A stretch of DNA of 53,698 bases from Nitrospira sp. (GTDB lineage Bacteria; Nitrospirota; Nitrospiria; Nitrospirales; Nitrospiraceae), in NCBI GenBank assembly GCA_005116775.1, contig SWDN01000011.1, forward strand, positions 232,483 to 286,180, written 5' to 3'. The translations under genes and the position numbers were made by a program. Numbering within the stretch: position 1 is the first letter of the stretch; every line of letters starts with the position of its first letter. Below the pieces are notes generated by a model. That model ran no database searches. It had not been told where the DNA came from and saw only the letters and a list, made by a program, of their open reading frames with translations. Below, in pieces: positions 1-53,698 of the stretch.

Positions 1-1478
1 CTCACCAACATTACGACAACTTCTCGGAACGGTTCGCCCCGTTCCCGGCTCGCGTGGCCCTGCTCTCTCGCTTTCAATCACCGAAGGAAGCCAAGGCCAT
101 TCTCAAAGAGGTCGCGGCAGGGAGCATCGACGTGGTGATCGGGACACACCGGCTCGTCCAGAAGGATGTGGTGTTCCACAATCTTGGTCTCGTGATCATC
201 GATGAAGAACAGTGGTTCGGCGTCAAACACAAGGAACGGTTGAAGCAACTCCGCACCCAGGTCGATGTCTTGACTCTCACGGCCACCCCCATTCCACGCA
301 CCCTGCAAATGGCCATGGCAAGCGTGCGCGATCTCTCCATTATCGAGACTCCCCCGGCAGGCCGCTTGTCCATTCGCACGCAGGTCGTCCGGTCGAACGA
401 CAAGCTGATTCGAGATGCGATCTTGCGCGAGCTGGGGCGAGGCGGGCAGGTCTACTTCGTCCATAATCGTGTCGAAACGATGGAAAAGACAGGCGCGTGG
501 CTCCACCAACTGGTGCCTGATGCGCGCATTGTCATGGCCCATGGGCAGATGAACGCCAAACCGCTCGAAGCCGTGATGCTGAAGTTCTTTCGCCGTGAAG
601 CAGACGTGCTGATCGCCTCGGCCATTATCCAATCAGGTATCGATGTGCCCCATGCAAACACGATCTTCATCAATCGCGCCGATATGTTCGGACTCGCGCA
701 GCTCTACCAATTGCGCGGGCGAGTCGGGCGAAGCGGCGACCAGGCCTACGCCTACTTCCTGATACCGGATGAAGGACGGTTGAGCGACGATGCACAGAAG
801 CGCCTCACGGCCATTCAGCAATTTACCGAGCTGGGGGCCGGCTTCCGCATCGCTGCGGCGGACATGGAAATCCGTGGCGCCGGCAACCTTCTCGGCAAAC
901 AGCAATCGGGGCACATTGCCGCCATCGGACTCGATCTCTACATGCAGATGGTCGAGCAGGCTGTCCAGCGCCTCAAAGGACAGGTGGTGGAAGAGGAGCC
1001 GGACCCCACCCTTCGGCTCAACGTCTCCGCCTTTATTCCAGACGACTACGTCGCCGACCCCCACCAACGTCTCTCGTATTACAAACGGCTTTCGTCCTGC
1101 GCACAAGTCGGAGACCTCGCCCTCCTTCATGGCGAAATGCAAGATCGGTATGGGCTGGCCCCGGACTCCGTCGAGCGGCTGTTCGAAGTCATGCAGGTAC
1201 GGCTCCATGCCAAGGCGTTGCGTCTGGATTCGATCGAACTGAAGGCGCATTCCGTCGTCGTCGCGCTCGGCGCTAAGAGTCGGGTCTCGAGCCAAGCGAT
1301 TCACCAGATGATGGACCGATACAAGAAGCGGGTGTGTTTCCTGTCTCCACTTTCGTTCGAGCTGCAGATACCGCATCAGGAGTGGCCCTCAATTTTTCGA
1401 GAACTCACCGCAACCTTGCAAAGCCTGGGAGGCTGTGATACCAACACCACGATGCCCCCGCATCCATCTCGGTCATAA
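1..1478 (+). CDS. mfd: Transcription-repair coupling factor Mfd, C-terminal part (5' cut by window edge)
   Basis: Mfd is the ATP-driven DNA translocase that removes stalled RNA polymerase and recruits UvrA. The reading frame is already open at base 3, so this is the last 491 residues of a protein that is normally about 1100-1150 long. The first visible GTG (base 54) is an internal valine. Superfamily 2 helicase motifs run in order: DEEQ (motif II, in IIDEEQWFGVKHKERL), TATPIPRTL (III), IIQSGIDVPHANTI (V) and QLRGRVGRSG (VI). The C-terminal TRCF domain follows, with QRLSYYKRL. One oddity is Trp after DEEQ, where Arg is usual. The stop is TAA. A parvulin lipoprotein gene follows within 15 bases, so the two may be cotranscribed. 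Confidence 0.97.
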   Translation, partial: HQHYDNFSERFAPFPARVALLSRFQSPKEAKAILKEVAAGSIDVVIGTHRLVQKDVVFHNLGLVIIDEEQWFGVKHKERLKQLRTQVDVLTLTATPIPRTLQMAMASVRDLSIIETPPAGRLSIRTQVVRSNDKLIRDAILRELGRGGQVYFVHNRVETMEKTGAWLHQLVPDARIVMAHGQMNAKPLEAVMLKFFRREADVLIASAIIQSGIDVPHANTIFINRADMFGLAQLYQLRGRVGRSGDQAYAYFLIPDEGRLSDDAQKRLTAIQQFTELGAGFRIAAADMEIRGAGNLLGKQQSGHIAAIGLDLYMQMVEQAVQRLKGQVVEEEPDPTLRLNVSAFIPDDYVADPHQRLSYYKRLSSCAQVGDLALLHGEMQDRYGLAPDSVERLFEVMQVRLHAKALRLDSIELKAHSVVVALGAKSRVSSQAIHQMMDRYKKRVCFLSPLSFELQIPHQEWPSIFRELTATLQSLGGCDTNTTMPPHPSRS

Positions 1479-1491
1479 GGTCCATACGTCC

Positions 1492-2391
1492 ATGACTCGA
1501 TCATCGAACCGAATGATGAAAACCACTGTGAGCCGCCTCTTCACTCTGCTCGCCGTCGCCATCGGCGGCGCGTGCTTCTTGCTCGCCGGCTGTGGACCAC
1601 CGCCCGAAGAAGGCGTGCTCGCCCTCGTCAATGGCCGACAGATCACACAGACCGAATTCGACGCTCGTTGGGGAGAGCTGGCCGAAGCCACCAGATTGCG
1701 ATACCAGAAAGAAGGGGGGAAGCGCGTCTTCCTCGACGAACTCATTACCAAAGAACTGCTCATGCAGGAAGCACGCAAGCTAGGCCTCGACCAGAGCGAT
1801 GCCATCCGCGATCGAGCGCAGCGCTACAAAGAGCAGCTGATTCTCGACGAACTCCTCAAGGACCGGATCAAGGCCAAGGTCGAGCTCACGAGCGAGGAAT
1901 TGGGCGCCTTCTACGAGCAGCATGCGAACGAACTCCTCACGCCGTTGAAAGTACGAGTGTCGCAGATGCTGCTGCCCAATATTTCAGCCGCGAAGGATCT
2001 CGAACACCAAGTCAACCAGGGAGGAAGCTTCGCCAAGTTTGCGCAGCGCTATTCCATCGACGGAAAAACGAAAGCGAACGGCGGCGATCTCGGCCCCTAC
2101 CGCAAGGAGTTGGTCGTCCCCGAAGTCGATGCCGTCATTCATACCCTCAAGCCAGGATTTATCAGTGCGCCGATCAAGACAGACGCCGGCTATTACCTGG
2201 TCATGGTTGCGCCGCTCGACAAGGAAATTATTGAGGCCGACGTGTCGGTTCGGGAACGGCTCCGACAGGAATTGCTCAACGAGAAACGCCGAAAGCGTTT
2301 CGACGGCGTCATCGCCGACATCCGCGGGAAGGCGATCATCCGCCTCGCCGACGCCTCCCGCTATATTACCGACGATGTTGGGGCGCGCTGA
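1492..2391 (+). CDS. PpiC/SurA-type parvulin peptidyl-prolyl isomerase lipoprotein
   Basis: Predicted periplasmic, membrane-anchored folding helper of about 299 residues. The N-terminus has a basic start, a hydrophobic stretch and a lipobox (LLAGC), so it should be a lipoprotein. A SurA-N-like helical region follows, beginning VLALVNGRQITQTEFDAR. A parvulin domain lies around residues 150-250, with the typical FAKFAQRYSIDGKTKANGGDLG segment split across two strands. I prefer the ATG at 1492, which lies just after the mfd stop. The ATGs at 1513 and 1516 would also keep the signal, and a longer GTG start at 1435 overlaps mfd and spoils the signal peptide. No strong ribosome-binding site is visible. 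The next gene is a second parvulin, a tandem pair that suggests joint work on outer-membrane protein folding. Confidence 0.9.
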   Translation: MTRSSNRMMKTTVSRLFTLLAVAIGGACFLLAGCGPPPEEGVLALVNGRQITQTEFDARWGELAEATRLRYQKEGGKRVFLDELITKELLMQEARKLGLDQSDAIRDRAQRYKEQLILDELLKDRIKAKVELTSEELGAFYEQHANELLTPLKVRVSQMLLPNISAAKDLEHQVNQGGSFAKFAQRYSIDGKTKANGGDLGPYRKELVVPEVDAVIHTLKPGFISAPIKTDAGYYLVMVAPLDKEIIEADVSVRERLRQELLNEKRRKRFDGVIADIRGKAIIRLADASRYITDDVGAR

Positions 2392-2509
2392 GTCGTCGCC
2401 GGTCGAATTTGCCCGCAAAGACTCCTCAAATCCCGTGTAATTCGTGTACAATCCGTCGAACCTATGCCGAGACAGGCGGCTCCTTCAGCGCGTGTCACGC
2501 CTTCTATCT

Positions 2510-3538
2510 ATGAATACGATCCATCCGTTCATCACAATGGCATCACAGTGGCTGCGACACATGGTCTTCGTCTCGATCGGGCTGATCGCGCCGGTGTCCC
2601 TTCTTTCCGCTGCGCACGTCGAAGATGGGATCGTCGCGATCGTCAACTCGGACCTCATCATGCTGTCAGAAATCGACCGGGAGCTAGCCCCGGAACGGGA
2701 ACGGATTCAGAAAGAGCAACGCGGTGACGCGCTTGCGCGACGGCTCAAGACAGCGGAGTACATGGCGCTGACCTCGATGATCGAGCGAAAGTTACAACTC
2801 CAGGAAGCAAAAGTGCGCGGCATCGCGGTCACCGATGAGGAGGTCCAGCAAACGATTCGGCAGATGAAGCAACAGGGGAAAGCGGTCGACGAGACGAACC
2901 CGGCAGACATGAAAAACGCCCGAGAACAGCTGACACTGTTTCGGATCGTCGACCGCGAGGTGCGGAGTGCGGTCATGGTCGCAGACTCCGACATGAAACG
3001 ATATTTTCAGGAACACCAGGACCGGTTTGCGCTCTCGGAGGAATACACGCTGAGCCAGATTCTTATCAAGCCGCGATCACCGGACGATACGGCCGATGCA
3101 AGAGAGAAAGTTCGTGAAGTTGTCGCGCGGCTTAAGCAGGGGGAACCCTTCGGAGATGTAGCGCTACGCTTTTCCGACGGCCCGAACGCCTCACAAGGCG
3201 GATACCTGGGTTTAGTGCGTCAGGGAGAGCTCTTGCCGGAGATCGAACGCACGACCGCCACTCTGGTGCCGGGCGGTATCTCAGATGTGGTCCAGACCTC
3301 TGAAGGCTTTCACATCGTACGCCTGGAGGATAAGAAGCCCAAGCAGTTCCGCCCCTACGAGCAAGTCCGTAACGAAATCCAGCGTCTCGTGTTTCAACAG
3401 AAAAGCGAAGATACCTTCCAAGGATGGCTGGCGAACCTCAAAAACAAGGCCTACATCGAGATCAAGTTCGAATCCGCTCTTTCAGGACCGCCCACAATCG
3501 CTCCCGCCCCTCGCCCGTCACAGACGAGTAAGGAATAG
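2510..3538 (+). CDS. surA: SurA-like periplasmic chaperone/parvulin peptidyl-prolyl isomerase
   Basis: SurA-like proteins escort unfolded outer-membrane proteins through the periplasm. From the ATG at 2510 the protein has 342 residues. It has a signal peptide ending near LLSAAHVEDG, then the SurA N-terminal segment (IVAIVNSDLIMLSEIDRE), a helical core, and one parvulin domain (EYTLSQILIKPR, ALRFSDGPNASQGGYLG, EGFHIVRLEDK). E. coli SurA has two parvulin domains, so this is the shorter single-domain form. The frame is open from a GTG at 2444, but the signal peptide favours 2510, or the ATG at 2537. The proline-rich tail (about 25 residues) is read antisense through the last 77 bases of ysxC. 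The orthology call rests on domain order only. Confidence 0.88.
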   Translation: MNTIHPFITMASQWLRHMVFVSIGLIAPVSLLSAAHVEDGIVAIVNSDLIMLSEIDRELAPERERIQKEQRGDALARRLKTAEYMALTSMIERKLQLQEAKVRGIAVTDEEVQQTIRQMKQQGKAVDETNPADMKNAREQLTLFRIVDREVRSAVMVADSDMKRYFQEHQDRFALSEEYTLSQILIKPRSPDDTADAREKVREVVARLKQGEPFGDVALRFSDGPNASQGGYLGLVRQGELLPEIERTTATLVPGGISDVVQTSEGFHIVRLEDKKPKQFRPYEQVRNEIQRLVFQQKSEDTFQGWLANLKNKAYIEIKFESALSGPPTIAPAPRPSQTSKE

Positions 3539-4064
3539 CCCCCTCACCCTCTGCCAATCCCAACCCTTCTCGCAGCCGACGAAGCGCGCCGATGCGCTCG
3601 CTCATTTTCAGCTTGTCCACTTTTGTCGCGACTACGACGGGAGGTCGCCCGACGGACGAGAGCCATGCGATCGTCTGCCTGTCTTGCTCGCTCAGCACAC
3701 GGCTTTCGACCAACACCACCACGGCGCGCAGCTGTTCACTGCCGTCGAGATACTGCTCGATCAATGGAGCCCACTGAGCCCGCAGTGTTTTCGACACTTT
3801 TGCGTAGCCATATCCCGGTAAGTCCACCACGACGAAACGCGCCAATCCAGGATCGTCGCTGGTGACCCGAAAGAGATTGACCAAACGAGTCTTTCCCGGT
3901 GTACGGCTCACCTTGGCCAAACCCTTGCGTTGCAAGAGAGAGTTGATGAGAGAGGACTTTCCGACATTCGACCGCCCGATGAAGGCGACTTCCGGAAGGT
4001 CGCTTTTCAGAAACTGCTCTGGTCCCGCGCAACTTCTGATAAACTCCGCAGTAAGGATTCTCAT
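3462..4064 (-). CDS. ysxC: Ribosome biogenesis GTPase YsxC/EngB
   Basis: YsxC/EngB is a TrmE-Era-Septin-like GTPase needed for late 50S subunit assembly. About 200 residues, the normal family size. Visible G motifs are G1 GRSNVGKS, the G2 region around RTPGKT, G3 DLPGYG and G4 TKVDKL. G4 usually reads TKxDK, so it is intact. I chose the ATG at 4064 because family members begin like MRILTAEF. An upstream ATG at 4097 would add 11 residues. The gene is divergent from mtgA and convergent with the surA-like gene, overlapping its 3' end by 77 bases, so both 3' ends are double-coding. Confidence 0.95.
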   Translation of the reverse strand: MRILTAEFIRSCAGPEQFLKSDLPEVAFIGRSNVGKSSLINSLLQRKGLAKVSRTPGKTRLVNLFRVTSDDPGLARFVVVDLPGYGYAKVSKTLRAQWAPLIEQYLDGSEQLRAVVVLVESRVLSEQDRQTIAWLSSVGRPPVVVATKVDKLKMSERIGALRRLREGLGLAEGEGAIPYSSVTGEGRERLWAVLKERIRT

Positions 4065-4145
4065 GCGATACCACCCAGGCCCACTCACATCACTCATTAA
4101 GGCATTGACAGAGACGCTCGCCGCCTCTGTGATACGCAGCCTCTG

Positions 4146-4991
4146 ATGCGGAAGTCAACCGCACGATCCAGATCCCGCGTGAAGGCCTTCCTCATTATCA
4201 GCCTTCTCCTGCCAATTGGAGCAGTCCTCTTCTTCTGGTTACTTAAGATGCCCGATGTCTCGGCCTTACGCACGACCAATCCAACTGCGACGGCCCTGAT
4301 GGAGGCGCGAGGAGCTCAGGCCAAGGACAAGGGCCGCACCATCGAACGCCATTGGACATGGGTGCCGCTCTCACGGATCTCTCCCTACCTCCGTCAGGCG
4401 GTCGTGGAGGGGGAAGATGCGTCGTTCTTCACCCACGAAGGATTCGATTGGGAAGGGATCAAGGACGCGGCTCTCTATAACCTCGAAGCGGGCAAACTCA
4501 AGCGCGGGGGAAGCACCATCACTCAACAACTGGCAAAAAATCTCTATCTATCATCTGAGCGCTCCCTGCTCCGAAAGGCGCGGGAAGCGCTGATTACACG
4601 TTCTCTCGAACAGCATCTCACGAAGGAACGGATTCTCGAACTGTATCTCAATGTCGCCGAGTGGGGGCAGGGCGTCTACGGCGCTGAAGCCGCAGCCCGC
4701 CATCACTTCAAGAAGTCTTCGCGCAACCTGACGGCCGACGAGGCCTCATGGCTGGCAGCTGTCTTGCCGGCGCCACGGCGATACGACCCAATACGAAAAA
4801 CGACCTTCCTGGCCCGCCGCCACAACCGAATTCTCAATCAGATTATGCGGGGATCTCCTCAGCTGGAGCCAGCGCCAAAGCCGGAGTCGGATTCAGAACC
4901 AGACGCAGAACCAGATTCAGACCAACCTTCGACAGAGCCCCAAGGCCAAGAGCAGGCGGAAAGCTACAACGAGTCGCCGACCTCACGATAG
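4146..4991 (+). CDS. mtgA: Monofunctional biosynthetic peptidoglycan transglycosylase MtgA
   Basis: MtgA polymerises lipid II into glycan strands at the outer face of the inner membrane. 281 residues: a short basic N-terminus, one membrane anchor (about residues 13-33), then a GT51 domain. Signature motifs are VEGEDASFFTHEGFDWEGI, with the catalytic Glu in EGEDASFF, RGGSTITQQLAKNLYL, and ERILELYLNVAEWGQGVYG. The C-terminal 45 residues are a low-complexity tail rich in Pro, Glu, Asp and Ser, which is not part of the GT51 fold. No strong ribosome-binding site is seen. The last 28 bases overlap the convergent VOC gene. Confidence 0.95.
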   Translation: MRKSTARSRSRVKAFLIISLLLPIGAVLFFWLLKMPDVSALRTTNPTATALMEARGAQAKDKGRTIERHWTWVPLSRISPYLRQAVVEGEDASFFTHEGFDWEGIKDAALYNLEAGKLKRGGSTITQQLAKNLYLSSERSLLRKAREALITRSLEQHLTKERILELYLNVAEWGQGVYGAEAAARHHFKKSSRNLTADEASWLAAVLPAPRRYDPIRKTTFLARRHNRILNQIMRGSPQLEPAPKPESDSEPDAEPDSDQPSTEPQGQEQAESYNESPTSR

Positions 4992-5395
4992 TCTCGCTCG
5001 CCGAAGATAGCCGACTCGTGCGTGTAATGCTTGAACTCGAGCAGATTTCTGGAGGGATCTTCGAGAAAAAACGTGTGGTGCTCGATCCTGGTACCGGGGA
5101 ATCGGACTCGGGGCTGTTGGTAGAAGGACAATGCCTTCGCTTGGGCCCGCTCCAAAAACTGCTGCCACGATTCTTTCGACAAAAAAGTCAGACCGAAATG
5201 GTGAGGATAAATGCCTTGTTGCTGCGGCAAGGGTTCCGACGTCAGGTGGGCCACGAGTTGATGCCCTGCGAGTCCAAATGTCACAGCATGGTTCGACTCC
5301 CGGCCCAATGTACAACCGAGTCCATCGACATAGAAACGTTTCGCCGACGCCACATCGTGTGTGGGAAAAGCCAGGTGAAAGAGCGTGTCCTTCAT
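4964..5395 (-). CDS. VOC (glyoxalase/bleomycin resistance/dioxygenase) family protein
   Basis: 143 residues from the ATG at 5395, which has a good ribosome-binding site (AAGGAG, seven bases upstream). VOC proteins are small metal-dependent enzymes or binding proteins. Here the pattern LFHLAFPTHD, HHFGLTF and ED-P-RNLLEF supplies the usual His/His/Glu metal positions. The sequence resembles members annotated as glyoxalase-like proteins, but the substrate cannot be told. The start codon overlaps the stop of the isoaspartyl peptidase gene as ATGA, which suggests translational coupling. The 3' end overlaps mtgA by 28 bases on the other strand. Confidence 0.88.
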   Translation of the reverse strand: MKDTLFHLAFPTHDVASAKRFYVDGLGCTLGRESNHAVTFGLAGHQLVAHLTSEPLPQQQGIYPHHFGLTFLSKESWQQFLERAQAKALSFYQQPRVRFPGTRIEHHTFFLEDPSRNLLEFKHYTHESAIFGERDYREVGDSL

Positions 5396-6324
5396 GGAAA
5401 TTCTCCTTGAATGATCGGTTGGCCAGTCCCGTTCCACCAGCCCGCAGCCATATGAGACGTCACATGGCCAGTCCCGTTCCACCAGCCCGCAGCCATATGA
5501 GGCGTCACATGCCTGATGGCAAATCGCCCATCCGGCGAAAGGACTATGGCTCCGGCCGTTCCATGGATCCGAGACGTGAGTATGCGTAATACCTGTCGTG
5601 CGGCAACTGCGGGGCTTTTCCCCATCGCGAGACGATCGCAGATACTTTTGGCGATGACAAGGCGGATGATCCCTTCCCCGATGCCCGTCATCGAGACAGC
5701 CCCACTGTGATTGTCTGCATAGACTCCACTGCCGATGAGCGGGGTGTCGCCGACCCGCCCAGGCAACATCGATTCGATTCCACCGGTCGAGGCCCCTGCC
5801 GCCACTGTTCCGGACCGATCTAAGGCAACAGCACCGACGGTCCCATGCCGTTTTGTTCTGGAGCGTTTCTGCTTAGCGAGAATCCGGCCGTAGGAGAGGC
5901 GGCGTGGTGTGCCGGTGATACGATGCCGATCGAGTGTGAAGTGCCGCGCAAATTTTCCGGCGAACGGTCCGACCAACAGAACATGGTCTGTCTCTTCCAT
6001 AACCAGGCGGGCTACCGTAATCGGATGTGCGATTCCTTCGATCGACGCGACAGCTCCTGCTTTGAGTTGAGCTCCTTCCATGATCGCGGCATCCATACGC
6101 TGCACCCCGTCCAGCTGGCGATTCGCTCCTCGCCCCGCATTGAATAGTCCCGATTGTTCCAGAAGATTGATCGTACATTCTACAGCAGCGAGAGCAGGAT
6201 CTCCTTGAGCGAGAATACCGTAGCCCGCCACGAGCGCATCGGCCAGGCAAGCGGACTGCGCCGGCGTCACACGCCTGAAACCGGCGCCTCCATGGGCAAG
6301 AATGAGTGGACGGCGACTGGTCAA
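5392..6324 (-). CDS. Isoaspartyl peptidase/L-asparaginase (plant-type, Ntn hydrolase)
   Basis: 310 residues. These enzymes are made as precursors that cleave themselves before a catalytic Thr, and they hydrolyse isoaspartyl peptides or asparagine. Visible features are the N-terminal LILAHGGAG, FNAGRGANRQLDG with MDAAIMEG, the cleavage/active Thr in RHGTVGAVALD, and the substrate loop GDTPLIGSGVYAD. The start appears to be TTG at 6324, overlapping the previous stop as TTGA. No internal Met would keep the N-terminal strand. The far C-terminus contains a 45-base tandem duplication, which repeats a 15-residue block with HMAAGWWNGTGHV. The gene sits in a tight minus-strand trio with an unknown protein upstream and a VOC protein downstream. 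Confidence 0.93.
   Translation of the reverse strand: MTSRRPLILAHGGAGFRRVTPAQSACLADALVAGYGILAQGDPALAAVECTINLLEQSGLFNAGRGANRQLDGVQRMDAAIMEGAQLKAGAVASIEGIAHPITVARLVMEETDHVLLVGPFAGKFARHFTLDRHRITGTPRRLSYGRILAKQKRSRTKRHGTVGAVALDRSGTVAAGASTGGIESMLPGRVGDTPLIGSGVYADNHSGAVSMTGIGEGIIRLVIAKSICDRLAMGKSPAVAARQVLRILTSRIHGTAGAIVLSPDGRFAIRHVTPHMAAGWWNGTGHVTSHMAAGWWNGTGQPIIQGEFP
5421..5510. repeat. 45-base in-frame tandem duplication inside the isoaspartyl peptidase gene
   Basis: Two adjacent 45-base copies, 5421-5465 and 5466-5510, differ at a single position (gagacg against ggcg in the matching place). Because 45 is a multiple of three, the peptidase frame is kept and the protein simply gains a second copy of a Trp-Trp-containing block at its C-terminus. 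This looks like a recent slippage or recombination duplication. Confidence 0.95.
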
Positions 6325-6887
6325 TTGAGGAGAAGTTTCCGAGCCTTCCGATACGTCGGGTCTTTCATGCGATCCAAATCAGACCGCACGAACCCCAAGC
6401 CGGCGACGCAGAGCTCGAAATTGTCGGAGAGTTTTCTGAACAGAGGAGGTTCCTCCGGTGACGGACTATCAGCCATTCGCGCGACAATGCCATAGGAGCG
6501 CTTTCCCGTCTTCATATAGTCCACGAGAAAGTCCTTGTGATAGATCAATCCCGACGTCTTGAGTCTGCGCAAGTATTCCGGAAACAGTCCCGCCATGAAA
6601 AGCGTGAAATCGCCGATATGTCGATGCACATCGCGTTCACGATCCATCGACTCTGCCTGGAGCAATACTTCCGATTCAAACAAGAGGTCTACCACCGTAT
6701 CGACTGGCTGATCATCCTGATTTCTAATTTTATAGAGGTTGTCGGTGTGGGAAAAATCCACGAGCAGGTTGGAGACATAGTCGGTGACGTTGGGGTCTGG
6801 CCACCCAAGATGTTCCGTGAAACTCTTCTCGGTGAGGGCGCCGAACAGCTGACGGAGCGGGTGCTGTGGCGGAACTTGAGTTCCCAT
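6321..6887 (-). CDS. Conserved-looking protein of unknown function
   Basis: About 188 residues, with no motif I recognise. It is soluble, with no signal peptide or membrane segment, acidic to neutral and probably mostly helical. It has an aromatic-rich central part (IGDFTLFMAGLFPEYLRRL) and a Lys/Arg-rich C-terminus (DPTYRKARKLLL). The frame extends to a GTG at 6893, but the ATG at 6887 has a better ribosome-binding site (GAGAGG, five bases upstream). It is first in a minus-strand trio, and its stop overlaps the start of the isoaspartyl peptidase as TTGA. A -10-like TATACT on the minus strand (about 6924-6929) and a 12-base palindrome (6948-6959) lie upstream. Confidence 0.75.
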   Translation of the reverse strand: MGTQVPPQHPLRQLFGALTEKSFTEHLGWPDPNVTDYVSNLLVDFSHTDNLYKIRNQDDQPVDTVVDLLFESEVLLQAESMDRERDVHRHIGDFTLFMAGLFPEYLRRLKTSGLIYHKDFLVDYMKTGKRSYGIVARMADSPSPEEPPLFRKLSDNFELCVAGLGFVRSDLDRMKDPTYRKARKLLLN

Positions 6888-7011
6888 ATCCACCTCTCAC
6901 ACATTCCACACGCGCACGTACTCAGTATAGCAGACGATAATTGCCGTGACGATATCGTCCCTATGACCGTTCTATCGGTCTTCATCGGACAGACTTGAGT
7001 CTGGACCAGAA

Positions 7012-7461
7012 CTAGCGTGTGCCGCGGCTATCGAGGACAAACGTCACTGGTCCGTCGTTCAGCAATTCGACCTGCATATGGGCCGCAAAGATTCCGGTTT
7101 CCACATGAGTGCCCAGGTCTCGTAGCCCTGCCGCAACCTGCCCATATAGCCGATTTGCCTCGTCCGGGGATGCCGCCTCGTCGAAGCTTGGGCGACGGCC
7201 ATTTGCCGTCCTGCCCAATAGGGTAAACTGCGAAACCAGCAAGACCGATCCTCCGATGTCCACCAACGAGCGGTTCATTTTCCCCTGCTCATCGGAAAAA
7301 ATTCTGAGCGTGCGGACTTTTTCAACGACATACTGTCCGTCAGTCTCCCCATCCCCCTTTGCCACACCCAGCAAGACGAGGAGACCGAAGTCGATCTGCC
7401 CCACGGTCTGGCCCTCAACCTGAACCGAAGCTTTCGTCACCCGCTGAATCACGGCCTTCAT
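7012..7461 (-). CDS. dtd: D-aminoacyl-tRNA deacylase Dtd
   Basis: Dtd removes D-amino acids, and glycine mischarged on tRNA-Ala, from tRNA. 149 residues, full length for the family. It starts [13 protein letters not shown], carries the SQFTL active-site motif, and ends with the NxGPVT-type motif ([11 protein letters not shown]), whose Gly-cis-Pro pair sets substrate chirality. The ATG at 7461 lies three bases after the ogt stop. The order murJ-ogt-dtd on one strand with almost no spacing suggests an operon. Confidence 0.97.
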
Positions 7462-7464
7462 CGG

Positions 7465-8076
7465 TTACGATTGTTTCCCACGAAGCGTCTGCAAGGTTCC
7501 TTCAAGAGTGAGCAGTTTTCGTTTAGCGGGCAGACCGCATGAAAATCCGCCCAGCGACATATCGTGCGCCACAATGCGGTGGCAAGGAATCACGATCGGC
7601 ATCGGATTCGCCCCCACGGCATTGCCGACAGCACGGGCATACTGACGACCTCCAACTCGGGCAGCCACCCATTGATAGGACCGAAGCCGGCTATAGGGAA
7701 TGCGCAGAAGGGTCCGCCAGACCTTCTGTCGAAAACCTGTCCCACGTGAAAGATCCAGCGGAAGATCAAAGGACCGTCGGGTCCCCGACAAATAATCGAT
7801 CAGTTGCGCCCGCGCCTCGCACAATCGTGGAGAAATTCGGCCCTTCTGCCGCTGGGCTAAGGGGAGTCCCAATTCTGATAGCACAGCCTGCCGCGAAGCC
7901 TGCGGCAACACCACTGCGTCAATCCCCTTCGCCGTTTCTGACACACCCATCCAGCCCCAGGGTGTACGGAAGACACAGACGCTTAGACGTGAGGGGGCAG
8001 AGGTCCCTCGACGTAGCTCGGGATGGTGAGCTTGTCGAACCGTGAGGGGTGAGGGTGAAAACTGACGCTTGCCCAT
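7465..8076 (-). CDS. ogt: Methylated-DNA--protein-cysteine S-methyltransferase
   Basis: Suicide repair protein that moves the alkyl group from O6-methylguanine to its own cysteine. The active site PCHRIV is present. The helix-turn-helix region (GTGFRQKVWRTLLRIPY, then YQWVAARVG) and the N-terminal ribonuclease-like domain (RLSVCVFRTPWGWMGVS) are recognisable. The first 30 or so residues are unlike the family: they are translated from an imperfect palindrome that resembles dispersed repeats (8008-8038). The annotated ATG at 8076 may therefore be a secondary start. The gene lies three bases from murJ upstream and three from dtd downstream. Confidence 0.92.
   Translation of the reverse strand: MGKRQFSPSPLTVRQAHHPELRRGTSAPSRLSVCVFRTPWGWMGVSETAKGIDAVVLPQASRQAVLSELGLPLAQRQKGRISPRLCEARAQLIDYLSGTRRSFDLPLDLSRGTGFRQKVWRTLLRIPYSRLRSYQWVAARVGGRQYARAVGNAVGANPMPIVIPCHRIVAHDMSLGGFSCGLPAKRKLLTLEGTLQTLRGKQS
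8008..8038. repeat. REP-like imperfect palindrome at the 5' end of ogt
   Basis: The arms TCGAC...GCTC and GAGC...GTCGA pair around a short loop. The minus strand reads as a core of TTCGACAAGCTC followed by GAGCTACGTCGA. This resembles a dispersed repeat type I recall from many environmental bacterial genomes. It lies inside the open frame of ogt and supplies about ten codons there. No second copy was seen in this window, so the repeat status rests on recall. Confidence 0.6.
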
Positions 8077-8079
8077 TGT

Positions 8080-9693
8080 TCAGACTGTTCCTCGTTTGAG
8101 TTTTCGTCTGACCATTCCCCAGACCAGACCGAGTTCTTCTGATCTCAGCAGGGCATGGACACCCAGATAGCCGCCCACGCTCATTCCAACAGCCACAACG
8201 AGCATGGCCGATTTTTCAATCCAATCACCGGGATGGGTCCAGACCTGCGCTGCTGCGACCCACATACAGACCGCAACCAACGGCACTGCTGCGACCAGCA
8301 CGCGCAGTGACGATCGTCCGACGGAACTCCAGTCCACTCCGCCCAACCGACGGTGCAAGACGACGATCAAGATGCCTCCATTGACCATTGCCGCCAGGGC
8401 CGTGGCCAAGGCCAGGCCAGCTGCGCCAAGTGATGACATCAACAGGAGCGAGAACACAAGATTGGCAGCGACAGCGATGGCCGCAGAGATGGCCGGCGTA
8501 CGCGTGTCTTGCAACGAATAGAAGGCGGACACAATGATGCGGACTCCTCCAAAGGCCCAGAGGCCAATGGAATAGCAAAGCACGGCCAGCGCGGTCTCGG
8601 CGGTGTCATGCGCCGTAAAGGTTCCGTGTTCGAAGAACAGATGGATAATGGGCTGACGTAAGAGGATCAGGCCCAACATCGCCGGCAAGATGATAAAGAG
8701 GATCATACGAAGGCCGAACCCCAATGTTTTCCGCAATTCATCCAAATCTCCGCGCGCCGCCTGCGCCGAAAGTGTCGGCAAGATGGCCGTAGCCAACGCG
8801 ACGCCAAAAATCCCGAGCGGAAACTGGATCAATCGCATACCGTAGAAGAGATAGGTCGGTCCACCGACGAAGAAAGAAGCGAGGATGGTGCTGACCGTGA
8901 TGTTGATCTGCGTCACAGAGAGACCGAGGAGTGACGGCACCATCAGCTTGCCGATCCGCCGCACGCCGGGATGACCGGGCGCAAACCGGAACCCGAACAA
9001 CATGCCGCGCCGGCTCAAGCCGGGTAACTGCATGACAAACTGAGCCGCGCCTCCTACCACCACCCCGATAGCCACGCCATGGATCGGCTCCGCCATCATC
9101 GGCGACAAGAACAATGCGCAGCCGATGATGAATATATTGAAGAACACAGGCGAAAACGCCGGCGCCGCAAAGGCACGCATGGAATTCAGGATGCCCATTG
9201 CCAATGCGGCTAAGCTAATAAAGATCAGGTAGGGGAACATGATCCGTGTAAGCAGCGTCGTCATGCCTAGCTTTGCGGGGTCATCATGAAACCCCGGCGC
9301 CAAGAGCCAAACGATTCCGGATGCCAGGATAATGCCCAGAATTGTGATTCCGATCACAATCGTGAGCAGGGTTGTGAAAACAGCGCTCGCCAGTTCCCAG
9401 GCATCTCGCTTCGACTTTTGCGTTTGATATTCTGTGAAGACGGGAATGAAAGCGGAAGACATCGATCCTTCTGCGAATAACTCACGAAGCAAATTGGGAA
9501 TACGATAGGCCACAAAGAAAGCATCGGCCGCAGGTGTGGCCCCAAACAGATTTGCCAATACCATGTCACGGATGAACCCGAGGATGCGGCTGGAAAAGGT
9601 GGCGGCGCCGATCACTCCGGCCGCTTTGACCACCGAGCGAGCCTCGTCTTGCGCATTCGCTGGAGCTGGAGATACCACCGTAGGGTCGGGCAT
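8080..9693 (-). CDS. murJ: Lipid II flippase MurJ (MviN)
   Basis: MurJ flips the peptidoglycan precursor lipid II across the inner membrane. 537 residues with about 14 hydrophobic segments along the protein, matching the MOP exporter fold. The family signature is clear near the N-terminus: FSSRILGFIRDMVLANLFG, then ADAFFVAYRIPNLLRELFAE and GSMSSAFIPVF. The N-terminus begins with a 20-residue polar tail before the first helix. It appears to head a minus-strand unit with ogt and dtd. Confidence 0.97.
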   Translation of the reverse strand: MPDPTVVSPAPANAQDEARSVVKAAGVIGAATFSSRILGFIRDMVLANLFGATPAADAFFVAYRIPNLLRELFAEGSMSSAFIPVFTEYQTQKSKRDAWELASAVFTTLLTIVIGITILGIILASGIVWLLAPGFHDDPAKLGMTTLLTRIMFPYLIFISLAALAMGILNSMRAFAAPAFSPVFFNIFIIGCALFLSPMMAEPIHGVAIGVVVGGAAQFVMQLPGLSRRGMLFGFRFAPGHPGVRRIGKLMVPSLLGLSVTQINITVSTILASFFVGGPTYLFYGMRLIQFPLGIFGVALATAILPTLSAQAARGDLDELRKTLGFGLRMILFIILPAMLGLILLRQPIIHLFFEHGTFTAHDTAETALAVLCYSIGLWAFGGVRIIVSAFYSLQDTRTPAISAAIAVAANLVFSLLLMSSLGAAGLALATALAAMVNGGILIVVLHRRLGGVDWSSVGRSSLRVLVAAVPLVAVCMWVAAAQVWTHPGDWIEKSAMLVVAVGMSVGGYLGVHALLRSEELGLVWGMVRRKLKRGTV

Positions 9694-9852
9694 GAATATC
9701 GGGATTCTAGCGGAACGATATCGGGCAGTCTATGCGCGGCATTGGAAAAGCCTGAACCGGTACGTCGGAGAGACAGGGCATCGGCTTTCACGCTGGATAG
9801 CGTCCATGCTACGATCTGCCCGAATCACTCCCCATGTGTAGAGATCGTGGTT

Positions 9853-10158
9853 ATGTCCCTTGAACACTCGTCCAACTTACCTGGAGGATTCCAAGTCCGA
9901 CACCGCTCGCTTGGGATTTACCAGGGGAGTGCGATCGAGCTGGCGTTCTGGTATCCCTCTTCCGGGATGCCTGAATATGGGTTGTGCCGATTTGCCACGA
10001 AGGAGAAGGCTGAATCGTATCGCACCTATCTTTGTTCCCCTGCCTGTCCAGAGCCTCTCGACGAGAAGGACCTTACCATCGAACCCTATGACCTCGCGGC
10101 ACATGAGGAACTGACCAACAACCATCCGCTTCATTCTGCCTGGGAAACTCCGACCTAG
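9853..10158 (+). CDS. Small protein of unknown function
   Basis: 101 residues from the ATG at 9853. The frame is open further upstream, but that part overlaps the promoter side of murJ and looks non-coding. The protein is soluble and rich in aromatic residues and Cys. It contains ELAFWYPSSGMPEYGLCRFATKE split over two strands, then a Cys-Pro-Ala-Cys turn (CSPACPEP), which may be a metal or redox site. No family is recognised. Only a weak purine stretch precedes the start. It is convergent with the PilZ/Zn-ribbon gene. Confidence 0.6.
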   Translation: MSLEHSSNLPGGFQVRHRSLGIYQGSAIELAFWYPSSGMPEYGLCRFATKEKAESYRTYLCSPACPEPLDEKDLTIEPYDLAAHEELTNNHPLHSAWETPT

Positions 10159-10226
10159 CCTGCCTTACTCATCGCAGTTCGCCGAGACATCGCGCAGAAG
10201 ACGGGCGAGGAGCAGGAGGCGGGAGG

Positions 10227-10736
10227 CTAGGCAGGAACATGGATTTTGCCAGACGATTTATTAGGCTGATCCAGTGTCTGGGCTTGGACGAAATCATGCA
10301 GTCGCTTGTTTTCCTGGGCGGCTCGAAGAAATTTGAAGGCGATGCCACGAGCGCTTACAGAACGGACCATCGCGGCCACTTCAAGAGGAGGTTCACTGTC
10401 ATCAAGGGATAATTGCAGATAGAAGATGTCGTTCGTATGCACCTGGGTTTCACTCTTGATGATACAACCGCCCATGGAGAGGTCGAGCACCCTTCCTTCA
10501 CCGCGAATCTTCCCCCCGGAGAATGAGAGAAAGAGTCGCACGGGAATCCTGAGGTGTTCGCGGCGATCGATCGGATGCGTGGGATGCTGCAACCAAATAT
10601 AAGATGCCAGAAAGCGATGCGTGCACGACGGACAACGGAACGGCGCCACAAAGAGGAGGGAGGCGAGATGCTCGCGCGGCGATTCTGGATGAGATCGCAA
10701 AGGGCCATCTTTCTGGCATCTCGGACAGTGTAGCAT
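10227..10736 (-). CDS. Zn-ribbon plus PilZ domain protein (probable c-di-GMP receptor)
   Basis: 169 residues from the ATG at 10736. In-frame ATGs at 10745 and 10751 are alternatives. The N-terminus forms a four-Cys zinc ribbon (CPRCQKDG and CPSCTHRF about 30 residues apart). It is followed by a PilZ domain with the c-di-GMP signature: an Arg-rich lead (DRREHLRIPVRL) and DLSMGGCI. The domain ends with the usual GIAFKFL strand. PilZ proteins bind cyclic di-GMP and act on motility, secretion or polysaccharide machinery, but the partner here is unknown. Two other small PilZ proteins occur in the window (25809 and 27685), and only this one has the ribbon. Confidence 0.88.
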   Translation of the reverse strand: MLHCPRCQKDGPLRSHPESPREHLASLLFVAPFRCPSCTHRFLASYIWLQHPTHPIDRREHLRIPVRLFLSFSGGKIRGEGRVLDLSMGGCIIKSETQVHTNDIFYLQLSLDDSEPPLEVAAMVRSVSARGIAFKFLRAAQENKRLHDFVQAQTLDQPNKSSGKIHVPA

Positions 10737-10881
10737 GCGCCCCATAATCATCGATCCCTACAGACCCCTCACCCAACCCGCCGACAGACAGGCTCCTTCT
10801 TGTTCACGGATAGATGATCTCCTCCGCCCTGTCAAGGAAACGAATATTCTGTGCGTACGTCGTATTGGGGAAACGCGATGT

Positions 10882-12069
10882 TCATCGGAGAGATCCTTCG
10901 TCTCCACATACGCTCGCGGTAGCGGCCTGGCCAGCCAGAAATCCGGTCGTCCAGGCCCATTGGAAGTTAAACCCGCCGATCCGTCCGTCACAGTCGAGGA
11001 TTTCTCCGATCAGATAGAGGTCCGGCACCAGCTTGGACTCCATCGTCCGAAAATTGACTTCTTCCAGCGGGACACCTCCGGCTGTGACTTCGGCATAGTT
11101 CCAACCACGATCACGCGAGACCGGAAAATTGAGCTTGGTCAATGCCGCGAGCAGGCGATCTCGGTCTTTTCTCGGCAGTTGCGCGATCGCTGTCTTTGGG
11201 TCACATCCGACATAAGAGCAGAGCGCCTCGGCACACCGCTCCGGTATCTGTTGCGCCCATGTCTTCAGCAACGATCGCCGGGGATTCTCCGTCGCTTGCT
11301 CCATCAGCCACACCTTCGCCTGTTCCTGAGTCTGACCGGGCAGAAGATTGCCATAAACCTCTACCGTTTTCCCCTGCTCATGCCCAAGCGACCAGAATCG
11401 GCTTGCGTCCATCACCACTGGGCCACTGACCCCAAAATGCGTCCAGAGGAGACTGCCTGTTCGTCGATCGACTTCTTTCCCGGAAACCCTCGTCGTTAGC
11501 TCAACTTCCTGCGACAGACCAGAGAGTGTCTTGTGAAACATCTGCTCATCGAGCACCAGCGGAACAAGTGCTGGAACGGTGGCCGTTACCTGATGACCCA
11601 GCCGTCGCGCTAACTCGTAGCCGAATCCGTCGCTCCCAGATTTGGGGATCGATCGGCCTCCGGTCGCCAGAATGACCGTCTTTGCTCGCAAAACTCCATG
11701 GATATGGTGGATGACGAAGCCGCCTTCTGAACCGGTGCTCGGAGTGATATCTGTCACTCGATGGTCTGGACACACAACCACGCCCAGGTCATGACAGCGA
11801 TCGACGAGCGCGGTTAAAACGGTTCTCGCCTTGTCGGTGACAGGAAAGAGTTTCCCGGTTTCTTGGCGTTTGAGCGCAACCCCTAGCGAAGCAAACCACT
11901 TCACGGTCTGCTCAACTGAGAACGCCGCCAGCACGTGTTTGATGATCCGGCGATTACCGAAATAGTCCGTGTGGCTGAGAACCTCGTGCGTGACGTTACA
12001 ACGGCCGCCACCTGAAACGAGGATTTTAGCGCCGACCGTTTTCGCACCATCAAGCAATGCGACTCTCAT
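10882..12069 (-). CDS. HI0933/YhiN-type FAD-dependent oxidoreductase, 5' end abnormal
   Basis: Member of the BaiN/HI0933 flavoprotein family, whose reaction is poorly known. From the first ATG (12069) the 395 residues include the second family signature (ILVSGGGRCNVTH), ILATGG and the C-terminal YLIGEILDCDGRIGGFNFQWAW. The FAD-binding VGAGAAGLAAS, which should be at residues 8-20, is encoded in the same frame upstream, at about 12108-12141. No ATG, GTG or TTG precedes it before the in-frame stop at 12223-12225. Either a rare start (ATT or ATC) is used, or the 5' end has suffered an indel, or the base call is wrong. The upstream part overlaps the 3' end of xth. Confidence 0.85.
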   Translation of the reverse strand: MRVALLDGAKTVGAKILVSGGGRCNVTHEVLSHTDYFGNRRIIKHVLAAFSVEQTVKWFASLGVALKRQETGKLFPVTDKARTVLTALVDRCHDLGVVVCPDHRVTDITPSTGSEGGFVIHHIHGVLRAKTVILATGGRSIPKSGSDGFGYELARRLGHQVTATVPALVPLVLDEQMFHKTLSGLSQEVELTTRVSGKEVDRRTGSLLWTHFGVSGPVVMDASRFWSLGHEQGKTVEVYGNLLPGQTQEQAKVWLMEQATENPRRSLLKTWAQQIPERCAEALCSYVGCDPKTAIAQLPRKDRDRLLAALTKLNFPVSRDRGWNYAEVTAGGVPLEEVNFRTMESKLVPDLYLIGEILDCDGRIGGFNFQWAWTTGFLAGQAATASVCGDEGSLR

Positions 12070-12148
12070 CGGACGATTGTTCTGTACGGCTGCCTCTGCT
12101 GAAAAAATCGAGGCGGCTAGCCCAGCGGCGCCCGCACCGACTTCGTGG

Positions 12149-12922
12149 TTAGACCGAAAACTCTGCCCATAAGAATGTGTGATCCGAGGGGTCTTTCGCT
12201 CGCCGCGGCTCGACGTCCACCTCTACCTTGACACAACGCTCTGCCAACGCGGCCGTTGCCAGAATATGGTCGATGCGCCAGCCTCTATTCGCTTCCAGCG
12301 AGCCCGGCGCCCGGTAATCCCAAAATGTGTGCTGCTGCCGGTCCGGATAGAGTTTCACGAACACGTCCTGAAATCCCCATGCCAGCGTATTCTCGTACGC
12401 ACGCCTGGCCGCCTCGTGATAGCAGACATGTTTGAGATGTTTCTCGGGGCTGTGGACGTCCATCGGCCTCGGTGCCACATTCATATCACCGCACCAGATC
12501 GCCGGTGTATTCGGAGACAGGTGCGTCTCAAAATACTTGCGGAGTCGATCGTACCAGCCGAGCTTGTATTGATACTTGGGTGAGTCGATCTCGAAGCCTT
12601 GCGGCACATAGGTATTGACGATGGGAATCCCCTTGATCACCACACGCAAGAGCCGTGCATCTTCCGTTTCTCCTCCATCATCAAACCCGTACGCCACCGC
12701 GTCCGGCTTCTCCCGACTCAATATCGCGACACCATTGTACGACTTCATGCCCCTGTAGGTAATTTCGTACCCCGACTCCGCCAGTGCCAGCAACGGAAAC
12801 TCGCTGTCTTGGACTTTGGTTTCTTGAAGGCAGAGCACATCCGGTTTCTGCCGGATTAGCCAGTCGAGCACAATCGGCAAACGTTTTCGTAGAGAGTTGA
12901 CGTTGAAGGTGGCGATCTTCAT
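12149..12922 (-). CDS. xth: Exodeoxyribonuclease III
   Basis: AP endonuclease and 3'-5' exonuclease of base-excision repair. 257 residues, the usual length. It starts MKIATFNVNSLRKRL. Motifs follow in order: CLQETKVQD (metal-binding Glu), NTYVPQG, WCGDMNVAPRPMDVH (catalytic Asp and Asn), RGWRIDHIL and the final SDHTFLWAEF with the catalytic His. It lies directly upstream of the flavoprotein gene, whose missing 5' coding region runs into its last codons. Confidence 0.97.
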   Translation of the reverse strand: MKIATFNVNSLRKRLPIVLDWLIRQKPDVLCLQETKVQDSEFPLLALAESGYEITYRGMKSYNGVAILSREKPDAVAYGFDDGGETEDARLLRVVIKGIPIVNTYVPQGFEIDSPKYQYKLGWYDRLRKYFETHLSPNTPAIWCGDMNVAPRPMDVHSPEKHLKHVCYHEAARRAYENTLAWGFQDVFVKLYPDRQQHTFWDYRAPGSLEANRGWRIDHILATAALAERCVKVEVDVEPRRAKDPSDHTFLWAEFSV

Positions 12923-13030
12923 GGAGTCTTAGAAACACTCGGGTCGTCGCATCCTAGCAAAAGGCCCACGGAGGAACAAGGTGAAGAGCGTCTCCCGCGC
13001 CAGACTCGATCCAGAGGTTCTCAACAAAAA

Positions 13031-13063
13031 TGGCCCTCAGGAGGTCTTCCCTCCTGAGGGCCA
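13031..13063 (-). terminator. Rho-independent terminator of the Lys/Met-rich protein gene
   Basis: A perfect 14-base stem (13031-13044 with 13050-13063) encloses a five-base loop. Read on the minus strand it is followed by five T residues. It lies 28 bases beyond the stop of the gene ending at 13091, the expected position. This is the clearest terminator in the window. Confidence 0.92.
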
Positions 13064-13090
13064 GGCAATCTGCCGTGACAGATTGAGAAC

Positions 13091-13444
13091 TTATTGCGCG
13101 GTCACAGATGTAGGAGCCGCTGGAACCGTCGCTTTCATGTCATGCCCCATCGATTCAGCGTCGGCTTTCGCTTCTCCGGCTTTAGCTTTTCCCGCGACTT
13201 TGTGCGCGTTCATTTTCTCCTTCATTTCATGGCGCTTCGCCTTGATCGCATCTTTGCGAGCTTTCATCTTGCCCTTCATCTCTTCCTTCTTTGCCTTCAT
13301 CTCCCCCTTCATCGCGCTCTTCTCAGCCTTCATCTCGGCTTTCATGTTACCCACCTCACTCTTCATGGCATCGTCCGCGAAAGCCAGCGAGCTAGTCCCC
13401 ATGAAGCACAAGGCAACAAACGCAACACCGATCAATTTCTGCAT
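13091..13444 (-). CDS. Secreted Lys/Met-rich helical repeat protein
   Basis: 117 residues from the ATG at 13444, which has a near-perfect ribosome-binding site (AGGAGGT, six bases upstream). A signal peptide ends near SSLAFA. The mature part is an almost unbroken charged helix built of short units: MKAEMKAEKSAMKGEMKAKK and further repeats, with Met or Ile recurring at three- or four-residue steps and many Lys and Glu. The tail is Ala/Pro/Thr-rich. No family is recognised. It could be a periplasmic metal- or polyanion-binding helix, or simply a coiled coil. A strong terminator follows, so it is probably a single-gene unit and may be well expressed. Confidence 0.82.
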   Translation of the reverse strand: MQKLIGVAFVALCFMGTSSLAFADDAMKSEVGNMKAEMKAEKSAMKGEMKAKKEEMKGKMKARKDAIKAKRHEMKEKMNAHKVAGKAKAGEAKADAESMGHDMKATVPAAPTSVTAQ

Positions 13445-13652
13445 AGCGCACCTCCTGGAATAGAAATAGATAGTAGGCATGGTCTCCTCTCTTAGGAAAA
13501 GCCACCCTGCTCCCCTTTTTCAATCCTGTCAAGAATAAGTCTGGGAACCGACGTGTGGGTTCCCCATGCTCCAATGACCGACTGGTATTATTCCGGTCCC
13601 GCAGGATGCCTTACAAGGCCACTCCCCCCTCTTATCCATTGCATGTTGAGCG

Positions 13653-14486
13653 TCAATGACTTGCTGACGTGGCTGCGGTGAGATACCGGCGTAGGATGGC
13701 CTGTTCGACTCGTGAGCGTCCACGATCCGGCGCCGGGAATCTAAGCACCAACTGGATCCGCCCTGTTTCGACGATTTGGATGGTAATGCGCGGCTCTGGC
13801 GATGGAGCTTCAAGGAGATTGGTCTGTTCCAACATCTTCATGTGCCTGCCCACTTCTCCCATGAATGAGGAGCATTCTGCCTTTGACGCATCGAGCAGAT
13901 GCCGTTCAGCATCTCGCCAATTCTCCTGGTCACCGAGAGGAATCACAAGAATATAGAGTCCGTACTCCTGGCCATTGTTCTCCTTGACCAACGGATTTGT
14001 AAACAGCAAGCTGTTCGGAAATACCGTCACGCGGCCCGTGTAGAGATGCGAGGTTTGACCCGGCCCTATTTCGAGGAGCTTTGTCGCAAAGATGTCATGA
14101 TCCAACACCACACCGCGATGACCGGCGATCTGAATGCGATCGCCCACTGAGTACACTTTTCCGCCTACTCGTAGCGCCGCTCCACTCCAACAGAGAATGA
14201 GTTCTTTCGTTGCCAACACGAGCGCCGCCGCGACCGCGACAAGAGACACGGCGAACGCTTGAAGCTCGTGCGCCCAGATGCCGACCAATCCCGTGAGCAA
14301 CACGAACACGACGGTATTGCGGACAGAGACGACCCATCGACGTTTCGCCTCCATCGAGAGGGTTGGGTTCCTTGAAATCGCTCGAACGATCAACGCCCGT
14401 ACGCTCAGGAGAAAGGCCAGCAACAGCAGCGAGGCGAGTCCGTCGAGGAGAACTGAGCTGTTGATGTTGGGCATCCACGCAGGCAT
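13653..14486 (-). CDS. MscS-like mechanosensitive channel family protein
   Basis: 277 residues. Four hydrophobic segments (about residues 12-35, 52-70, 75-95 and the MscS pore-like helix near 90-105) precede the beta domain, with YSVGDRIQIAGHRGVVLDHD and VFPNSLLFTNPL as the recognisable MscS features. The C-terminal alpha/beta part is present (EPRITIQIVETGRIQLVLRF). Such channels release solutes on hypo-osmotic shock, but small divergent members may have other roles. It is last in a minus-strand series after a small lipoprotein and a membrane protein. Confidence 0.85.
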   Translation of the reverse strand: MPAWMPNINSSVLLDGLASLLLLAFLLSVRALIVRAISRNPTLSMEAKRRWVVSVRNTVVFVLLTGLVGIWAHELQAFAVSLVAVAAALVLATKELILCWSGAALRVGGKVYSVGDRIQIAGHRGVVLDHDIFATKLLEIGPGQTSHLYTGRVTVFPNSLLFTNPLVKENNGQEYGLYILVIPLGDQENWRDAERHLLDASKAECSSFMGEVGRHMKMLEQTNLLEAPSPEPRITIQIVETGRIQLVLRFPAPDRGRSRVEQAILRRYLTAATSASH

Positions 14487-14505
14487 GGGTCACGGCATCA
14501 GAATG

Positions 14506-14928
14506 TTATTTGGCATTGAGCGTATCGTGAGTTCCCGGCACGCATTCTTCGCGTTTCCACTGTTTCAGGATCTTCTGTTCGTCGAAGTTCAGCGTATAGC
14601 GATAGCAATACAACATGTCTTTGGGGCCCTCCCCGGGCTTTCCCAACAACGAAGTTGCTTGCGTCGCAGCATTGGCCAGGCCAGAAAAATGCCACGAGCT
14701 CAACTCCTTTTCAGCCACAGGAACACGATAGGTCCAGACTGAATCTCCCCCGAGAGCGGGCGTCTTCGCCGTATGGGGCGGCCCAAACATTTCCGTCACC
14801 TCGTCCTGAGTGAGTCGATCCACGCCCTTCTTGAAATAGGCGTCACGCCAGGGACCTCCGCAGGCGAGCATCGCCCCTGCGAAGACCAATAGCCAGACTG
14901 CGAACAAACGTTGATGTACCCGTCTCAT
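14506..14928 (-). CDS. Small lipoprotein of unknown function (BamE-like segment)
   Basis: 140 residues with a signal peptide and lipobox (AMLAC). The mature part begins GGPWRDAYFKKGVDRLTQDEV and continues MFGPPHTAKT and SVWTYRV. This resembles the start of SmpA/BamE-like folds (two helices, then a W-x-Y strand), but the match is short and I do not claim the family. Two Cys residues occur near the C-terminus. Its start overlaps the stop of the upstream membrane protein gene (14925-14928, ATGA), so the two are probably coupled. Confidence 0.75.
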   Translation of the reverse strand: MRRVHQRLFAVWLLVFAGAMLACGGPWRDAYFKKGVDRLTQDEVTEMFGPPHTAKTPALGGDSVWTYRVPVAEKELSSWHFSGLANAATQATSLLGKPGEGPKDMLYCYRYTLNFDEQKILKQWKREECVPGTHDTLNAK

Positions 14929-15167
14929 GACTTAGGTTCATCCTTAAGATCTTGCATGCGTTTTACAGAGCAATAGAGCGCATAGCCTTGAGCCAACATG
15001 CCCGTAACCAATAAACCCAACGCCGTCTGGAGCCACGGCCCTGCTGTGTCATCAAGCCCGTACATTCCGACCACGAAACCGAGCGCGATCGCCACGATTC
15101 CCACAAACCGCGAGATCATCCCTTTCATCCGAAAATTACTGGCAACCTGATTATTGTGCATCGCCAT
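14925..15167 (-). CDS. Small two-helix membrane protein
   Basis: 80 residues with two hydrophobic helices (about 18-36 and 45-65) and a basic/acidic tail (KRMQDLKDEPKS). No family recognised. In-frame ATGs at 15161 and 15128 are alternative starts. It overlaps the following lipoprotein gene by four bases (ATGA) and is 35 bases from the oxidoreductase gene upstream on the same strand. The group oxidoreductase, membrane protein, lipoprotein and MscS may be one transcript. Confidence 0.7.
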   Translation of the reverse strand: MAMHNNQVASNFRMKGMISRFVGIVAIALGFVVGMYGLDDTAGPWLQTALGLLVTGMLAQGYALYCSVKRMQDLKDEPKS

Positions 15168-15202
15168 CGATACGGTACGCTACACTGGATGGTGCGACCG
15201 GT

Positions 15203-16642
15203 TCAACTACGCTGCGCGCGCCCAGAGTCTCTTTCTTCTGCACCCATCTGTTCGACAATAGACTCCGCGGGATAGGTCACGATTTCCGCCAATGTGGGAT
15301 GGTAGTGTGGCATACGCGAGAGATCGGCGACGGTCCCACGGTAATACATCACCGCCGTCAATTCATGGATCAGTTCACCAGCTTCTGGCCCGACGATCTG
15401 CGCGCCAAGAATCTCACCAGTCTGAGTGGCCGCGAGCAGTTTTACAAACCCCTGAGCCGATCCAAGACAAAGCGCTTTCCCATGATCGGCAAAAAGATAC
15501 GAGGCGCTGAGATAGGGAATCCCTTCTGATTTCGCGCGCGTTTCATTCAGTCCAAGCACTGCGACCTGCGGATCGGTAAAGACCACTTCCGTATCCAGAC
15601 GATGATCGATCTTCTTCGCCGGTTGACCGACATGTGTGGCATTGTATCCCGCAATCTCGCCCTGCTGGATAGCGAGATGCACGATGGGCGTGAGCGCGTT
15701 CACATCACCTACGGCATAGATATGGGCTTGCGACGTTCGCATGGCGCCATCGACCATAATCCGTCCCTCGTCGACTGTCACTTCTGCGAGATCGAGGCGA
15801 AGTCCCTCAATGTTGGGCTGTCGGCCCAAGGCCTGAAGAATCTCCGCGCCGACATACGATCGTTCCCGCCCATCTTTCATCACCCACACCGTCTTCCCTG
15901 TTTCGTCGTGGGCCACACGCAGCAATTGCGCCTCCAACACAACCTCCATGCCCTCGTCGATCAATGCGGCTTCCAACGCGTGTCCAACATCGTCGTCCAT
16001 TCCGGTAAGAATCGTGCGTCCCCGTTGCACAATCGTCACCCTCGTCCCAAGTCGGGCAAAGAACTGGCCGAGTTCGAGCGCAACGGCCCCACCGCCCAGG
16101 ACAATCAACGAGCCAGGTTGAGTTCGGAGATCGAGGATCGTATCGCTCGTGAAATACCCTGCTTGGGCTAAGCCAGGAATCTGAATCTCATTGGGTTTCG
16201 ACCCCGTTGCGAGAATAAACGACCCGGCCGACAAGACAGTATCTCCGACGCTGATTTCGTGAGGCGATAGAAAGGTTCCTCGCGATCGATAGAGCCTGAG
16301 CTTTGGGTCTTGAAGCTGTTGAATGCGATAATCGGCAAACTCACGGACCAGCCGGTTCTTCCGGTCCACGATTGCCGACAGGTCGGCCTGAGCTGAGACT
16401 GAGGAGAGTCCAAACTCCTTCGCTCTTCTGAAAAGGGCCGCAACTTCAGCGGAGCGCAGAATGGCCTTTGTCGGCATACAGCCACGAAGGATACACAGCC
16501 CCCCGAGCGGACCCTGATCCACAATCGCCACATCGGCGCCGGCATCGCTCGCAGTCCGGGCCGCCGCATAGCCTGCCGACCCGCCACCGACGACAATGAC
16601 GTCATGCGTGCGGTTCGTCGAAGCCCGGTTTCGTGATCTCAT
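15203..16642 (-). CDS. Class I pyridine nucleotide-disulfide oxidoreductase (dihydrolipoamide dehydrogenase-like)
   Basis: 479 residues. FAD-binding VIVVGGGSAGYAA opens the protein and is followed by the redox-active pair CILRGC in GGLCILRGCMPTK. The NAD(P)-binding LIVLGGGAVALELGQFFA and the second FAD motif IYAVGDVN are present. Near the C-terminus, HYHPTLAEIV supplies the His-Glu pair of this class. Members include dihydrolipoamide dehydrogenase and mercuric reductase-like enzymes. There are no 2-oxoacid dehydrogenase genes nearby and no N-terminal metal-binding domain, so the substrate is open. The start at 16642 has an AAGGAAG ribosome-binding site and diverges from a DUF1653 gene. Confidence 0.9.
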   Translation of the reverse strand: MRSRNRASTNRTHDVIVVGGGSAGYAAARTASDAGADVAIVDQGPLGGLCILRGCMPTKAILRSAEVAALFRRAKEFGLSSVSAQADLSAIVDRKNRLVREFADYRIQQLQDPKLRLYRSRGTFLSPHEISVGDTVLSAGSFILATGSKPNEIQIPGLAQAGYFTSDTILDLRTQPGSLIVLGGGAVALELGQFFARLGTRVTIVQRGRTILTGMDDDVGHALEAALIDEGMEVVLEAQLLRVAHDETGKTVWVMKDGRERSYVGAEILQALGRQPNIEGLRLDLAEVTVDEGRIMVDGAMRTSQAHIYAVGDVNALTPIVHLAIQQGEIAGYNATHVGQPAKKIDHRLDTEVVFTDPQVAVLGLNETRAKSEGIPYLSASYLFADHGKALCLGSAQGFVKLLAATQTGEILGAQIVGPEAGELIHELTAVMYYRGTVADLSRMPHYHPTLAEIVTYPAESIVEQMGAEERDSGRAQRS

Positions 16643-16683
16643 CGTTCACTTCCTTCTACATCGATCATACGGCAGGATACACG

Positions 16684-16908
16684 ATGATACGACCTGGTCG
16701 CTATCGGCCGACCCAGGGCCACGACTATGCGATGCTGGGTCTGGTGCGGCCTTCGGGAGCGGACGTGGAATTCGTCTTCTCTCGCGCTCTCTACAGTGAG
16801 CAGGAGTTGCGGATCAGACCGACGGCCATGCCACAAGAAACTATGGTCGTTAATGGTTATTCCTGTCCAGGGCTTCATTTTCTTGCTGCCCCGTATGTTC
16901 CCACTTGA
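16684..16908 (+). CDS. DUF1653 family protein, divergent paralogue
   Basis: 74 residues. It begins MIRPGRYRPTQGHDYAMLG, and continues ALYSEQELRIRPTAM and VNGY. It aligns along its length with the canonical DUF1653 protein at 17487-17711, with the same opening and the shared RPTAM core, but it has lost the typical HSETEEE stretch. DUF1653 proteins are short, all-beta, and of unknown role. The gene lies 600 bases before its paralogue, with degenerate sequence between, and is divergent from the oxidoreductase gene with 41 bases in common upstream space. Confidence 0.75.
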   Translation: MIRPGRYRPTQGHDYAMLGLVRPSGADVEFVFSRALYSEQELRIRPTAMPQETMVVNGYSCPGLHFLAAPYVPT

Positions 16909-16932
16909 ATTCTTGCCGCTCGTTTCTGACCC

Positions 16933-17199
16933 TTGCCCCCGCTTGCCTTTACTGGTCGCTCGGCAAGACCTTCTCAGCTTAAGTACTTACCGGTAGCTTC
17001 CGATACAGACGGTACAAGGTCAGCTATGCCGATAATACCTCCAATGACGGAGATCCGCGAGGTCGCCCACGTCATGCTTGATGAACAGGTCAATGCGATT
17101 CCAATCCTGGACAGTTCCCGTCACCTGATCGGCATTCTGACAACCAGCGATATTCTCCGTGCTATCGTCCACCGAAGCCCTCTCGATCTCCGGACATAA
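16933..17199 (+). pseudogene. Remnant of a CBS-domain pair protein (internal deletion)
   Basis: The frame encodes QLKYLPVASDTDGT, which looks like the middle of a first CBS domain. It is then joined directly to a complete-looking second CBS domain (EIREVAHVMLDEQVNAIPIL, then HLIGILTTSDILRAIV) and a stop. The roughly 35 residues that normally link these parts are missing, as is the first half of domain one. CBS pairs bind adenosine nucleotides, and this remnant would not form a pair. An in-frame ATG at 17026 could in principle still give a one-domain protein. Confidence 0.65.
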
Positions 17200-17219
17200 C
17201 CAACGACTCAACGGTTGGA

Positions 17220-17462
17220 ATGCCCACCACACGCTCTGAAGTTTCCACTCACGCACGGTACAAGATCCGACAAAGCGATGTTCGACACCGACACCAAATC
17301 TACATCCACTTGATCCTGTTACCCGTGGACCATGATTGTCATCGGCCTGTCCGCTCGGCAAAATGGCGAACGTCTGGTTATATTCGGACGTTCGTTGGTT
17401 CTCTCTCCATACTGCTCGGCGCCTTCGTGGGCTTTGTGATTCCATGGTACTTTCTCGTATAG
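17220..17462 (+). CDS. Doubtful small membrane protein or gene remnant
   Basis: 80 codons. The last 27 residues form a convincing membrane helix (FVGSLSILLGAFVGFVIPWY), while the first 50 look like random translation rich in His and Arg. It may be the 3' end of a lost small membrane protein gene, continuing the decayed stretch begun by the CBS remnant. No ribosome-binding site was found. The rest of the 16909-17486 interval shows nothing else that I can identify. Confidence 0.3.
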   Translation: MPTTRSEVSTHARYKIRQSDVRHRHQIYIHLILLPVDHDCHRPVRSAKWRTSGYIRTFVGSLSILLGAFVGFVIPWYFLV

Positions 17463-17486
17463 TTGCGGAGCACACGTGGGGAGGCG

Positions 17487-17711
17487 ATGGTACAACCTGG
17501 TCGCTATCGGCACTACAAGAAAGGCCACGAGTACGAGGTGCTCGGAACGGCGAGGCATTCGGAAACGGAAGAAGAGTTCGTTGTCTATCGCGCACTCTAC
17601 GGCGAGCAGGGACTATGGATCAGACCGACGGCCATGTTCCTGGAAACCGTTATTGTCGACGGTCTTCCGTACCCACGTTTCCAACGACTCTCCGACAAAC
17701 CCACAGGCTGA
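17487..17711 (+). CDS. DUF1653 family protein
   Basis: 74 residues with a canonical DUF1653 sequence: PGRYRHYKKGHEYEVLG, HSETEEEFVVYRALYG and LWIRPTAMFLETV. The ATG at 17487 follows a GGGGAGG sequence with a rather short gap. Function is unknown; the family is widespread, small and probably soluble. It is paralogous to the protein at 16684. Confidence 0.88.
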   Translation: MVQPGRYRHYKKGHEYEVLGTARHSETEEEFVVYRALYGEQGLWIRPTAMFLETVIVDGLPYPRFQRLSDKPTG

Positions 17712-17899
17712 ATGATCTCTCTCTTCAGGAGACCGCTCACACCCCCCATGTTGAGGGCGCAGATACCCACTCACGGCTTCTACACGTGTCGTTCCTTGAT
17801 ACGTTCGCGCATTTCAAAACTGCGAACGTCGAAGCCTGCACATAGTCTGGCCGTGACTTTAGATAGATACTCCGTTCGGCCTTATAGGGGAAAATAGCC

Positions 17900-18601
17900 A
17901 TGGCGAGATTGACGTTACTCCTTGTGGCGGCGTGGATGTTGACATGCCTACCCCTCGCGAGCGAAGCAGGAGATATTTTCACGGGGTTTCAGATCGACAA
18001 CAAGAACCAGTACTTCGGCTATCTCGTCGTTCGGACTCCGATCGTGCGAAACTCAGGAGGACCTGACGTGTTTGTTCAGGCGATCACTTCGGGGTTTGGC
18101 TACAAAATTACGAGCAACGGGCAGCTCCTGGATGCCAACATCGAGTCCATTGTCCCTTCGCTCGGCATCACCAAAACGCTCGGCAGCTGGACGCTCTCTG
18201 CCCTGGCCGGTCCCCAGATGCGCCGAATCGAGGAACAGCGGCTGAACGCGAGTAACACGGTCTCCTACCAGGCAGGCGTCTATGGCCAACTTGAGGCATT
18301 CTACCGGCATGAGAAATGGAATCTCTCCGCAACAGGGTCCTACGCAGACCTCGACAATTTCTTCTGGAGTCGGTTGCGAGGAAAGGCTCTGGCCTATAAA
18401 CCAGAAGAAGGCTGTTGCGCAACCTATGTCGGCTGGGACGTAACCGGAATGGGCAATGCCGATTTCCGAGGGATCATGACTGGACCCGTCGGCGAAATTC
18501 AGATCGGCAGCGTGTTTGTCCTCGTCAGGGGTGGATACCAAAACAACACGACCTTCCACGGCGGCAGCTACGGAGGATTTGATATCTACTTGCCGTTCTA
18601 A
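17900..18601 (+). CDS. Exported beta-barrel-like protein, possibly BcsS-like
   Basis: 233 residues with a signal peptide (cleavage near ASEAGD). The mature sequence alternates polar and hydrophobic residues and is rich in Gly and aromatics, as in outer-membrane barrels: YFGYLVVRTPIV, SGFGYKI, GSWTLSALAGPQMRR, WNLSATGSYADL, YGGFDIYLPF with a terminal Phe. The order of strands (glycine-rich first hairpin, LDANIESI-like strand, GSWTLS then AGPQ, YWSRL-like FFWSRLRGK) recalls BcsS of cellulose loci. No bcs genes are near, so the name is tentative. A fair alternative is an uncharacterised small outer-membrane barrel. Confidence 0.65.
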   Translation: MARLTLLLVAAWMLTCLPLASEAGDIFTGFQIDNKNQYFGYLVVRTPIVRNSGGPDVFVQAITSGFGYKITSNGQLLDANIESIVPSLGITKTLGSWTLSALAGPQMRRIEEQRLNASNTVSYQAGVYGQLEAFYRHEKWNLSATGSYADLDNFFWSRLRGKALAYKPEEGCCATYVGWDVTGMGNADFRGIMTGPVGEIQIGSVFVLVRGGYQNNTTFHGGSYGGFDIYLPF

Positions 18602-18613
18602 GCGCCTGGCCGA

Positions 18614-19084
18614 TCAGGCCAACCAAGTCCATTGCGCAAAGGTCGCAGCCTGCCCGACTCTCTGCCCCCCTGCATCCACGACATTCCAGACCACGGCGTT
18701 TTCGACAAGAAAGCGGCGCCCGGTGGAAGAAATACGCACACCGCGATAGGTGTCGAGATAGCCGCGTGTTCTGGCCTGCTCCAGCATCCATTCCCGCTCA
18801 GCTCGATTGACCGGTTCAGCCGTAAGCCGCGAGGGTGTTATCACGAGCTGTTCCCAGGTCAGCTCCCAGAGTTCCAGCGCGACTTGATTGCCGTAATTGA
18901 GAAGCGGGTCCTCTTCCATCCCGTGGGATACGACGACAAAGGGAGACTGGAAGAGCGCGTGGGCTTGATAATCAGACTCACCCACTCGTTCGAGAAGGTC
19001 ACGCCCGACCCAGTGACGGAAACTGTTGAGAAGCAGCTGCGACCATTCGACAATGGCAGGATCGGTCCATATCTGAGACGTCAC
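18614..19084 (-). CDS. MEKHLA/PAS-like domain protein
   Basis: About 156 residues. It matches the MEKHLA type: a helical start (EWSQLLLNSFRHWVGRDLL), then a PAS-like core (VVVSHGMEEDPLLNYGNQVA, ALELWELTWEQL, PSRLTAEP), and a closing strand pair (GRRFLVENAVVWNVVD, GQAATFAQWTW). It has no output domain and may sense a small ligand, but its role is unknown. The frame starts at a GTG at 19102. A GTG at 19084 has a GGAGG site eight bases upstream and is my preferred start. It diverges from leuC. Confidence 0.78.
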   Translation of the reverse strand: MTSQIWTDPAIVEWSQLLLNSFRHWVGRDLLERVGESDYQAHALFQSPFVVVSHGMEEDPLLNYGNQVALELWELTWEQLVITPSRLTAEPVNRAEREWMLEQARTRGYLDTYRGVRISSTGRRFLVENAVVWNVVDAGGQRVGQAATFAQWTWLA

Positions 19085-19185
19085 GGCACAATCCTCCGAC
19101 ACAATCGAACGGGAAGGGCCTCATCCTCACTGGCCAGGCGGTGTATCACGTCCATTCGGTCAAGGCAACAATAGGGTGAAGGCCC

Positions 19186-19216
19186 TTGTGCAGACTATAG
19201 GTGGACTCTGTATAAT
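19186..19216 (+). promoter_or_regulatory. Candidate sigma-70-type promoter of leuCD
   Basis: A perfect TATAAT (19211-19216) is preceded by TTGTGC (19186-19191) with a 19-base spacer, longer than ideal. The element is 56 bases upstream of the leuC start and in the divergent region shared with the MEKHLA gene. Confidence 0.5.
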
Positions 19217-19271
19217 GTGGCCTCCCCTCGAACGAACGTCTTCGAGAGAGACCGATCATTGAGGTGTCAGT

Positions 19272-20675
19272 ATGGCCGCTCAGACACTCTTCGACAAAAT
19301 CTGGGAGTCCCACGTCGTTCGCGCAGAACCGGACGGGACCACCCTGCTCTATATCGATCGTCAGCTGGTCCACGAAGTGACCTCGCCCCAAGCATTTGAA
19401 GGGCTCAAACTCTCAGGCCGTCAGCCTCGACGTCCCAGCGCCACATTGGCAGTGCCGGATCACAACGTCCCAACGACCGACAGAGCCCTGGGCATCGCCG
19501 ACCCTCTTAGCGCGAAACAGATCCAGACGCTGGAGGAAAATTGCCGTGACTTCGGCATCACCCTCTTCGGCATGAACGACATCCGCCAAGGCGTCGTCCA
19601 CGTCATCGGACCAGAGCAGGGCTTTACCTTGCCGGGAACGACCATCGTGTGCGGCGATTCGCACACATCGACCCATGGAGCGTTCGGCGCGTTGGCCTTC
19701 GGCATCGGCACCAGCGAAGTGGAGCATGTACTAGCTACCCAATGCTTGGTGCAGAAACGGCCCAAGACTATGGAGGTCCGAGTCGATGGGGTGCTGCCGG
19801 CTCTCTGTTCGGCGAAGGATGTCATTCTGGCCATCATCGGAAAAATCGGCACAGCCGGAGGTACTGGCTATGTCATGGAATACACAGGCTCGGCGATCCG
19901 CGCCCTCAGTATGGAAGGGCGTATGACGCTCTGCAATATGTCGATCGAGGGAGGTGCGCGGGCCGGGATGGTCGCGCCAGACGAACAGACCCTTGCCTAT
20001 ATCAAAGGACGTCCGCTGGCGCCGAAGGGACAACTGTTCGAGCAGGCCATGCATGCGTGGCAGCAGCTCAAGACCGATGCAGACGCCTCTTACGATATGA
20101 CCGTCACGATGAGGGCCGAAGACATTGCGCCGCAGGTCAGCTGGGGCACGAGTCCCGGGATGGTAACCGGCATCGATCAACGAGTGCCGGACCCTCGCAC
20201 GATCACCAACGAGAACCAGCGACAGGCTACAGAGCGTGCATTGGAATATATGGGCCTCATCCCGAATATGCCCATGACCGATATCAAGATCGACAAGGTG
20301 TTCATCGGGTCCTGCACCAATTCACGTATTGAGGATCTTCGTCTGGCCGCAAACTTAGCCAAGGGCAAGCATGTTGCGAAGACGGTTCACGCGATGGTCG
20401 TGCCCGGCTCTGGCCTTGTCAAACAGCAGGCGGAGCAAGAAGGGCTCGACCGTCTGTTCAAAGAGGCGGGATTCGAGTGGCGAGAAGCCGGCTGCAGTAT
20501 GTGCTTGGCAATGAATGCCGATGTGCTTCGGCCCGGGGAACGTTGCGCGTCGACCAGCAATCGAAACTTCGAAGGGCGCCAGGGGGCCGGAGGACGAACT
20601 CATCTCGTGTCACCGGCAATGGCCGTCGCAGCTGCCGTCGAAGGGCACTTCGTCGATATCCGAACCTGGATATAG
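19272..20675 (+). CDS. leuC: 3-isopropylmalate dehydratase large subunit LeuC
   Basis: With LeuD it isomerises 2- to 3-isopropylmalate in leucine synthesis, using a 4Fe-4S cluster. 467 residues, full length. The aconitase-family signatures are present: [33 protein letters not shown] and the cluster Cys pair in [10 protein letters not shown]. It starts [16 protein letters not shown] after a GAGGTG ribosome-binding site. leuD starts eight bases after the stop. Confidence 0.98.
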
Positions 20676-20682
20676 AGGACAT

Positions 20683-21324
20683 ATGCAAGCCTTTACCGCT
20701 ATAACGGGTCTGGTCGCGCCGTTGGACCGTGTCAATGTCGATACCGATCAAATCATCCCGAAGCAGTTTCTGAAGACGATCAAGCGAACTGGGCTTCGCG
20801 AAGGCTTGTTTTACGATTGGCGCAAACAAAAGGACGGATCGCAGGATCCGTCGTTCTTTTTGAATCAACCGCGCTTCCAAGACGCGACGATTCTCCTGAC
20901 GCGCGATAATTTCGGCTGCGGATCGTCGCGTGAACATGCCCCCTGGGCGCTCCTCGACCAGGGCTTCCGTTGTGTCATTGCGCCGAGCTTCGCCGACATC
21001 TTCTACAACAACTGCTTCCAGAACGGCATCCTCCCCGTGGCGTTGAAAGCCGACGAGGTCTTAAGCATGATGAACGATGTCATGGCAACCCCTGGGTACC
21101 GACTGACTGTGGACCTCGCAAACCAAACGGTAACCACCCCGGATAACAGCCTCTTTCACTTTGAGGTCGACCCTTTTAGAAAAGACTGCCTGTACCGGGG
21201 TCTCGACGCCATCGGATTGACCTTGCAGCACGAGGCTGCCATTGCCACCTACGAGGCTCGACGAAAGGCTGAAGCTCCTTGGCTATTCACGGATCTTTGC
21301 CGGAACCCAGGAGCAGTGTCGTGA
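20683..21324 (+). CDS. leuD: 3-isopropylmalate dehydratase small subunit LeuD
   Basis: Small, swivelling-domain subunit of isopropylmalate isomerase. 213 residues from the ATG at 20683, which has an AGAGGA ribosome-binding site. The open frame reaches back into leuC but that part is not homologous. Typical motifs: [35 protein letters not shown] and [17 protein letters not shown]. The final codons overlap the start of a small membrane protein gene (GTGA), which extends the operon. Confidence 0.98.
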
Positions 21325-21665
21325 TAAAGATTGTGGTGCTCGTTCTGCTCTTCCTCGGTGGAGCCGCTTTGCTCATCGCCTTCAATTACACTTACTCGGA
21401 CGGAAACCGGGCAGGTTATATCCAGAAGTTTTCCAATAAAGGCTGGATCTGCAAGACGCACGAAGGGGAGCTGGCTATGACGACGGTACCGGGCGTGGCC
21501 CCGATCTTGTGGAGTTTTTCTGTCTCAGATCCGAAAGTGGCGTCGCAGCTCTCGCAGATCGTGGGAAAACGATTGGTCCTGCACTACAAGGAGTATCGCT
21601 ACCTTCCCACCACGTGTTTTGGAGAAACCGCCTACTTTGTCGATCACGTCGAGATCGTGGAATAG
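21321..21665 (+). CDS. Small membrane-anchored protein coupled to leuD
   Basis: 114 residues starting at a GTG that overlaps the leuD stop (GTGA) and is preceded by AGGAG seven bases away. One N-terminal membrane helix ([20 protein letters not shown]) leads into a soluble domain with [30 protein letters not shown] and [16 protein letters not shown]. This small anchored beta-rich protein resembles conserved hypothetical proteins in other phyla, some of which I recall carrying unrelated metabolic names. No function is proposed. The two Cys residues could form a disulfide outside the membrane. Confidence 0.82.
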
Positions 21666-21697
21666 TCTCTCTCCGTCTCACCCCGAGTATCGATGTC

Positions 21698-22270
21698 TCA
21701 ATGCCGATCCGCATTGATCCCGTCATGAACACACCAGGCTTGGACACTGTGCGCCCAATTGATAAAAGTCGCACCGCCTCCCAAACCGAAATGCACGCCC
21801 CACGCACCCTTAGGATCCTCACCGGGCCTCGTCGCCGACCAATAGACAGCTGACTGAATAGCCACGAAGGGATGGCTCGGCGGAAGAGCCAAGCTTGGAG
21901 GGGCTATGGAGGAGTCCACCAGACTGGCCAACTCTTCGAGGGAGGGTAGCCGCCAGCCTTTCTGGCCCCCGATGCTTTTTTCCAGGCAGGCGCGGTGGGC
22001 CAGAGTCCATTTGGCGCTTGTCGTCTGCGGGGACTTTTCCCAAATCAGACCGGTTTGTTTATCCAACACCGCCTCGTTACCGAAAGCCGGCAAGGTAATG
22101 AACCGCTGCGTCGACGGCAGAGCATTGTCTCGACTCTGGGTCCCGCCTGGCAGGTCTGACCGTACTCCTTCCGCCCACACCGGCGCCTCTGTGCTGCCAT
22201 AGCCTCCTGAAAACAGCCAGGTAATCGCCAGAACGCCTATCGTGATGATGAATAACCGTCGCCTCCTCAT
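21698..22270 (-). CDS. DUF1566 (Lcl-type) domain exported protein
   Basis: 190 residues with a basic N-terminus and a signal peptide. The DUF1566 pattern is complete: VLDKQTGLIWEKSPQ, then GGQKGWRLPSLEELASLVD, HPFVAIQSAVYWSAT and a final NWAHSVQAWCVHDG. DUF1566 domains are found in secreted and surface proteins, often as sugar- or matrix-associated modules, without a known reaction. The start has a GAGGG site. It is convergent with the leuD-linked gene with only 32 bases between. Confidence 0.9.
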   Translation of the reverse strand: MRRRRLFIITIGVLAITWLFSGGYGSTEAPVWAEGVRSDLPGGTQSRDNALPSTQRFITLPAFGNEAVLDKQTGLIWEKSPQTTSAKWTLAHRACLEKSIGGQKGWRLPSLEELASLVDSSIAPPSLALPPSHPFVAIQSAVYWSATRPGEDPKGAWGVHFGLGGGATFINWAHSVQAWCVHDGINADRH

Positions 22271-22334
22271 TGCACCCTCGAAGAGTCGAACCGTACCATA
22301 TGCAACCTGCCCGTAACCGACATACCTTACGAAG

Positions 22335-22803
22335 CTAAATCCACTTCTTTCCTTTGAAAAACCCCAGCATGGTGACCGCGATCACCACCATCACGCCGAG
22401 CACCAGCGGGTAGCCCCATTCCCACTTCAGCTCTGGCATATGCTCGAAGTTCATCCCGTAGATGCCGACGATGAAGGTCAGCGGCATGAAAATCGTCGTG
22501 ATGATCGTTAGAACCTTCATGACGGCGTTCAGCCGATAGCTAATGCTCGATAGATAGATATCGAGACCGGCCGAGACCATTTCGCGAAGCGTCTCGATGG
22601 TATCCACGATTTGAACCACATGATCGTATACATCACGGAAGAATATCTTGGTCGACTCTTGCAACATCCTGACGTTCATCGCAACGAGCGCCGGTGTAAT
22701 TGAATGCCCTGATCGTGACCTTGTCCGATTTTTTTTCGCCGATATGGACGAGCGTACCAGGGGGAAGCCCGGTCTTTCTCGATCGTTTCTGGACCAGTTT
22801 CAT
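22335..22803 (-). pseudogene. corA: corA magnesium transporter, collapsed by internal deletion
   Basis: The ATG at 22803 begins a CorA N-terminus (MKLVQKRSRKTGLPPGTLVH, then GEKKSDKVTIRAF). After about 37 codons the homology stops. In another frame the CorA C-terminus begins: ESTKIFFRDVYDHVVQIVDT, both membrane helices, and the pore signature GIYGMNFEHMPEL, ending FFKGKKWI. About 200 middle residues (the cytoplasmic funnel) are missing and the two parts are out of frame. The gene is therefore broken by a deletion plus frameshift. The C-terminal fragment alone has ATG starts (22679 and others) and could be translated, but would lack the gating domain. Confidence 0.9.
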
Positions 22804-22944
22804 GGTAGAGACCTCGCAGGACTCCCTGCTTGTACGCAGGTTCTCCGCGCTGGTCAAGAGGGGCCTGGTCGGGTGCCGTCTTTCTCCTTTGCCAATCCCA
22901 CGAGACCTGCTACTCTTCCGGTTCCACACCGCGAGGCATGCAGC

Positions 22945-23760
22945 ATGGAACGAGAATTGGCCACGTTAGTCGAATCGATCCGGAACGCCGGCGCAAAGGC
23001 CCGTGAACTGGTCAGAGCCGGGTTCACAGTGGACACCAAACCGGACCGTTCGCCGGTCACCACCGTGGACCATGAAGTCAATCGCATTCTGCACGAGATG
23101 CAGCGCCGAGAATTTCCGCAGGATGGGTGGCTCTCGGAAGAGTCTCCCGACGACCCGGCTCGACTCACCAACACACGCGTCTGGATTGTAGACCCCATCG
23201 ATGGCACAAAGGCCTTGGTGAATCGGGTGCCGGAGTTCTGTATCTCTGCCGCATTGATTGAACGGGGCATACCGGTCGTTGCGGCGATTCTGAATCCATC
23301 CACCGACGAACTCTTCACCGCAGTGCGCGGTAAGGGACTCTTCTTGAACGGCACGCGCATTGCCTCCTCCCCTTCTCATGACATCGATCCCGTCATCATG
23401 GTCAATGCGTGGGAGTTCAGGACCGACCGATGGTCAACGCTTGCCGAGACCGCTCCATGCCGCCCCATGTACTCCATAGCCAACGCATTGGCTCTGGTTT
23501 CCGCTGGTCGTGTCCAGGCTGCTTTGACCATCGAACCGGAGAACGAATGGGATGTCGCAGCCGGAGTCCTGCTCATCGAAGAAAGTGGCGGCGTCATCAG
23601 CGACGCAGCTGGAAACCCCTTCGCCTTTAATCAACCGACACCGACGTTTCGTGGCGTCATCGCGATCACGGCCACAGCCGACAAGAGCCTGCATGCCAGC
23701 CTCAAGACCCATGCCGAACAGGCTCAATCGAAGTCGAAGCTGAAAAAATCCGCTCCCTGA
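22945..23760 (+). CDS. Inositol monophosphatase/CysQ-family phosphatase
   Basis: 271 residues from the ATG at 22945; the frame is open further upstream across the corA remnant but that part is not coding. Metal-binding motifs of the lithium-sensitive phosphatase superfamily are all present: GWLSEES (Glu), WIVDPIDGTKALVN (Asp-Pro-x-Asp-Gly-Thr) and NEWDVAAGVLLIEESGG (Trp-Asp). The substrate may be inositol phosphate, 3'-phosphoadenosine 5'-phosphate (CysQ) or fructose bisphosphate; the sequence alone does not settle it. The wide spread of acidic residues near the first metal site resembles CysQ-like members. Confidence 0.9.
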   Translation: MERELATLVESIRNAGAKARELVRAGFTVDTKPDRSPVTTVDHEVNRILHEMQRREFPQDGWLSEESPDDPARLTNTRVWIVDPIDGTKALVNRVPEFCISAALIERGIPVVAAILNPSTDELFTAVRGKGLFLNGTRIASSPSHDIDPVIMVNAWEFRTDRWSTLAETAPCRPMYSIANALALVSAGRVQAALTIEPENEWDVAAGVLLIEESGGVISDAAGNPFAFNQPTPTFRGVIAITATADKSLHASLKTHAEQAQSKSKLKKSAP

Positions 23761-23926
23761 TCACCGCCCTATTCATTCCCATACTCACAGCGATTCCTCG
23801 CAGAGTCGAGGCTGTCTCGGACCGCTGACTTGCCTTGCCATGTCTCCATAGCCTCCTTCACCCGAAAGCCTATTGCCGATTCCCACTCTCGATACGCTCG
23901 CGAAGGATCGACTTTTTTGATATTCG

Positions 23927-23954
23927 TTGAGATCGACGAAAATACTTCTATACT
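23927..23954 (+). promoter_or_regulatory. Candidate promoter of the secretion ATPase gene
   Basis: TTGAGA (23927-23932) and TATACT (23949-23954) are separated by 16 bases, close to a sigma-70 promoter. It lies 73 bases upstream of the ATPase start in an otherwise gene-free 267-base interval (23761-24027). Confidence 0.55.
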
Positions 23955-24027
23955 GACGGTGATGACGATCGGCAGCGCGGCCTAACTGGACATCTGCCCC
24001 ATTTCCGAGTCCCACATACTAGGAACC

Positions 24028-25779
24028 ATGCAGAAGCTGGCCCACAAAACTATTGAACCACGTGCCTACGACCCCTTGATCCACGAAGGCTTCATTCGCC
24101 AGGCGGATTTCGTGAAAGCTGTCCAGGACTCCTTGTTGGGATCGACCGACTTGGAAGGCCTGCTGATCGAACGATACCGAGTCCCGAAAGCCGTGCTCGG
24201 TAAGACACTGAGCGCGTTCTTCGATTGCCCCTATATTCCGTACGACGACCGGACCCTGGCAGACCCCCAGCTCCTCAGTAATCTCAGTCACGATTATCTG
24301 CGCACGCACCACTGGCTCCCGCTGAAGCAGCAGGACGACATCCTGGATATCCTGATCGACAATCCTCACGATCTCGACAGAGGCCATGACATCCAGCGCG
24401 CCTTTCCAGGCCTGACGATACGGTATGCCTTAGGCCTGCGGCGTGACATTGAGCGATTCCTCAATGCCATGATTGGAAACGCCGACGGTGGGTCCATTGC
24501 GGACACACTCGGCGAACTGGTCAACGACGCTCACCTGGAACAGTCTCTCGATATCGACTCCGACGGCATCGACGAAAACGATTCCGCAATCGTACGGCTC
24601 GCGAATCAGATCATCGTCGAGGCGTACCGACATGAGGCATCCGACGTCCATATCGAACCCTACTCGGATCGCAAGGAAACAGCCATTCGTTTTCGCGTAG
24701 ATGGCACCTGTTCTACCTATATGCGAATTCCCGCAATCTATCGCCGGGCCTTGGTCTCTCGTATCAAGATCATGTCGAATCTGGATATTTCCGAACGCCG
24801 GAAGCCCCAGGACGGGAAGATCCGGTTCAAGCTGAATCAGGATAGGGAGATCGAGCTGCGGGTGGCCACGCTGCCGACCGCCGGCAACAATGAAGACATC
24901 GTCATGCGGTTGCTCACGGCGAAGGATCCCCTCCCTCTCGATGCCATGGAGTTTGCCCTGTCCACGCTCACAGCGCTCCTGGAAATCGTGGAAAAACCGC
25001 ACGGCATCATCTTGTGCGTGGGCCCCACTGGATCCGGAAAAACGACGACCCTACACGCCCTGCTTCGCCATCTCAACACAGACGAACGCAAAATCTGGAC
25101 AGCGGAAGACCCTATCGAGATCACCCAGGAGGGCCTCCGGCAGGTCCAGGTCCATCCAAAAATCGGGTTCACCTTTGCTGCCGCCATGCGGTCGTTTTTA
25201 CGAGCCGACCCGGATGTCATCATGATCGGTGAGATGCGGGACAGGGAAACTGCCGATGTGGCCATTGAGGCCTCGCTGACAGGCCACCTGGTCTTGACCA
25301 CGTTACACACGAATGGGGCGGTCGAGACTGTGGTCCGTCTCCTCGACATGGGATGCGATTCCTTCAACTTCGCCGATGCCATGCAAGGGGTCCTTGCGCA
25401 ACGTCTCTGCAAACGAATCTGCGTCAATTGTAAAGAACCGTACCGCCCAACGGGGCAAGAGTACGATAGGCTGGTGCATGGGTATGGTGCGAAAGCCTGG
25501 GAGGGGCTTGGAGTAGGCGATTGCGAAAACCTCCAGCTCTACCGTGGGCGAGGCTGTGAGGCCTGCAAGCAGACAGGCCTCAAGGGCCGGATCGCGTTGC
25601 ACGAGCTCCTGCGCGGATCGGATGAGCTGCGAAATCTCATTCAGAGCCGTGCCAAAACGAAGGAAATGCAGAGTCTAGCCGCAAAGGAAGGGATGATAAC
25701 GCTTGTGCAGGACGGAACGCTAAAAATACTCGCCGGCCTGACCACCTATGAACAAGTCCGAGCCGTCGCCATGAAATAG
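24028..25779 (+). CDS. GspE/PilB-family secretion or pilus assembly ATPase
   Basis: 583 residues. An N-terminal MshEN/GSPII-type domain (about 20-140) is followed by the catalytic core: EASDVHIEPYSDRKE, Walker A GPTGSGKTTTLHAL, the Asp box with TAEDPIEITQEGLRQVQV, Walker B DPDVIMIGEMRD and the His box TGHLVLTTLHTN. A C-terminal zinc-binding tetracysteine (CVNCKEPY and CEACKQTG) is intact. These ATPases drive type IV pilus extension or type II secretion. No other pilus or secretion gene is adjacent, so it is an isolated copy. A PilZ gene converges on it only 29 bases away. Confidence 0.95.
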   Translation: MQKLAHKTIEPRAYDPLIHEGFIRQADFVKAVQDSLLGSTDLEGLLIERYRVPKAVLGKTLSAFFDCPYIPYDDRTLADPQLLSNLSHDYLRTHHWLPLKQQDDILDILIDNPHDLDRGHDIQRAFPGLTIRYALGLRRDIERFLNAMIGNADGGSIADTLGELVNDAHLEQSLDIDSDGIDENDSAIVRLANQIIVEAYRHEASDVHIEPYSDRKETAIRFRVDGTCSTYMRIPAIYRRALVSRIKIMSNLDISERRKPQDGKIRFKLNQDREIELRVATLPTAGNNEDIVMRLLTAKDPLPLDAMEFALSTLTALLEIVEKPHGIILCVGPTGSGKTTTLHALLRHLNTDERKIWTAEDPIEITQEGLRQVQVHPKIGFTFAAAMRSFLRADPDVIMIGEMRDRETADVAIEASLTGHLVLTTLHTNGAVETVVRLLDMGCDSFNFADAMQGVLAQRLCKRICVNCKEPYRPTGQEYDRLVHGYGAKAWEGLGVGDCENLQLYRGRGCEACKQTGLKGRIALHELLRGSDELRNLIQSRAKTKEMQSLAAKEGMITLVQDGTLKILAGLTTYEQVRAVAMK

Positions 25780-25808
25780 CTGCTCAAATCTCATTGCAGT
25801 CATCTGGT

Positions 25809-26123
25809 TTACGTCGTCGATTCCAGTGCCTTGACGAACTGCTTCAGCCGTTCCCCATCTTCAGGACGAATCTTAATAAACTCGACACCGAATCTCGTCG
25901 CAGCAACCCACCGGACTGCGGCCAGATCGACTTGAACCGGCTCCTCTCGCTCACGGAGTTTCATCGTCAATCGCAGATAGACCTCGACGCCGGCAACGGT
26001 GTCCGCCGTGATGGCACAACCTTCAGCAGACAGGTTTAGGATAGTGCCCGCGTCGGAAATCTGGTCCCCACTGAAGGACACAGGAAGTTGGACTGCAAAA
26101 CGGGTATGTTTACGCCCTTCCAT
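25809..26123 (-). CDS. Single-domain PilZ protein
   Basis: 104 residues, essentially one PilZ domain. The RxxxR-type lead is GRKHTRFAVQLP, the second signature is LNLSAEGCAI, and it closes with FGVEFIKIRPEDGERLKQFV. In the first motif a basic pair is kept, so c-di-GMP binding is plausible. The gene is convergent with the GspE/PilB ATPase. Physical closeness suggests, but does not prove, that it acts on that machine, as some PilZ proteins do. Confidence 0.88.
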   Translation of the reverse strand: MEGRKHTRFAVQLPVSFSGDQISDAGTILNLSAEGCAITADTVAGVEVYLRLTMKLREREEPVQVDLAAVRWVAATRFGVEFIKIRPEDGERLKQFVKALESTT

Positions 26124-26242
26124 AAGACTCCCGATTGATCATCGGCTTTGGCATCAGAAGCGATTCGACACGCCCGTCTCTCTAATCATAGCGATTGTTA
26201 CCCTACTCGTCGAGTGCCAGCCGGAGGATTTCTCAGAGTCTG

Positions 26243-27400
26243 TTAGCCAAGTCTCGCGAGCCGACGACAGGCGTCGTCAATGTCTGAATCGACTTTCGCA
26301 TAACTGAATCGAATGAACTGCCTCCCGTCGGCTCCCGAAAAGAAGGCTTCACCAGGCACACCGGCCAAGCCGATCGTCTCAAGGAGAAACATCGCTCTCT
26401 CTTTTCCCGTTGTGCCAGGCAGACGAGACGCATCGGCCAACACATAATACGCGCCCTGCGGAATCGACGGGGTCAGGCCAGCCTTCGTCAAGGCCAGGCA
26501 GAACCGATCGCGTTTCTGTTGGTAGTCGCGCGCCAAGTCTCGGTAGAACGAGTCTGAAAGTTCCTGGATGCCCACCGCTACCCCCGCCTGCAACGGCGTC
26601 GGGGCACAGACATAGAGCAGGTCGTTCATGGTTCCGATCGCCTGTGCCCACCGAGCTGCCGCGACACTGTAGCCAATACGCCAGCCGGTGATACTGAACG
26701 TTTTGGAATACCCGCCAATGGTAATCGTACGGTCTGCCATCCCCGGCAAGGTTGCGACGCTCACATGTGTCCGTCCGTCGTACAGAAAGTACTCGTAGAT
26801 TTCGTCGGTGAAGACGAGCAAATCCTTTTGTTGAGCGATCGCCGCAAGACTCTCCAATTCTTGCCTACTGAAGACTTTCCCAGAGGGATTTCCTGGCGAG
26901 TTCACAATGATCGCCTTGGTTCGAGGCGTGATTGCGCGCTCGACCTCGGCCATGGAAAAGGTCCAGTCGGGAGCCCGCATCTTCACCGTCACCGGAACCG
27001 CCTCAACCGCCAGCAGCGCGCTGATGTGATACTGGTAGTAGGGCTCAAAGAGAACGACTTCGTCGCCTGGATTGAGCAGCGCCAAGCAGGCACAATGAAA
27101 GGCTCCGGTGGCGCCTGCGCTGACTGTTATGTCCGTTTCAGGATCAGCCATGATGCCGTTGTACCGCGCGAGCTTCTTGGCGATCGATTGCCGTAATTCG
27201 AGAAGCCCATCGAATCGCGAATAGACATTCTTCCCGTCGTCTATCGCCTGCGTCGCGGCTCGAAGCACCACTGGTGGAACAGGCGTATCACAGACCCCTT
27301 GTGCCATGTTCAGACCCTTCGCCTGGACACAGGCTTGAGTCATCGCGCGAATCTCCGAATGGGCCAATATCGCCATTCGCTGGTTGAGGTGTCGTTCCAT
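26243..27400 (-). CDS. PLP-dependent class I/II aminotransferase
   Basis: 385 residues, fold type I. PLP-binding features are SAGATGAFHCACLALLNPGD, VNSPGNPSGKVFS, FTDEIYEYFLYD and the Schiff-base Lys in GGYSKTFSITGWRIGY. The C-terminal Arg of the family is in RQFIRFSYAK. It resembles aspartate/methionine/kynurenine-type aminotransferases of subgroup I gamma, but the substrate is not decidable. A GAGGAG ribosome-binding site supports the start at 27400. It stands alone between two PilZ genes. Confidence 0.93.
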   Translation of the reverse strand: MERHLNQRMAILAHSEIRAMTQACVQAKGLNMAQGVCDTPVPPVVLRAATQAIDDGKNVYSRFDGLLELRQSIAKKLARYNGIMADPETDITVSAGATGAFHCACLALLNPGDEVVLFEPYYQYHISALLAVEAVPVTVKMRAPDWTFSMAEVERAITPRTKAIIVNSPGNPSGKVFSRQELESLAAIAQQKDLLVFTDEIYEYFLYDGRTHVSVATLPGMADRTITIGGYSKTFSITGWRIGYSVAAARWAQAIGTMNDLLYVCAPTPLQAGVAVGIQELSDSFYRDLARDYQQKRDRFCLALTKAGLTPSIPQGAYYVLADASRLPGTTGKERAMFLLETIGLAGVPGEAFFSGADGRQFIRFSYAKVDSDIDDACRRLARLG

Positions 27401-27512
27401 TTCTTATTACTCCTCGCTCAGATATGCTCTCTTGTCGCAGACCGATTCCAGATAGGTCAAGCCCTTTTTCCGAGAAAACCGTGTAGGGATCTGTCCTGGT
27501 ACGATGGCGAAT

Positions 27513-27556
27513 AACGAAGTTTTTGTTTCATGCAAAAACGAAGTGCGTATACTTCG
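27513..27556 (+). promoter_or_regulatory. Repeated AACGAAGT elements: candidate operator with -10 box
   Basis: AACGAAGT occurs at 27513-27520 and 27537-27544, a 24-base spacing. The second copy pairs with the inverted ACTTCG at 27551-27556 around a six-base centre. A TATACT (27548-27553) lies inside the inverted repeat, so a protein bound here would cover a -10 box. The next gene downstream is the PilZ gene at 27685. The rest of 27401-27684 shows only a doubtful 74-codon frame. Confidence 0.35.
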
Positions 27557-27684
27557 ATCAAGGCTCTGTTGTTCCCTCCTTCGAGTTAATTCCCTTGAGG
27601 AATGCAGGCCGATGACATGTACGGTACAGTGGGCTTACGATCAATGTAGGTCTTCTTTGTGTGGCGAGGGAAAGGACGTAATCA

Positions 27685-28053
27685 GTGGCCGTGCAGGACC
27701 CCAGAACCGCTCGAGCGTTAGGATCTGACGATGAAGCCTCGATGGCGGAACGTCGGGGCCGCCGTCTCAGCCTGAGTTGCCGCCTATTCTTTTTTGGAGA
27801 GGATGATTTCGAGGGCGAAGCGACGGTCCTCGATCTCTCTACGAACGGCTGTCAGGCAACATCCTTGACCCATGTGCAAGTCGGCATAGTGCTCCGTCTA
27901 TCCCTGTTCCTTCACGACCAGCAATGGCCTCTCCGCATCGACGAAGCTCTGGTTCGATGGGTCAATGGCGAGCGCTTCGGTCTTGAGTTTACGGGTATCC
28001 GGCCGGCGCAACGAGAGCGAGTTCGCGCCATCATTATGAAGGCCAAACTCTAG
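27685..28053 (+). CDS. PilZ domain protein
   Basis: 122 residues from the GTG at 27685, which has an AAAGGA site eight bases upstream. An in-frame ATG at 27742 would remove the unconserved first 19 residues. PilZ motifs are ERRGRRLSLSCRLFFFG and VLDLSTNGCQA, and the domain closes with WVNGERFGLEFTGIRPAQRE. It is similar in layout to the PilZ protein at 25809, with an additional N-terminal tail, and is divergent from the aminotransferase. Confidence 0.87.
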   Translation: MAVQDPRTARALGSDDEASMAERRGRRLSLSCRLFFFGEDDFEGEATVLDLSTNGCQATSLTHVQVGIVLRLSLFLHDQQWPLRIDEALVRWVNGERFGLEFTGIRPAQRERVRAIIMKAKL

Positions 28054-28181
28054 TCCGTTCGACCCATTTGGCGGCAAAAGCTTCCTCTCCAAGATACGTC
28101 AGACGCCTGAATCGTGGGCAATCCAAAAGAACCGGCGAGGAATATTCGGGAATAACCGGCAGCCTGGTGAGCTTCCTTCTC

Positions 28182-28745
28182 TCACGTCTTCTCATTCTTG
28201 GGAGGAGGTTGTGTGTGAGAACGGAATGCCTCGTAATACCGCAGCACTCTTTTCACATAGGTTCTGGTCTCTCGAATGCGCGGGACTTTACGGTCTTTCA
28301 CCCGATGGACTCCGGCGTTATAGGCCGCCAAGGCCAGGGGAAGATCCTCTTGGTAGAGGTTCAGCAAGTGCCGTAGCTGCTTGGCCCCTCCGCGGATATT
28401 CTGGATGGAATCGTAGGCGTCGCCCACTCGTAATGTGGCTGCGGTAGCCGGCGTCAGCTGCATCAAACCGACCGCGCCCTTGGGAGATACAGCATGCTGG
28501 CGAAAGTCTGATTCGGTCTTGATAACCGCTCGCAGCAAGGCGGGATCGAGACGGTATTTCTTGGCATACCACGCGATGGCCCGACGGATTTCCTCCTTGG
28601 AATACCGCGGGTAGGCGCCGTCATAGTCGGGTTTCGTGGGCGTAGGGGCGGCACCGATCAGCAGGCACAGCATCACCAGCGCACAGACGGTGATGCGCAG
28701 CAGGCGTGAACAGACCGATCCGCTCTTTGTGGTATTGGTGGCCAT
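28182..28745 (-). CDS. SLT-family lytic transglycosylase
   Basis: 187 residues. A signal peptide or anchor (LLRITVCALVMLCLLIGAA) precedes one lysozyme-like SLT domain. The catalytic Glu is in VIKTESDFRQHAVSPKGAVG, followed by LMQLTPATA and LALAAYNAGVHRV. Such enzymes cleave peptidoglycan glycan strands with formation of 1,6-anhydro-muropeptides. It is a minimal type with no extra domain, similar to those used to make room for envelope-spanning machines. The PilB-like ATPase lies 2.4 kb away, but no direct link is shown. Confidence 0.92.
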   Translation of the reverse strand: MATNTTKSGSVCSRLLRITVCALVMLCLLIGAAPTPTKPDYDGAYPRYSKEEIRRAIAWYAKKYRLDPALLRAVIKTESDFRQHAVSPKGAVGLMQLTPATAATLRVGDAYDSIQNIRGGAKQLRHLLNLYQEDLPLALAAYNAGVHRVKDRKVPRIRETRTYVKRVLRYYEAFRSHTQPPPKNEKT

Positions 28746-28862
28746 GGTGTGCGCTTACATCCCTGTGCACGAGACAACCTTCATAGAAGCCTGTAAGGTC
28801 TCAAGATCCATGCCCGGATGAGCCTCAACTAACGTGCGGATAGGATGGAGAAAACGACGGCT

Positions 28863-28886
28863 ACGCCACATGACGCAATGTGGCGT
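28863..28886. other. Perfect nine-base stem-loop in an intergenic region
   Basis: ACGCCACAT (28863-28871) pairs exactly with ATGTGGCGT (28878-28886) around a six-base loop. It is about 100 bases after the stop of the LOG-like gene and about 120 bases before the transglycosylase start, both on the minus strand. The missing T run argues against a simple terminator. Nothing else is visible in 28746-28986. Confidence 0.5.
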
Positions 28887-28986
28887 GATCTGCACAGAGT
28901 GGACGTTTGGGAACTGTGGCTCTGCCTGCAGGATAGCCACGCATGACACGCAAGACTGGCGGGAAAAGCGGGACGAGTGAGATGGT

Positions 28987-29505
28987 CTAAAGGAGTTCGC
29001 CGATGAGCTTGACCGCCTCTTCGGGCGAAGCAGCGGCATGGACGAGCTTCGGTGCGAGATTTTTGAACAGACCGACTCCGGCCTTGTCGGCTCCCAGCAA
29101 AATCACGGTTTTCTTCGCCTTCAGCGCCAGCGCGACTTCTGAGACTGTTCCGGTGCCACCGAGCCCGCAGGCCACGATGATGTCGCTGGACATCACATTC
29201 ACGTTATTGCGCGCCTGGCCCAAATCCGTGACGATCGCCACGTCCACAAACCGGGATACTTGTGCCTTGCCATCCGGAAGAATTCCGATCGTCAAGCTGC
29301 CAGGCACCGACTTCGCCCCCTCGCTGGCTGCGTCCATCACACCGCTCGCGCGCCCCCCTGTCAGCACCACCCATCCTTGACGCGCAATGAGTTCTCCCAA
29401 AATCTTGGCGTCAGTCAATTCTCTGGCGCCGACCTTAGCCGGACCCATGACACCGATGACTGGCTTTCTGGTCGATTGTCTCACCGAACGTTTCATAGAC
29501 TCCAT
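28987..29505 (-). CDS. TIGR00725/LOG-like Rossmann-fold protein
   Basis: 172 residues. The sequence VIGVMGPAKVG, then VVLTGGRASGVMDAASEGAK and IIVACGLGGTGTVSEVALAL has the Rossmann-like layout of the TIGR00725 family, related to the LOG (cytokinin-activating) and MoCo carrier proteins. LOG enzymes carry PGGxGTxxE; here the sequence is CGLGGTGTVSE, close but not identical. The nucleotide ligand is probable, the reaction unknown. The start may be 29505 or the ATG at 29496, which has a GGAG site. Confidence 0.85.
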   Translation of the reverse strand: MESMKRSVRQSTRKPVIGVMGPAKVGARELTDAKILGELIARQGWVVLTGGRASGVMDAASEGAKSVPGSLTIGILPDGKAQVSRFVDVAIVTDLGQARNNVNVMSSDIIVACGLGGTGTVSEVALALKAKKTVILLGADKAGVGLFKNLAPKLVHAAASPEEAVKLIGELL

Positions 29506-29626
29506 CTCACATGGACAAGCATGTAGGAAAATAGGTTGCTGGGGAAGAAATATACACTGAGAATGGGGGGCGTGTCGCGGGACTCTTACGAAGGATCGGA
29601 TAAAAGGATGCGCAGCCTAGCTATAG

Positions 29627-30247
29627 TTACGGCTTTCCCCACAACTCGTCCAGTCGTTGGGCACGACCGCAATTGTATTTGTAGAGTTTGTAGCGGATGG
29701 GATTCTTCTTGTAGAAATCTTGATGGTACTCCTCGGCCGGATAGAACTGCGGAGCCATCACAATCTGGGTGACGATCGGTTCTTTGAATCGTCTCGACTG
29801 CTCGATCGTCTGCTTGGAGCTATCCGATGCGCGCTTCTCTTCATCGGTCTGAAAGAAAATGGCGGAGCGATACTGGTTGCCGTGGTCACAGAACTGCGCG
29901 TTCGGTGTGATGGGATCGACATTGCGCCAAAAGGCGTCTAGTAACTTCTGATAGCTCACTTTGGCTGGATCGTAGACCACTTCGACCGATTCTGCATGCC
30001 CCGTTCGCCCGGCAGAGACTTCTTCATAGGTCGGATTGGAAGCCGTCCCTCCCATATATCCCGAGGTCGCAGACAACACACCGTCAACCTTCTCGAAGAC
30101 TTCTTCCATGCACCAGAAACAACCTCCAGCGAAGTAGGCCTTGCCCGGGGTCGTATCCGCCGCAGCCTGGTTGGCCGATTGCAGGTTCCAAGATCCGATG
30201 AGGAGAACGGCCACAGTAAGAGCCGATAAGGCGATGTGTCTTCTCAT
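29627..30247 (-). CDS. msrA: Exported peptide-methionine (S)-S-oxide reductase MsrA
   Basis: MsrA reduces methionine-S-sulfoxide in oxidised proteins. 206 residues. A signal peptide ends near NQAAADT, so this copy should work in the periplasm, unlike most cytoplasmic MsrA. The catalytic motif YFAGGCFWCMEEVF, GYMGG and the YHQDFYKKNP segment are present. A further Cys near the C-terminus (YNCGRAQR) can serve as the resolving residue. The start has a strong GAGGAGG ribosome-binding site. It diverges from a LEA14-type lipoprotein gene. Confidence 0.96.
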   Translation of the reverse strand: MRRHIALSALTVAVLLIGSWNLQSANQAAADTTPGKAYFAGGCFWCMEEVFEKVDGVLSATSGYMGGTASNPTYEEVSAGRTGHAESVEVVYDPAKVSYQKLLDAFWRNVDPITPNAQFCDHGNQYRSAIFFQTDEEKRASDSSKQTIEQSRRFKEPIVTQIVMAPQFYPAEEYHQDFYKKNPIRYKLYKYNCGRAQRLDELWGKP

Positions 30248-30347
30248 GAAACGGTCCTCCTCACTGACTTAGTCGAATGGCTTGGTGAATCCTTACACTT
30301 CTTACGGGAATGGTTTCAATCGGTATGTTCCTGTATGATCGGGGCCG

Positions 30348-30818
30348 ATGTGGATCATCGCCCGTTCCCTCGCATGCCTTCTCCTTGTCGCCACGGTCGG
30401 GTGCGCCTCGTGGCTGATGAAAGGGGAGCCCCCTGAGGTGCTCGTCACCAATGTGACGCCCTTGGAAGGAACTGCGCTCGAACAACGATTGCAGGTGGAC
30501 CTCCGTATCCGCAACCCGAACGATTTCGATCTGTTCGTTACAGGCATCGACTTTACGCTCAATCTCAACGGGAAACGGCTGGCACGAGGATTGGGCAATA
30601 CAACTATCACGGTCCCCCGACTCAGCGATGCCGTCGTCTCAGTTCAGACAAGCACTTCAACCTTCGATGTGGTCCGCCAACTTCTGAGCTTCTCCCAGGC
30701 GCAAGACCTCTCGTACAACATCATGGGCCTGCTCCACCTCAAAGACGGACGCTTGCCCTTCGATAGCTCCGGCACACTCCTCGAAAAAAGCCAGCTTTCC
30801 GGCGCACCCTTGCCCTAG
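30348..30818 (+). CDS. LEA14-type (water stress/hypersensitive response domain) lipoprotein
   Basis: 156 residues. A signal peptide with lipobox (VATVGC) is followed by one LEA-type-2 (WHy) beta-sandwich: PEVLVTNVTPLEG, LQVDLRIRNPNDFDLFVTGI and FTLNLNGKRLARGL are typical. The domain is thought to stabilise or bind other molecules under stress; its precise role in bacteria is not known. It has no lipid-modification oddities. Its last 162 bases are also covered on the other strand by the end of the TPR gene. Confidence 0.88.
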   Translation: MWIIARSLACLLLVATVGCASWLMKGEPPEVLVTNVTPLEGTALEQRLQVDLRIRNPNDFDLFVTGIDFTLNLNGKRLARGLGNTTITVPRLSDAVVSVQTSTSTFDVVRQLLSFSQAQDLSYNIMGLLHLKDGRLPFDSSGTLLEKSQLSGAPLP

Positions 30819-32462
30819 CATCCCTCTAGATTCGTGACGCAGCCGGAAGAAATCAGCATGGGCCCAAGCCTTCTTGAAACGATCCTCGGCCTCGGCCGCC
30901 TCGTCGTCTTTCTGTTGGGCTCGCAGGCTCTGGATCAATCCGATCAACGCCCAGCCGTTGTCTGGATATCGCAGAAGGTCCGCGCGATAGACCACTTCCG
31001 CTTCGCGCGGGCGACCGGCCAGCAAGAGGGTCGCCCCCAAATGATGCCGTACGGACAACGGCCAGAGAGGCGGCTCCGAGTACGGAAGCGCCTCTTCAAT
31101 TTTGATCGCGTCCTCGAACAGCCTGATCGCGTCGTCGTACCGTTGGCGGTGGGCGGCGATTTCTCCCGCTAAGACTCGCTCCGCAATCTTAAGAAGCGCC
31201 CGCTCGGTTTTTTCTTCCGTCGTGCGATCCCGTCGGATCTGCTTCGTCAAACCGGCAAGGACGACATGTTCGCCCTCAGCCCCGGGGAGCCGACCAGTCG
31301 CAACAAGGGCAAGCCCTCGCCCCAGTCGCCACATCCCCTCCATCAATCGCAATCCCTTGGGCGGTGGAGGCTCCTTGAGCAACTCCTCCCACCTGCCGAA
31401 CCGAATCATCGAATAGATCGGCGTCGGAAGGTAGAGCTCCTTCACACGATCTTTACGGACGTCCTCCTCGGTGATCGTCGCCGTCAAGTCTCGAGCCGCT
31501 TTCATCGCTTCGACATGACGCCCCTCCATCGCAAGAGACGCCCAGAGAAAGTGGAGGTTGTGCGTGTAATAGCCATCGGCGTACTCGCCGGTTGGATGTT
31601 GACTGGCCAAGTACTGCTCATCGACGTGAGCGGCTTGCTGATTCCGTTCCACCGCTTCGTGGTATCTCCCCACCCGCATGTAAATATGCGCCGGCATATG
31701 AACGAGATGGCCCGCCCCTGGCATGAGGCTCGGCAGCCGCTCCGCACAGGGCAAAGCCCGTTCCGGTTGCGATGACGCCTCGACCGCGTGCAGGTAGTAG
31801 TGGCAGGCCCCCGGATGATCGGGGTTTCGCGCGAGCACGGCCTCAAGCGTGGCGACAATTTCTTCCGTGCCAGGCTGCGGTCGTCCATCCTGCTTCCAAA
31901 AATCCCAGGGCCGTAGATCCATCAACGCCTCTGCAAACAGCGTGGCTGCGTCGTCATCGTCCGGGAATTGCTGCGCTACCGATCGCATGGCCTTCGCATA
32001 GGCCTCATCGAGTCCCTTTCGCTTTATCCCCTTCTTACTCACGTACCGCGTGATCAGCGCGTCGATATAGGCCCTTTCCCCACGAGTCGTATGACCCGCC
32101 AATCGTTGGGCCTTTTGTGCCATCTCGATCGCGCGACGTTCGTGTTTCTTTTCCATCGCACTGTTGATGTTGGGGCCGAGTGCCAGGGCAATTCCCCAAT
32201 AAGGCATAGGGGCCTGAGAGTCCTCTTGCGTTGCCGCCTCAAACGACCTGATCGCTTCTTCGTGGTTGAACGCGTAGACGAGTCGGAGCCCCTGATCGAA
32301 ATACCGCTGGGCCTGCTCCGATGTGGTGGTGATGGGATGATGGAGAGAGCCTAGATTGTCGAACAGCGGCGGATTAGCGGTCAGATCGGCAGACACGGCT
32401 TGCGCCGGTGAGAACATGGTCACCCAACAAGCGATACCGGCAATGAAGAGCGTCGCGAACAT
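30657..32462 (-). CDS. Exported TPR-repeat protein with antisense C-terminal extension
   Basis: 601 residues: a signal peptide (ending near SPAQAVSAD), then helical TPR-like repeats throughout (AQRYFDQGLRLVYAFNHEEA, MPYWGIALALGPN, HPGACHYYLHAVEAS, HLVHMPAHIYMRVGRYHEAV). It matches a conserved family of large exported TPR proteins of unknown function, characterised by the His-rich central section. The start has a GGGAGGA site. The family-like part appears to end near WAHADFFRLRHES. The last 55 or so residues are read antisense through the LEA14 gene and look like the result of a lost stop or a small indel. Confidence 0.85.
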   Translation of the reverse strand: MFATLFIAGIACWVTMFSPAQAVSADLTANPPLFDNLGSLHHPITTTSEQAQRYFDQGLRLVYAFNHEEAIRSFEAATQEDSQAPMPYWGIALALGPNINSAMEKKHERRAIEMAQKAQRLAGHTTRGERAYIDALITRYVSKKGIKRKGLDEAYAKAMRSVAQQFPDDDDAATLFAEALMDLRPWDFWKQDGRPQPGTEEIVATLEAVLARNPDHPGACHYYLHAVEASSQPERALPCAERLPSLMPGAGHLVHMPAHIYMRVGRYHEAVERNQQAAHVDEQYLASQHPTGEYADGYYTHNLHFLWASLAMEGRHVEAMKAARDLTATITEEDVRKDRVKELYLPTPIYSMIRFGRWEELLKEPPPPKGLRLMEGMWRLGRGLALVATGRLPGAEGEHVVLAGLTKQIRRDRTTEEKTERALLKIAERVLAGEIAAHRQRYDDAIRLFEDAIKIEEALPYSEPPLWPLSVRHHLGATLLLAGRPREAEVVYRADLLRYPDNGWALIGLIQSLRAQQKDDEAAEAEDRFKKAWAHADFFRLRHESRGMLGQGCAGKLAFFEECAGAIEGQASVFEVEQAHDVVREVLRLGEAQKLADHIEG

Positions 32463-32511
32463 CGGTCCTCCCTCGACTCACATAAGCCTGTGTCTTCGCC
32501 CCAAGGTCGAT

Positions 32512-32889
32512 CTACTCCACTCGTTCGTCCCGATCGATGTTCCGAATAAGGACCGCGCGGCCTTTGTCGTCTACGAAGGCTTCGATTCGATCCCCGACAT
32601 GGGCCGGTCGATCGATTCGAGTATTTTCGTCATGTGCCACACGACGTTCGACGCCACTGATTTCTTGAAGCACATAGGCCCCGCCCTCCACCGCCGTGAC
32701 CTGGCCGCTTAACGCAACAACGTTTGCCGGGATTGAGGACCGCGCCTCGCCGGCCAGTTGGGCTCCCAATGTGCCCCGTACGATCCCCCGCCCAAGGTCC
32801 TCTTGCCCAGACGTTCCAACGATGTTGCAGCCGGCTCCCAACAAGCTTGTCCCCAACACCGCCATGAGGCACCGCCTAGTCGTCCACAT
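32512..32889 (-). CDS. Small lipoprotein with OB-like C-terminal domain
   Basis: About 125 residues from the ATG at 32889 (or 32892), preceded by GGTGGAGG. The lipobox is LLGAGC. The C-terminal half, SGQVTAVEGGAYVLQEISG then RIDRPAHVGDRIEAFVDDKG, looks like a small beta barrel that may bind ligand or metal, but no named family is certain. It follows the secreted TldD/PmbA gene on the same strand after about 40 bases, so the two probably share a transcript. Confidence 0.75.
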   Translation of the reverse strand: MWTTRRCLMAVLGTSLLGAGCNIVGTSGQEDLGRGIVRGTLGAQLAGEARSSIPANVVALSGQVTAVEGGAYVLQEISGVERRVAHDENTRIDRPAHVGDRIEAFVDDKGRAVLIRNIDRDERVE

Positions 32890-32929
32890 CATGTCCTCCA
32901 CCTTATCGGCTGATTCACCGCAACAAACT

Positions 32930-34384
32930 TCAGAATCGCGTGACACTGGAAAAATGAAAATCACGGAGCGTCATCGCCGGCACAAGCAACTTGCCGGTTT
33001 CGGACGTGATCGCTTCGGACGGGTCGGTGAACGCCGCGACCTGGTTGAAGACTCGCAGCGGGCTCTCGTGAAACCGGAAATTCTTCACCGCCGACACGAT
33101 CTCCCCCTTCTCGACGAGAAACGTGCCGTCTCTCGTCATGCCGGTCAAGGTGAGATCGGTCGGATTGACCGTCCTGATGTACCAGAAGTTCGTCACGAGG
33201 ATGGCGCGCTCCGCGTTCTTAATTAATTCTTGTAGGGTCGGCAAAGACGACCCTCTTCCTGAAAGGCAGGGGGCGTCGAGCGTGGGAATTGTGTCGATCC
33301 CTCGTTCCTTCGCAGTGAACCGATCATGCGCGAGCTGTGCCAATGCCCCCTCTGTAATCCAGTCGGAGGCTACCGTCGGTAACCCTTCTGACGTGAAACC
33401 CATACCCAAGAGATCTTCGTGGGCCGGCATATTGCGGAGCGTCAATCGCTTGTCGACGATCACCTGTCCCAATTTGCCTGAGAAGACGCTCGTCCCTTTC
33501 TCGTAGGACTTCGCATCGAGTGTCCTGAACAACGCGTACCATAGCCCCGCGACGGCAGCCGGCTCAAGAATCACGGTGTAGCGCCCAGGCGGAAGCTCGC
33601 GCGCCTCCAAGCCACGTTTGGCCTTACCGATCGCGGCGAGTGTTCGCTCCTGAACCTTCAAATGATCGATGGATCGATGGGCCGCTGCGGCCCATCCGGT
33701 AGCCTCACCGGCGTGAACCGTGAGGCTAAATCGCGCATCGGTCCGTTCTTCATGGGCAAAAAGCCCCGAGCTCGAGGCCACTCCAACCGTCCCCACCGAG
33801 GACGAGACAATCCCGGCTGCGCCAAGATTTTCCATCCGGCATTGCCCGATCGCCTCGTTCGTATATTCCAGACGACGGGCCGGCCCAGCCACGGCAGTTT
33901 CCGGCCGCGTGGTAGGAGTCGTTAGGTAGTGCTGTGGCTCCACCGGAGGAAGATATTCCGGATCGTCCGGCGACAGACGCGCGATCTGTGCAGCTCTGGC
34001 TACCGTCTCTTGCACCGCTCCCGCAGTAAAGTCCGTTGTACCGGCAGTGCCATGACGCCGCCCGAAGGCGACCGTCACGCGCAAAGACCCGCGCCTCGTA
34101 TCGACGTTCTGGACAATATGATTGTTCGCAAACCGCGTCGTCCCACTCTGCTGATCGTGCAACGACACCAGCGTGTGGTCGCCGGTCGAATGTTTCAGAA
34201 CCAGATCCGCAAGAAACCGGAACTCCTCCCGGCTCGTCAGCTTCGGCCAGGCCTTGTGACCCTTCTGTATGCTGGGTGGCAGAAAAAAGGTGTTGCTCGT
34301 GATGAGGTCCGTGTCCTTGATATTGCCGGCGTAGGCGGTGAGGGGAAGTGCCAATAATACGATAGGGAGCGCCAGGTATCGCAT
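32930..34384 (-). CDS. TldD/PmbA family protein with signal peptide
   Basis: 484 residues. Family features are ATRFANNHIVQNVD-like NNHIVQNVDTRRGSLRVTVA, FAHEERTDARFSLTV, the glycine-rich LPPGRYTVILEPAAVAGLWY and the C-terminal VEKGEIVSAVKNFRFHESP. TldD/PmbA pairs are cytoplasmic peptidases in E. coli; here a clear signal peptide (MRYLALPIVLLALPLTAYAG) predicts export. The HExxxH-type zinc site of TldD is not obvious, so it is nearer to the PmbA half, and no partner gene is adjacent. It is followed by a small lipoprotein gene. Confidence 0.88.
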   Translation of the reverse strand: MRYLALPIVLLALPLTAYAGNIKDTDLITSNTFFLPPSIQKGHKAWPKLTSREEFRFLADLVLKHSTGDHTLVSLHDQQSGTTRFANNHIVQNVDTRRGSLRVTVAFGRRHGTAGTTDFTAGAVQETVARAAQIARLSPDDPEYLPPVEPQHYLTTPTTRPETAVAGPARRLEYTNEAIGQCRMENLGAAGIVSSSVGTVGVASSSGLFAHEERTDARFSLTVHAGEATGWAAAAHRSIDHLKVQERTLAAIGKAKRGLEARELPPGRYTVILEPAAVAGLWYALFRTLDAKSYEKGTSVFSGKLGQVIVDKRLTLRNMPAHEDLLGMGFTSEGLPTVASDWITEGALAQLAHDRFTAKERGIDTIPTLDAPCLSGRGSSLPTLQELIKNAERAILVTNFWYIRTVNPTDLTLTGMTRDGTFLVEKGEIVSAVKNFRFHESPLRVFNQVAAFTDPSEAITSETGKLLVPAMTLRDFHFSSVTRF

Positions 34385-34558
34385 GGACGCCTCGGTTGAA
34401 GTGGCCCGATTCTACGAGACGACCGAAACGAATAGCAAGAGTGAACTCAGCGGCCTCGTGAACGTTCCTTACCCACATGTATTGAAGGGATTGTCAGGAT
34501 AGGCTAGCATGGCGGCCATTCCAGGCGGGTTGGTTTGTCCCGACAATGTGATCCATCG

Positions 34559-36598
34559 ATGCAAGTCCGCCTTCTTCTCCTCCTCCTGATCCTCTGTGTA
34601 ACTGCCGGTTGCGGCGGCGGGGATAAGCATCTCCCGTCCTCGAATCCCCCTGAGTACGATCCGAAAAAGGTGTACACGACACCAGCTGCGTCACCCAGCG
34701 CGCCAGACGTGGGTCAGCCAGTCGCCCCACCGCCCAGCTCGCCGGCCAAATCACCTGCGATGGATCCCGTTGCGTTACGCAAGGCCCTTGAAGCCGCCGA
34801 CCGGACTCGGGCCATACTCCAGAAAGCAGAGTCATTGGATGCCAAAGCGCAGACTCACGCTATTCTAGAAGCGATGATGATGGGGGAGCAGGCACCGCCG
34901 GAGCTGCGCACAACATTCAGGAAGTCCTTCGACGCTCGCAAGGCTCAAATCCATCAGGCATTCGAACAACGATACCATCGATATCAACAGGCTCTGGACG
35001 AAGAGCACAAATCTCCAACCATTCAACTCCCGTTGAGAAAAAGCAGTGGGTCAGAACCCTTTTCGTCCTATCGAGTGAGTGGGCGAGGTGCGAGAGAAGC
35101 ACATATGCCTTGGATGCACCTGGTCGGTATCGAGATGCTTCCTCGAGGAACGACGGTGAGTCTTGAGCCCGATTGTTGCGGTGTATGGAAGATCGTCACT
35201 ATTCCGGAAAGCGCCTTTGAAGGCGAAGGCTTCAGCCTGGAAATCAAGTCGGCGGGGAGATACGAAGCAGATAAAGATCACTTTAGTATCGATAGCGAAG
35301 CTATCACAACGACGACCAAGGTGGTCGTTGGCGACATAGCGACCGTCAACGTAAAAATTTTGAAAAAGAACCGCGCGGTGGTTAATCGATGTCCCTCCGC
35401 ATCCGGCGTCGTACCGGGTGATGCGAGCATCTATGAAGAGATGGGCTACTCTGTTACCGCGTCAGGGAAAGACAGCAGCGCCGGCATTTTTGTTCATGAC
35501 CAGGCCAAGACAGAGGCGCAGACAGATGAAGAGGGATTCGTGCAAGAGATCACAATGCAAATCACGGCGGCGGATTTGGATGGCAAAACCGGCGATGTTT
35601 TGAGACAAGAGTCGGGCAAAGCGGTTAAAAAACGGGATATGCCCGTCGTGTGTTCGGACTGTACGACACGAGTGGCTGACGCCGCGAAGAAACTGGGAAG
35701 GATGGCCGGCTGGAACTATTTCAACGCTGAACTGAAATGGAGAAAACCTGAATACAAAGCCGATGCCTGCGTCAAAATCCATTTCGAGCCGGCAACGAAG
35801 ACCGTCACCCTATCTCCAGGGGCATCGACGAAGGTGATGGCGCAACTACGGACAGTAGCGGGCGACCAGGCGACCGAGGGAAGGTTGTTCGAGCTGCAGG
35901 AATTAAAGGATGGAAAGGTAACCCCCAAGGATGAAAAAACGGCCCCCCAGTCTCCCGCTGTCTTTACCTTTACTGCGCCGAATAGGAGGTGGGCAAGGTC
36001 TGCGGTTCCTGGGTTCAAGGTTTCCAACAGTTCATCACGGGCAGGACGAGCCGGGCCTGAGGAATGGGAAGTGGCGAATGGGGGGATGAGACTGCAAATT
36101 ACCGATCGCATTTGGCATGACCCTGAGTCATCGTATGCGAAGATGGGCGGAGCGCAATTTGATGGTACCGTGCAGTTTGAGATCCAGCTTGAACAAGTGG
36201 CTGATGGCTGGTTTCGAGGTGAAATTATGACGCTTCGCCCGCTGGTTGTCCGGCACGTGAGGCCTGCAGCGCATCCCTGCACCGGTTCCGGTTCCCGAAC
36301 CGAGGATTGGGCTGTCTCGGCTCACGCCGACCCCAAGACTGAGTCCATGGTGCTGCATTGGAGCTTTTCGGCTGAAGATGGACAAGCTTCATGGACCTGC
36401 ACGGGACCGTCTGGGACCTGGACCGACCAACTTAACATCTCGTTGTTTAGTCCCGCTGATCTTCACAAGGTGCAGATGCTAACGAAGACGGGGACGAAAA
36501 AAAACCTCAATGGCGGGGATAAAAAGTTCCTCGAATCGCTCAGCGTGACAGTGGTGGAGGGAACAGACGAGGACAAGCCGATGAGCGGTGACAGGTAG
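34559..36598 (+). CDS. Large lipoprotein of unknown function
   Basis: 679 residues from the ATG at 34559. The lipobox is CVTAGC, followed by a Pro/Ser-rich linker (about residues 35-75). A helical stretch (about 75-160) with RKALEAADRTRAILQKAES follows, and then a long beta-rich body. This body contains YEEMGYSVTASGKDSSAGIF and two Cys-containing hairpins (CSDCTTR and CTGSGSRTEDW). I recognise no family. The gene seems to have lower G+C than its neighbours, by eye. A decayed small exported-protein gene follows directly, so this may be a foreign pair. Confidence 0.75.
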   Translation: MQVRLLLLLLILCVTAGCGGGDKHLPSSNPPEYDPKKVYTTPAASPSAPDVGQPVAPPPSSPAKSPAMDPVALRKALEAADRTRAILQKAESLDAKAQTHAILEAMMMGEQAPPELRTTFRKSFDARKAQIHQAFEQRYHRYQQALDEEHKSPTIQLPLRKSSGSEPFSSYRVSGRGAREAHMPWMHLVGIEMLPRGTTVSLEPDCCGVWKIVTIPESAFEGEGFSLEIKSAGRYEADKDHFSIDSEAITTTTKVVVGDIATVNVKILKKNRAVVNRCPSASGVVPGDASIYEEMGYSVTASGKDSSAGIFVHDQAKTEAQTDEEGFVQEITMQITAADLDGKTGDVLRQESGKAVKKRDMPVVCSDCTTRVADAAKKLGRMAGWNYFNAELKWRKPEYKADACVKIHFEPATKTVTLSPGASTKVMAQLRTVAGDQATEGRLFELQELKDGKVTPKDEKTAPQSPAVFTFTAPNRRWARSAVPGFKVSNSSSRAGRAGPEEWEVANGGMRLQITDRIWHDPESSYAKMGGAQFDGTVQFEIQLEQVADGWFRGEIMTLRPLVVRHVRPAAHPCTGSGSRTEDWAVSAHADPKTESMVLHWSFSAEDGQASWTCTGPSGTWTDQLNISLFSPADLHKVQMLTKTGTKKNLNGGDKKFLESLSVTVVEGTDEDKPMSGDR

Positions 36599-36618
36599 CG
36601 ACAATGAATGAGAGGGAC

Positions 36619-36900
36619 ATGCGACTACTGACTGTACTTGCCACGATGCTGTTCGCTGCCAGTGGCAATATTGACCCAAAAATGAAGGAGTTATTGCATC
36701 ACAAGGTGTACAAGACGGTGGTGAGGCACATAGCCTGACAAAAGGTGCGGGATGGACTGAGGCCTTCAGCTTCACGCGCCGCACGACATTCGAATAGGGT
36801 TAGGCAAGGCTACAAGATTGAAGGCTGGACACCGGTACACGATTCTGACGTGATGGCCAAAAAGACTATGACCGTGAATTGGACTGTTGTTGAACTTTAG
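36619..36900 (+). pseudogene. Decayed small exported-protein gene
   Basis: An ATG at 36619 (GAGAGGG just upstream; alternative ATG 36604) opens a signal-peptide-like MRLLTVLATMLFAASG, then a stop comes at 36736-36738. Shifting frame recovers a further sensible stretch (GWTEAFSFTRRTTFE then stop), and another frame gives GYKIEGWTPVHDSDV to NWTVVEL with a stop at 36898-36900. At least two frameshifts or stops therefore interrupt a small secreted protein of about 90 residues. 36901-37114 shows no gene that I can support. Confidence 0.6.
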
Positions 36901-37180
36901 GTCTGCCAGGAAGAGACGACGCTGACCTTGCGACTAGCGGATGAGCCTAGTGCCGGAGCGTCTCCGCCGAGATAGATCGCGTCCGGAGGGAAGGGGGTTC
37001 CTGAACACGGGGCCGAAGTTGATATCTGCACTGTTTATGTGATTGGGCCTGGCTTCGAGTAGGAACTCCTTGAGAAGGGGAGACGGACCAGAGATCTCAC
37101 CAGAGAAATAGGAAATGAATTGCTTTCATGCGGGCAAGATTCCTCTTTATCCCCGTCACCTGTTCCCCTACCATAACGCC

Positions 37181-37492
37181 ATGCTCTGCTCCGAACGTAC
37201 CCCTCGCCAGCGAATCATCGACATGATCACGGGCACCAGGCTCTCATCTTACCAGTTGGCGCAGATGCTGGGCATTCGCGAGCGGCAGGTCGAGGAGCAT
37301 CTGGCCCACGTCGTGAAAACCATCGCGCGCGACAAGACAAGGCGATTCATCCTGGATCCAGCGCGCTGCCAGGACTGTGACTTTGTGTTTCGTGACCGCA
37401 GGCGTCTCACGAGCCCAAGCCGCTGCCCGCAATGTCGAAGTGAGAGCATCTCCGCACCGCGTTATGGCATCGATTCGGTCGGTAGACAGTAA
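37181..37492 (+). CDS. Predicted transcriptional regulator: HTH fused to Zn ribbon
   Basis: 103 residues from the ATG at 37181. The N-terminal part is a winged-helix-like HTH (RIIDMITGTRLSSYQLAQML, then GIRERQVEEHLAHVV), the C-terminal part a zinc ribbon (CQDCDFVFRDR and CPQCRSESI). This combination matches the small HTH/Zn-ribbon regulators of COG3357 type. The target is unknown. An upstream in-frame ATG (37115) has a fair ribosome-binding site, but the 22 added residues are not conserved-looking. It is followed by a small lipoprotein gene after 41 bases. Confidence 0.82.
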   Translation: MLCSERTPRQRIIDMITGTRLSSYQLAQMLGIRERQVEEHLAHVVKTIARDKTRRFILDPARCQDCDFVFRDRRRLTSPSRCPQCRSESISAPRYGIDSVGRQ

Positions 37493-37533
37493 CCTATCGA
37501 GCCGGTAGGATGGCTCAGGAAAGGACAATCACG

Positions 37534-37755
37534 ATGACGACACGACTCATCCTCTGTGCCTTCTTCAGCGTTCTACTGCTGAGCTGTTCCGGCGACAAGG
37601 CCAAGGAACTGCTCGAGACCGCCGAATTCGAAGAACGCCAGATGAACTTGCCCCACGCGAAGCAGTTATACGAAGAGGTAATCCGTCTCTATCCGACCAG
37701 CAAAGAAGCGACCACGGCCCAGGCTCGTCTCGCCACTCTCAAGCAGGCTCCCTAA
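37534..37755 (+). CDS. Small lipoprotein with single TPR-like hairpin
   Basis: 73 residues from the ATG at 37534, with AAAGGA eight bases upstream. The lipobox LLLSCSG is followed by one TPR-like pair of helices (AKELLETAEFEERQMNLPHA and YEEVIRLYPTSKEATTAQAR). A longer start at 37510 would disturb the signal. Such short TPR lipoproteins resemble YbgF/CpoB-like tails, but it is too short to name. It ends nine bases from the convergent reductase gene. Confidence 0.8.
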   Translation: MTTRLILCAFFSVLLLSCSGDKAKELLETAEFEERQMNLPHAKQLYEEVIRLYPTSKEATTAQARLATLKQAP

Positions 37756-37764
37756 CCCCGCGCC

Positions 37765-38646
37765 TCATGGACTTCCGCCGAGATAATCCCACGGGTCCGC
37801 ACCTCGACGCGGGCGCCCCGCGAGCCATTCGCGAAATCCCGGAATAGGGAACGACAGGAGGCGCTGGATCTTGTCGCAGCGGAGCGAAAGGTCAGCGGGA
37901 CGGAAGCTCCCAACATGGGTCCGTGCGGAACCTTTCACCAGGCAGCCTTTTAACTCTTGGTACCAAGGTAGCAGGACTTCCCCGATTTCCCAGCGCGAGA
38001 GCCGTTCGCTCCCGCCCAGGTGATAGAGACCAGTCTGCTTGCAATCGGCGAGTTCCCAGATGGCTCGGGCAATGACCCCGGCAGGAAGCGGGCAGCGAAA
38101 CTCGTCGGCGTAGAGCGTGATGGCCTTGCCGGCCCTAGCCGCTCGGCACATGTCTTCTACAAAACTCCTGTCGCCGTGTTCCGAGGCTCCGGCGGTCAGG
38201 ACAATCCGAACGACCGTGTGTTTGGGATTCTGTAAGACGGCCTGTTCCGCTTCCAGTTTCGTCTGGCCATACACGTTGATCGGGTTTGGTTCATCCAGCT
38301 CGCTATACCAGCCCGTCTTCCCGTCGAAGACCTCCCCGCTGGACAAGAAGATGAAGGGTATGTCCTGGGACAACTGCGCGAGATGTGCGGTGGCCTCCAC
38401 ATTGATGCGGCGGGCTCGTTCAGAATCTTGTTCGCAGTCTTTAGTTCGGCTGAGCGCGGCACAATGGATGAGGAGGTCGGGCTTCAGCGCATGAATGTGC
38501 GCGGTGACCTTCGACGTCTCGGTCAGTTCAAGCTCCGCACGGGACAGTCCCTTGACATCCCAACCGGGAGCCCATCGAGGAGCGGTCTGCACCAGATACT
38601 GCCCGATCAGTCCCGCCGCCCCGGTAATGATCGCGCGAGGTGCCAT
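37765..38646 (-). CDS. RmlD-like NAD(P)-dependent sugar reductase/epimerase
   Basis: 293 residues from the ATG at 38646 (38655 is possible). Extended SDR fold of the RmlD type: AIITGAAGLIGQYLV (nucleotide binding), FLSSGEVFDGKTG and the catalytic pair YxxxK in INVYGQTKLEAEQ. The C-terminal half is typical (GLYHLGGSERLSRWEIGEVL). RmlD makes dTDP-L-rhamnose; without rml neighbours the substrate is undetermined. It starts 13 bases after ettA on the same strand. Confidence 0.9.
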   Translation of the reverse strand: MAPRAIITGAAGLIGQYLVQTAPRWAPGWDVKGLSRAELELTETSKVTAHIHALKPDLLIHCAALSRTKDCEQDSERARRINVEATAHLAQLSQDIPFIFLSSGEVFDGKTGWYSELDEPNPINVYGQTKLEAEQAVLQNPKHTVVRIVLTAGASEHGDRSFVEDMCRAARAGKAITLYADEFRCPLPAGVIARAIWELADCKQTGLYHLGGSERLSRWEIGEVLLPWYQELKGCLVKGSARTHVGSFRPADLSLRCDKIQRLLSFPIPGFREWLAGRPRRGADPWDYLGGSP

Positions 38647-38659
38647 CGTGGGCAACTGA

Positions 38660-40342
<1,683 letters not shown>

Positions 40343-40424
40343 GCATTCCCCTACCTAGTGATGAACTGGTGAGTTGAAAAGAACAATCGTGCCGGATGCT
40401 CACAGAAACCTGTGCCCGCACCGA

Positions 40425-41231
40425 CTACAGCGAATGCAGGACTTGGAGTCCCGCGTTCGCCTGAACGGCTAAGCCGGCAAGGCCGGCCCTGGCCTCCGGC
40501 GCGTTGCGTACGGGATTGGGAAAGGCCACCCGCCCACCCTGCATGCGGCCTGGCGCGGTGAGTCGAAGGTGAAAACCCAACCGGTCCAATGCCGTCACCG
40601 TTGCCTGCTGCGCCTCCACATTGCCGAACACACGGGCCAGGAGCAGCAACGTGTCCGCCTGCTCTGTATTGAATTCACGGATGAGGTTCGAGGCCTCATC
40701 CGCGAGCGGGTCCACGGCCGCCTCCGCGTAGTCATCCGGCATGACCCAACCCATCGACCCGAACCCCCCGACGAAATAGATCTCCGCCAACGCCATGCGG
40801 AAAAAACCAAAGTCCTGGAAGTCCACCCAATAGGAGGCGTTGGCATGGCGTGCCAGATAGCGTTCGCGAATCGCGACGGCGTCCTCCCTCGGCACCTTGG
40901 TCACCGACCCCATCAATGTCACCCTGGCCGCACCCAGCGGATCGGTACGGCTCTCAGGCGGTGTCACGAGTAAGCTGGCCCGTGGATCGCCCAGGAGGTT
41001 TTGCGTATGCATCGCCATCGTGCTGATCAGAAAGACCGGTTGCCCCTCGTCGTCCAACCCGTAGGGCATCACCGACCCGAATGGCCAGCCAGGCTGTTTG
41101 CGCGAGAGCGTCGAGAGACTACCCGTTGACTGCAAGTAGACAAGCGTCTTGGCCCGCTCGGCATGGGACGGCTCAGGAACGTCAGGACCCTCTGAATCCG
41201 GCCCGCTATTATGTTGGCGTGATGATGACAT
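40425..41231 (-). CDS. HugZ/pyridoxamine oxidase-like protein with DUF2470
   Basis: 268 residues from the ATG at 41231; the frame extends upstream but over a non-homologous Ser/Arg-rich stretch. The N-terminal half is a split-barrel flavin/heme-binding domain (PFGSVMPYGLDDEGQPVFLI, MAMHTQNLLGDPRASLLVT). The C-terminal half is DUF2470-like (LIREFNTEQADTLLLLARVF). Such proteins include HugZ-type heme-utilisation proteins, but no heme-transport genes are nearby. A HugZ heme role is therefore only a possibility. Confidence 0.87.
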   Translation of the reverse strand: MSSSRQHNSGPDSEGPDVPEPSHAERAKTLVYLQSTGSLSTLSRKQPGWPFGSVMPYGLDDEGQPVFLISTMAMHTQNLLGDPRASLLVTPPESRTDPLGAARVTLMGSVTKVPREDAVAIRERYLARHANASYWVDFQDFGFFRMALAEIYFVGGFGSMGWVMPDDYAEAAVDPLADEASNLIREFNTEQADTLLLLARVFGNVEAQQATVTALDRLGFHLRLTAPGRMQGGRVAFPNPVRNAPEARAGLAGLAVQANAGLQVLHSL

Positions 41232-41364
41232 GTTTGATCTCGTATCTGTGTAATGGACCGGGCGACACCTTACCCTGGATCTATCGAACATTTCCACTGA
41301 GGACAGGGTCATGCCAGAGGGTTCAATCAAACATTGGCCGACGGAGAGGCTGGAGCGGAGCCGG

Positions 41365-41532
41365 CTAGAAACCCATGTCTTGCGACAGCCTGACTTCCGA
41401 TTCGTCGTCGATTTCTTCCAGGCAGGTGAAGCAGGCAAAGGGAAACCGGTCGATGGGGATGGCGCAGACTTCGCCGACCGGCGATTCGTCCAGGGCAGGC
41501 CCGCCGCATTCTTTGTGAATCAACACCAGCAT
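41365..41532 (-). CDS. 55-residue Cys-containing protein, last gene of the membrane-protein operon
   Basis: A short gene of 55 codons plus stop. The ATG at 41532 overlaps the hydrolase stop by one base (TGATG) and has AAAGGAG six or so bases upstream, so translation coupling is likely. The sequence begins MLVLIHKECGG and has Cys9, Cys23 and the pair CFTC (34 and 37), with His6 nearby, then an acidic tail. This looks like a small zinc-ribbon-like or metal-binding protein. I do not recognise a family. Confidence 0.75.
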   Translation of the reverse strand: MLVLIHKECGGPALDESPVGEVCAIPIDRFPFACFTCLEEIDDESEVRLSQDMGF

Positions 41533-42287
41533 CAGCTTCTCCTTTGGACCAATCGCTGAAACAGTTCCAGATGTTCAGGGCTACTCAGCCTATGGTCTCC
41601 TGGAACCAGATGGAGTTCGACGGGAAACGAAGGAGCCAGGGATCGCAGCTGCTCGACAAACTGGCTACTGCCGACCGGCAGAATTACGCTATCTTGCTGA
41701 CCGTGAAGGATGGCCGTGTCCACCGACCTGAGTCGATCGAAGCTGGTTTTCCAATAAGCCTCGCTCTCCTCGACCCACTTCCACGAGAGTGGCCAATCTT
41801 TGTGCAAGGGCTCGTCGTCCCAGGGCATCCAGCCTGCCGTATGCCAATCATGCTGCCGTTCAGGATCAATAGATTTCGCGCGCAGGCCCATCATATTGAA
41901 GGCGGGAGCGATGAGGAGAATTCGCTCGACTTCCTGACACTCTTGCGCCATGAGCCAGGCGATCCAGCCGCCGAGCGAGTTGCCGACTATGGTAATAGGC
42001 GGCCCTTGTCGAAGAGTTTCAAGAACAGATCGCGCGTCGGTAATCCAGTCGGACAACGTGTAGTCGGTGAACGTCCCCTCCGAATCGCCGAACCCCCGCA
42101 CGTCATAACAACAAAACCCCCACCCCTTCTCCTGGCACCATTGCGCGAGAGCCTTGCTCTTGTTGCCCCAGCGTTTCGAGAGGAAGCCAGTGATGAAGAG
42201 AATCTGGCGATCCTTCCCCATCGAACGATCCCCTCGGATCAGTTTCCCGTCGACGCCTGCCAGTTCGAACGAATCCAGGCCACTCAT
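41532..42287 (-). CDS. Alpha/beta hydrolase
   Basis: 251 residues. Alpha/beta fold with the nucleophile Ser in IVGNSLGGWIAWLMAQ, a Gly-Phe-Gly-Asp loop (CYDVRGFGDSEG), the acid Asp in HGQQDSVILPVGS and the His in PGDHRLSS. No signal peptide is seen, so it is cytoplasmic. The start overlaps the stop of the upstream esterase gene (42284-42287, ATGA). The stop overlaps the start of the 55-residue gene. It belongs to a large family of acyl hydrolases or esterases; the substrate is unknown. Confidence 0.92.
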   Translation of the reverse strand: MSGLDSFELAGVDGKLIRGDRSMGKDRQILFITGFLSKRWGNKSKALAQWCQEKGWGFCCYDVRGFGDSEGTFTDYTLSDWITDARSVLETLRQGPPITIVGNSLGGWIAWLMAQECQEVERILLIAPAFNMMGLRAKSIDPERQHDWHTAGWMPWDDEPLHKDWPLSWKWVEESEAYWKTSFDRLRSVDTAILHGQQDSVILPVGSSQFVEQLRSLAPSFPVELHLVPGDHRLSSPEHLELFQRLVQRRS

Positions 42288-43003
42288 GGGTGAGTGACCA
42301 CCTTGGTGATGAACAGTCCCAGTCGCTGCAGCACTGCTCTCGGAATCTCATGGCCTCCACGGAAGCTGTGCCATTCGACCGGGAGTCCCGCGTGAATCAG
42401 TGTGTCTCGCAGCTTTTCCGCCCCAACATACGGCAGGATCTCATCGTGCATCCCGTGGCTTTGAAAGACCGGCAAGCCTTTGCGCTTCGGCATGAGTGGA
42501 CCCCACAGGGGCTGCGCCAGCACGTTACCGGAGAGCTGGACCAGTCCTGCATAGGAACGATCGCTGTGGAGCATCACATCGCACGACAGCATGGCGCCTT
42601 GTGAAAATCCTCCGAGAATGGTCTGGCGTGGGTCTGCGCCGAATGTGTGTTCGACTTCCTTCAGAAACGCCAGCATCTTCTCGCGCACAGGAGCCAGGCC
42701 TTTGGGAATGTCTTGCGAGAGATCCCTCACTCGGCCTGCCGCTTGATCCGCTGCAATACGCGCCATGTCGATGAGCCACCAGGCCCGCGCATCCTTCGGC
42801 CCGAAACTCAACGAGAGCGGGCCTTCAGGAAAGACAAACCTCGTACCGGACGGCACGGGTACGTCATCGGCCAACGACACAAGATCGTCCCCGGGCGCGC
42901 CGAAACCATGCAGAAGCAGGACGAGAGGACCGCGACCTCCACCCTTTCCGTCTGTGCCACCGGCGATTCGCGTCCGCAGCCCGCCTATATGTTCTTCACG
43001 CAT
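42284..43003 (-). CDS. Phospholipase/carboxylesterase family hydrolase
   Basis: 239 residues. The catalytic triad of the carboxylesterase/phospholipase family is clear: VLLLHGFGAPGDDLVSLA (oxyanion hole), LGGFSQGAMLSCD (Ser), SHGMHDEILP (Asp) and GGHEIPRAVL (His). It starts ten bases after the stop of the large membrane protein gene and overlaps the next hydrolase gene by four bases, so it is part of a four-gene unit. Hydrolysis of a short acyl ester or thioester is likely; the target is unknown. Confidence 0.93.
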   Translation of the reverse strand: MREEHIGGLRTRIAGGTDGKGGGRGPLVLLLHGFGAPGDDLVSLADDVPVPSGTRFVFPEGPLSLSFGPKDARAWWLIDMARIAADQAAGRVRDLSQDIPKGLAPVREKMLAFLKEVEHTFGADPRQTILGGFSQGAMLSCDVMLHSDRSYAGLVQLSGNVLAQPLWGPLMPKRKGLPVFQSHGMHDEILPYVGAEKLRDTLIHAGLPVEWHSFRGGHEIPRAVLQRLGLFITKVVTHP

Positions 43004-43013
43004 AAACGACCCG

Positions 43014-46000
43014 TTATCTCATATACAAATATTGGAGCAACGCCACAACGCCGTAGAGCGATGATTCCATCACCGGTTGTTGGTAAAACGGCACGAACGC
43101 GCCTTGTTCGTTGGCCTCCACTTCGTCGATGACATACTGGATCTGCTTGACACGCACATCGTGATCCTTCCCTGTCCCCAAGGCTTGAACCATCTGACGG
43201 CTGAGACCGGCCAACATGGCGGCTTTCGCCTTGCTGGCCGATTGGTACAACAGGAGTGCCCCCAGCAACGCCAGCGCGACGTTTAATGCCCACGACAGGA
43301 TCAATAGGAGAGGGTAGTTCCAGATGTCGAAGTAGTCGGTCCGCGCAGCGACCATAATCAGCAAGGCAATGAAGGGATACCGAATCAGACGATTCACGAC
43401 CGCGGTCCGCTGCGCGATGAGATCGATCACGGCCAAGTATTTCAGTTTGCCGAACTCGGCTTTCTGCGCCTCGCCCAGACCGTATTCCCGCAGATATTCT
43501 TCTTGAACCTGGTCGGACCAGCCACCGGTCGAGGCAGTCAACCAGCCGATCCACCGTCGGCACAACATCACGGCATCGAACACAGCTAGATTGAGCAGCA
43601 CGACCAAACCCACGCTGCTCAGGGTCATCGCCCAATCGATCGCGCAACTCAGCCGGCCTCGGCAGGGCTGGATCATTTCATCGTCGAGCACCCAGTATTC
43701 CAACGGCCACATGATTCCGAGGTACAGCAGGAACAGGAGAACCGTCCGCACTACCCGTTGCGACGGCTTGCCGGCCTCGCGATACCAAGACCAGGCTTGA
43801 TCCACGGTCGTCGCGGCCCTGGTCGCGGCCGGATGATAGACCCGTTGCAGGTTGGTCCAGAACGTCCTGAGCGACAATCGGCGGCGGCCCGAGTCATCTT
43901 CGAACAAAAAGTCCTCGCCGATGAAGTCGCTGTTCTTGGTCAGATCGCGCAAGCCTTTCCCCAGCATGACAAGGCAGAGGATGACGACGAAGAGGCGCAG
44001 GAGTTCGCTCGGCCAGACGCTGACCCCGGCGGTCCACGAGAAGGGTTCTCCTTCGTCATGATTGGCCAGGAGCGCCGTCGCGCCGCCGAACGCGACGAAG
44101 GCGGCAAACGACGCCAACACGATGATGGCCATCACTGCTAGCAGACGAGGATTCCGCAACACCCACAGCCACAGCCGCTGATTCGTCCAGGCCACGATGC
44201 CGGCGATTAGCAGTGCGACGACCAGCGTCGCCGCGACAGCGGTATTGTCGAACCCAACCCCCTGCTTTAAAGGCCCCTGTTCATCCGTATAGTCGAGGTC
44301 TTGCCTCAGCGGATGGACCGTTCGTCGCCCCTCCTTGTCCACCGGGCTCACATCCACCGCGCCGTTGCGCCCCACTTCGAAGATCCTGGGGTGAGGTCCC
44401 GCGTCATAGATACGGTCTTCCGGCGTCAACTCGACGTGGTAACCAGACGTACAGGGGGTCGCTGATAGCTGCTGGCCGACCGGCCGACAGGCGACAAACT
44501 GGACTGCTTGAAGGGCGGCCAGATAGGCCGATGTCTGATAGCTGCTGCGAAAAGGCGGAACGTCGCGTTGCAGCATTCCGTCCAGTTGCAGACCGAAGGG
44601 AGAAGCGGTCACCATATTGCGTGTCGATTTGTATTCGCTCTGGTGGAGGTGACGCGCGTCGAGATCGACGGTAAAGAAAATCGCGTGTGGAAACGACGGG
44701 CGGAGCGCCTTGATAATGAGCAGTGAATCGTATGGGTCGGTACCCAAGATTCCGATCGCCCTGGCGCCTTCCCCTTCTTCCTGAATGCGCGCGACCAGAG
44801 ATCGCACATAGTCGAGCTGACCGGTTCCTTCCGGACGCTCTCGCTGGGCGTCCTTGAGCTGATCCCCGGCCTTTCCCTTTTCTCCCCGGCCGGCTATCAC
44901 GCTGTCGTCTCCCGGCACTTCCCCATCGAGACCGCTGAGGTAGCTGTAACGGAACACGTTGAGCGTGAGCGATTCGTAGTCGGCGGGCCGTTGAATCTGC
45001 AGATCGATGGCCTGTGCGACGGTTGGGCACCAGGACTTGATGGTGGTCGGGACAAGAATCTGTTTCAGGTCGGCTTCCGAGAAGGTCGCCACCTTCGCGC
45101 AAGCTGCGGCTCGGAACTCGATGGGCAAGGCTCGCCCATAAAACGAATCCCATTCGCCGATGAGGATGACGGCGTCCCAACCCAGCCGCACCTGACGGCG
45201 TTCCAACTCCTCGACCAGCGCGACGAACAACCGATCATCCGAGCCGACATCGTAGACGAGTCGGACATTCGCGTTGGCCAGCCGACGGTGAAACTCCTGC
45301 TCACAGGATTCATAGGTTGTGCAGGCCTCTCCCTTTCCGCCGTCTTTCTTGAGCCCATAGGCAAGCAATCCCTTCATCGCGCTCGTCCATGGAGAATACA
45401 GTTCGATCGCGCCGCCGGTATTCGGCCAGACGCCGACCCCTTCGCGCGAATCAGAGTAGAGATCCCCCGCTTCCTGCAACAATGCGCGAAACGCCGATGA
45501 ACTGCGAGGGCCCATGATCTTGAACGTGACGGCCTGCTGAACGGCAGGATTCAATTGAACCAGCCTGCGCTTGTCGTCGGTCAGGAGGCATGCGTTCTTC
45601 TGCTGCGACTCCTGGCACACCAGGGCTTGGGACAGCGATGTCAAAGTCGTCAACAACCCTCGACTGAGGGCTTCGTCCGGTAGCCAAATGACGAGGATGC
45701 TGGAGGCATACGATCCCTCTTCTCCGCAGACCCGTGTCTTCCTCTGACGATACCATTCATAGGGTAACGCTTGAATGGCTCCTTGCGGTTCCCATTCAAC
45801 GAAGGAAAGATGGCCCTCGTCCTCAGGAACATAACAGGCGACGCCCAGGGCTGTGCCGATGGCGTAGCGATCACGGATACGCGATTCGGTGCTTTCGACA
45901 TAGGGACCTCCGCTCGTGGTCACCAGGAGGACCGTGACGCGCTGTCCGTTCTTGGATCGCTCGGCAAGAGCCTGTCTGAGCGGCGCAAGCCGTTGGGTGA

Positions 46001-46256
46001 GAGTGGGTTCCGGTCCGGCCGTCTTGCCGGCCGATTTTGTTTCTCGGATACCTCGCTGCACGGCCGCCACCGGATCTTCCCACAGCCGCGCACGGACCAA
46101 CTGTTCACCGGTCGTGTGTTTCATCTCCAGCCCGGTCCCGACCGGTCGCGAGCTGCGCAACGGTTCTTTCACCAGCAACACGCCGGCAATGGCCAGCACA
46201 AGCGTGAGCGCCCCCGCCACTGCCAGCTTTGAATCGCTCCGTCCTTTTTTTGCCAT
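43014..46256 (-). CDS. Large membrane protein with extracytoplasmic ligand-binding-like region
   Basis: 1080 residues. A hydrophobic anchor (about 10-30) leads into an extracytoplasmic region of about 640 residues. The rest has about seven further membrane helices (near 672-690, 705-730, 751-768, 836-858, 874-898, 958-973 and 981-1004) and a short cytoplasmic linker rich in charge (770-830). The soluble part has alternating strands and helices like a type I periplasmic-binding or amidase fold: VTVLLVTTSGGPYVEST (107-123), GWDAVILIGEWDSFYG (359-374), IGILGTDPYDSLLIIKALRP (501-520) and FFTVDLDARHLHQ (527-539). No named family is recognised. It heads an operon with two hydrolases and a 55-residue protein. 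Confidence 0.85.
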   Translation of the reverse strand: MAKKGRSDSKLAVAGALTLVLAIAGVLLVKEPLRSSRPVGTGLEMKHTTGEQLVRARLWEDPVAAVQRGIRETKSAGKTAGPEPTLTQRLAPLRQALAERSKNGQRVTVLLVTTSGGPYVESTESRIRDRYAIGTALGVACYVPEDEGHLSFVEWEPQGAIQALPYEWYRQRKTRVCGEEGSYASSILVIWLPDEALSRGLLTTLTSLSQALVCQESQQKNACLLTDDKRRLVQLNPAVQQAVTFKIMGPRSSSAFRALLQEAGDLYSDSREGVGVWPNTGGAIELYSPWTSAMKGLLAYGLKKDGGKGEACTTYESCEQEFHRRLANANVRLVYDVGSDDRLFVALVEELERRQVRLGWDAVILIGEWDSFYGRALPIEFRAAACAKVATFSEADLKQILVPTTIKSWCPTVAQAIDLQIQRPADYESLTLNVFRYSYLSGLDGEVPGDDSVIAGRGEKGKAGDQLKDAQRERPEGTGQLDYVRSLVARIQEEGEGARAIGILGTDPYDSLLIIKALRPSFPHAIFFTVDLDARHLHQSEYKSTRNMVTASPFGLQLDGMLQRDVPPFRSSYQTSAYLAALQAVQFVACRPVGQQLSATPCTSGYHVELTPEDRIYDAGPHPRIFEVGRNGAVDVSPVDKEGRRTVHPLRQDLDYTDEQGPLKQGVGFDNTAVAATLVVALLIAGIVAWTNQRLWLWVLRNPRLLAVMAIIVLASFAAFVAFGGATALLANHDEGEPFSWTAGVSVWPSELLRLFVVILCLVMLGKGLRDLTKNSDFIGEDFLFEDDSGRRRLSLRTFWTNLQRVYHPAATRAATTVDQAWSWYREAGKPSQRVVRTVLLFLLYLGIMWPLEYWVLDDEMIQPCRGRLSCAIDWAMTLSSVGLVVLLNLAVFDAVMLCRRWIGWLTASTGGWSDQVQEEYLREYGLGEAQKAEFGKLKYLAVIDLIAQRTAVVNRLIRYPFIALLIMVAARTDYFDIWNYPLLLILSWALNVALALLGALLLYQSASKAKAAMLAGLSRQMVQALGTGKDHDVRVKQIQYVIDEVEANEQGAFVPFYQQPVMESSLYGVVALLQYLYMR

Positions 46257-46373
46257 CGAAAAGTCCGTTGTCGGTGATCAATAGATAGAAGATGCCACTC
46301 TACAACAGACAGTGAGGGGAACTGCAAGGTGATAAGTGCGGAGAATCGGGATTGGTCGATGGAGAGAGGGCGA

Positions 46374-48584
46374 CTATGGGACGGGGACGACCTTGAAAAT
46401 GGCGTTGGTGTTGGAGACGTACACAAAGCCGTCGGCGCCGAGCATCAGGCTCAATAAGTTGCCGTTCCCGCCGTTGTAGGCGATGCTGGAGCTGCCGAGT
46501 TGTGTCAGGTCGGCGCCGCTTAAGACTACTCGGCGTATCTTGCCGCCGTTGAAGTCCACGAAGAGAAGGTTGTTTCGGTAGGCAGTTGGATAGACTGTCG
46601 AGTTCTCTGGGATCGCGATGATCCCGGTCGGCGCAATGGTTGGCGTATAGGCCAGGATGGGGTCACGGAAATTCGGATTATTAGCAATCCCTCGAACTGT
46701 CGGCCATCCATAGTTGCCGCCTGAGGTGATCCTATTGATTTCATCGCTATCGCCGGGACCGTTCTCCGTTTGCCACAGATGTCCTGTGTGCTGGTGGAAC
46801 GTGAATCCATAGCTGTTCCTGATACCGAGTGCATACACCTTCTTCGCGTTGGCATTCGCGTTCGAGACGAACGGATTGTCCGTTGGCGTGCTTCCATCTG
46901 GGTTCAGTCGAAGGATCTTTCCGGCCAGCGAGGTGAGTGACTGGGAGTTTGCTGTATTCCCGGCATCCCCGGTGATGATGTAGAGCTTGCCGTCTGGCCC
47001 GAACTGAATGATGCCCGCATTATGATTGCCGCTCGCGGGGATGTCGTCGAGAATGACGGTCTCTTGCGTGCAAGCTCCGCTCGATTCTGTGTATCGGACG
47101 ACGCGATTTCTCAGTGGGTTGCCGGCTGTGTAGTAGACGTAGACGAACTTGTTTCCGGCAAAATTCGGATCGAGCGTGAGGCCGAGCAGTCCTTGTTCAC
47201 CGCTGGTTTGGACCGTGAGTTGGCAGAAGGGGCTGTTCACCAGTTGCCATTGCTGGTTGATGATGCGAATCCTGCCCGTCAGCCGTTCGTTGAAAAACAC
47301 CCGGCCGTCCGGCGCCAAGGACATGCCGACCGGGAAGTTGAGATTCGGGAGAACGGATTGCAGCTGCAGATCGCTGCTGGGAGGCTGGCTCACGGAGAAG
47401 TTCAGCGTCTTCGTCGCCTCCGGATTGGCAAGTTCGCTGTGATTCGTATTGGCCAGGATCATGCGGACTTGATGCGCGGTGGATGGGAGACCGAAGATGT
47501 CGAACGACGTGCCGGTTTTCCAATGGACAAAGTGTGTATGGACGCCGTTATAGAGGACCCCGTTGTCATCGTTGATCCCGGCCCCGTTGTAGAACATGTA
47601 GGGCACAGGGTCATTATCGAGATAGAAATGTAGATGGGTCTGACCTGGTACGCCGATCGTGAAGAACTGAGTGGTGAATGAGACCGTGACCGGGCCTACG
47701 GGAACCGACGCATTCTGCGCCGGACTCATGATCGTGACGGACGGCTGATTGCCGGACTGAACGACGACTGAGAATATGATTGTCTTTGTCGCCTCGGCGT
47801 TCGCCAACTCCATATCCGAAATGTTGGCCAAGACCAATCGGACTTGGTGCGTGCCGACCGCGAGGGAGTTGAATAGGATCTGCGAATTGCTCAGCCATTG
47901 GACATTCGCCGCTGATGCGCCTTGATAGAGTACTTGGCCTGGCGAACCGGCATAGAAGTGATGCGGAATAGCGTCGCTGTCGAGATAGACATGGAGGTGA
48001 GGCTTATTGACGGCGCCGATCGTGAAGTTCTGGGTGGAAAACATGACCGTGACCGGCCCATTCGGCAGCATCGCATTGTTTGTCGGGCTGCTGATCGTGA
48101 CGGTCGGCGTCACCGCTGGAGGCATTGTGTTATTGGGAGGGCCTGGGGTCACGCCTGTCGGAGGATTCTGCGGTGTCGCCTGGGTGCCGGCTGTCGTGAC
48201 ATGACCGAGCGTGATGGAGCTCGGAGCATTGACGGCAAACACATTGCTGCTCGGATTTCCGAAAAACATCGGGTAGACATTGCCGCCCGTGATGAAGAAC
48301 AGGCGGATGTCGGTTCCCACAGGGAGGTTGTCGAGCGACCAGGCAAATTGGCCCTGGGCATTCGGCGTACCCCCGGCCGTGTCGTCTTCCGCAATGATTT
48401 GATCGCTGCTGTTCACCGCCACGATGCGAGTGCCGGAGACTGTCCCGCTGATCGAGATGCCAGTCTGAGCCGTGGGAGTTGTCCCTCCTCCTCCTGAACC
48501 ACTGTCGATGCAGCCGCTGAAGAGGAGCGCCAGCCCCGCAAGAGCGAGGGATCGGACGATACCGCTGTGTGGTGCGAATGTCAT
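46374..48584 (-). CDS. Lipoprotein: two repeat modules plus sugar-dehydrogenase-type propeller
   Basis: 736 residues from the ATG at 48584. Lipobox LLFSGC (Cys25). A small domain (about 40-130) is followed by two copies of a module of about 115 residues (160-272 and 280-398), each with a signature such as PHLHVYLDSDAIPHHFYAG or THLHFYLDNDPVPYMFYNG. The C-terminus (405-736) is a glucose/sorbosone-dehydrogenase-type beta-propeller: GMSLAPDGRVFFNERLTGRI, GEQGLLGLTLDPNF, HNAGIIQFGPDGKLYIITGD, SLAGKILRLNPDG, HLWQTENGPGDSDEINRI. Such propellers oxidise aldoses with PQQ, though cofactor binding here is unproven. A 14-base palindrome lies just upstream. It is closely related to the protein ending at 48841. 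Confidence 0.88.
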   Translation of the reverse strand: MTFAPHSGIVRSLALAGLALLFSGCIDSGSGGGGTTPTAQTGISISGTVSGTRIVAVNSSDQIIAEDDTAGGTPNAQGQFAWSLDNLPVGTDIRLFFITGGNVYPMFFGNPSSNVFAVNAPSSITLGHVTTAGTQATPQNPPTGVTPGPPNNTMPPAVTPTVTISSPTNNAMLPNGPVTVMFSTQNFTIGAVNKPHLHVYLDSDAIPHHFYAGSPGQVLYQGASAANVQWLSNSQILFNSLAVGTHQVRLVLANISDMELANAEATKTIIFSVVVQSGNQPSVTIMSPAQNASVPVGPVTVSFTTQFFTIGVPGQTHLHFYLDNDPVPYMFYNGAGINDDNGVLYNGVHTHFVHWKTGTSFDIFGLPSTAHQVRMILANTNHSELANPEATKTLNFSVSQPPSSDLQLQSVLPNLNFPVGMSLAPDGRVFFNERLTGRIRIINQQWQLVNSPFCQLTVQTSGEQGLLGLTLDPNFAGNKFVYVYYTAGNPLRNRVVRYTESSGACTQETVILDDIPASGNHNAGIIQFGPDGKLYIITGDAGNTANSQSLTSLAGKILRLNPDGSTPTDNPFVSNANANAKKVYALGIRNSYGFTFHQHTGHLWQTENGPGDSDEINRITSGGNYGWPTVRGIANNPNFRDPILAYTPTIAPTGIIAIPENSTVYPTAYRNNLLFVDFNGGKIRRVVLSGADLTQLGSSSIAYNGGNGNLLSLMLGADGFVYVSNTNAIFKVVPVP

Positions 48585-48591
48585 AGGCCTG

Positions 48592-48605
48592 CCCGTTGAA
48601 ACGGG
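48592..48605. other. Short perfect inverted repeat upstream of the propeller lipoprotein
   Basis: CCCGTT and AACGGG flank a two-base centre, eight to twenty-one bases before the start at 48584. It could form a tight hairpin near the ribosome-binding site or be an operator. The intergenic interval 48585-48840 has no other feature that I see. Confidence 0.35.
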
Positions 48606-48840
48606 AGGCCGCCCAATGAACCCACCGAGACAGTGAGTCGAGCAACCGCCCAAGTGAAACGCTGTTTCTCACTTGAGCATAAACAATGCCGGGGACTATG
48701 GGGCTGAATAGAGGCGTGGCTTCTTCACTCAGATCGTAGAATTGCCTTCGATGACTGTAGATTTCACGCGACGAGCCGTATGAGTAGCCATACAGCAACC
48801 ATGGAGGGATTTGGCTTCATTCCACGTCCAATTCCGTCGT

Positions 48841-51483
48841 CTATGGGCTGCTCAAAACTACTCGAGAGATCCCGGTCGTCGTCGTCACATAGATGAAGCC
48901 ATCTTGCCCGGACACATTGAGTCCGTGCATGACGCTGAACAGTGGGCCCTGCCCGCAGTCGCAGGCAATGCTGTGAGTGCCGAGGGTTCTCAGTTGGGGT
49001 CCGCCGAGCACGATCCGGTGGAGAAACCCGTTGTTGAAATCCGCGAACAACAGGTTGTTGTGGTACTGCGCAGGATAGACTGAGTCTTCCCGGATGGCGA
49101 CAATCCCGGTCGGCGCGACGCTTGGTGTCAGCGCGAGGATTGGATCTACATACGGAGGAGTGGCTGCAATTCCTTCGACCAGAGGCCATCCGTAATTGCC
49201 GGCGGGCACGATCCGGTTTATTTCATCGTCCGACAGATTACCGTTCTCCGTTTGCCACAGATCGCCTGTGTGAGGGTGGAAGGCAAAACCGAGACTATTG
49301 CGATGCCCCAGACTAAAGACTTTCTTCGCGTTGGCATTGAGATTCGAGATGAATGGATTGTCCGTCGGCGCGCTGCCGTTCGGATTTATTCGGAGGATTT
49401 TCCCCGCAAGCGACGTGAGCGACTGAGAATTTGCCGGGTTCTCGGCATCGCCGATGAAAACATAGAGCATCCCGTCAGGACCGAACTGGAGGACGCCGCC
49501 ATTGTGGATAGAAGACGACGGGATATTGTCGAGGATGATCGTGGGCGTCGGATTATCCGCGACCGTGTTGCCGTTCGTGACCGTGGCTCTGAACCGGACG
49601 ACGCGATTCATTGAAGCGCTGGGAGGATGGAAGGCATAGACAAACCCGTTCGTCGCGAAATTAGGATCGACCGCAAGGCCCAGAAGCCCTTCCGGGTTTC
49701 CGACCGGTACTGTGGCGAACGGCGTCGACTGTAATTGCCACGGAAGGGACGGCGTGGGTCTGACCACACGGATGTTGCCGGTAGACAGCTCGCCGACAAA
49801 AATGCGCCCGTCCGGAGCCGTCGCCATCGGGACCGGGGAGTTCAGATTGCCGACGACTACTTGCAACGAGAACGCTCCGCCGGTTCCCGGCGAGACCGTG
49901 AAGGTCAGCGTCTGTGTCGTGGCGGTCAACTCGACTCCCGACTGATCGACCAAAACGAACCGGATATTGTGAGCACCGGATGCCAGAGCATTGAGCTGAA
50001 TCGAATTTCCAGACTTCCAATGCACGAAGTGCGTATGCACGTTCTGATAACGAACCCCGCTCGTACTGCCATCTTCGGTAATTCCTTGTCCATCGTAGAA
50101 CCTGTGCACAGTTGTGTCATTGTCGACATAGAAGTGCATCCGTGGCTGAGCCGAGGTCGTAACGGGAGAATTTTGAATGGTGAACGTGACAAGCGCCGGC
50201 CCGGGAGATAGCGGAGTGGTACCGAGACTATTGACCGTCAGGGATGGACTCCCACCGATTGGCGCATTGATCGTGAATGAGACGACTGCGGTAGCTTCGG
50301 TATTAGTTAGTTCCGTTGCAACGCTATCCCCGTTCGCGAGAACAAATCGAACAGAATGGGCTCCTTCAGAAAGCGATAGAAACTGGAATATGTTCGTGTT
50401 CGTGCGCAGAACGGATGTAGTAGGTGCACCGTTGTACCAGACCTGGTTCGTTGGGCCATTCAAAAATTGATAGACGTTCGGGTCTGTATCTACATAGAAG
50501 TGGAGTTGTGGTTGGCCCTGCCCTTGGACTGTAAAATGTGAAACGGCAAACGTCACGCCCACCGGTCCAAACGGGAACACTTGGGCAGGAGTTGGGCTTG
50601 TAACCGTGACTGTGGAAGGAGGATTTGGTGGTGGCTGGTCTACTGTGAATTGAACCAACGTGCTCGCTTGTGAATTAACAAAAGGGGTATGTGACGCCGT
50701 GGCCAATTCCAGAGTTACGATATGCTGCGCTGACGACAAATTCAGTAGGAGGAATTTGGTGCTGCTTATCCATCGGGCGTTCACCGCCGGTGAGTCATTG
50801 TAGAGAATCTGTCCAACCGGTGACCCATTTACAAATTCATAGGGGTTCTGATCGGAATCAACACGGAAGTGCAAATGATCGTGATTCTGATCTCCAATCG
50901 TTACGTGTTGGAGGTCGAATGTAATATCAACAGGACCGGAAGGCACCGTCGCATTATTGACTGGAATCGCTACGGTCACAGCTGGGGGAAGTGGAGTAAC
51001 ACCTGGAGGGGAGGGGAAATCGGAAACAGGAGGCTCAAATTCAACGCCAGCATTCGGCGGGTTTGGAAGGACGGCCTGATTATTCGCTGTCTCTACGGTA
51101 CCAAGATTCACCGTGCCCGCAGACGTAAACCTAAAGACGTTTGTCAGAGGACTTCCAAAATGCAGAGGGTAGACCGCTCCTCCAGTGATGAAGAAAAGTC
51201 TTACCTTGGTCCCTACCGGAACATCGTTCAGCGTAAAGACGAATGGAGGCGCTTGATTCAGTGTTGCTGTATCAAACTGACGAATGACTGTATTGGTCTC
51301 AGCATTGAGGATTTTAATGACCGTCCCCGATACCGTGCCGGTGACGGTCACAGACCCAGCAGGAGGCGCAGGGGGAGTCGTGATCCCGCCTCCATCAGAC
51401 CCGCCTCCACTACAGGAGGCCAGACCAAGCACAAGAATGGCGCAGGCAACAAATCGACTCAACGATTGATTCCATCCGTTCAT
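48841..51483 (-). CDS. Lipoprotein: three repeat modules plus sugar-dehydrogenase-type propeller
   Basis: 880 residues. Lipobox LGLASC (Cys24). It has the same layout as its downstream neighbour but with three modules (about 167-283, 290-406 and 413-530), carrying HDHLHFRVDSDQNPYEF, QPQLHFYVDTDPNVYQFLNG and QPRMHFYVDNDTTVHRFYDG. The propeller (about 538-880) shows MATAPDGRIFVGELSTGNIR, EGLLGLAVDPNF, HNGGVLQFGPDGMLYVFIGD, SLAGKILRINPNGS and DLWQTENGNLSDDEINRI. Compared with the paralogue the extra module and longer N-terminal part indicate duplication and gain or loss of modules. The first-domain segment VRLFFITGGAVYPLHFG is conserved between both. The start (ATG 51483) lacks a good ribosome-binding site. 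Confidence 0.88.
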   Translation of the reverse strand: MNGWNQSLSRFVACAILVLGLASCSGGGSDGGGITTPPAPPAGSVTVTGTVSGTVIKILNAETNTVIRQFDTATLNQAPPFVFTLNDVPVGTKVRLFFITGGAVYPLHFGSPLTNVFRFTSAGTVNLGTVETANNQAVLPNPPNAGVEFEPPVSDFPSPPGVTPLPPAVTVAIPVNNATVPSGPVDITFDLQHVTIGDQNHDHLHFRVDSDQNPYEFVNGSPVGQILYNDSPAVNARWISSTKFLLLNLSSAQHIVTLELATASHTPFVNSQASTLVQFTVDQPPPNPPSTVTVTSPTPAQVFPFGPVGVTFAVSHFTVQGQGQPQLHFYVDTDPNVYQFLNGPTNQVWYNGAPTTSVLRTNTNIFQFLSLSEGAHSVRFVLANGDSVATELTNTEATAVVSFTINAPIGGSPSLTVNSLGTTPLSPGPALVTFTIQNSPVTTSAQPRMHFYVDNDTTVHRFYDGQGITEDGSTSGVRYQNVHTHFVHWKSGNSIQLNALASGAHNIRFVLVDQSGVELTATTQTLTFTVSPGTGGAFSLQVVVGNLNSPVPMATAPDGRIFVGELSTGNIRVVRPTPSLPWQLQSTPFATVPVGNPEGLLGLAVDPNFATNGFVYAFHPPSASMNRVVRFRATVTNGNTVADNPTPTIILDNIPSSSIHNGGVLQFGPDGMLYVFIGDAENPANSQSLTSLAGKILRINPNGSAPTDNPFISNLNANAKKVFSLGHRNSLGFAFHPHTGDLWQTENGNLSDDEINRIVPAGNYGWPLVEGIAATPPYVDPILALTPSVAPTGIVAIREDSVYPAQYHNNLLFADFNNGFLHRIVLGGPQLRTLGTHSIACDCGQGPLFSVMHGLNVSGQDGFIYVTTTTGISRVVLSSP

Positions 51484-51624
51484 ATTGATTGGGGGAAAGT
51501 TTGCTTTCTTTCAGAGCCTACCGTGCGAGGGTTCGGCAACAGTCCAAATTCACAGGAGATGCATCATCGTCGTTTATTGCGACTTTCCGAAGCAACCCCC
51601 CCCGAAGGGTGGGTTGACAGGTAG

Positions 51625-52269
51625 TTACGATGAGCAGCTGACTGATAAATGCTTGCCCCAGTTGGGAGGCGGGGCTGCGTAGACGTCCATGCCTGGCTGG
51701 TCACTGTAGGGGTTTTGCAGCAGCGTGAGCAACCGATCAATCTCGGAGAAGTCCTTCTGCTGAGCCTTCTCGATAGCGGTCTGCGCCAAGTAGTTGCGGA
51801 GCACGTACTTGGGATTAACGCGGTTCATGCGGACCAGGCGGTCGTCGTCTCGACTCCCCTCTTCGCACAGCCGCTCCTTGTACCGACGAGCCCACTGGTC
51901 GAATGATTCACGATCCAGGAAGAAGTCGCGGAGCGGCTCATTCAGCGACTCGGTTCCAGTCTGGAACAGCCCCAACGCTCGAAAGAAATTCGTGTAATCG
52001 ACATGGTGCAGGTGCATGAGCGCCAAGAGGTCCTGGATCAGCGATGCATCCTCCTCCTTCGTCTCGATGAATCCGAACTTGGCCCGCATCAACTCCATGT
52101 AGCGGCCTTCGCAGAGGGGAGTATAGCGATCGAGTGCAGCTTTCAACACGTCCTTTGAGGCCAAGGGGAGCAGCGCCTGAGCCAAACAGCTGAGATTCCA
52201 GAGACCGATATAGGGCTGTTGATTAAACGCATAGCGGCCGTTGTGGTCGGAGTGGTTGCAGATGAAATG
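51625..52269 (-). pseudogene. selO: selO (YdiU) 3' remnant
   Basis: SelO is a protein AMPylase with a kinase-like fold of about 480-550 residues. Here only the last 214 or so are present. Homology starts abruptly at HFICNHSDHNGRYAFNQQPY and continues through LWNLSCLAQALLPLA to the conserved C-terminus MDVYAAPPPNWGKHLSVSCSS, with Cys where selenocysteine occurs in some eukaryotes. Upstream the frame meets a TGA and a hairpin, and no kinase-domain motifs are found in 52270-52553. The apparent start at 52185 (TTG) is internal. This looks like a truncated gene, not a functional short form. Confidence 0.88.
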
Positions 52270-52278
52270 CCGAAACTT

Positions 52279-52307
52279 GTTCCGTCCTACGCGTTGCGGG
52301 ACGGAAC
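52279..52307. repeat. Nine-base inverted repeat at the selO truncation point
   Basis: GTTCCGTCC (52279-52287) and GGACGGAAC (52299-52307) form a perfect stem with an 11-base loop, starting nine bases beyond the last selO-like codon. It may be a mobile-repeat trace or a deletion hot spot. The remaining stretch to 52553 has no supported gene; a minus-strand frame from 52590 to 52309 translates to no recognisable protein. Confidence 0.6.
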
Positions 52308-52553
52308 TTCAGACATCGGCATCACTCGCCAAGGGCGAGCCGCAGTGGTTCGACAGAACGGTGTCCGAATTGCCGCATAGGTCGCGAGAAAAGGCGCAGC
52401 GAGCCTTGTTGAGGTGTGGAAGAAAATGGACCGCCTCAGTCCACATCCCTTCCAGCTGAGCCGGAAAGAGAAAGTAAAAATAAGAAGATCGTGGCTGCTC
52501 GCGAAACCAGAACCAATCGAGCTGGCTAGATGAAGTGGAAGGGCAAGAAGCCC

Positions 52554-53234
52554 TTACGGCTTGGATGAAGCGGCATGGTAGAAGCGCCAAATGGGATCAC
52601 CGGACTTGCGTTTGGGAGCGTCGGAGTCCCGACAGCGGAATTGTCCGCTGTAAATCAGGGGAATCCGCAGGAAGATGGGAGTGCAGGAAGCGGTGAGGGT
52701 AGCTTCAACGGTCAGCTGCTCCTTGCGAACTTTGACGAGGTCTCTCTCTCCATAAACCAAGCCGCACCTACCGTTGGGATTAGCCCCCTTGTCGAGGGAC
52801 TCGCCGACAGCGCCTTCGTAACAAACCAGGTTGGGGGAGACGACGATACGACGCTTTCCTCCGACGGCCATGCCGTTCAAACCCCAGACAATACCCAGTT
52901 GCTGAGTGGACAGCAAACCCCGTTCTCGAACGTTATTGTGGATAGAGAGATCTCCTATCATACCCCAGTAGGTAATGGCGGGGCCCTCGTAGACGAGGGA
53001 GCCATCGCTGTATCGGACAACGATCTCCGCAATCACCTTGCGTCCGGCGGCGGCGACGGGACCCTCGCCGACCTTCAGGTCTTCGAGTTGCAACAGGTCG
53101 CGCTTGAGCCGCTCGTAATGTTGGACGGCTTCAGGAACGAAGGGACTGGGTTGATAGGACCCATGCTCTTCGTAAAAGGTGCAGCCGGCTTGGGCAAGGA
53201 TGAAGGTCAAGAGTATCAAAGTGCGCTTCAGCAT
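52554..53234 (-). CDS. FKBP-type peptidyl-prolyl isomerase-like lipoprotein
   Basis: About 226 residues from the ATG at 53234 (the adjacent ATG at 53237 is closer to the AAGGAG site). The lipobox is LAQAGC. The FKBP features are DLKVGEGPVAAAGRKVIAEI, VRYSDGSLVYEGP and GLNGMAVGGKRRIVVSPNL; the usual hydrophobic pocket seems partly altered and a Cys pair occurs near the end. After about residue 165 an unconserved tail follows (TLTASCTPIFLRIPLIYSG). It may fold proteins in the periplasm, or be a divergent FKBP fold without activity. Confidence 0.82.
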   Translation of the reverse strand: MLKRTLILLTFILAQAGCTFYEEHGSYQPSPFVPEAVQHYERLKRDLLQLEDLKVGEGPVAAAGRKVIAEIVVRYSDGSLVYEGPAITYWGMIGDLSIHNNVRERGLLSTQQLGIVWGLNGMAVGGKRRIVVSPNLVCYEGAVGESLDKGANPNGRCGLVYGERDLVKVRKEQLTVEATLTASCTPIFLRIPLIYSGQFRCRDSDAPKRKSGDPIWRFYHAASSKP

Positions 53235-53237
53235 CAT

Positions 53238-53611
53238 CTCTCCTTCGGTAGCCTGACGTTACCGCCGGATCGAAAATCGGTCAATCGATATACAAAATGA
53301 TCCTTCCACGCTCGCTCGTTTTTCTTCAGGGATAGGGGCTGATTGATCTTCTACTGCGCGCATCGGACGAGCACCGCTTTATCGTGCGCGTTCTGCGAGC
53401 ACAGAAGATCATCAGCCTCCATTCCCTACCCCCTCGAAGAGGGGGATTTGCCTGAGTTTCCAGTATCTTCGCCTTGACTTAGCAGCGATTTCGAGGCTAA
53501 TCTACGCCACTTTCACCCCTCTTTTGGCCCTTCAAGGGGGAAGGGCGGGGTGTCTTCTCGGCCTGTGATCTCATTTTTCTTTTGTTGTCGATGGGATAAG
53601 AGGAGTTGCTT
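53238..53611. other. Intergenic region between the FKBP gene and the methyltransferase gene
   Basis: 374 bases without a supported gene. It holds a seven-base stem with a three-base loop at 53429-53445 (CCCCCTC/GAGGGGG), a second hairpin at 53527-53546 (GCCCTTC/GAAGGGC), and the candidate promoter listed separately. Neither hairpin is followed by a T run on either strand, so they are unlikely to be simple terminators. Confidence 0.5.
53474..53503 (+). promoter_or_regulatory. Candidate promoter of the methyltransferase gene
   Basis: TTGACT (53474-53479) and TAATCT (53498-53503) are separated by 18 bases. The element is about 110 bases upstream of the GTG start at 53612, with a short hairpin between. 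Confidence 0.4.
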
Positions 53612-53698
53612 GTGACAACCGGGCATCCTGAACTCATCGCCGCTATTTCATCCGAGATCATCAAAAACGGACCGATTCCCTTCGTCCGCTTCATGGAA
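53612..53698 (+). CDS. NDUFAF7/MidA-type SAM-dependent methyltransferase, N-terminus only
   Basis: The last 87 bases encode the start of a protein cut by the window edge: VTTGHPELIAAISSEIIKNG then PIPFVRFME. The GPIPFxRFME sequence is the typical N-terminal signature of the class I methyltransferases related to mitochondrial complex I assembly factor NDUFAF7 (DUF185). The GTG start has AGGAG six bases upstream, and TTG at 53606 is an alternative. The call rests on 29 residues. Confidence 0.75.
   Translation, partial: MTTGHPELIAAISSEIIKNGPIPFVRFME

Follow-up and report, generated by a model that had tools for sequence, protein, structure and literature searches.

P1, the largest protein of a four-gene string in Nitrospira sp., is best explained as an inner-membrane receptor with a predicted Venus-flytrap ectodomain and a membrane half resembling the seven-helix domain of insect gustatory and odorant receptors (7TMIC), encoded within a separable SelO-P2-P3-P4 gene cluster. 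A probability of about 0.45 is assigned to this reading. Such a protein would most likely sense a ligand, and it is possibly a ligand-gated channel. The more far-reaching proposal, that P1 stands for a family of bacterial receptors not described before, whose flytrap gates an insect-chemoreceptor-type ion channel and whose gene in Nitrospira sits in a SelO/serine-hydrolase operon, is considered doubtful.

The window, the whole stretch of 53,698 nt that was analysed, carries P1-P2-P3-P4 in that order (Table 1). P1 and P2 are separated by 10 bases, P2 and P3 overlap by 4 bases (ATGA), and P3 and P4 by a single base (TGATG); the open reading frames and all junctions are as described in the initial annotation, which had claimed a coupled string. 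This spacing suggests that the four genes share one transcript. A scan for promoters and terminators gave a signal no higher than the shuffle background.

Table 1. Features of the P1 locus and its surroundings, with positions counted from the first base of the window.
Feature	Position	Strand	Description and basis
P1	43014..46256	(-)	1080 aa; N-terminal TM ~11-29, flytrap-type ectodomain ~85-640, about eight further TM helices 671-1080
P1, predicted type-I periplasmic-binding (Venus-flytrap) domain, residues ~85-640	44337..46004	(-)	AlphaFold2 and Foldseek
P1, membrane half, residues 671-1080	43017..44246	(-)	Model DSSP; family-averaged hydropathy and K+R distribution (37 rows); Foldseek
P2, Abhydrolase_2 (phospholipase/carboxylesterase, acyl-protein-thioesterase-like), S134-D187-H218	42284..43003	(-)	239 aa; PF02230
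P3, Hydrolase_4 family, S104-D199-H232	41532..42287	(-)	251 aa; PF12146; best PDB sequence match ABHD10
P4, HxxC...CxxC mini-protein (zinc-ribbon-like by eye)	41365..41532	(-)	55 aa; conservation
SelO (protein adenylyltransferase), C-terminal fragment	51721..52269	(-)	PF02696 match
HugZ/CREG-type protein	40425..41438	(-)	PF13883 E 1e-30, PF10615; start taken as first in-frame TTG
EttA, downstream syntenic neighbour	38660..40342	(-)	NCBIfam TIGR03719 E 3e-280

P1 had been called unplaceable, and it indeed has no match in Pfam, NCBIfam, PADLOC or PHROGs, nor in a plasmid collection. Among PDB sequences, neither sequence nor profile searches produced a significant match; an opsin-b562 fusion came highest (E 0.1). 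When 45 members of the P1 family were compared with Pfam at E-values up to 1, the 24 families listed did not include 7tm_7, Peripla_BP or ANF_receptor; the best was COX15-CtaA, in 2 members (E 0.0005). The 7tm_7 HMM (PF08395) does not match at the P1 loci of 15 genomes, and an hhalign comparison of P1 with one Peripla_BP_6 protein was negative, a weak test as it used a single sequence. The TYhhhhhQF motif is absent as such; the tails of the family often have a [QE]Y-like end with a spacing that is not canonical. Sequence comparison thus supports neither of the two folds predicted below.

The fold of the ectodomain is strongly indicated by structure prediction. The AlphaFold2 model of P1 (50 sequences) has a pLDDT of 78.1 and a pTM of 0.77. 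A first, poorer model (pLDDT 61, from 15 mostly close sequences) served as a second Foldseek query only; as method and sequences are common to both, the models are not independent. The best 50 of 625 and the best 50 of 584 matches were listed for the two queries. Among these, SAR11_0655, the leucine- and urea-binding proteins and the flytrap domains of class C GPCRs are matched by the better model with a probability of 1.00, and periplasmic binding proteins are matched again by the first model. Within the ectodomain block pLDDT is mostly 70-96, with weak loops at ~221-230, 271-280, 441-480 and 591-600. Ten polar residues (D370, R375, Y439, D482, D507, D510, N547, S552, R570 and Q574) are invariant in all 50 divergent rows. 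The predicted two-lobe fold is that of the type-I periplasmic binding proteins (Leu/Ile/Val-BP, urea-BP, SAR11_0655), from which P1 differs in being membrane-anchored, joined to a polytopic domain and without a Peripla_BP HMM match. Relatives of this fold bind amino acids, urea, aromatic acids and sugars. An ABC importer was considered and rejected, since the nine annotated genes include neither a permease nor an importer ATPase.

The number of helices that follow, and their topology, can be predicted with moderate confidence. Averaged over the 37 rows of the family, hydrophobic segments lie at 672-690, 713-731, 748-766, 839-857, 876-894, 954-972, 986-1004 and 1063-1081, and K+R is concentrated in the loops 770-834, 897-946 and 1003-1060. 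The hydropathy of P1 alone gives seven clear TM helices after the flytrap; the count is seven or eight depending on whether 1063-1081 spans the membrane. In P1 itself this last helix is only mildly hydrophobic (KD 0.99), and the best 19-residue tail hydropathy ranges from 0.94 to 1.98 across the 37 rows. In the model, DSSP assigns three long helices of 41-44 residues: 868-908, 929-971, which has a break at 958, and 983-1026. The last helix is split into 1032-1048 and 1061-1079.

Likeness of this half to the 7TMIC fold is suggested, at a weak to moderate level, by the models. Among the matches listed, the better model matches the insect gustatory receptor 8jm9 (E 0.033, probability 0.97) and the first model matches 8zdz (E 0.042, probability 0.99), followed by 8vc2, 8uvt, 8vv3 and 8jm9 at E 0.09-0.18. 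The E-values for gustatory receptors (0.03-0.18) are not significant alone, and target-normalized TM-scores are 0.34-0.40. Thousands of bacterial and archaeal 7TMIC members are said to have been reported in Curr Biol in 2023 by Himmel and colleagues. Features of the superfamily listed in the available text of Benton and Himmel (2023; PMC9998090) include long late helices that project below the bundle as an anchor, and a TM7 split into a cytoplasmic 7a and a membrane 7b. Read from secondary structure only, the helix lengths of P1 fit the long TM4, TM5 and TM6 of that description (PMC9998090), and the last helix is likewise divided in two. The predicted outside C-terminus and the weak Foldseek matches to Gr43a and BmGr9 agree with this likeness, whereas the large periplasmic flytrap, the two extra TM helices in front and the lack of a 7tm_7 sequence match set P1 apart. 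The same article, as far as its available text goes, records no Orco-like structure in the prokaryote proteomes screened there, and the available part of a review (PMC11526382) states that 7TMICs occur in prokaryotes and speaks of eukaryote-to-prokaryote transfer. The literature searched, which takes in a minority of the subscription journals, yielded no account of a bacterial protein fusing a flytrap to a 7TM(IC) domain.

On the preferred reading, a signal anchor would hold the flytrap in the periplasm and one further TM helix would take the chain into the cytoplasm, where the seven-helix domain would start, to end outside. Closure of the flytrap on a small solute would then move the membrane half. 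The simplest outcome would be the opening of an ion pathway in an oligomer; alternatively, the cytoplasmic helical 'anchor' might change for a partner protein. If the fold reading is true, bacteria possess a channel of the insect-receptor type driven by a flytrap that binds a ligand. This would offer a tractable model for how a separate binding domain can gate such channels, and would have a bearing on the origin of animal chemoreceptors and flytrap receptors. Ionotropic glutamate receptors and class C GPCRs would be parallels in architecture, the difference being that here the flytrap is paired with a 7TMIC. Holders of the family are nitrite oxidisers (Nitrospira) and some ammonia oxidisers (Nitrosospira, Nitrosovibrio), and P1 would then be a candidate for sensing the environment in nitrifiers, which are ecologically very important. 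Should the flytrap alone hold, this is still a family present, within a 198-genome sample of the phylum, in 37 genomes from the family to which the window belongs, and P1 goes unmatched in the four databases named above.

The membrane half might instead be a relay and not a pore, with ligand binding changing cytoplasmic helices that pass the signal to soluble proteins, for instance of the TPR, cyclase or two-component kind. This is rather unlikely, yet several loci of distant P1 relatives are suggestive: a guanylate cyclase and a TPR-S protein adjoin P1 in L180, LCAT and TPR-S in L154, and a receiver domain and TPR in L155. In L158 the neighbours include a sigma-54 regulator and a hybrid histidine kinase, and the neighbour group to which this kinase belongs spans 5 of 28 loci. 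TPR proteins also lie near P1 in L051, L053, L126 and L135, and a gene in L127 groups with these. However, even the largest neighbour group spans at most 6 of the 28 distant loci, proteins of the TPR and receiver types are widespread, annotation is lacking for many neighbours, and P1 itself has no fused signalling output domain. Bacterial 7TMR-DISM receptors combine an extracytoplasmic sensor domain with a seven-TM region, a pairing predicted also for P1, which differs in its ectodomain and in lacking a fused intracellular signalling module. Receptors of this name appear in the available text of PMC1592074.

It is improbable that P1 represents the class C GPCRs (mGlu, CaSR, TAS1R) in bacteria, as an analogue or an ancestor-like form, with a flytrap, seven TM helices and a cytoplasmic C-terminus. 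Both have a Venus-flytrap, predicted in P1, on the extracytoplasmic side followed by a multi-TM domain, and the seven clear helices of the P1 hydropathy profile would fit. Full-length TAS1R2, mGlu5 and CaSR are also the best Foldseek matches among those listed, with alignments of ~1050-1170 columns, but the whole-chain TM-scores of 0.22-0.31 (rmsd 27-35 Å) mean that flytrap and 7TM do not superpose jointly on class C. With the first model, a full-length class C chain appears only at rank 7 (E 0.01) among the matches listed. Class C GPCRs end inside the cell and are a poor fit for very long late helices, whereas the P1 family has an eighth hydrophobic, K/R-poor segment at its C-terminus. P1 is moreover bacterial, begins with a signal anchor and has only ~30 residues between the flytrap and the next TM helix.

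P2 and P3 are predicted serine hydrolases with complete triads and, as had been proposed, differ from each other, falling into distinct Pfam families. P2 matches PF02230 with E 7e-24 (85.3 bits, gathering cut-off 23) and, among PDB sequences, 4f21 (E 8e-15); its PDB relatives include acyl-protein thioesterases. The GxSxG motif is present and the triad is invariant in 57 homologues. P3 matches PF12146 with E 8e-18 (65 bits, gathering cut-off 27), and its likeness to ABHD10 rests on its best PDB sequence match (6ny9, E 1.8e-19); S104 and D199 are found in 54 of 54 homologues and H232 in 53. In family and in triads the two thus resemble the Abhydrolase_2 carboxylesterases/acyl-protein thioesterases and ABHD10. 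P4 has no match in Pfam or PHROGs. Purifying selection (mean pN 0.077 against pS 0.52, 42 ungapped homologues) confirms the small Cys protein as a genuine gene, and H6, C9, C34 and C37 show little or no variation (24-row alignment, row L043 disregarded). As no hydrophobic segment was found in P2, P3 or P4 by the Kyte-Doolittle method, they should be cytoplasmic, whereas the binding domain of P1 should face the periplasm.

The association of these genes was followed in 77 loci with P1, kept from a scan of named genomes. P2 is present in 60, P3 in 57 and P4 in 48, and 47 loci hold all four together. The gene order of the window thus recurs in Nitrospira more than chance would explain. P2 comes after P1 in all 60 loci that hold both, with a gap of 30 bases or fewer in 49 (extrapolated from tblastn ends), an order that may reflect a functional link between P1 and the hydrolases. 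Six of the 17 loci without P2 end inside P1 or within 116 bases of the P1 match; in the other 11 the sequence runs on for over 2 kb behind P1, but here P1 is distant (30-33 % identity). Neither P2 nor P4 adjoins P1 in these 11 loci, in 14 further distant loci (L153-L159, L180-L185, L187) or in L050-L053. The exception for P3 is L051 (G047), where a P3 relative (57 %) shares the strand of P1 and lies ~1.2 kb upstream of it. Distant homologues occur in Nitrosospira and scattered proteobacteria. Conversely, four relatives without P1 (G003, G016, G021, G033) carry P2, with or without P3 and P4, directly behind SelO, and in another family of the same order (f3) P2 is found in 12 of 12 sampled genomes (51-56 % identity), away from P1, which is present in only 3. 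The operon-linked P1 proteins form one side of a single branch in the tree (SH-aLRT 99), so P1 was probably gained once by, or later lost from, the SelO-P2-P3-P4 cluster, the direction being a matter of inference.

These distributions weigh against the dedicated system proposed in the initial annotation, in which P1 would import or sense an ester that P2 and P3 hydrolyse in the cytoplasm; we give it little credence. It draws on the constant order and usually short gap of P1 and P2, on the two intact triads and on the P3 relative in L051. However, the four genes do not simply co-occur (among 61 genomes, the window's own included, P1 is carried by 32, P2 by 45, P3 by 32 and P4 by 30), all or part of P2-P4 persists behind SelO where P1 is missing, distant P1s lack adjoining P2 and P4, and nothing indicates an ester ligand. 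P1 homologues accompany the hydrolases in the Nitrospira clade and almost never in the rest of the family. Of the suggested membrane receptor or transporter, the receptor is favoured; no transporter fold is seen among the best 50 Foldseek matches, soluble ABC binding proteins aside.

SelO, found in 58 of the 77 P1 loci, is the gene that usually lies upstream of the cluster in relatives. SelO-P1-P2-P3-P4-HugZ could accordingly form one redox or protein-modification operon, with AMPylation by SelO, deacylation by the APT-like P2 and ABHD10-like P3, and P1 as envelope sensor, but this too is a slim prospect: P2 has an orthologue away from SelO in G035 and gene content varies. We know of no bacterial protein S-acylation substrate. 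Anti-phage defence, considered because TPR-S proteins flank two distant P1 relatives, was tentatively set aside, as there is no PADLOC match and Nitrospira P1 lies in conserved synteny with EttA and RmlD. A two-gene conflict system (System 4) in the available text of PMC7159879, which makes no mention of TPR-S, pairs an extracellular PBP domain with TM helices and is likened to P1 by description only.

The preferred reading is therefore of a P1 gene that would have entered once, or been lost from, the Nitrospira cluster SelO-P2-P3-P4-(HugZ)-EttA-RmlD, with which by position it is probably co-expressed; P2, P3 and P4 belong to this cluster, and joint action with P1 would not be required. EttA is a translation factor. 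In some relatives the HugZ/CREG-type gene follows the cluster in conserved synteny, and in the window its true start probably lies further downstream than the first in-frame TTG. Whereas SelO is directly upstream of P2 in relatives without P1, the SelO fragment of the window stands apart from P1, with two sorbosone-dehydrogenase-like genes between them.

The main interest of this locus lies in P1, the 1080-residue membrane protein, and not in the four-gene string of which it is part. P1 gave no match in Pfam, NCBIfam, PADLOC, PHROGs or the PDB sequences. An AlphaFold2 model was built with 50 diverse sequences (pLDDT 78.1, pTM 0.77). Using Foldseek, the predicted Venus-flytrap ectodomain (approximately residues 85–640) matches both type-I periplasmic binding proteins and class C GPCR flytraps at a probability of 1.00, and the binding protein match is also obtained from a poorer model built with 15 sequences. 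The family alignments contain between 31 (50 rows) and 44 (45 rows) invariant residues, many of which are polar and located in the flytrap. The top whole-chain matches are full-length class C GPCRs, but the flytrap and membrane halves of P1 do not superpose jointly on these receptors, as the TM-scores are 0.22–0.31 with an r.m.s.d. of 27–35 Å. The score for the modelled chain appears to stem mainly from the flytrap.

The flytrap is followed by eight hydrophobic segments, averaged over 37 relatives, the last of which is mild in P1 alone (KD 0.99). In these relatives lysine and arginine gather in loops 770–834, 897–946 and 1003–1060. Based on the segments and this loop pattern, P1 is predicted to contain nine transmembrane helices in all, with the N-terminus inside and the C-terminus outside. 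The AlphaFold2 model has helices at 868–908, 929–971 and 983–1026, and then at 1032–1048 and 1061–1079. In Benton and Himmel (PMC9998090), channels of the insect receptor type (the seven-transmembrane ion channel superfamily, 7TMIC) are recognized by long TM4–6 helices forming a cytoplasmic anchor and a TM7 split in two; the same paper reports no such protein among the prokaryote proteomes screened. Counted from the C-terminal end, the modelled helices of P1 would fit the long TM4–6 and split TM7. Insect gustatory receptors are found by Foldseek with E 0.033 (probability 0.97) for the 50-sequence model and a best E of 0.042 (probability 0.99, five chains) for the 15-sequence model, although these E-values are weak and the two models share sequences. 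The insect-family HMM found nothing at P1 loci in 15 genomes. The 7TMIC reading is a lead with support from modelled structure rather than established membership.

Judged from these models, P1 represents a receptor family, combining a flytrap with multiple transmembrane helices, that has no entry in the libraries used, and there is a moderate chance that it is a flytrap-gated 7TMIC. P1 would most likely sense a small solute in the periplasm. Closure of the flytrap would be passed on to the membrane half, and the output may be a ligand-gated channel or a relay to cytoplasmic partners. Several distant P1 relatives adjoin TPR, cyclase or two-component genes, which hints at a relay, but in a comparison of 28 distant loci each neighbour group is confined to six at most. 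Individual neighbours are included in the table. One gene family lies near distant P1s at six loci (L126, L125, L127, L128, L133 and L051), its identity as NnrS being that of the L126 member.

Features of the window and of compared genomes (G) and P1-homologue loci (L)
Feature	Position or source	Strand	Remark
P1	43014-46256	-	
P2	42284-43003	-	
P3	41532-42287	-	
P4	41365-41532	-	
HugZ-like gene	40425-41438	-	longest-ORF start TTG, overlapping P4
Tandem glucose/sorbosone-dehydrogenase-like (GSDH) proteins	46374-48653 and 48841-51483	-	between SelO fragment and P1
SelO fragment, window	51721-52269	-	profile 274-464
SelO fragment, second contig of the same genome	G000:C5:1-447		profile 4-149
Lipoprotein-like ORF	52554-53237	-	by-eye resemblance to FKBP-type prolyl isomerase
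P1-less order	G016, G003		SelO-P2-P3-P4
P1-less order	G021		SelO-P2-P4
P1-less order	G033		SelO-P2
Ammonia-oxidiser P1 copies	L131, L132		Nitrosospira briensis, Nitrosovibrio
LCAT-like hydrolase	L154:224-2857		TPR-S same-strand neighbour of distant P1
Guanylate cyclase	L180:10474-11898		TPR-S same-strand neighbour of distant P1
Hybrid histidine kinase and sigma-54 response regulator	L158:2969-6728		just upstream of P1 relative, Nitrosospira class sample
NnrS	L126:13319-14515		near distant P1
T6SS Tle1-like phospholipase-family gene	L182:2701-4212		few kb upstream of distant P1 relative

The four minus-strand ORFs of the initial annotation are all present at precisely the positions given there, together with the 10-base gap, ATGA overlap and TGATG overlap between them. 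By family profile, P2 belongs to the Abhydrolase_2 and P3 to the Hydrolase_4 enzymes, and the top PDB sequence match of P3 is ABHD10; both triads are conserved among homologues. P4 is a conserved HxxC/CxxC mini-protein. No transmembrane segment is seen by hydropathy in P2, P3 or P4. The HugZ-like gene probably begins at an in-frame ATG located much further downstream than the TTG, and a gene caller could misplace this start at the cost of P4.

The synteny set consists of 77 loci with P1, from a scan of named genomes. P2 is found in 60, P3 in 57, P4 in 48 and the protein adenylyltransferase SelO in 58, and P1 to P4 occur together in 47 of the 77. Wherever P1 and P2 are both present (60 loci), P2 follows P1 in the same orientation, with a gap (extrapolated from tblastn ends) of at most 325 bases, and of at most 30 bases in 49. 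The order often continues downstream with HugZ (variable), EttA and RmlD. It recurs in further relatives, several being genomes already among the named set. Seventeen loci lack P2. Six of these stop inside P1 or at most 116 bases past the P1 match (in four P1 itself is truncated; the other two are L114 and L124); the other 11 have more than 2 kb of DNA downstream, yet their P1 is distant (30–33% identity).

Among 61 genomes, counting that of the window, 32 carry P1, 45 P2, 32 P3, 30 P4 and 50 SelO, at thresholds that differ between the genes' searches. SelO directly precedes P2, 4 to 82 bases apart, in four P1-less genomes of the window's family. The order in G987 is SelO-P1-P2-P4, with P1 split over two frames. 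In another family of the window's taxonomic order, P2 occurs in 12/12 sampled genomes (51–56% identity) and a distant P1 in 3/12, located elsewhere than P2. There is no P2, P3 or P4 match at the distant P1 loci L050, L052 and L053, or at 14 more (L153–L159, L180–L185, L187); the exception is L051, where a P3 relative lies upstream of P1 at a distance of approximately 1.2 kb.

A maximum-likelihood tree, built quickly from 49 homologues of P1 and with warnings on long branches outside the operon-linked group, places all 25 operon-linked P1s (a label given by linkage, plus L114, where the contig ends) on one side of a single branch (SH-aLRT 99). Eight of the 11 P2-less loci with room downstream are in the tree, all outside this group. 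Given this tree and the separate occurrence of P1 and P2–P4, P1 is a gene co-located with the others in the cluster, not a partner shown to act with the hydrolases. The proposal that the four genes form a system sensing or importing an ester and hydrolysing it is unsupported, as P2 occurs behind SelO without P1 and distant P1s occur without P2. The simplest explanation is that P1 entered once between SelO and P2 and was subsequently lost in places; it may instead have been present from early on and then been lost. The Nitrosospira and Nitrosovibrio copies are placed next to a group of Nitrospira paralogues (support 82), which suggests transfer of P1 between nitrifiers of two phyla, ammonia and nitrite oxidisers respectively.

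At E-values up to 1e-10, P1 occurs in 41/198 genomes of the Nitrospirota sample (37 from the window's family, three elsewhere in the order and one elsewhere). It was found in 9/369 genomes of the class sample of Nitrosospira, seed genome included, and in 6/398 of a phylum sample, two of them already counted. Of 416 pattern-matched stretches from the species-genome collection, 319 hold P1 relatives, and the loci analysed are the best 80 of these 319 (77 loci).

In the window, the two tandem GSDH-like genes separate the SelO fragment from P1. The first of these proteins has a borderline Ig-like (Big_7) match, slightly below cut-off, and GSDH genes also lie upstream of P1 in some relatives. By profile match, SelO in this genome is reduced to two fragments, each on a different contig. 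The window fragment is preceded by other sequence, so the split reflects either a rearrangement or a misassembly.
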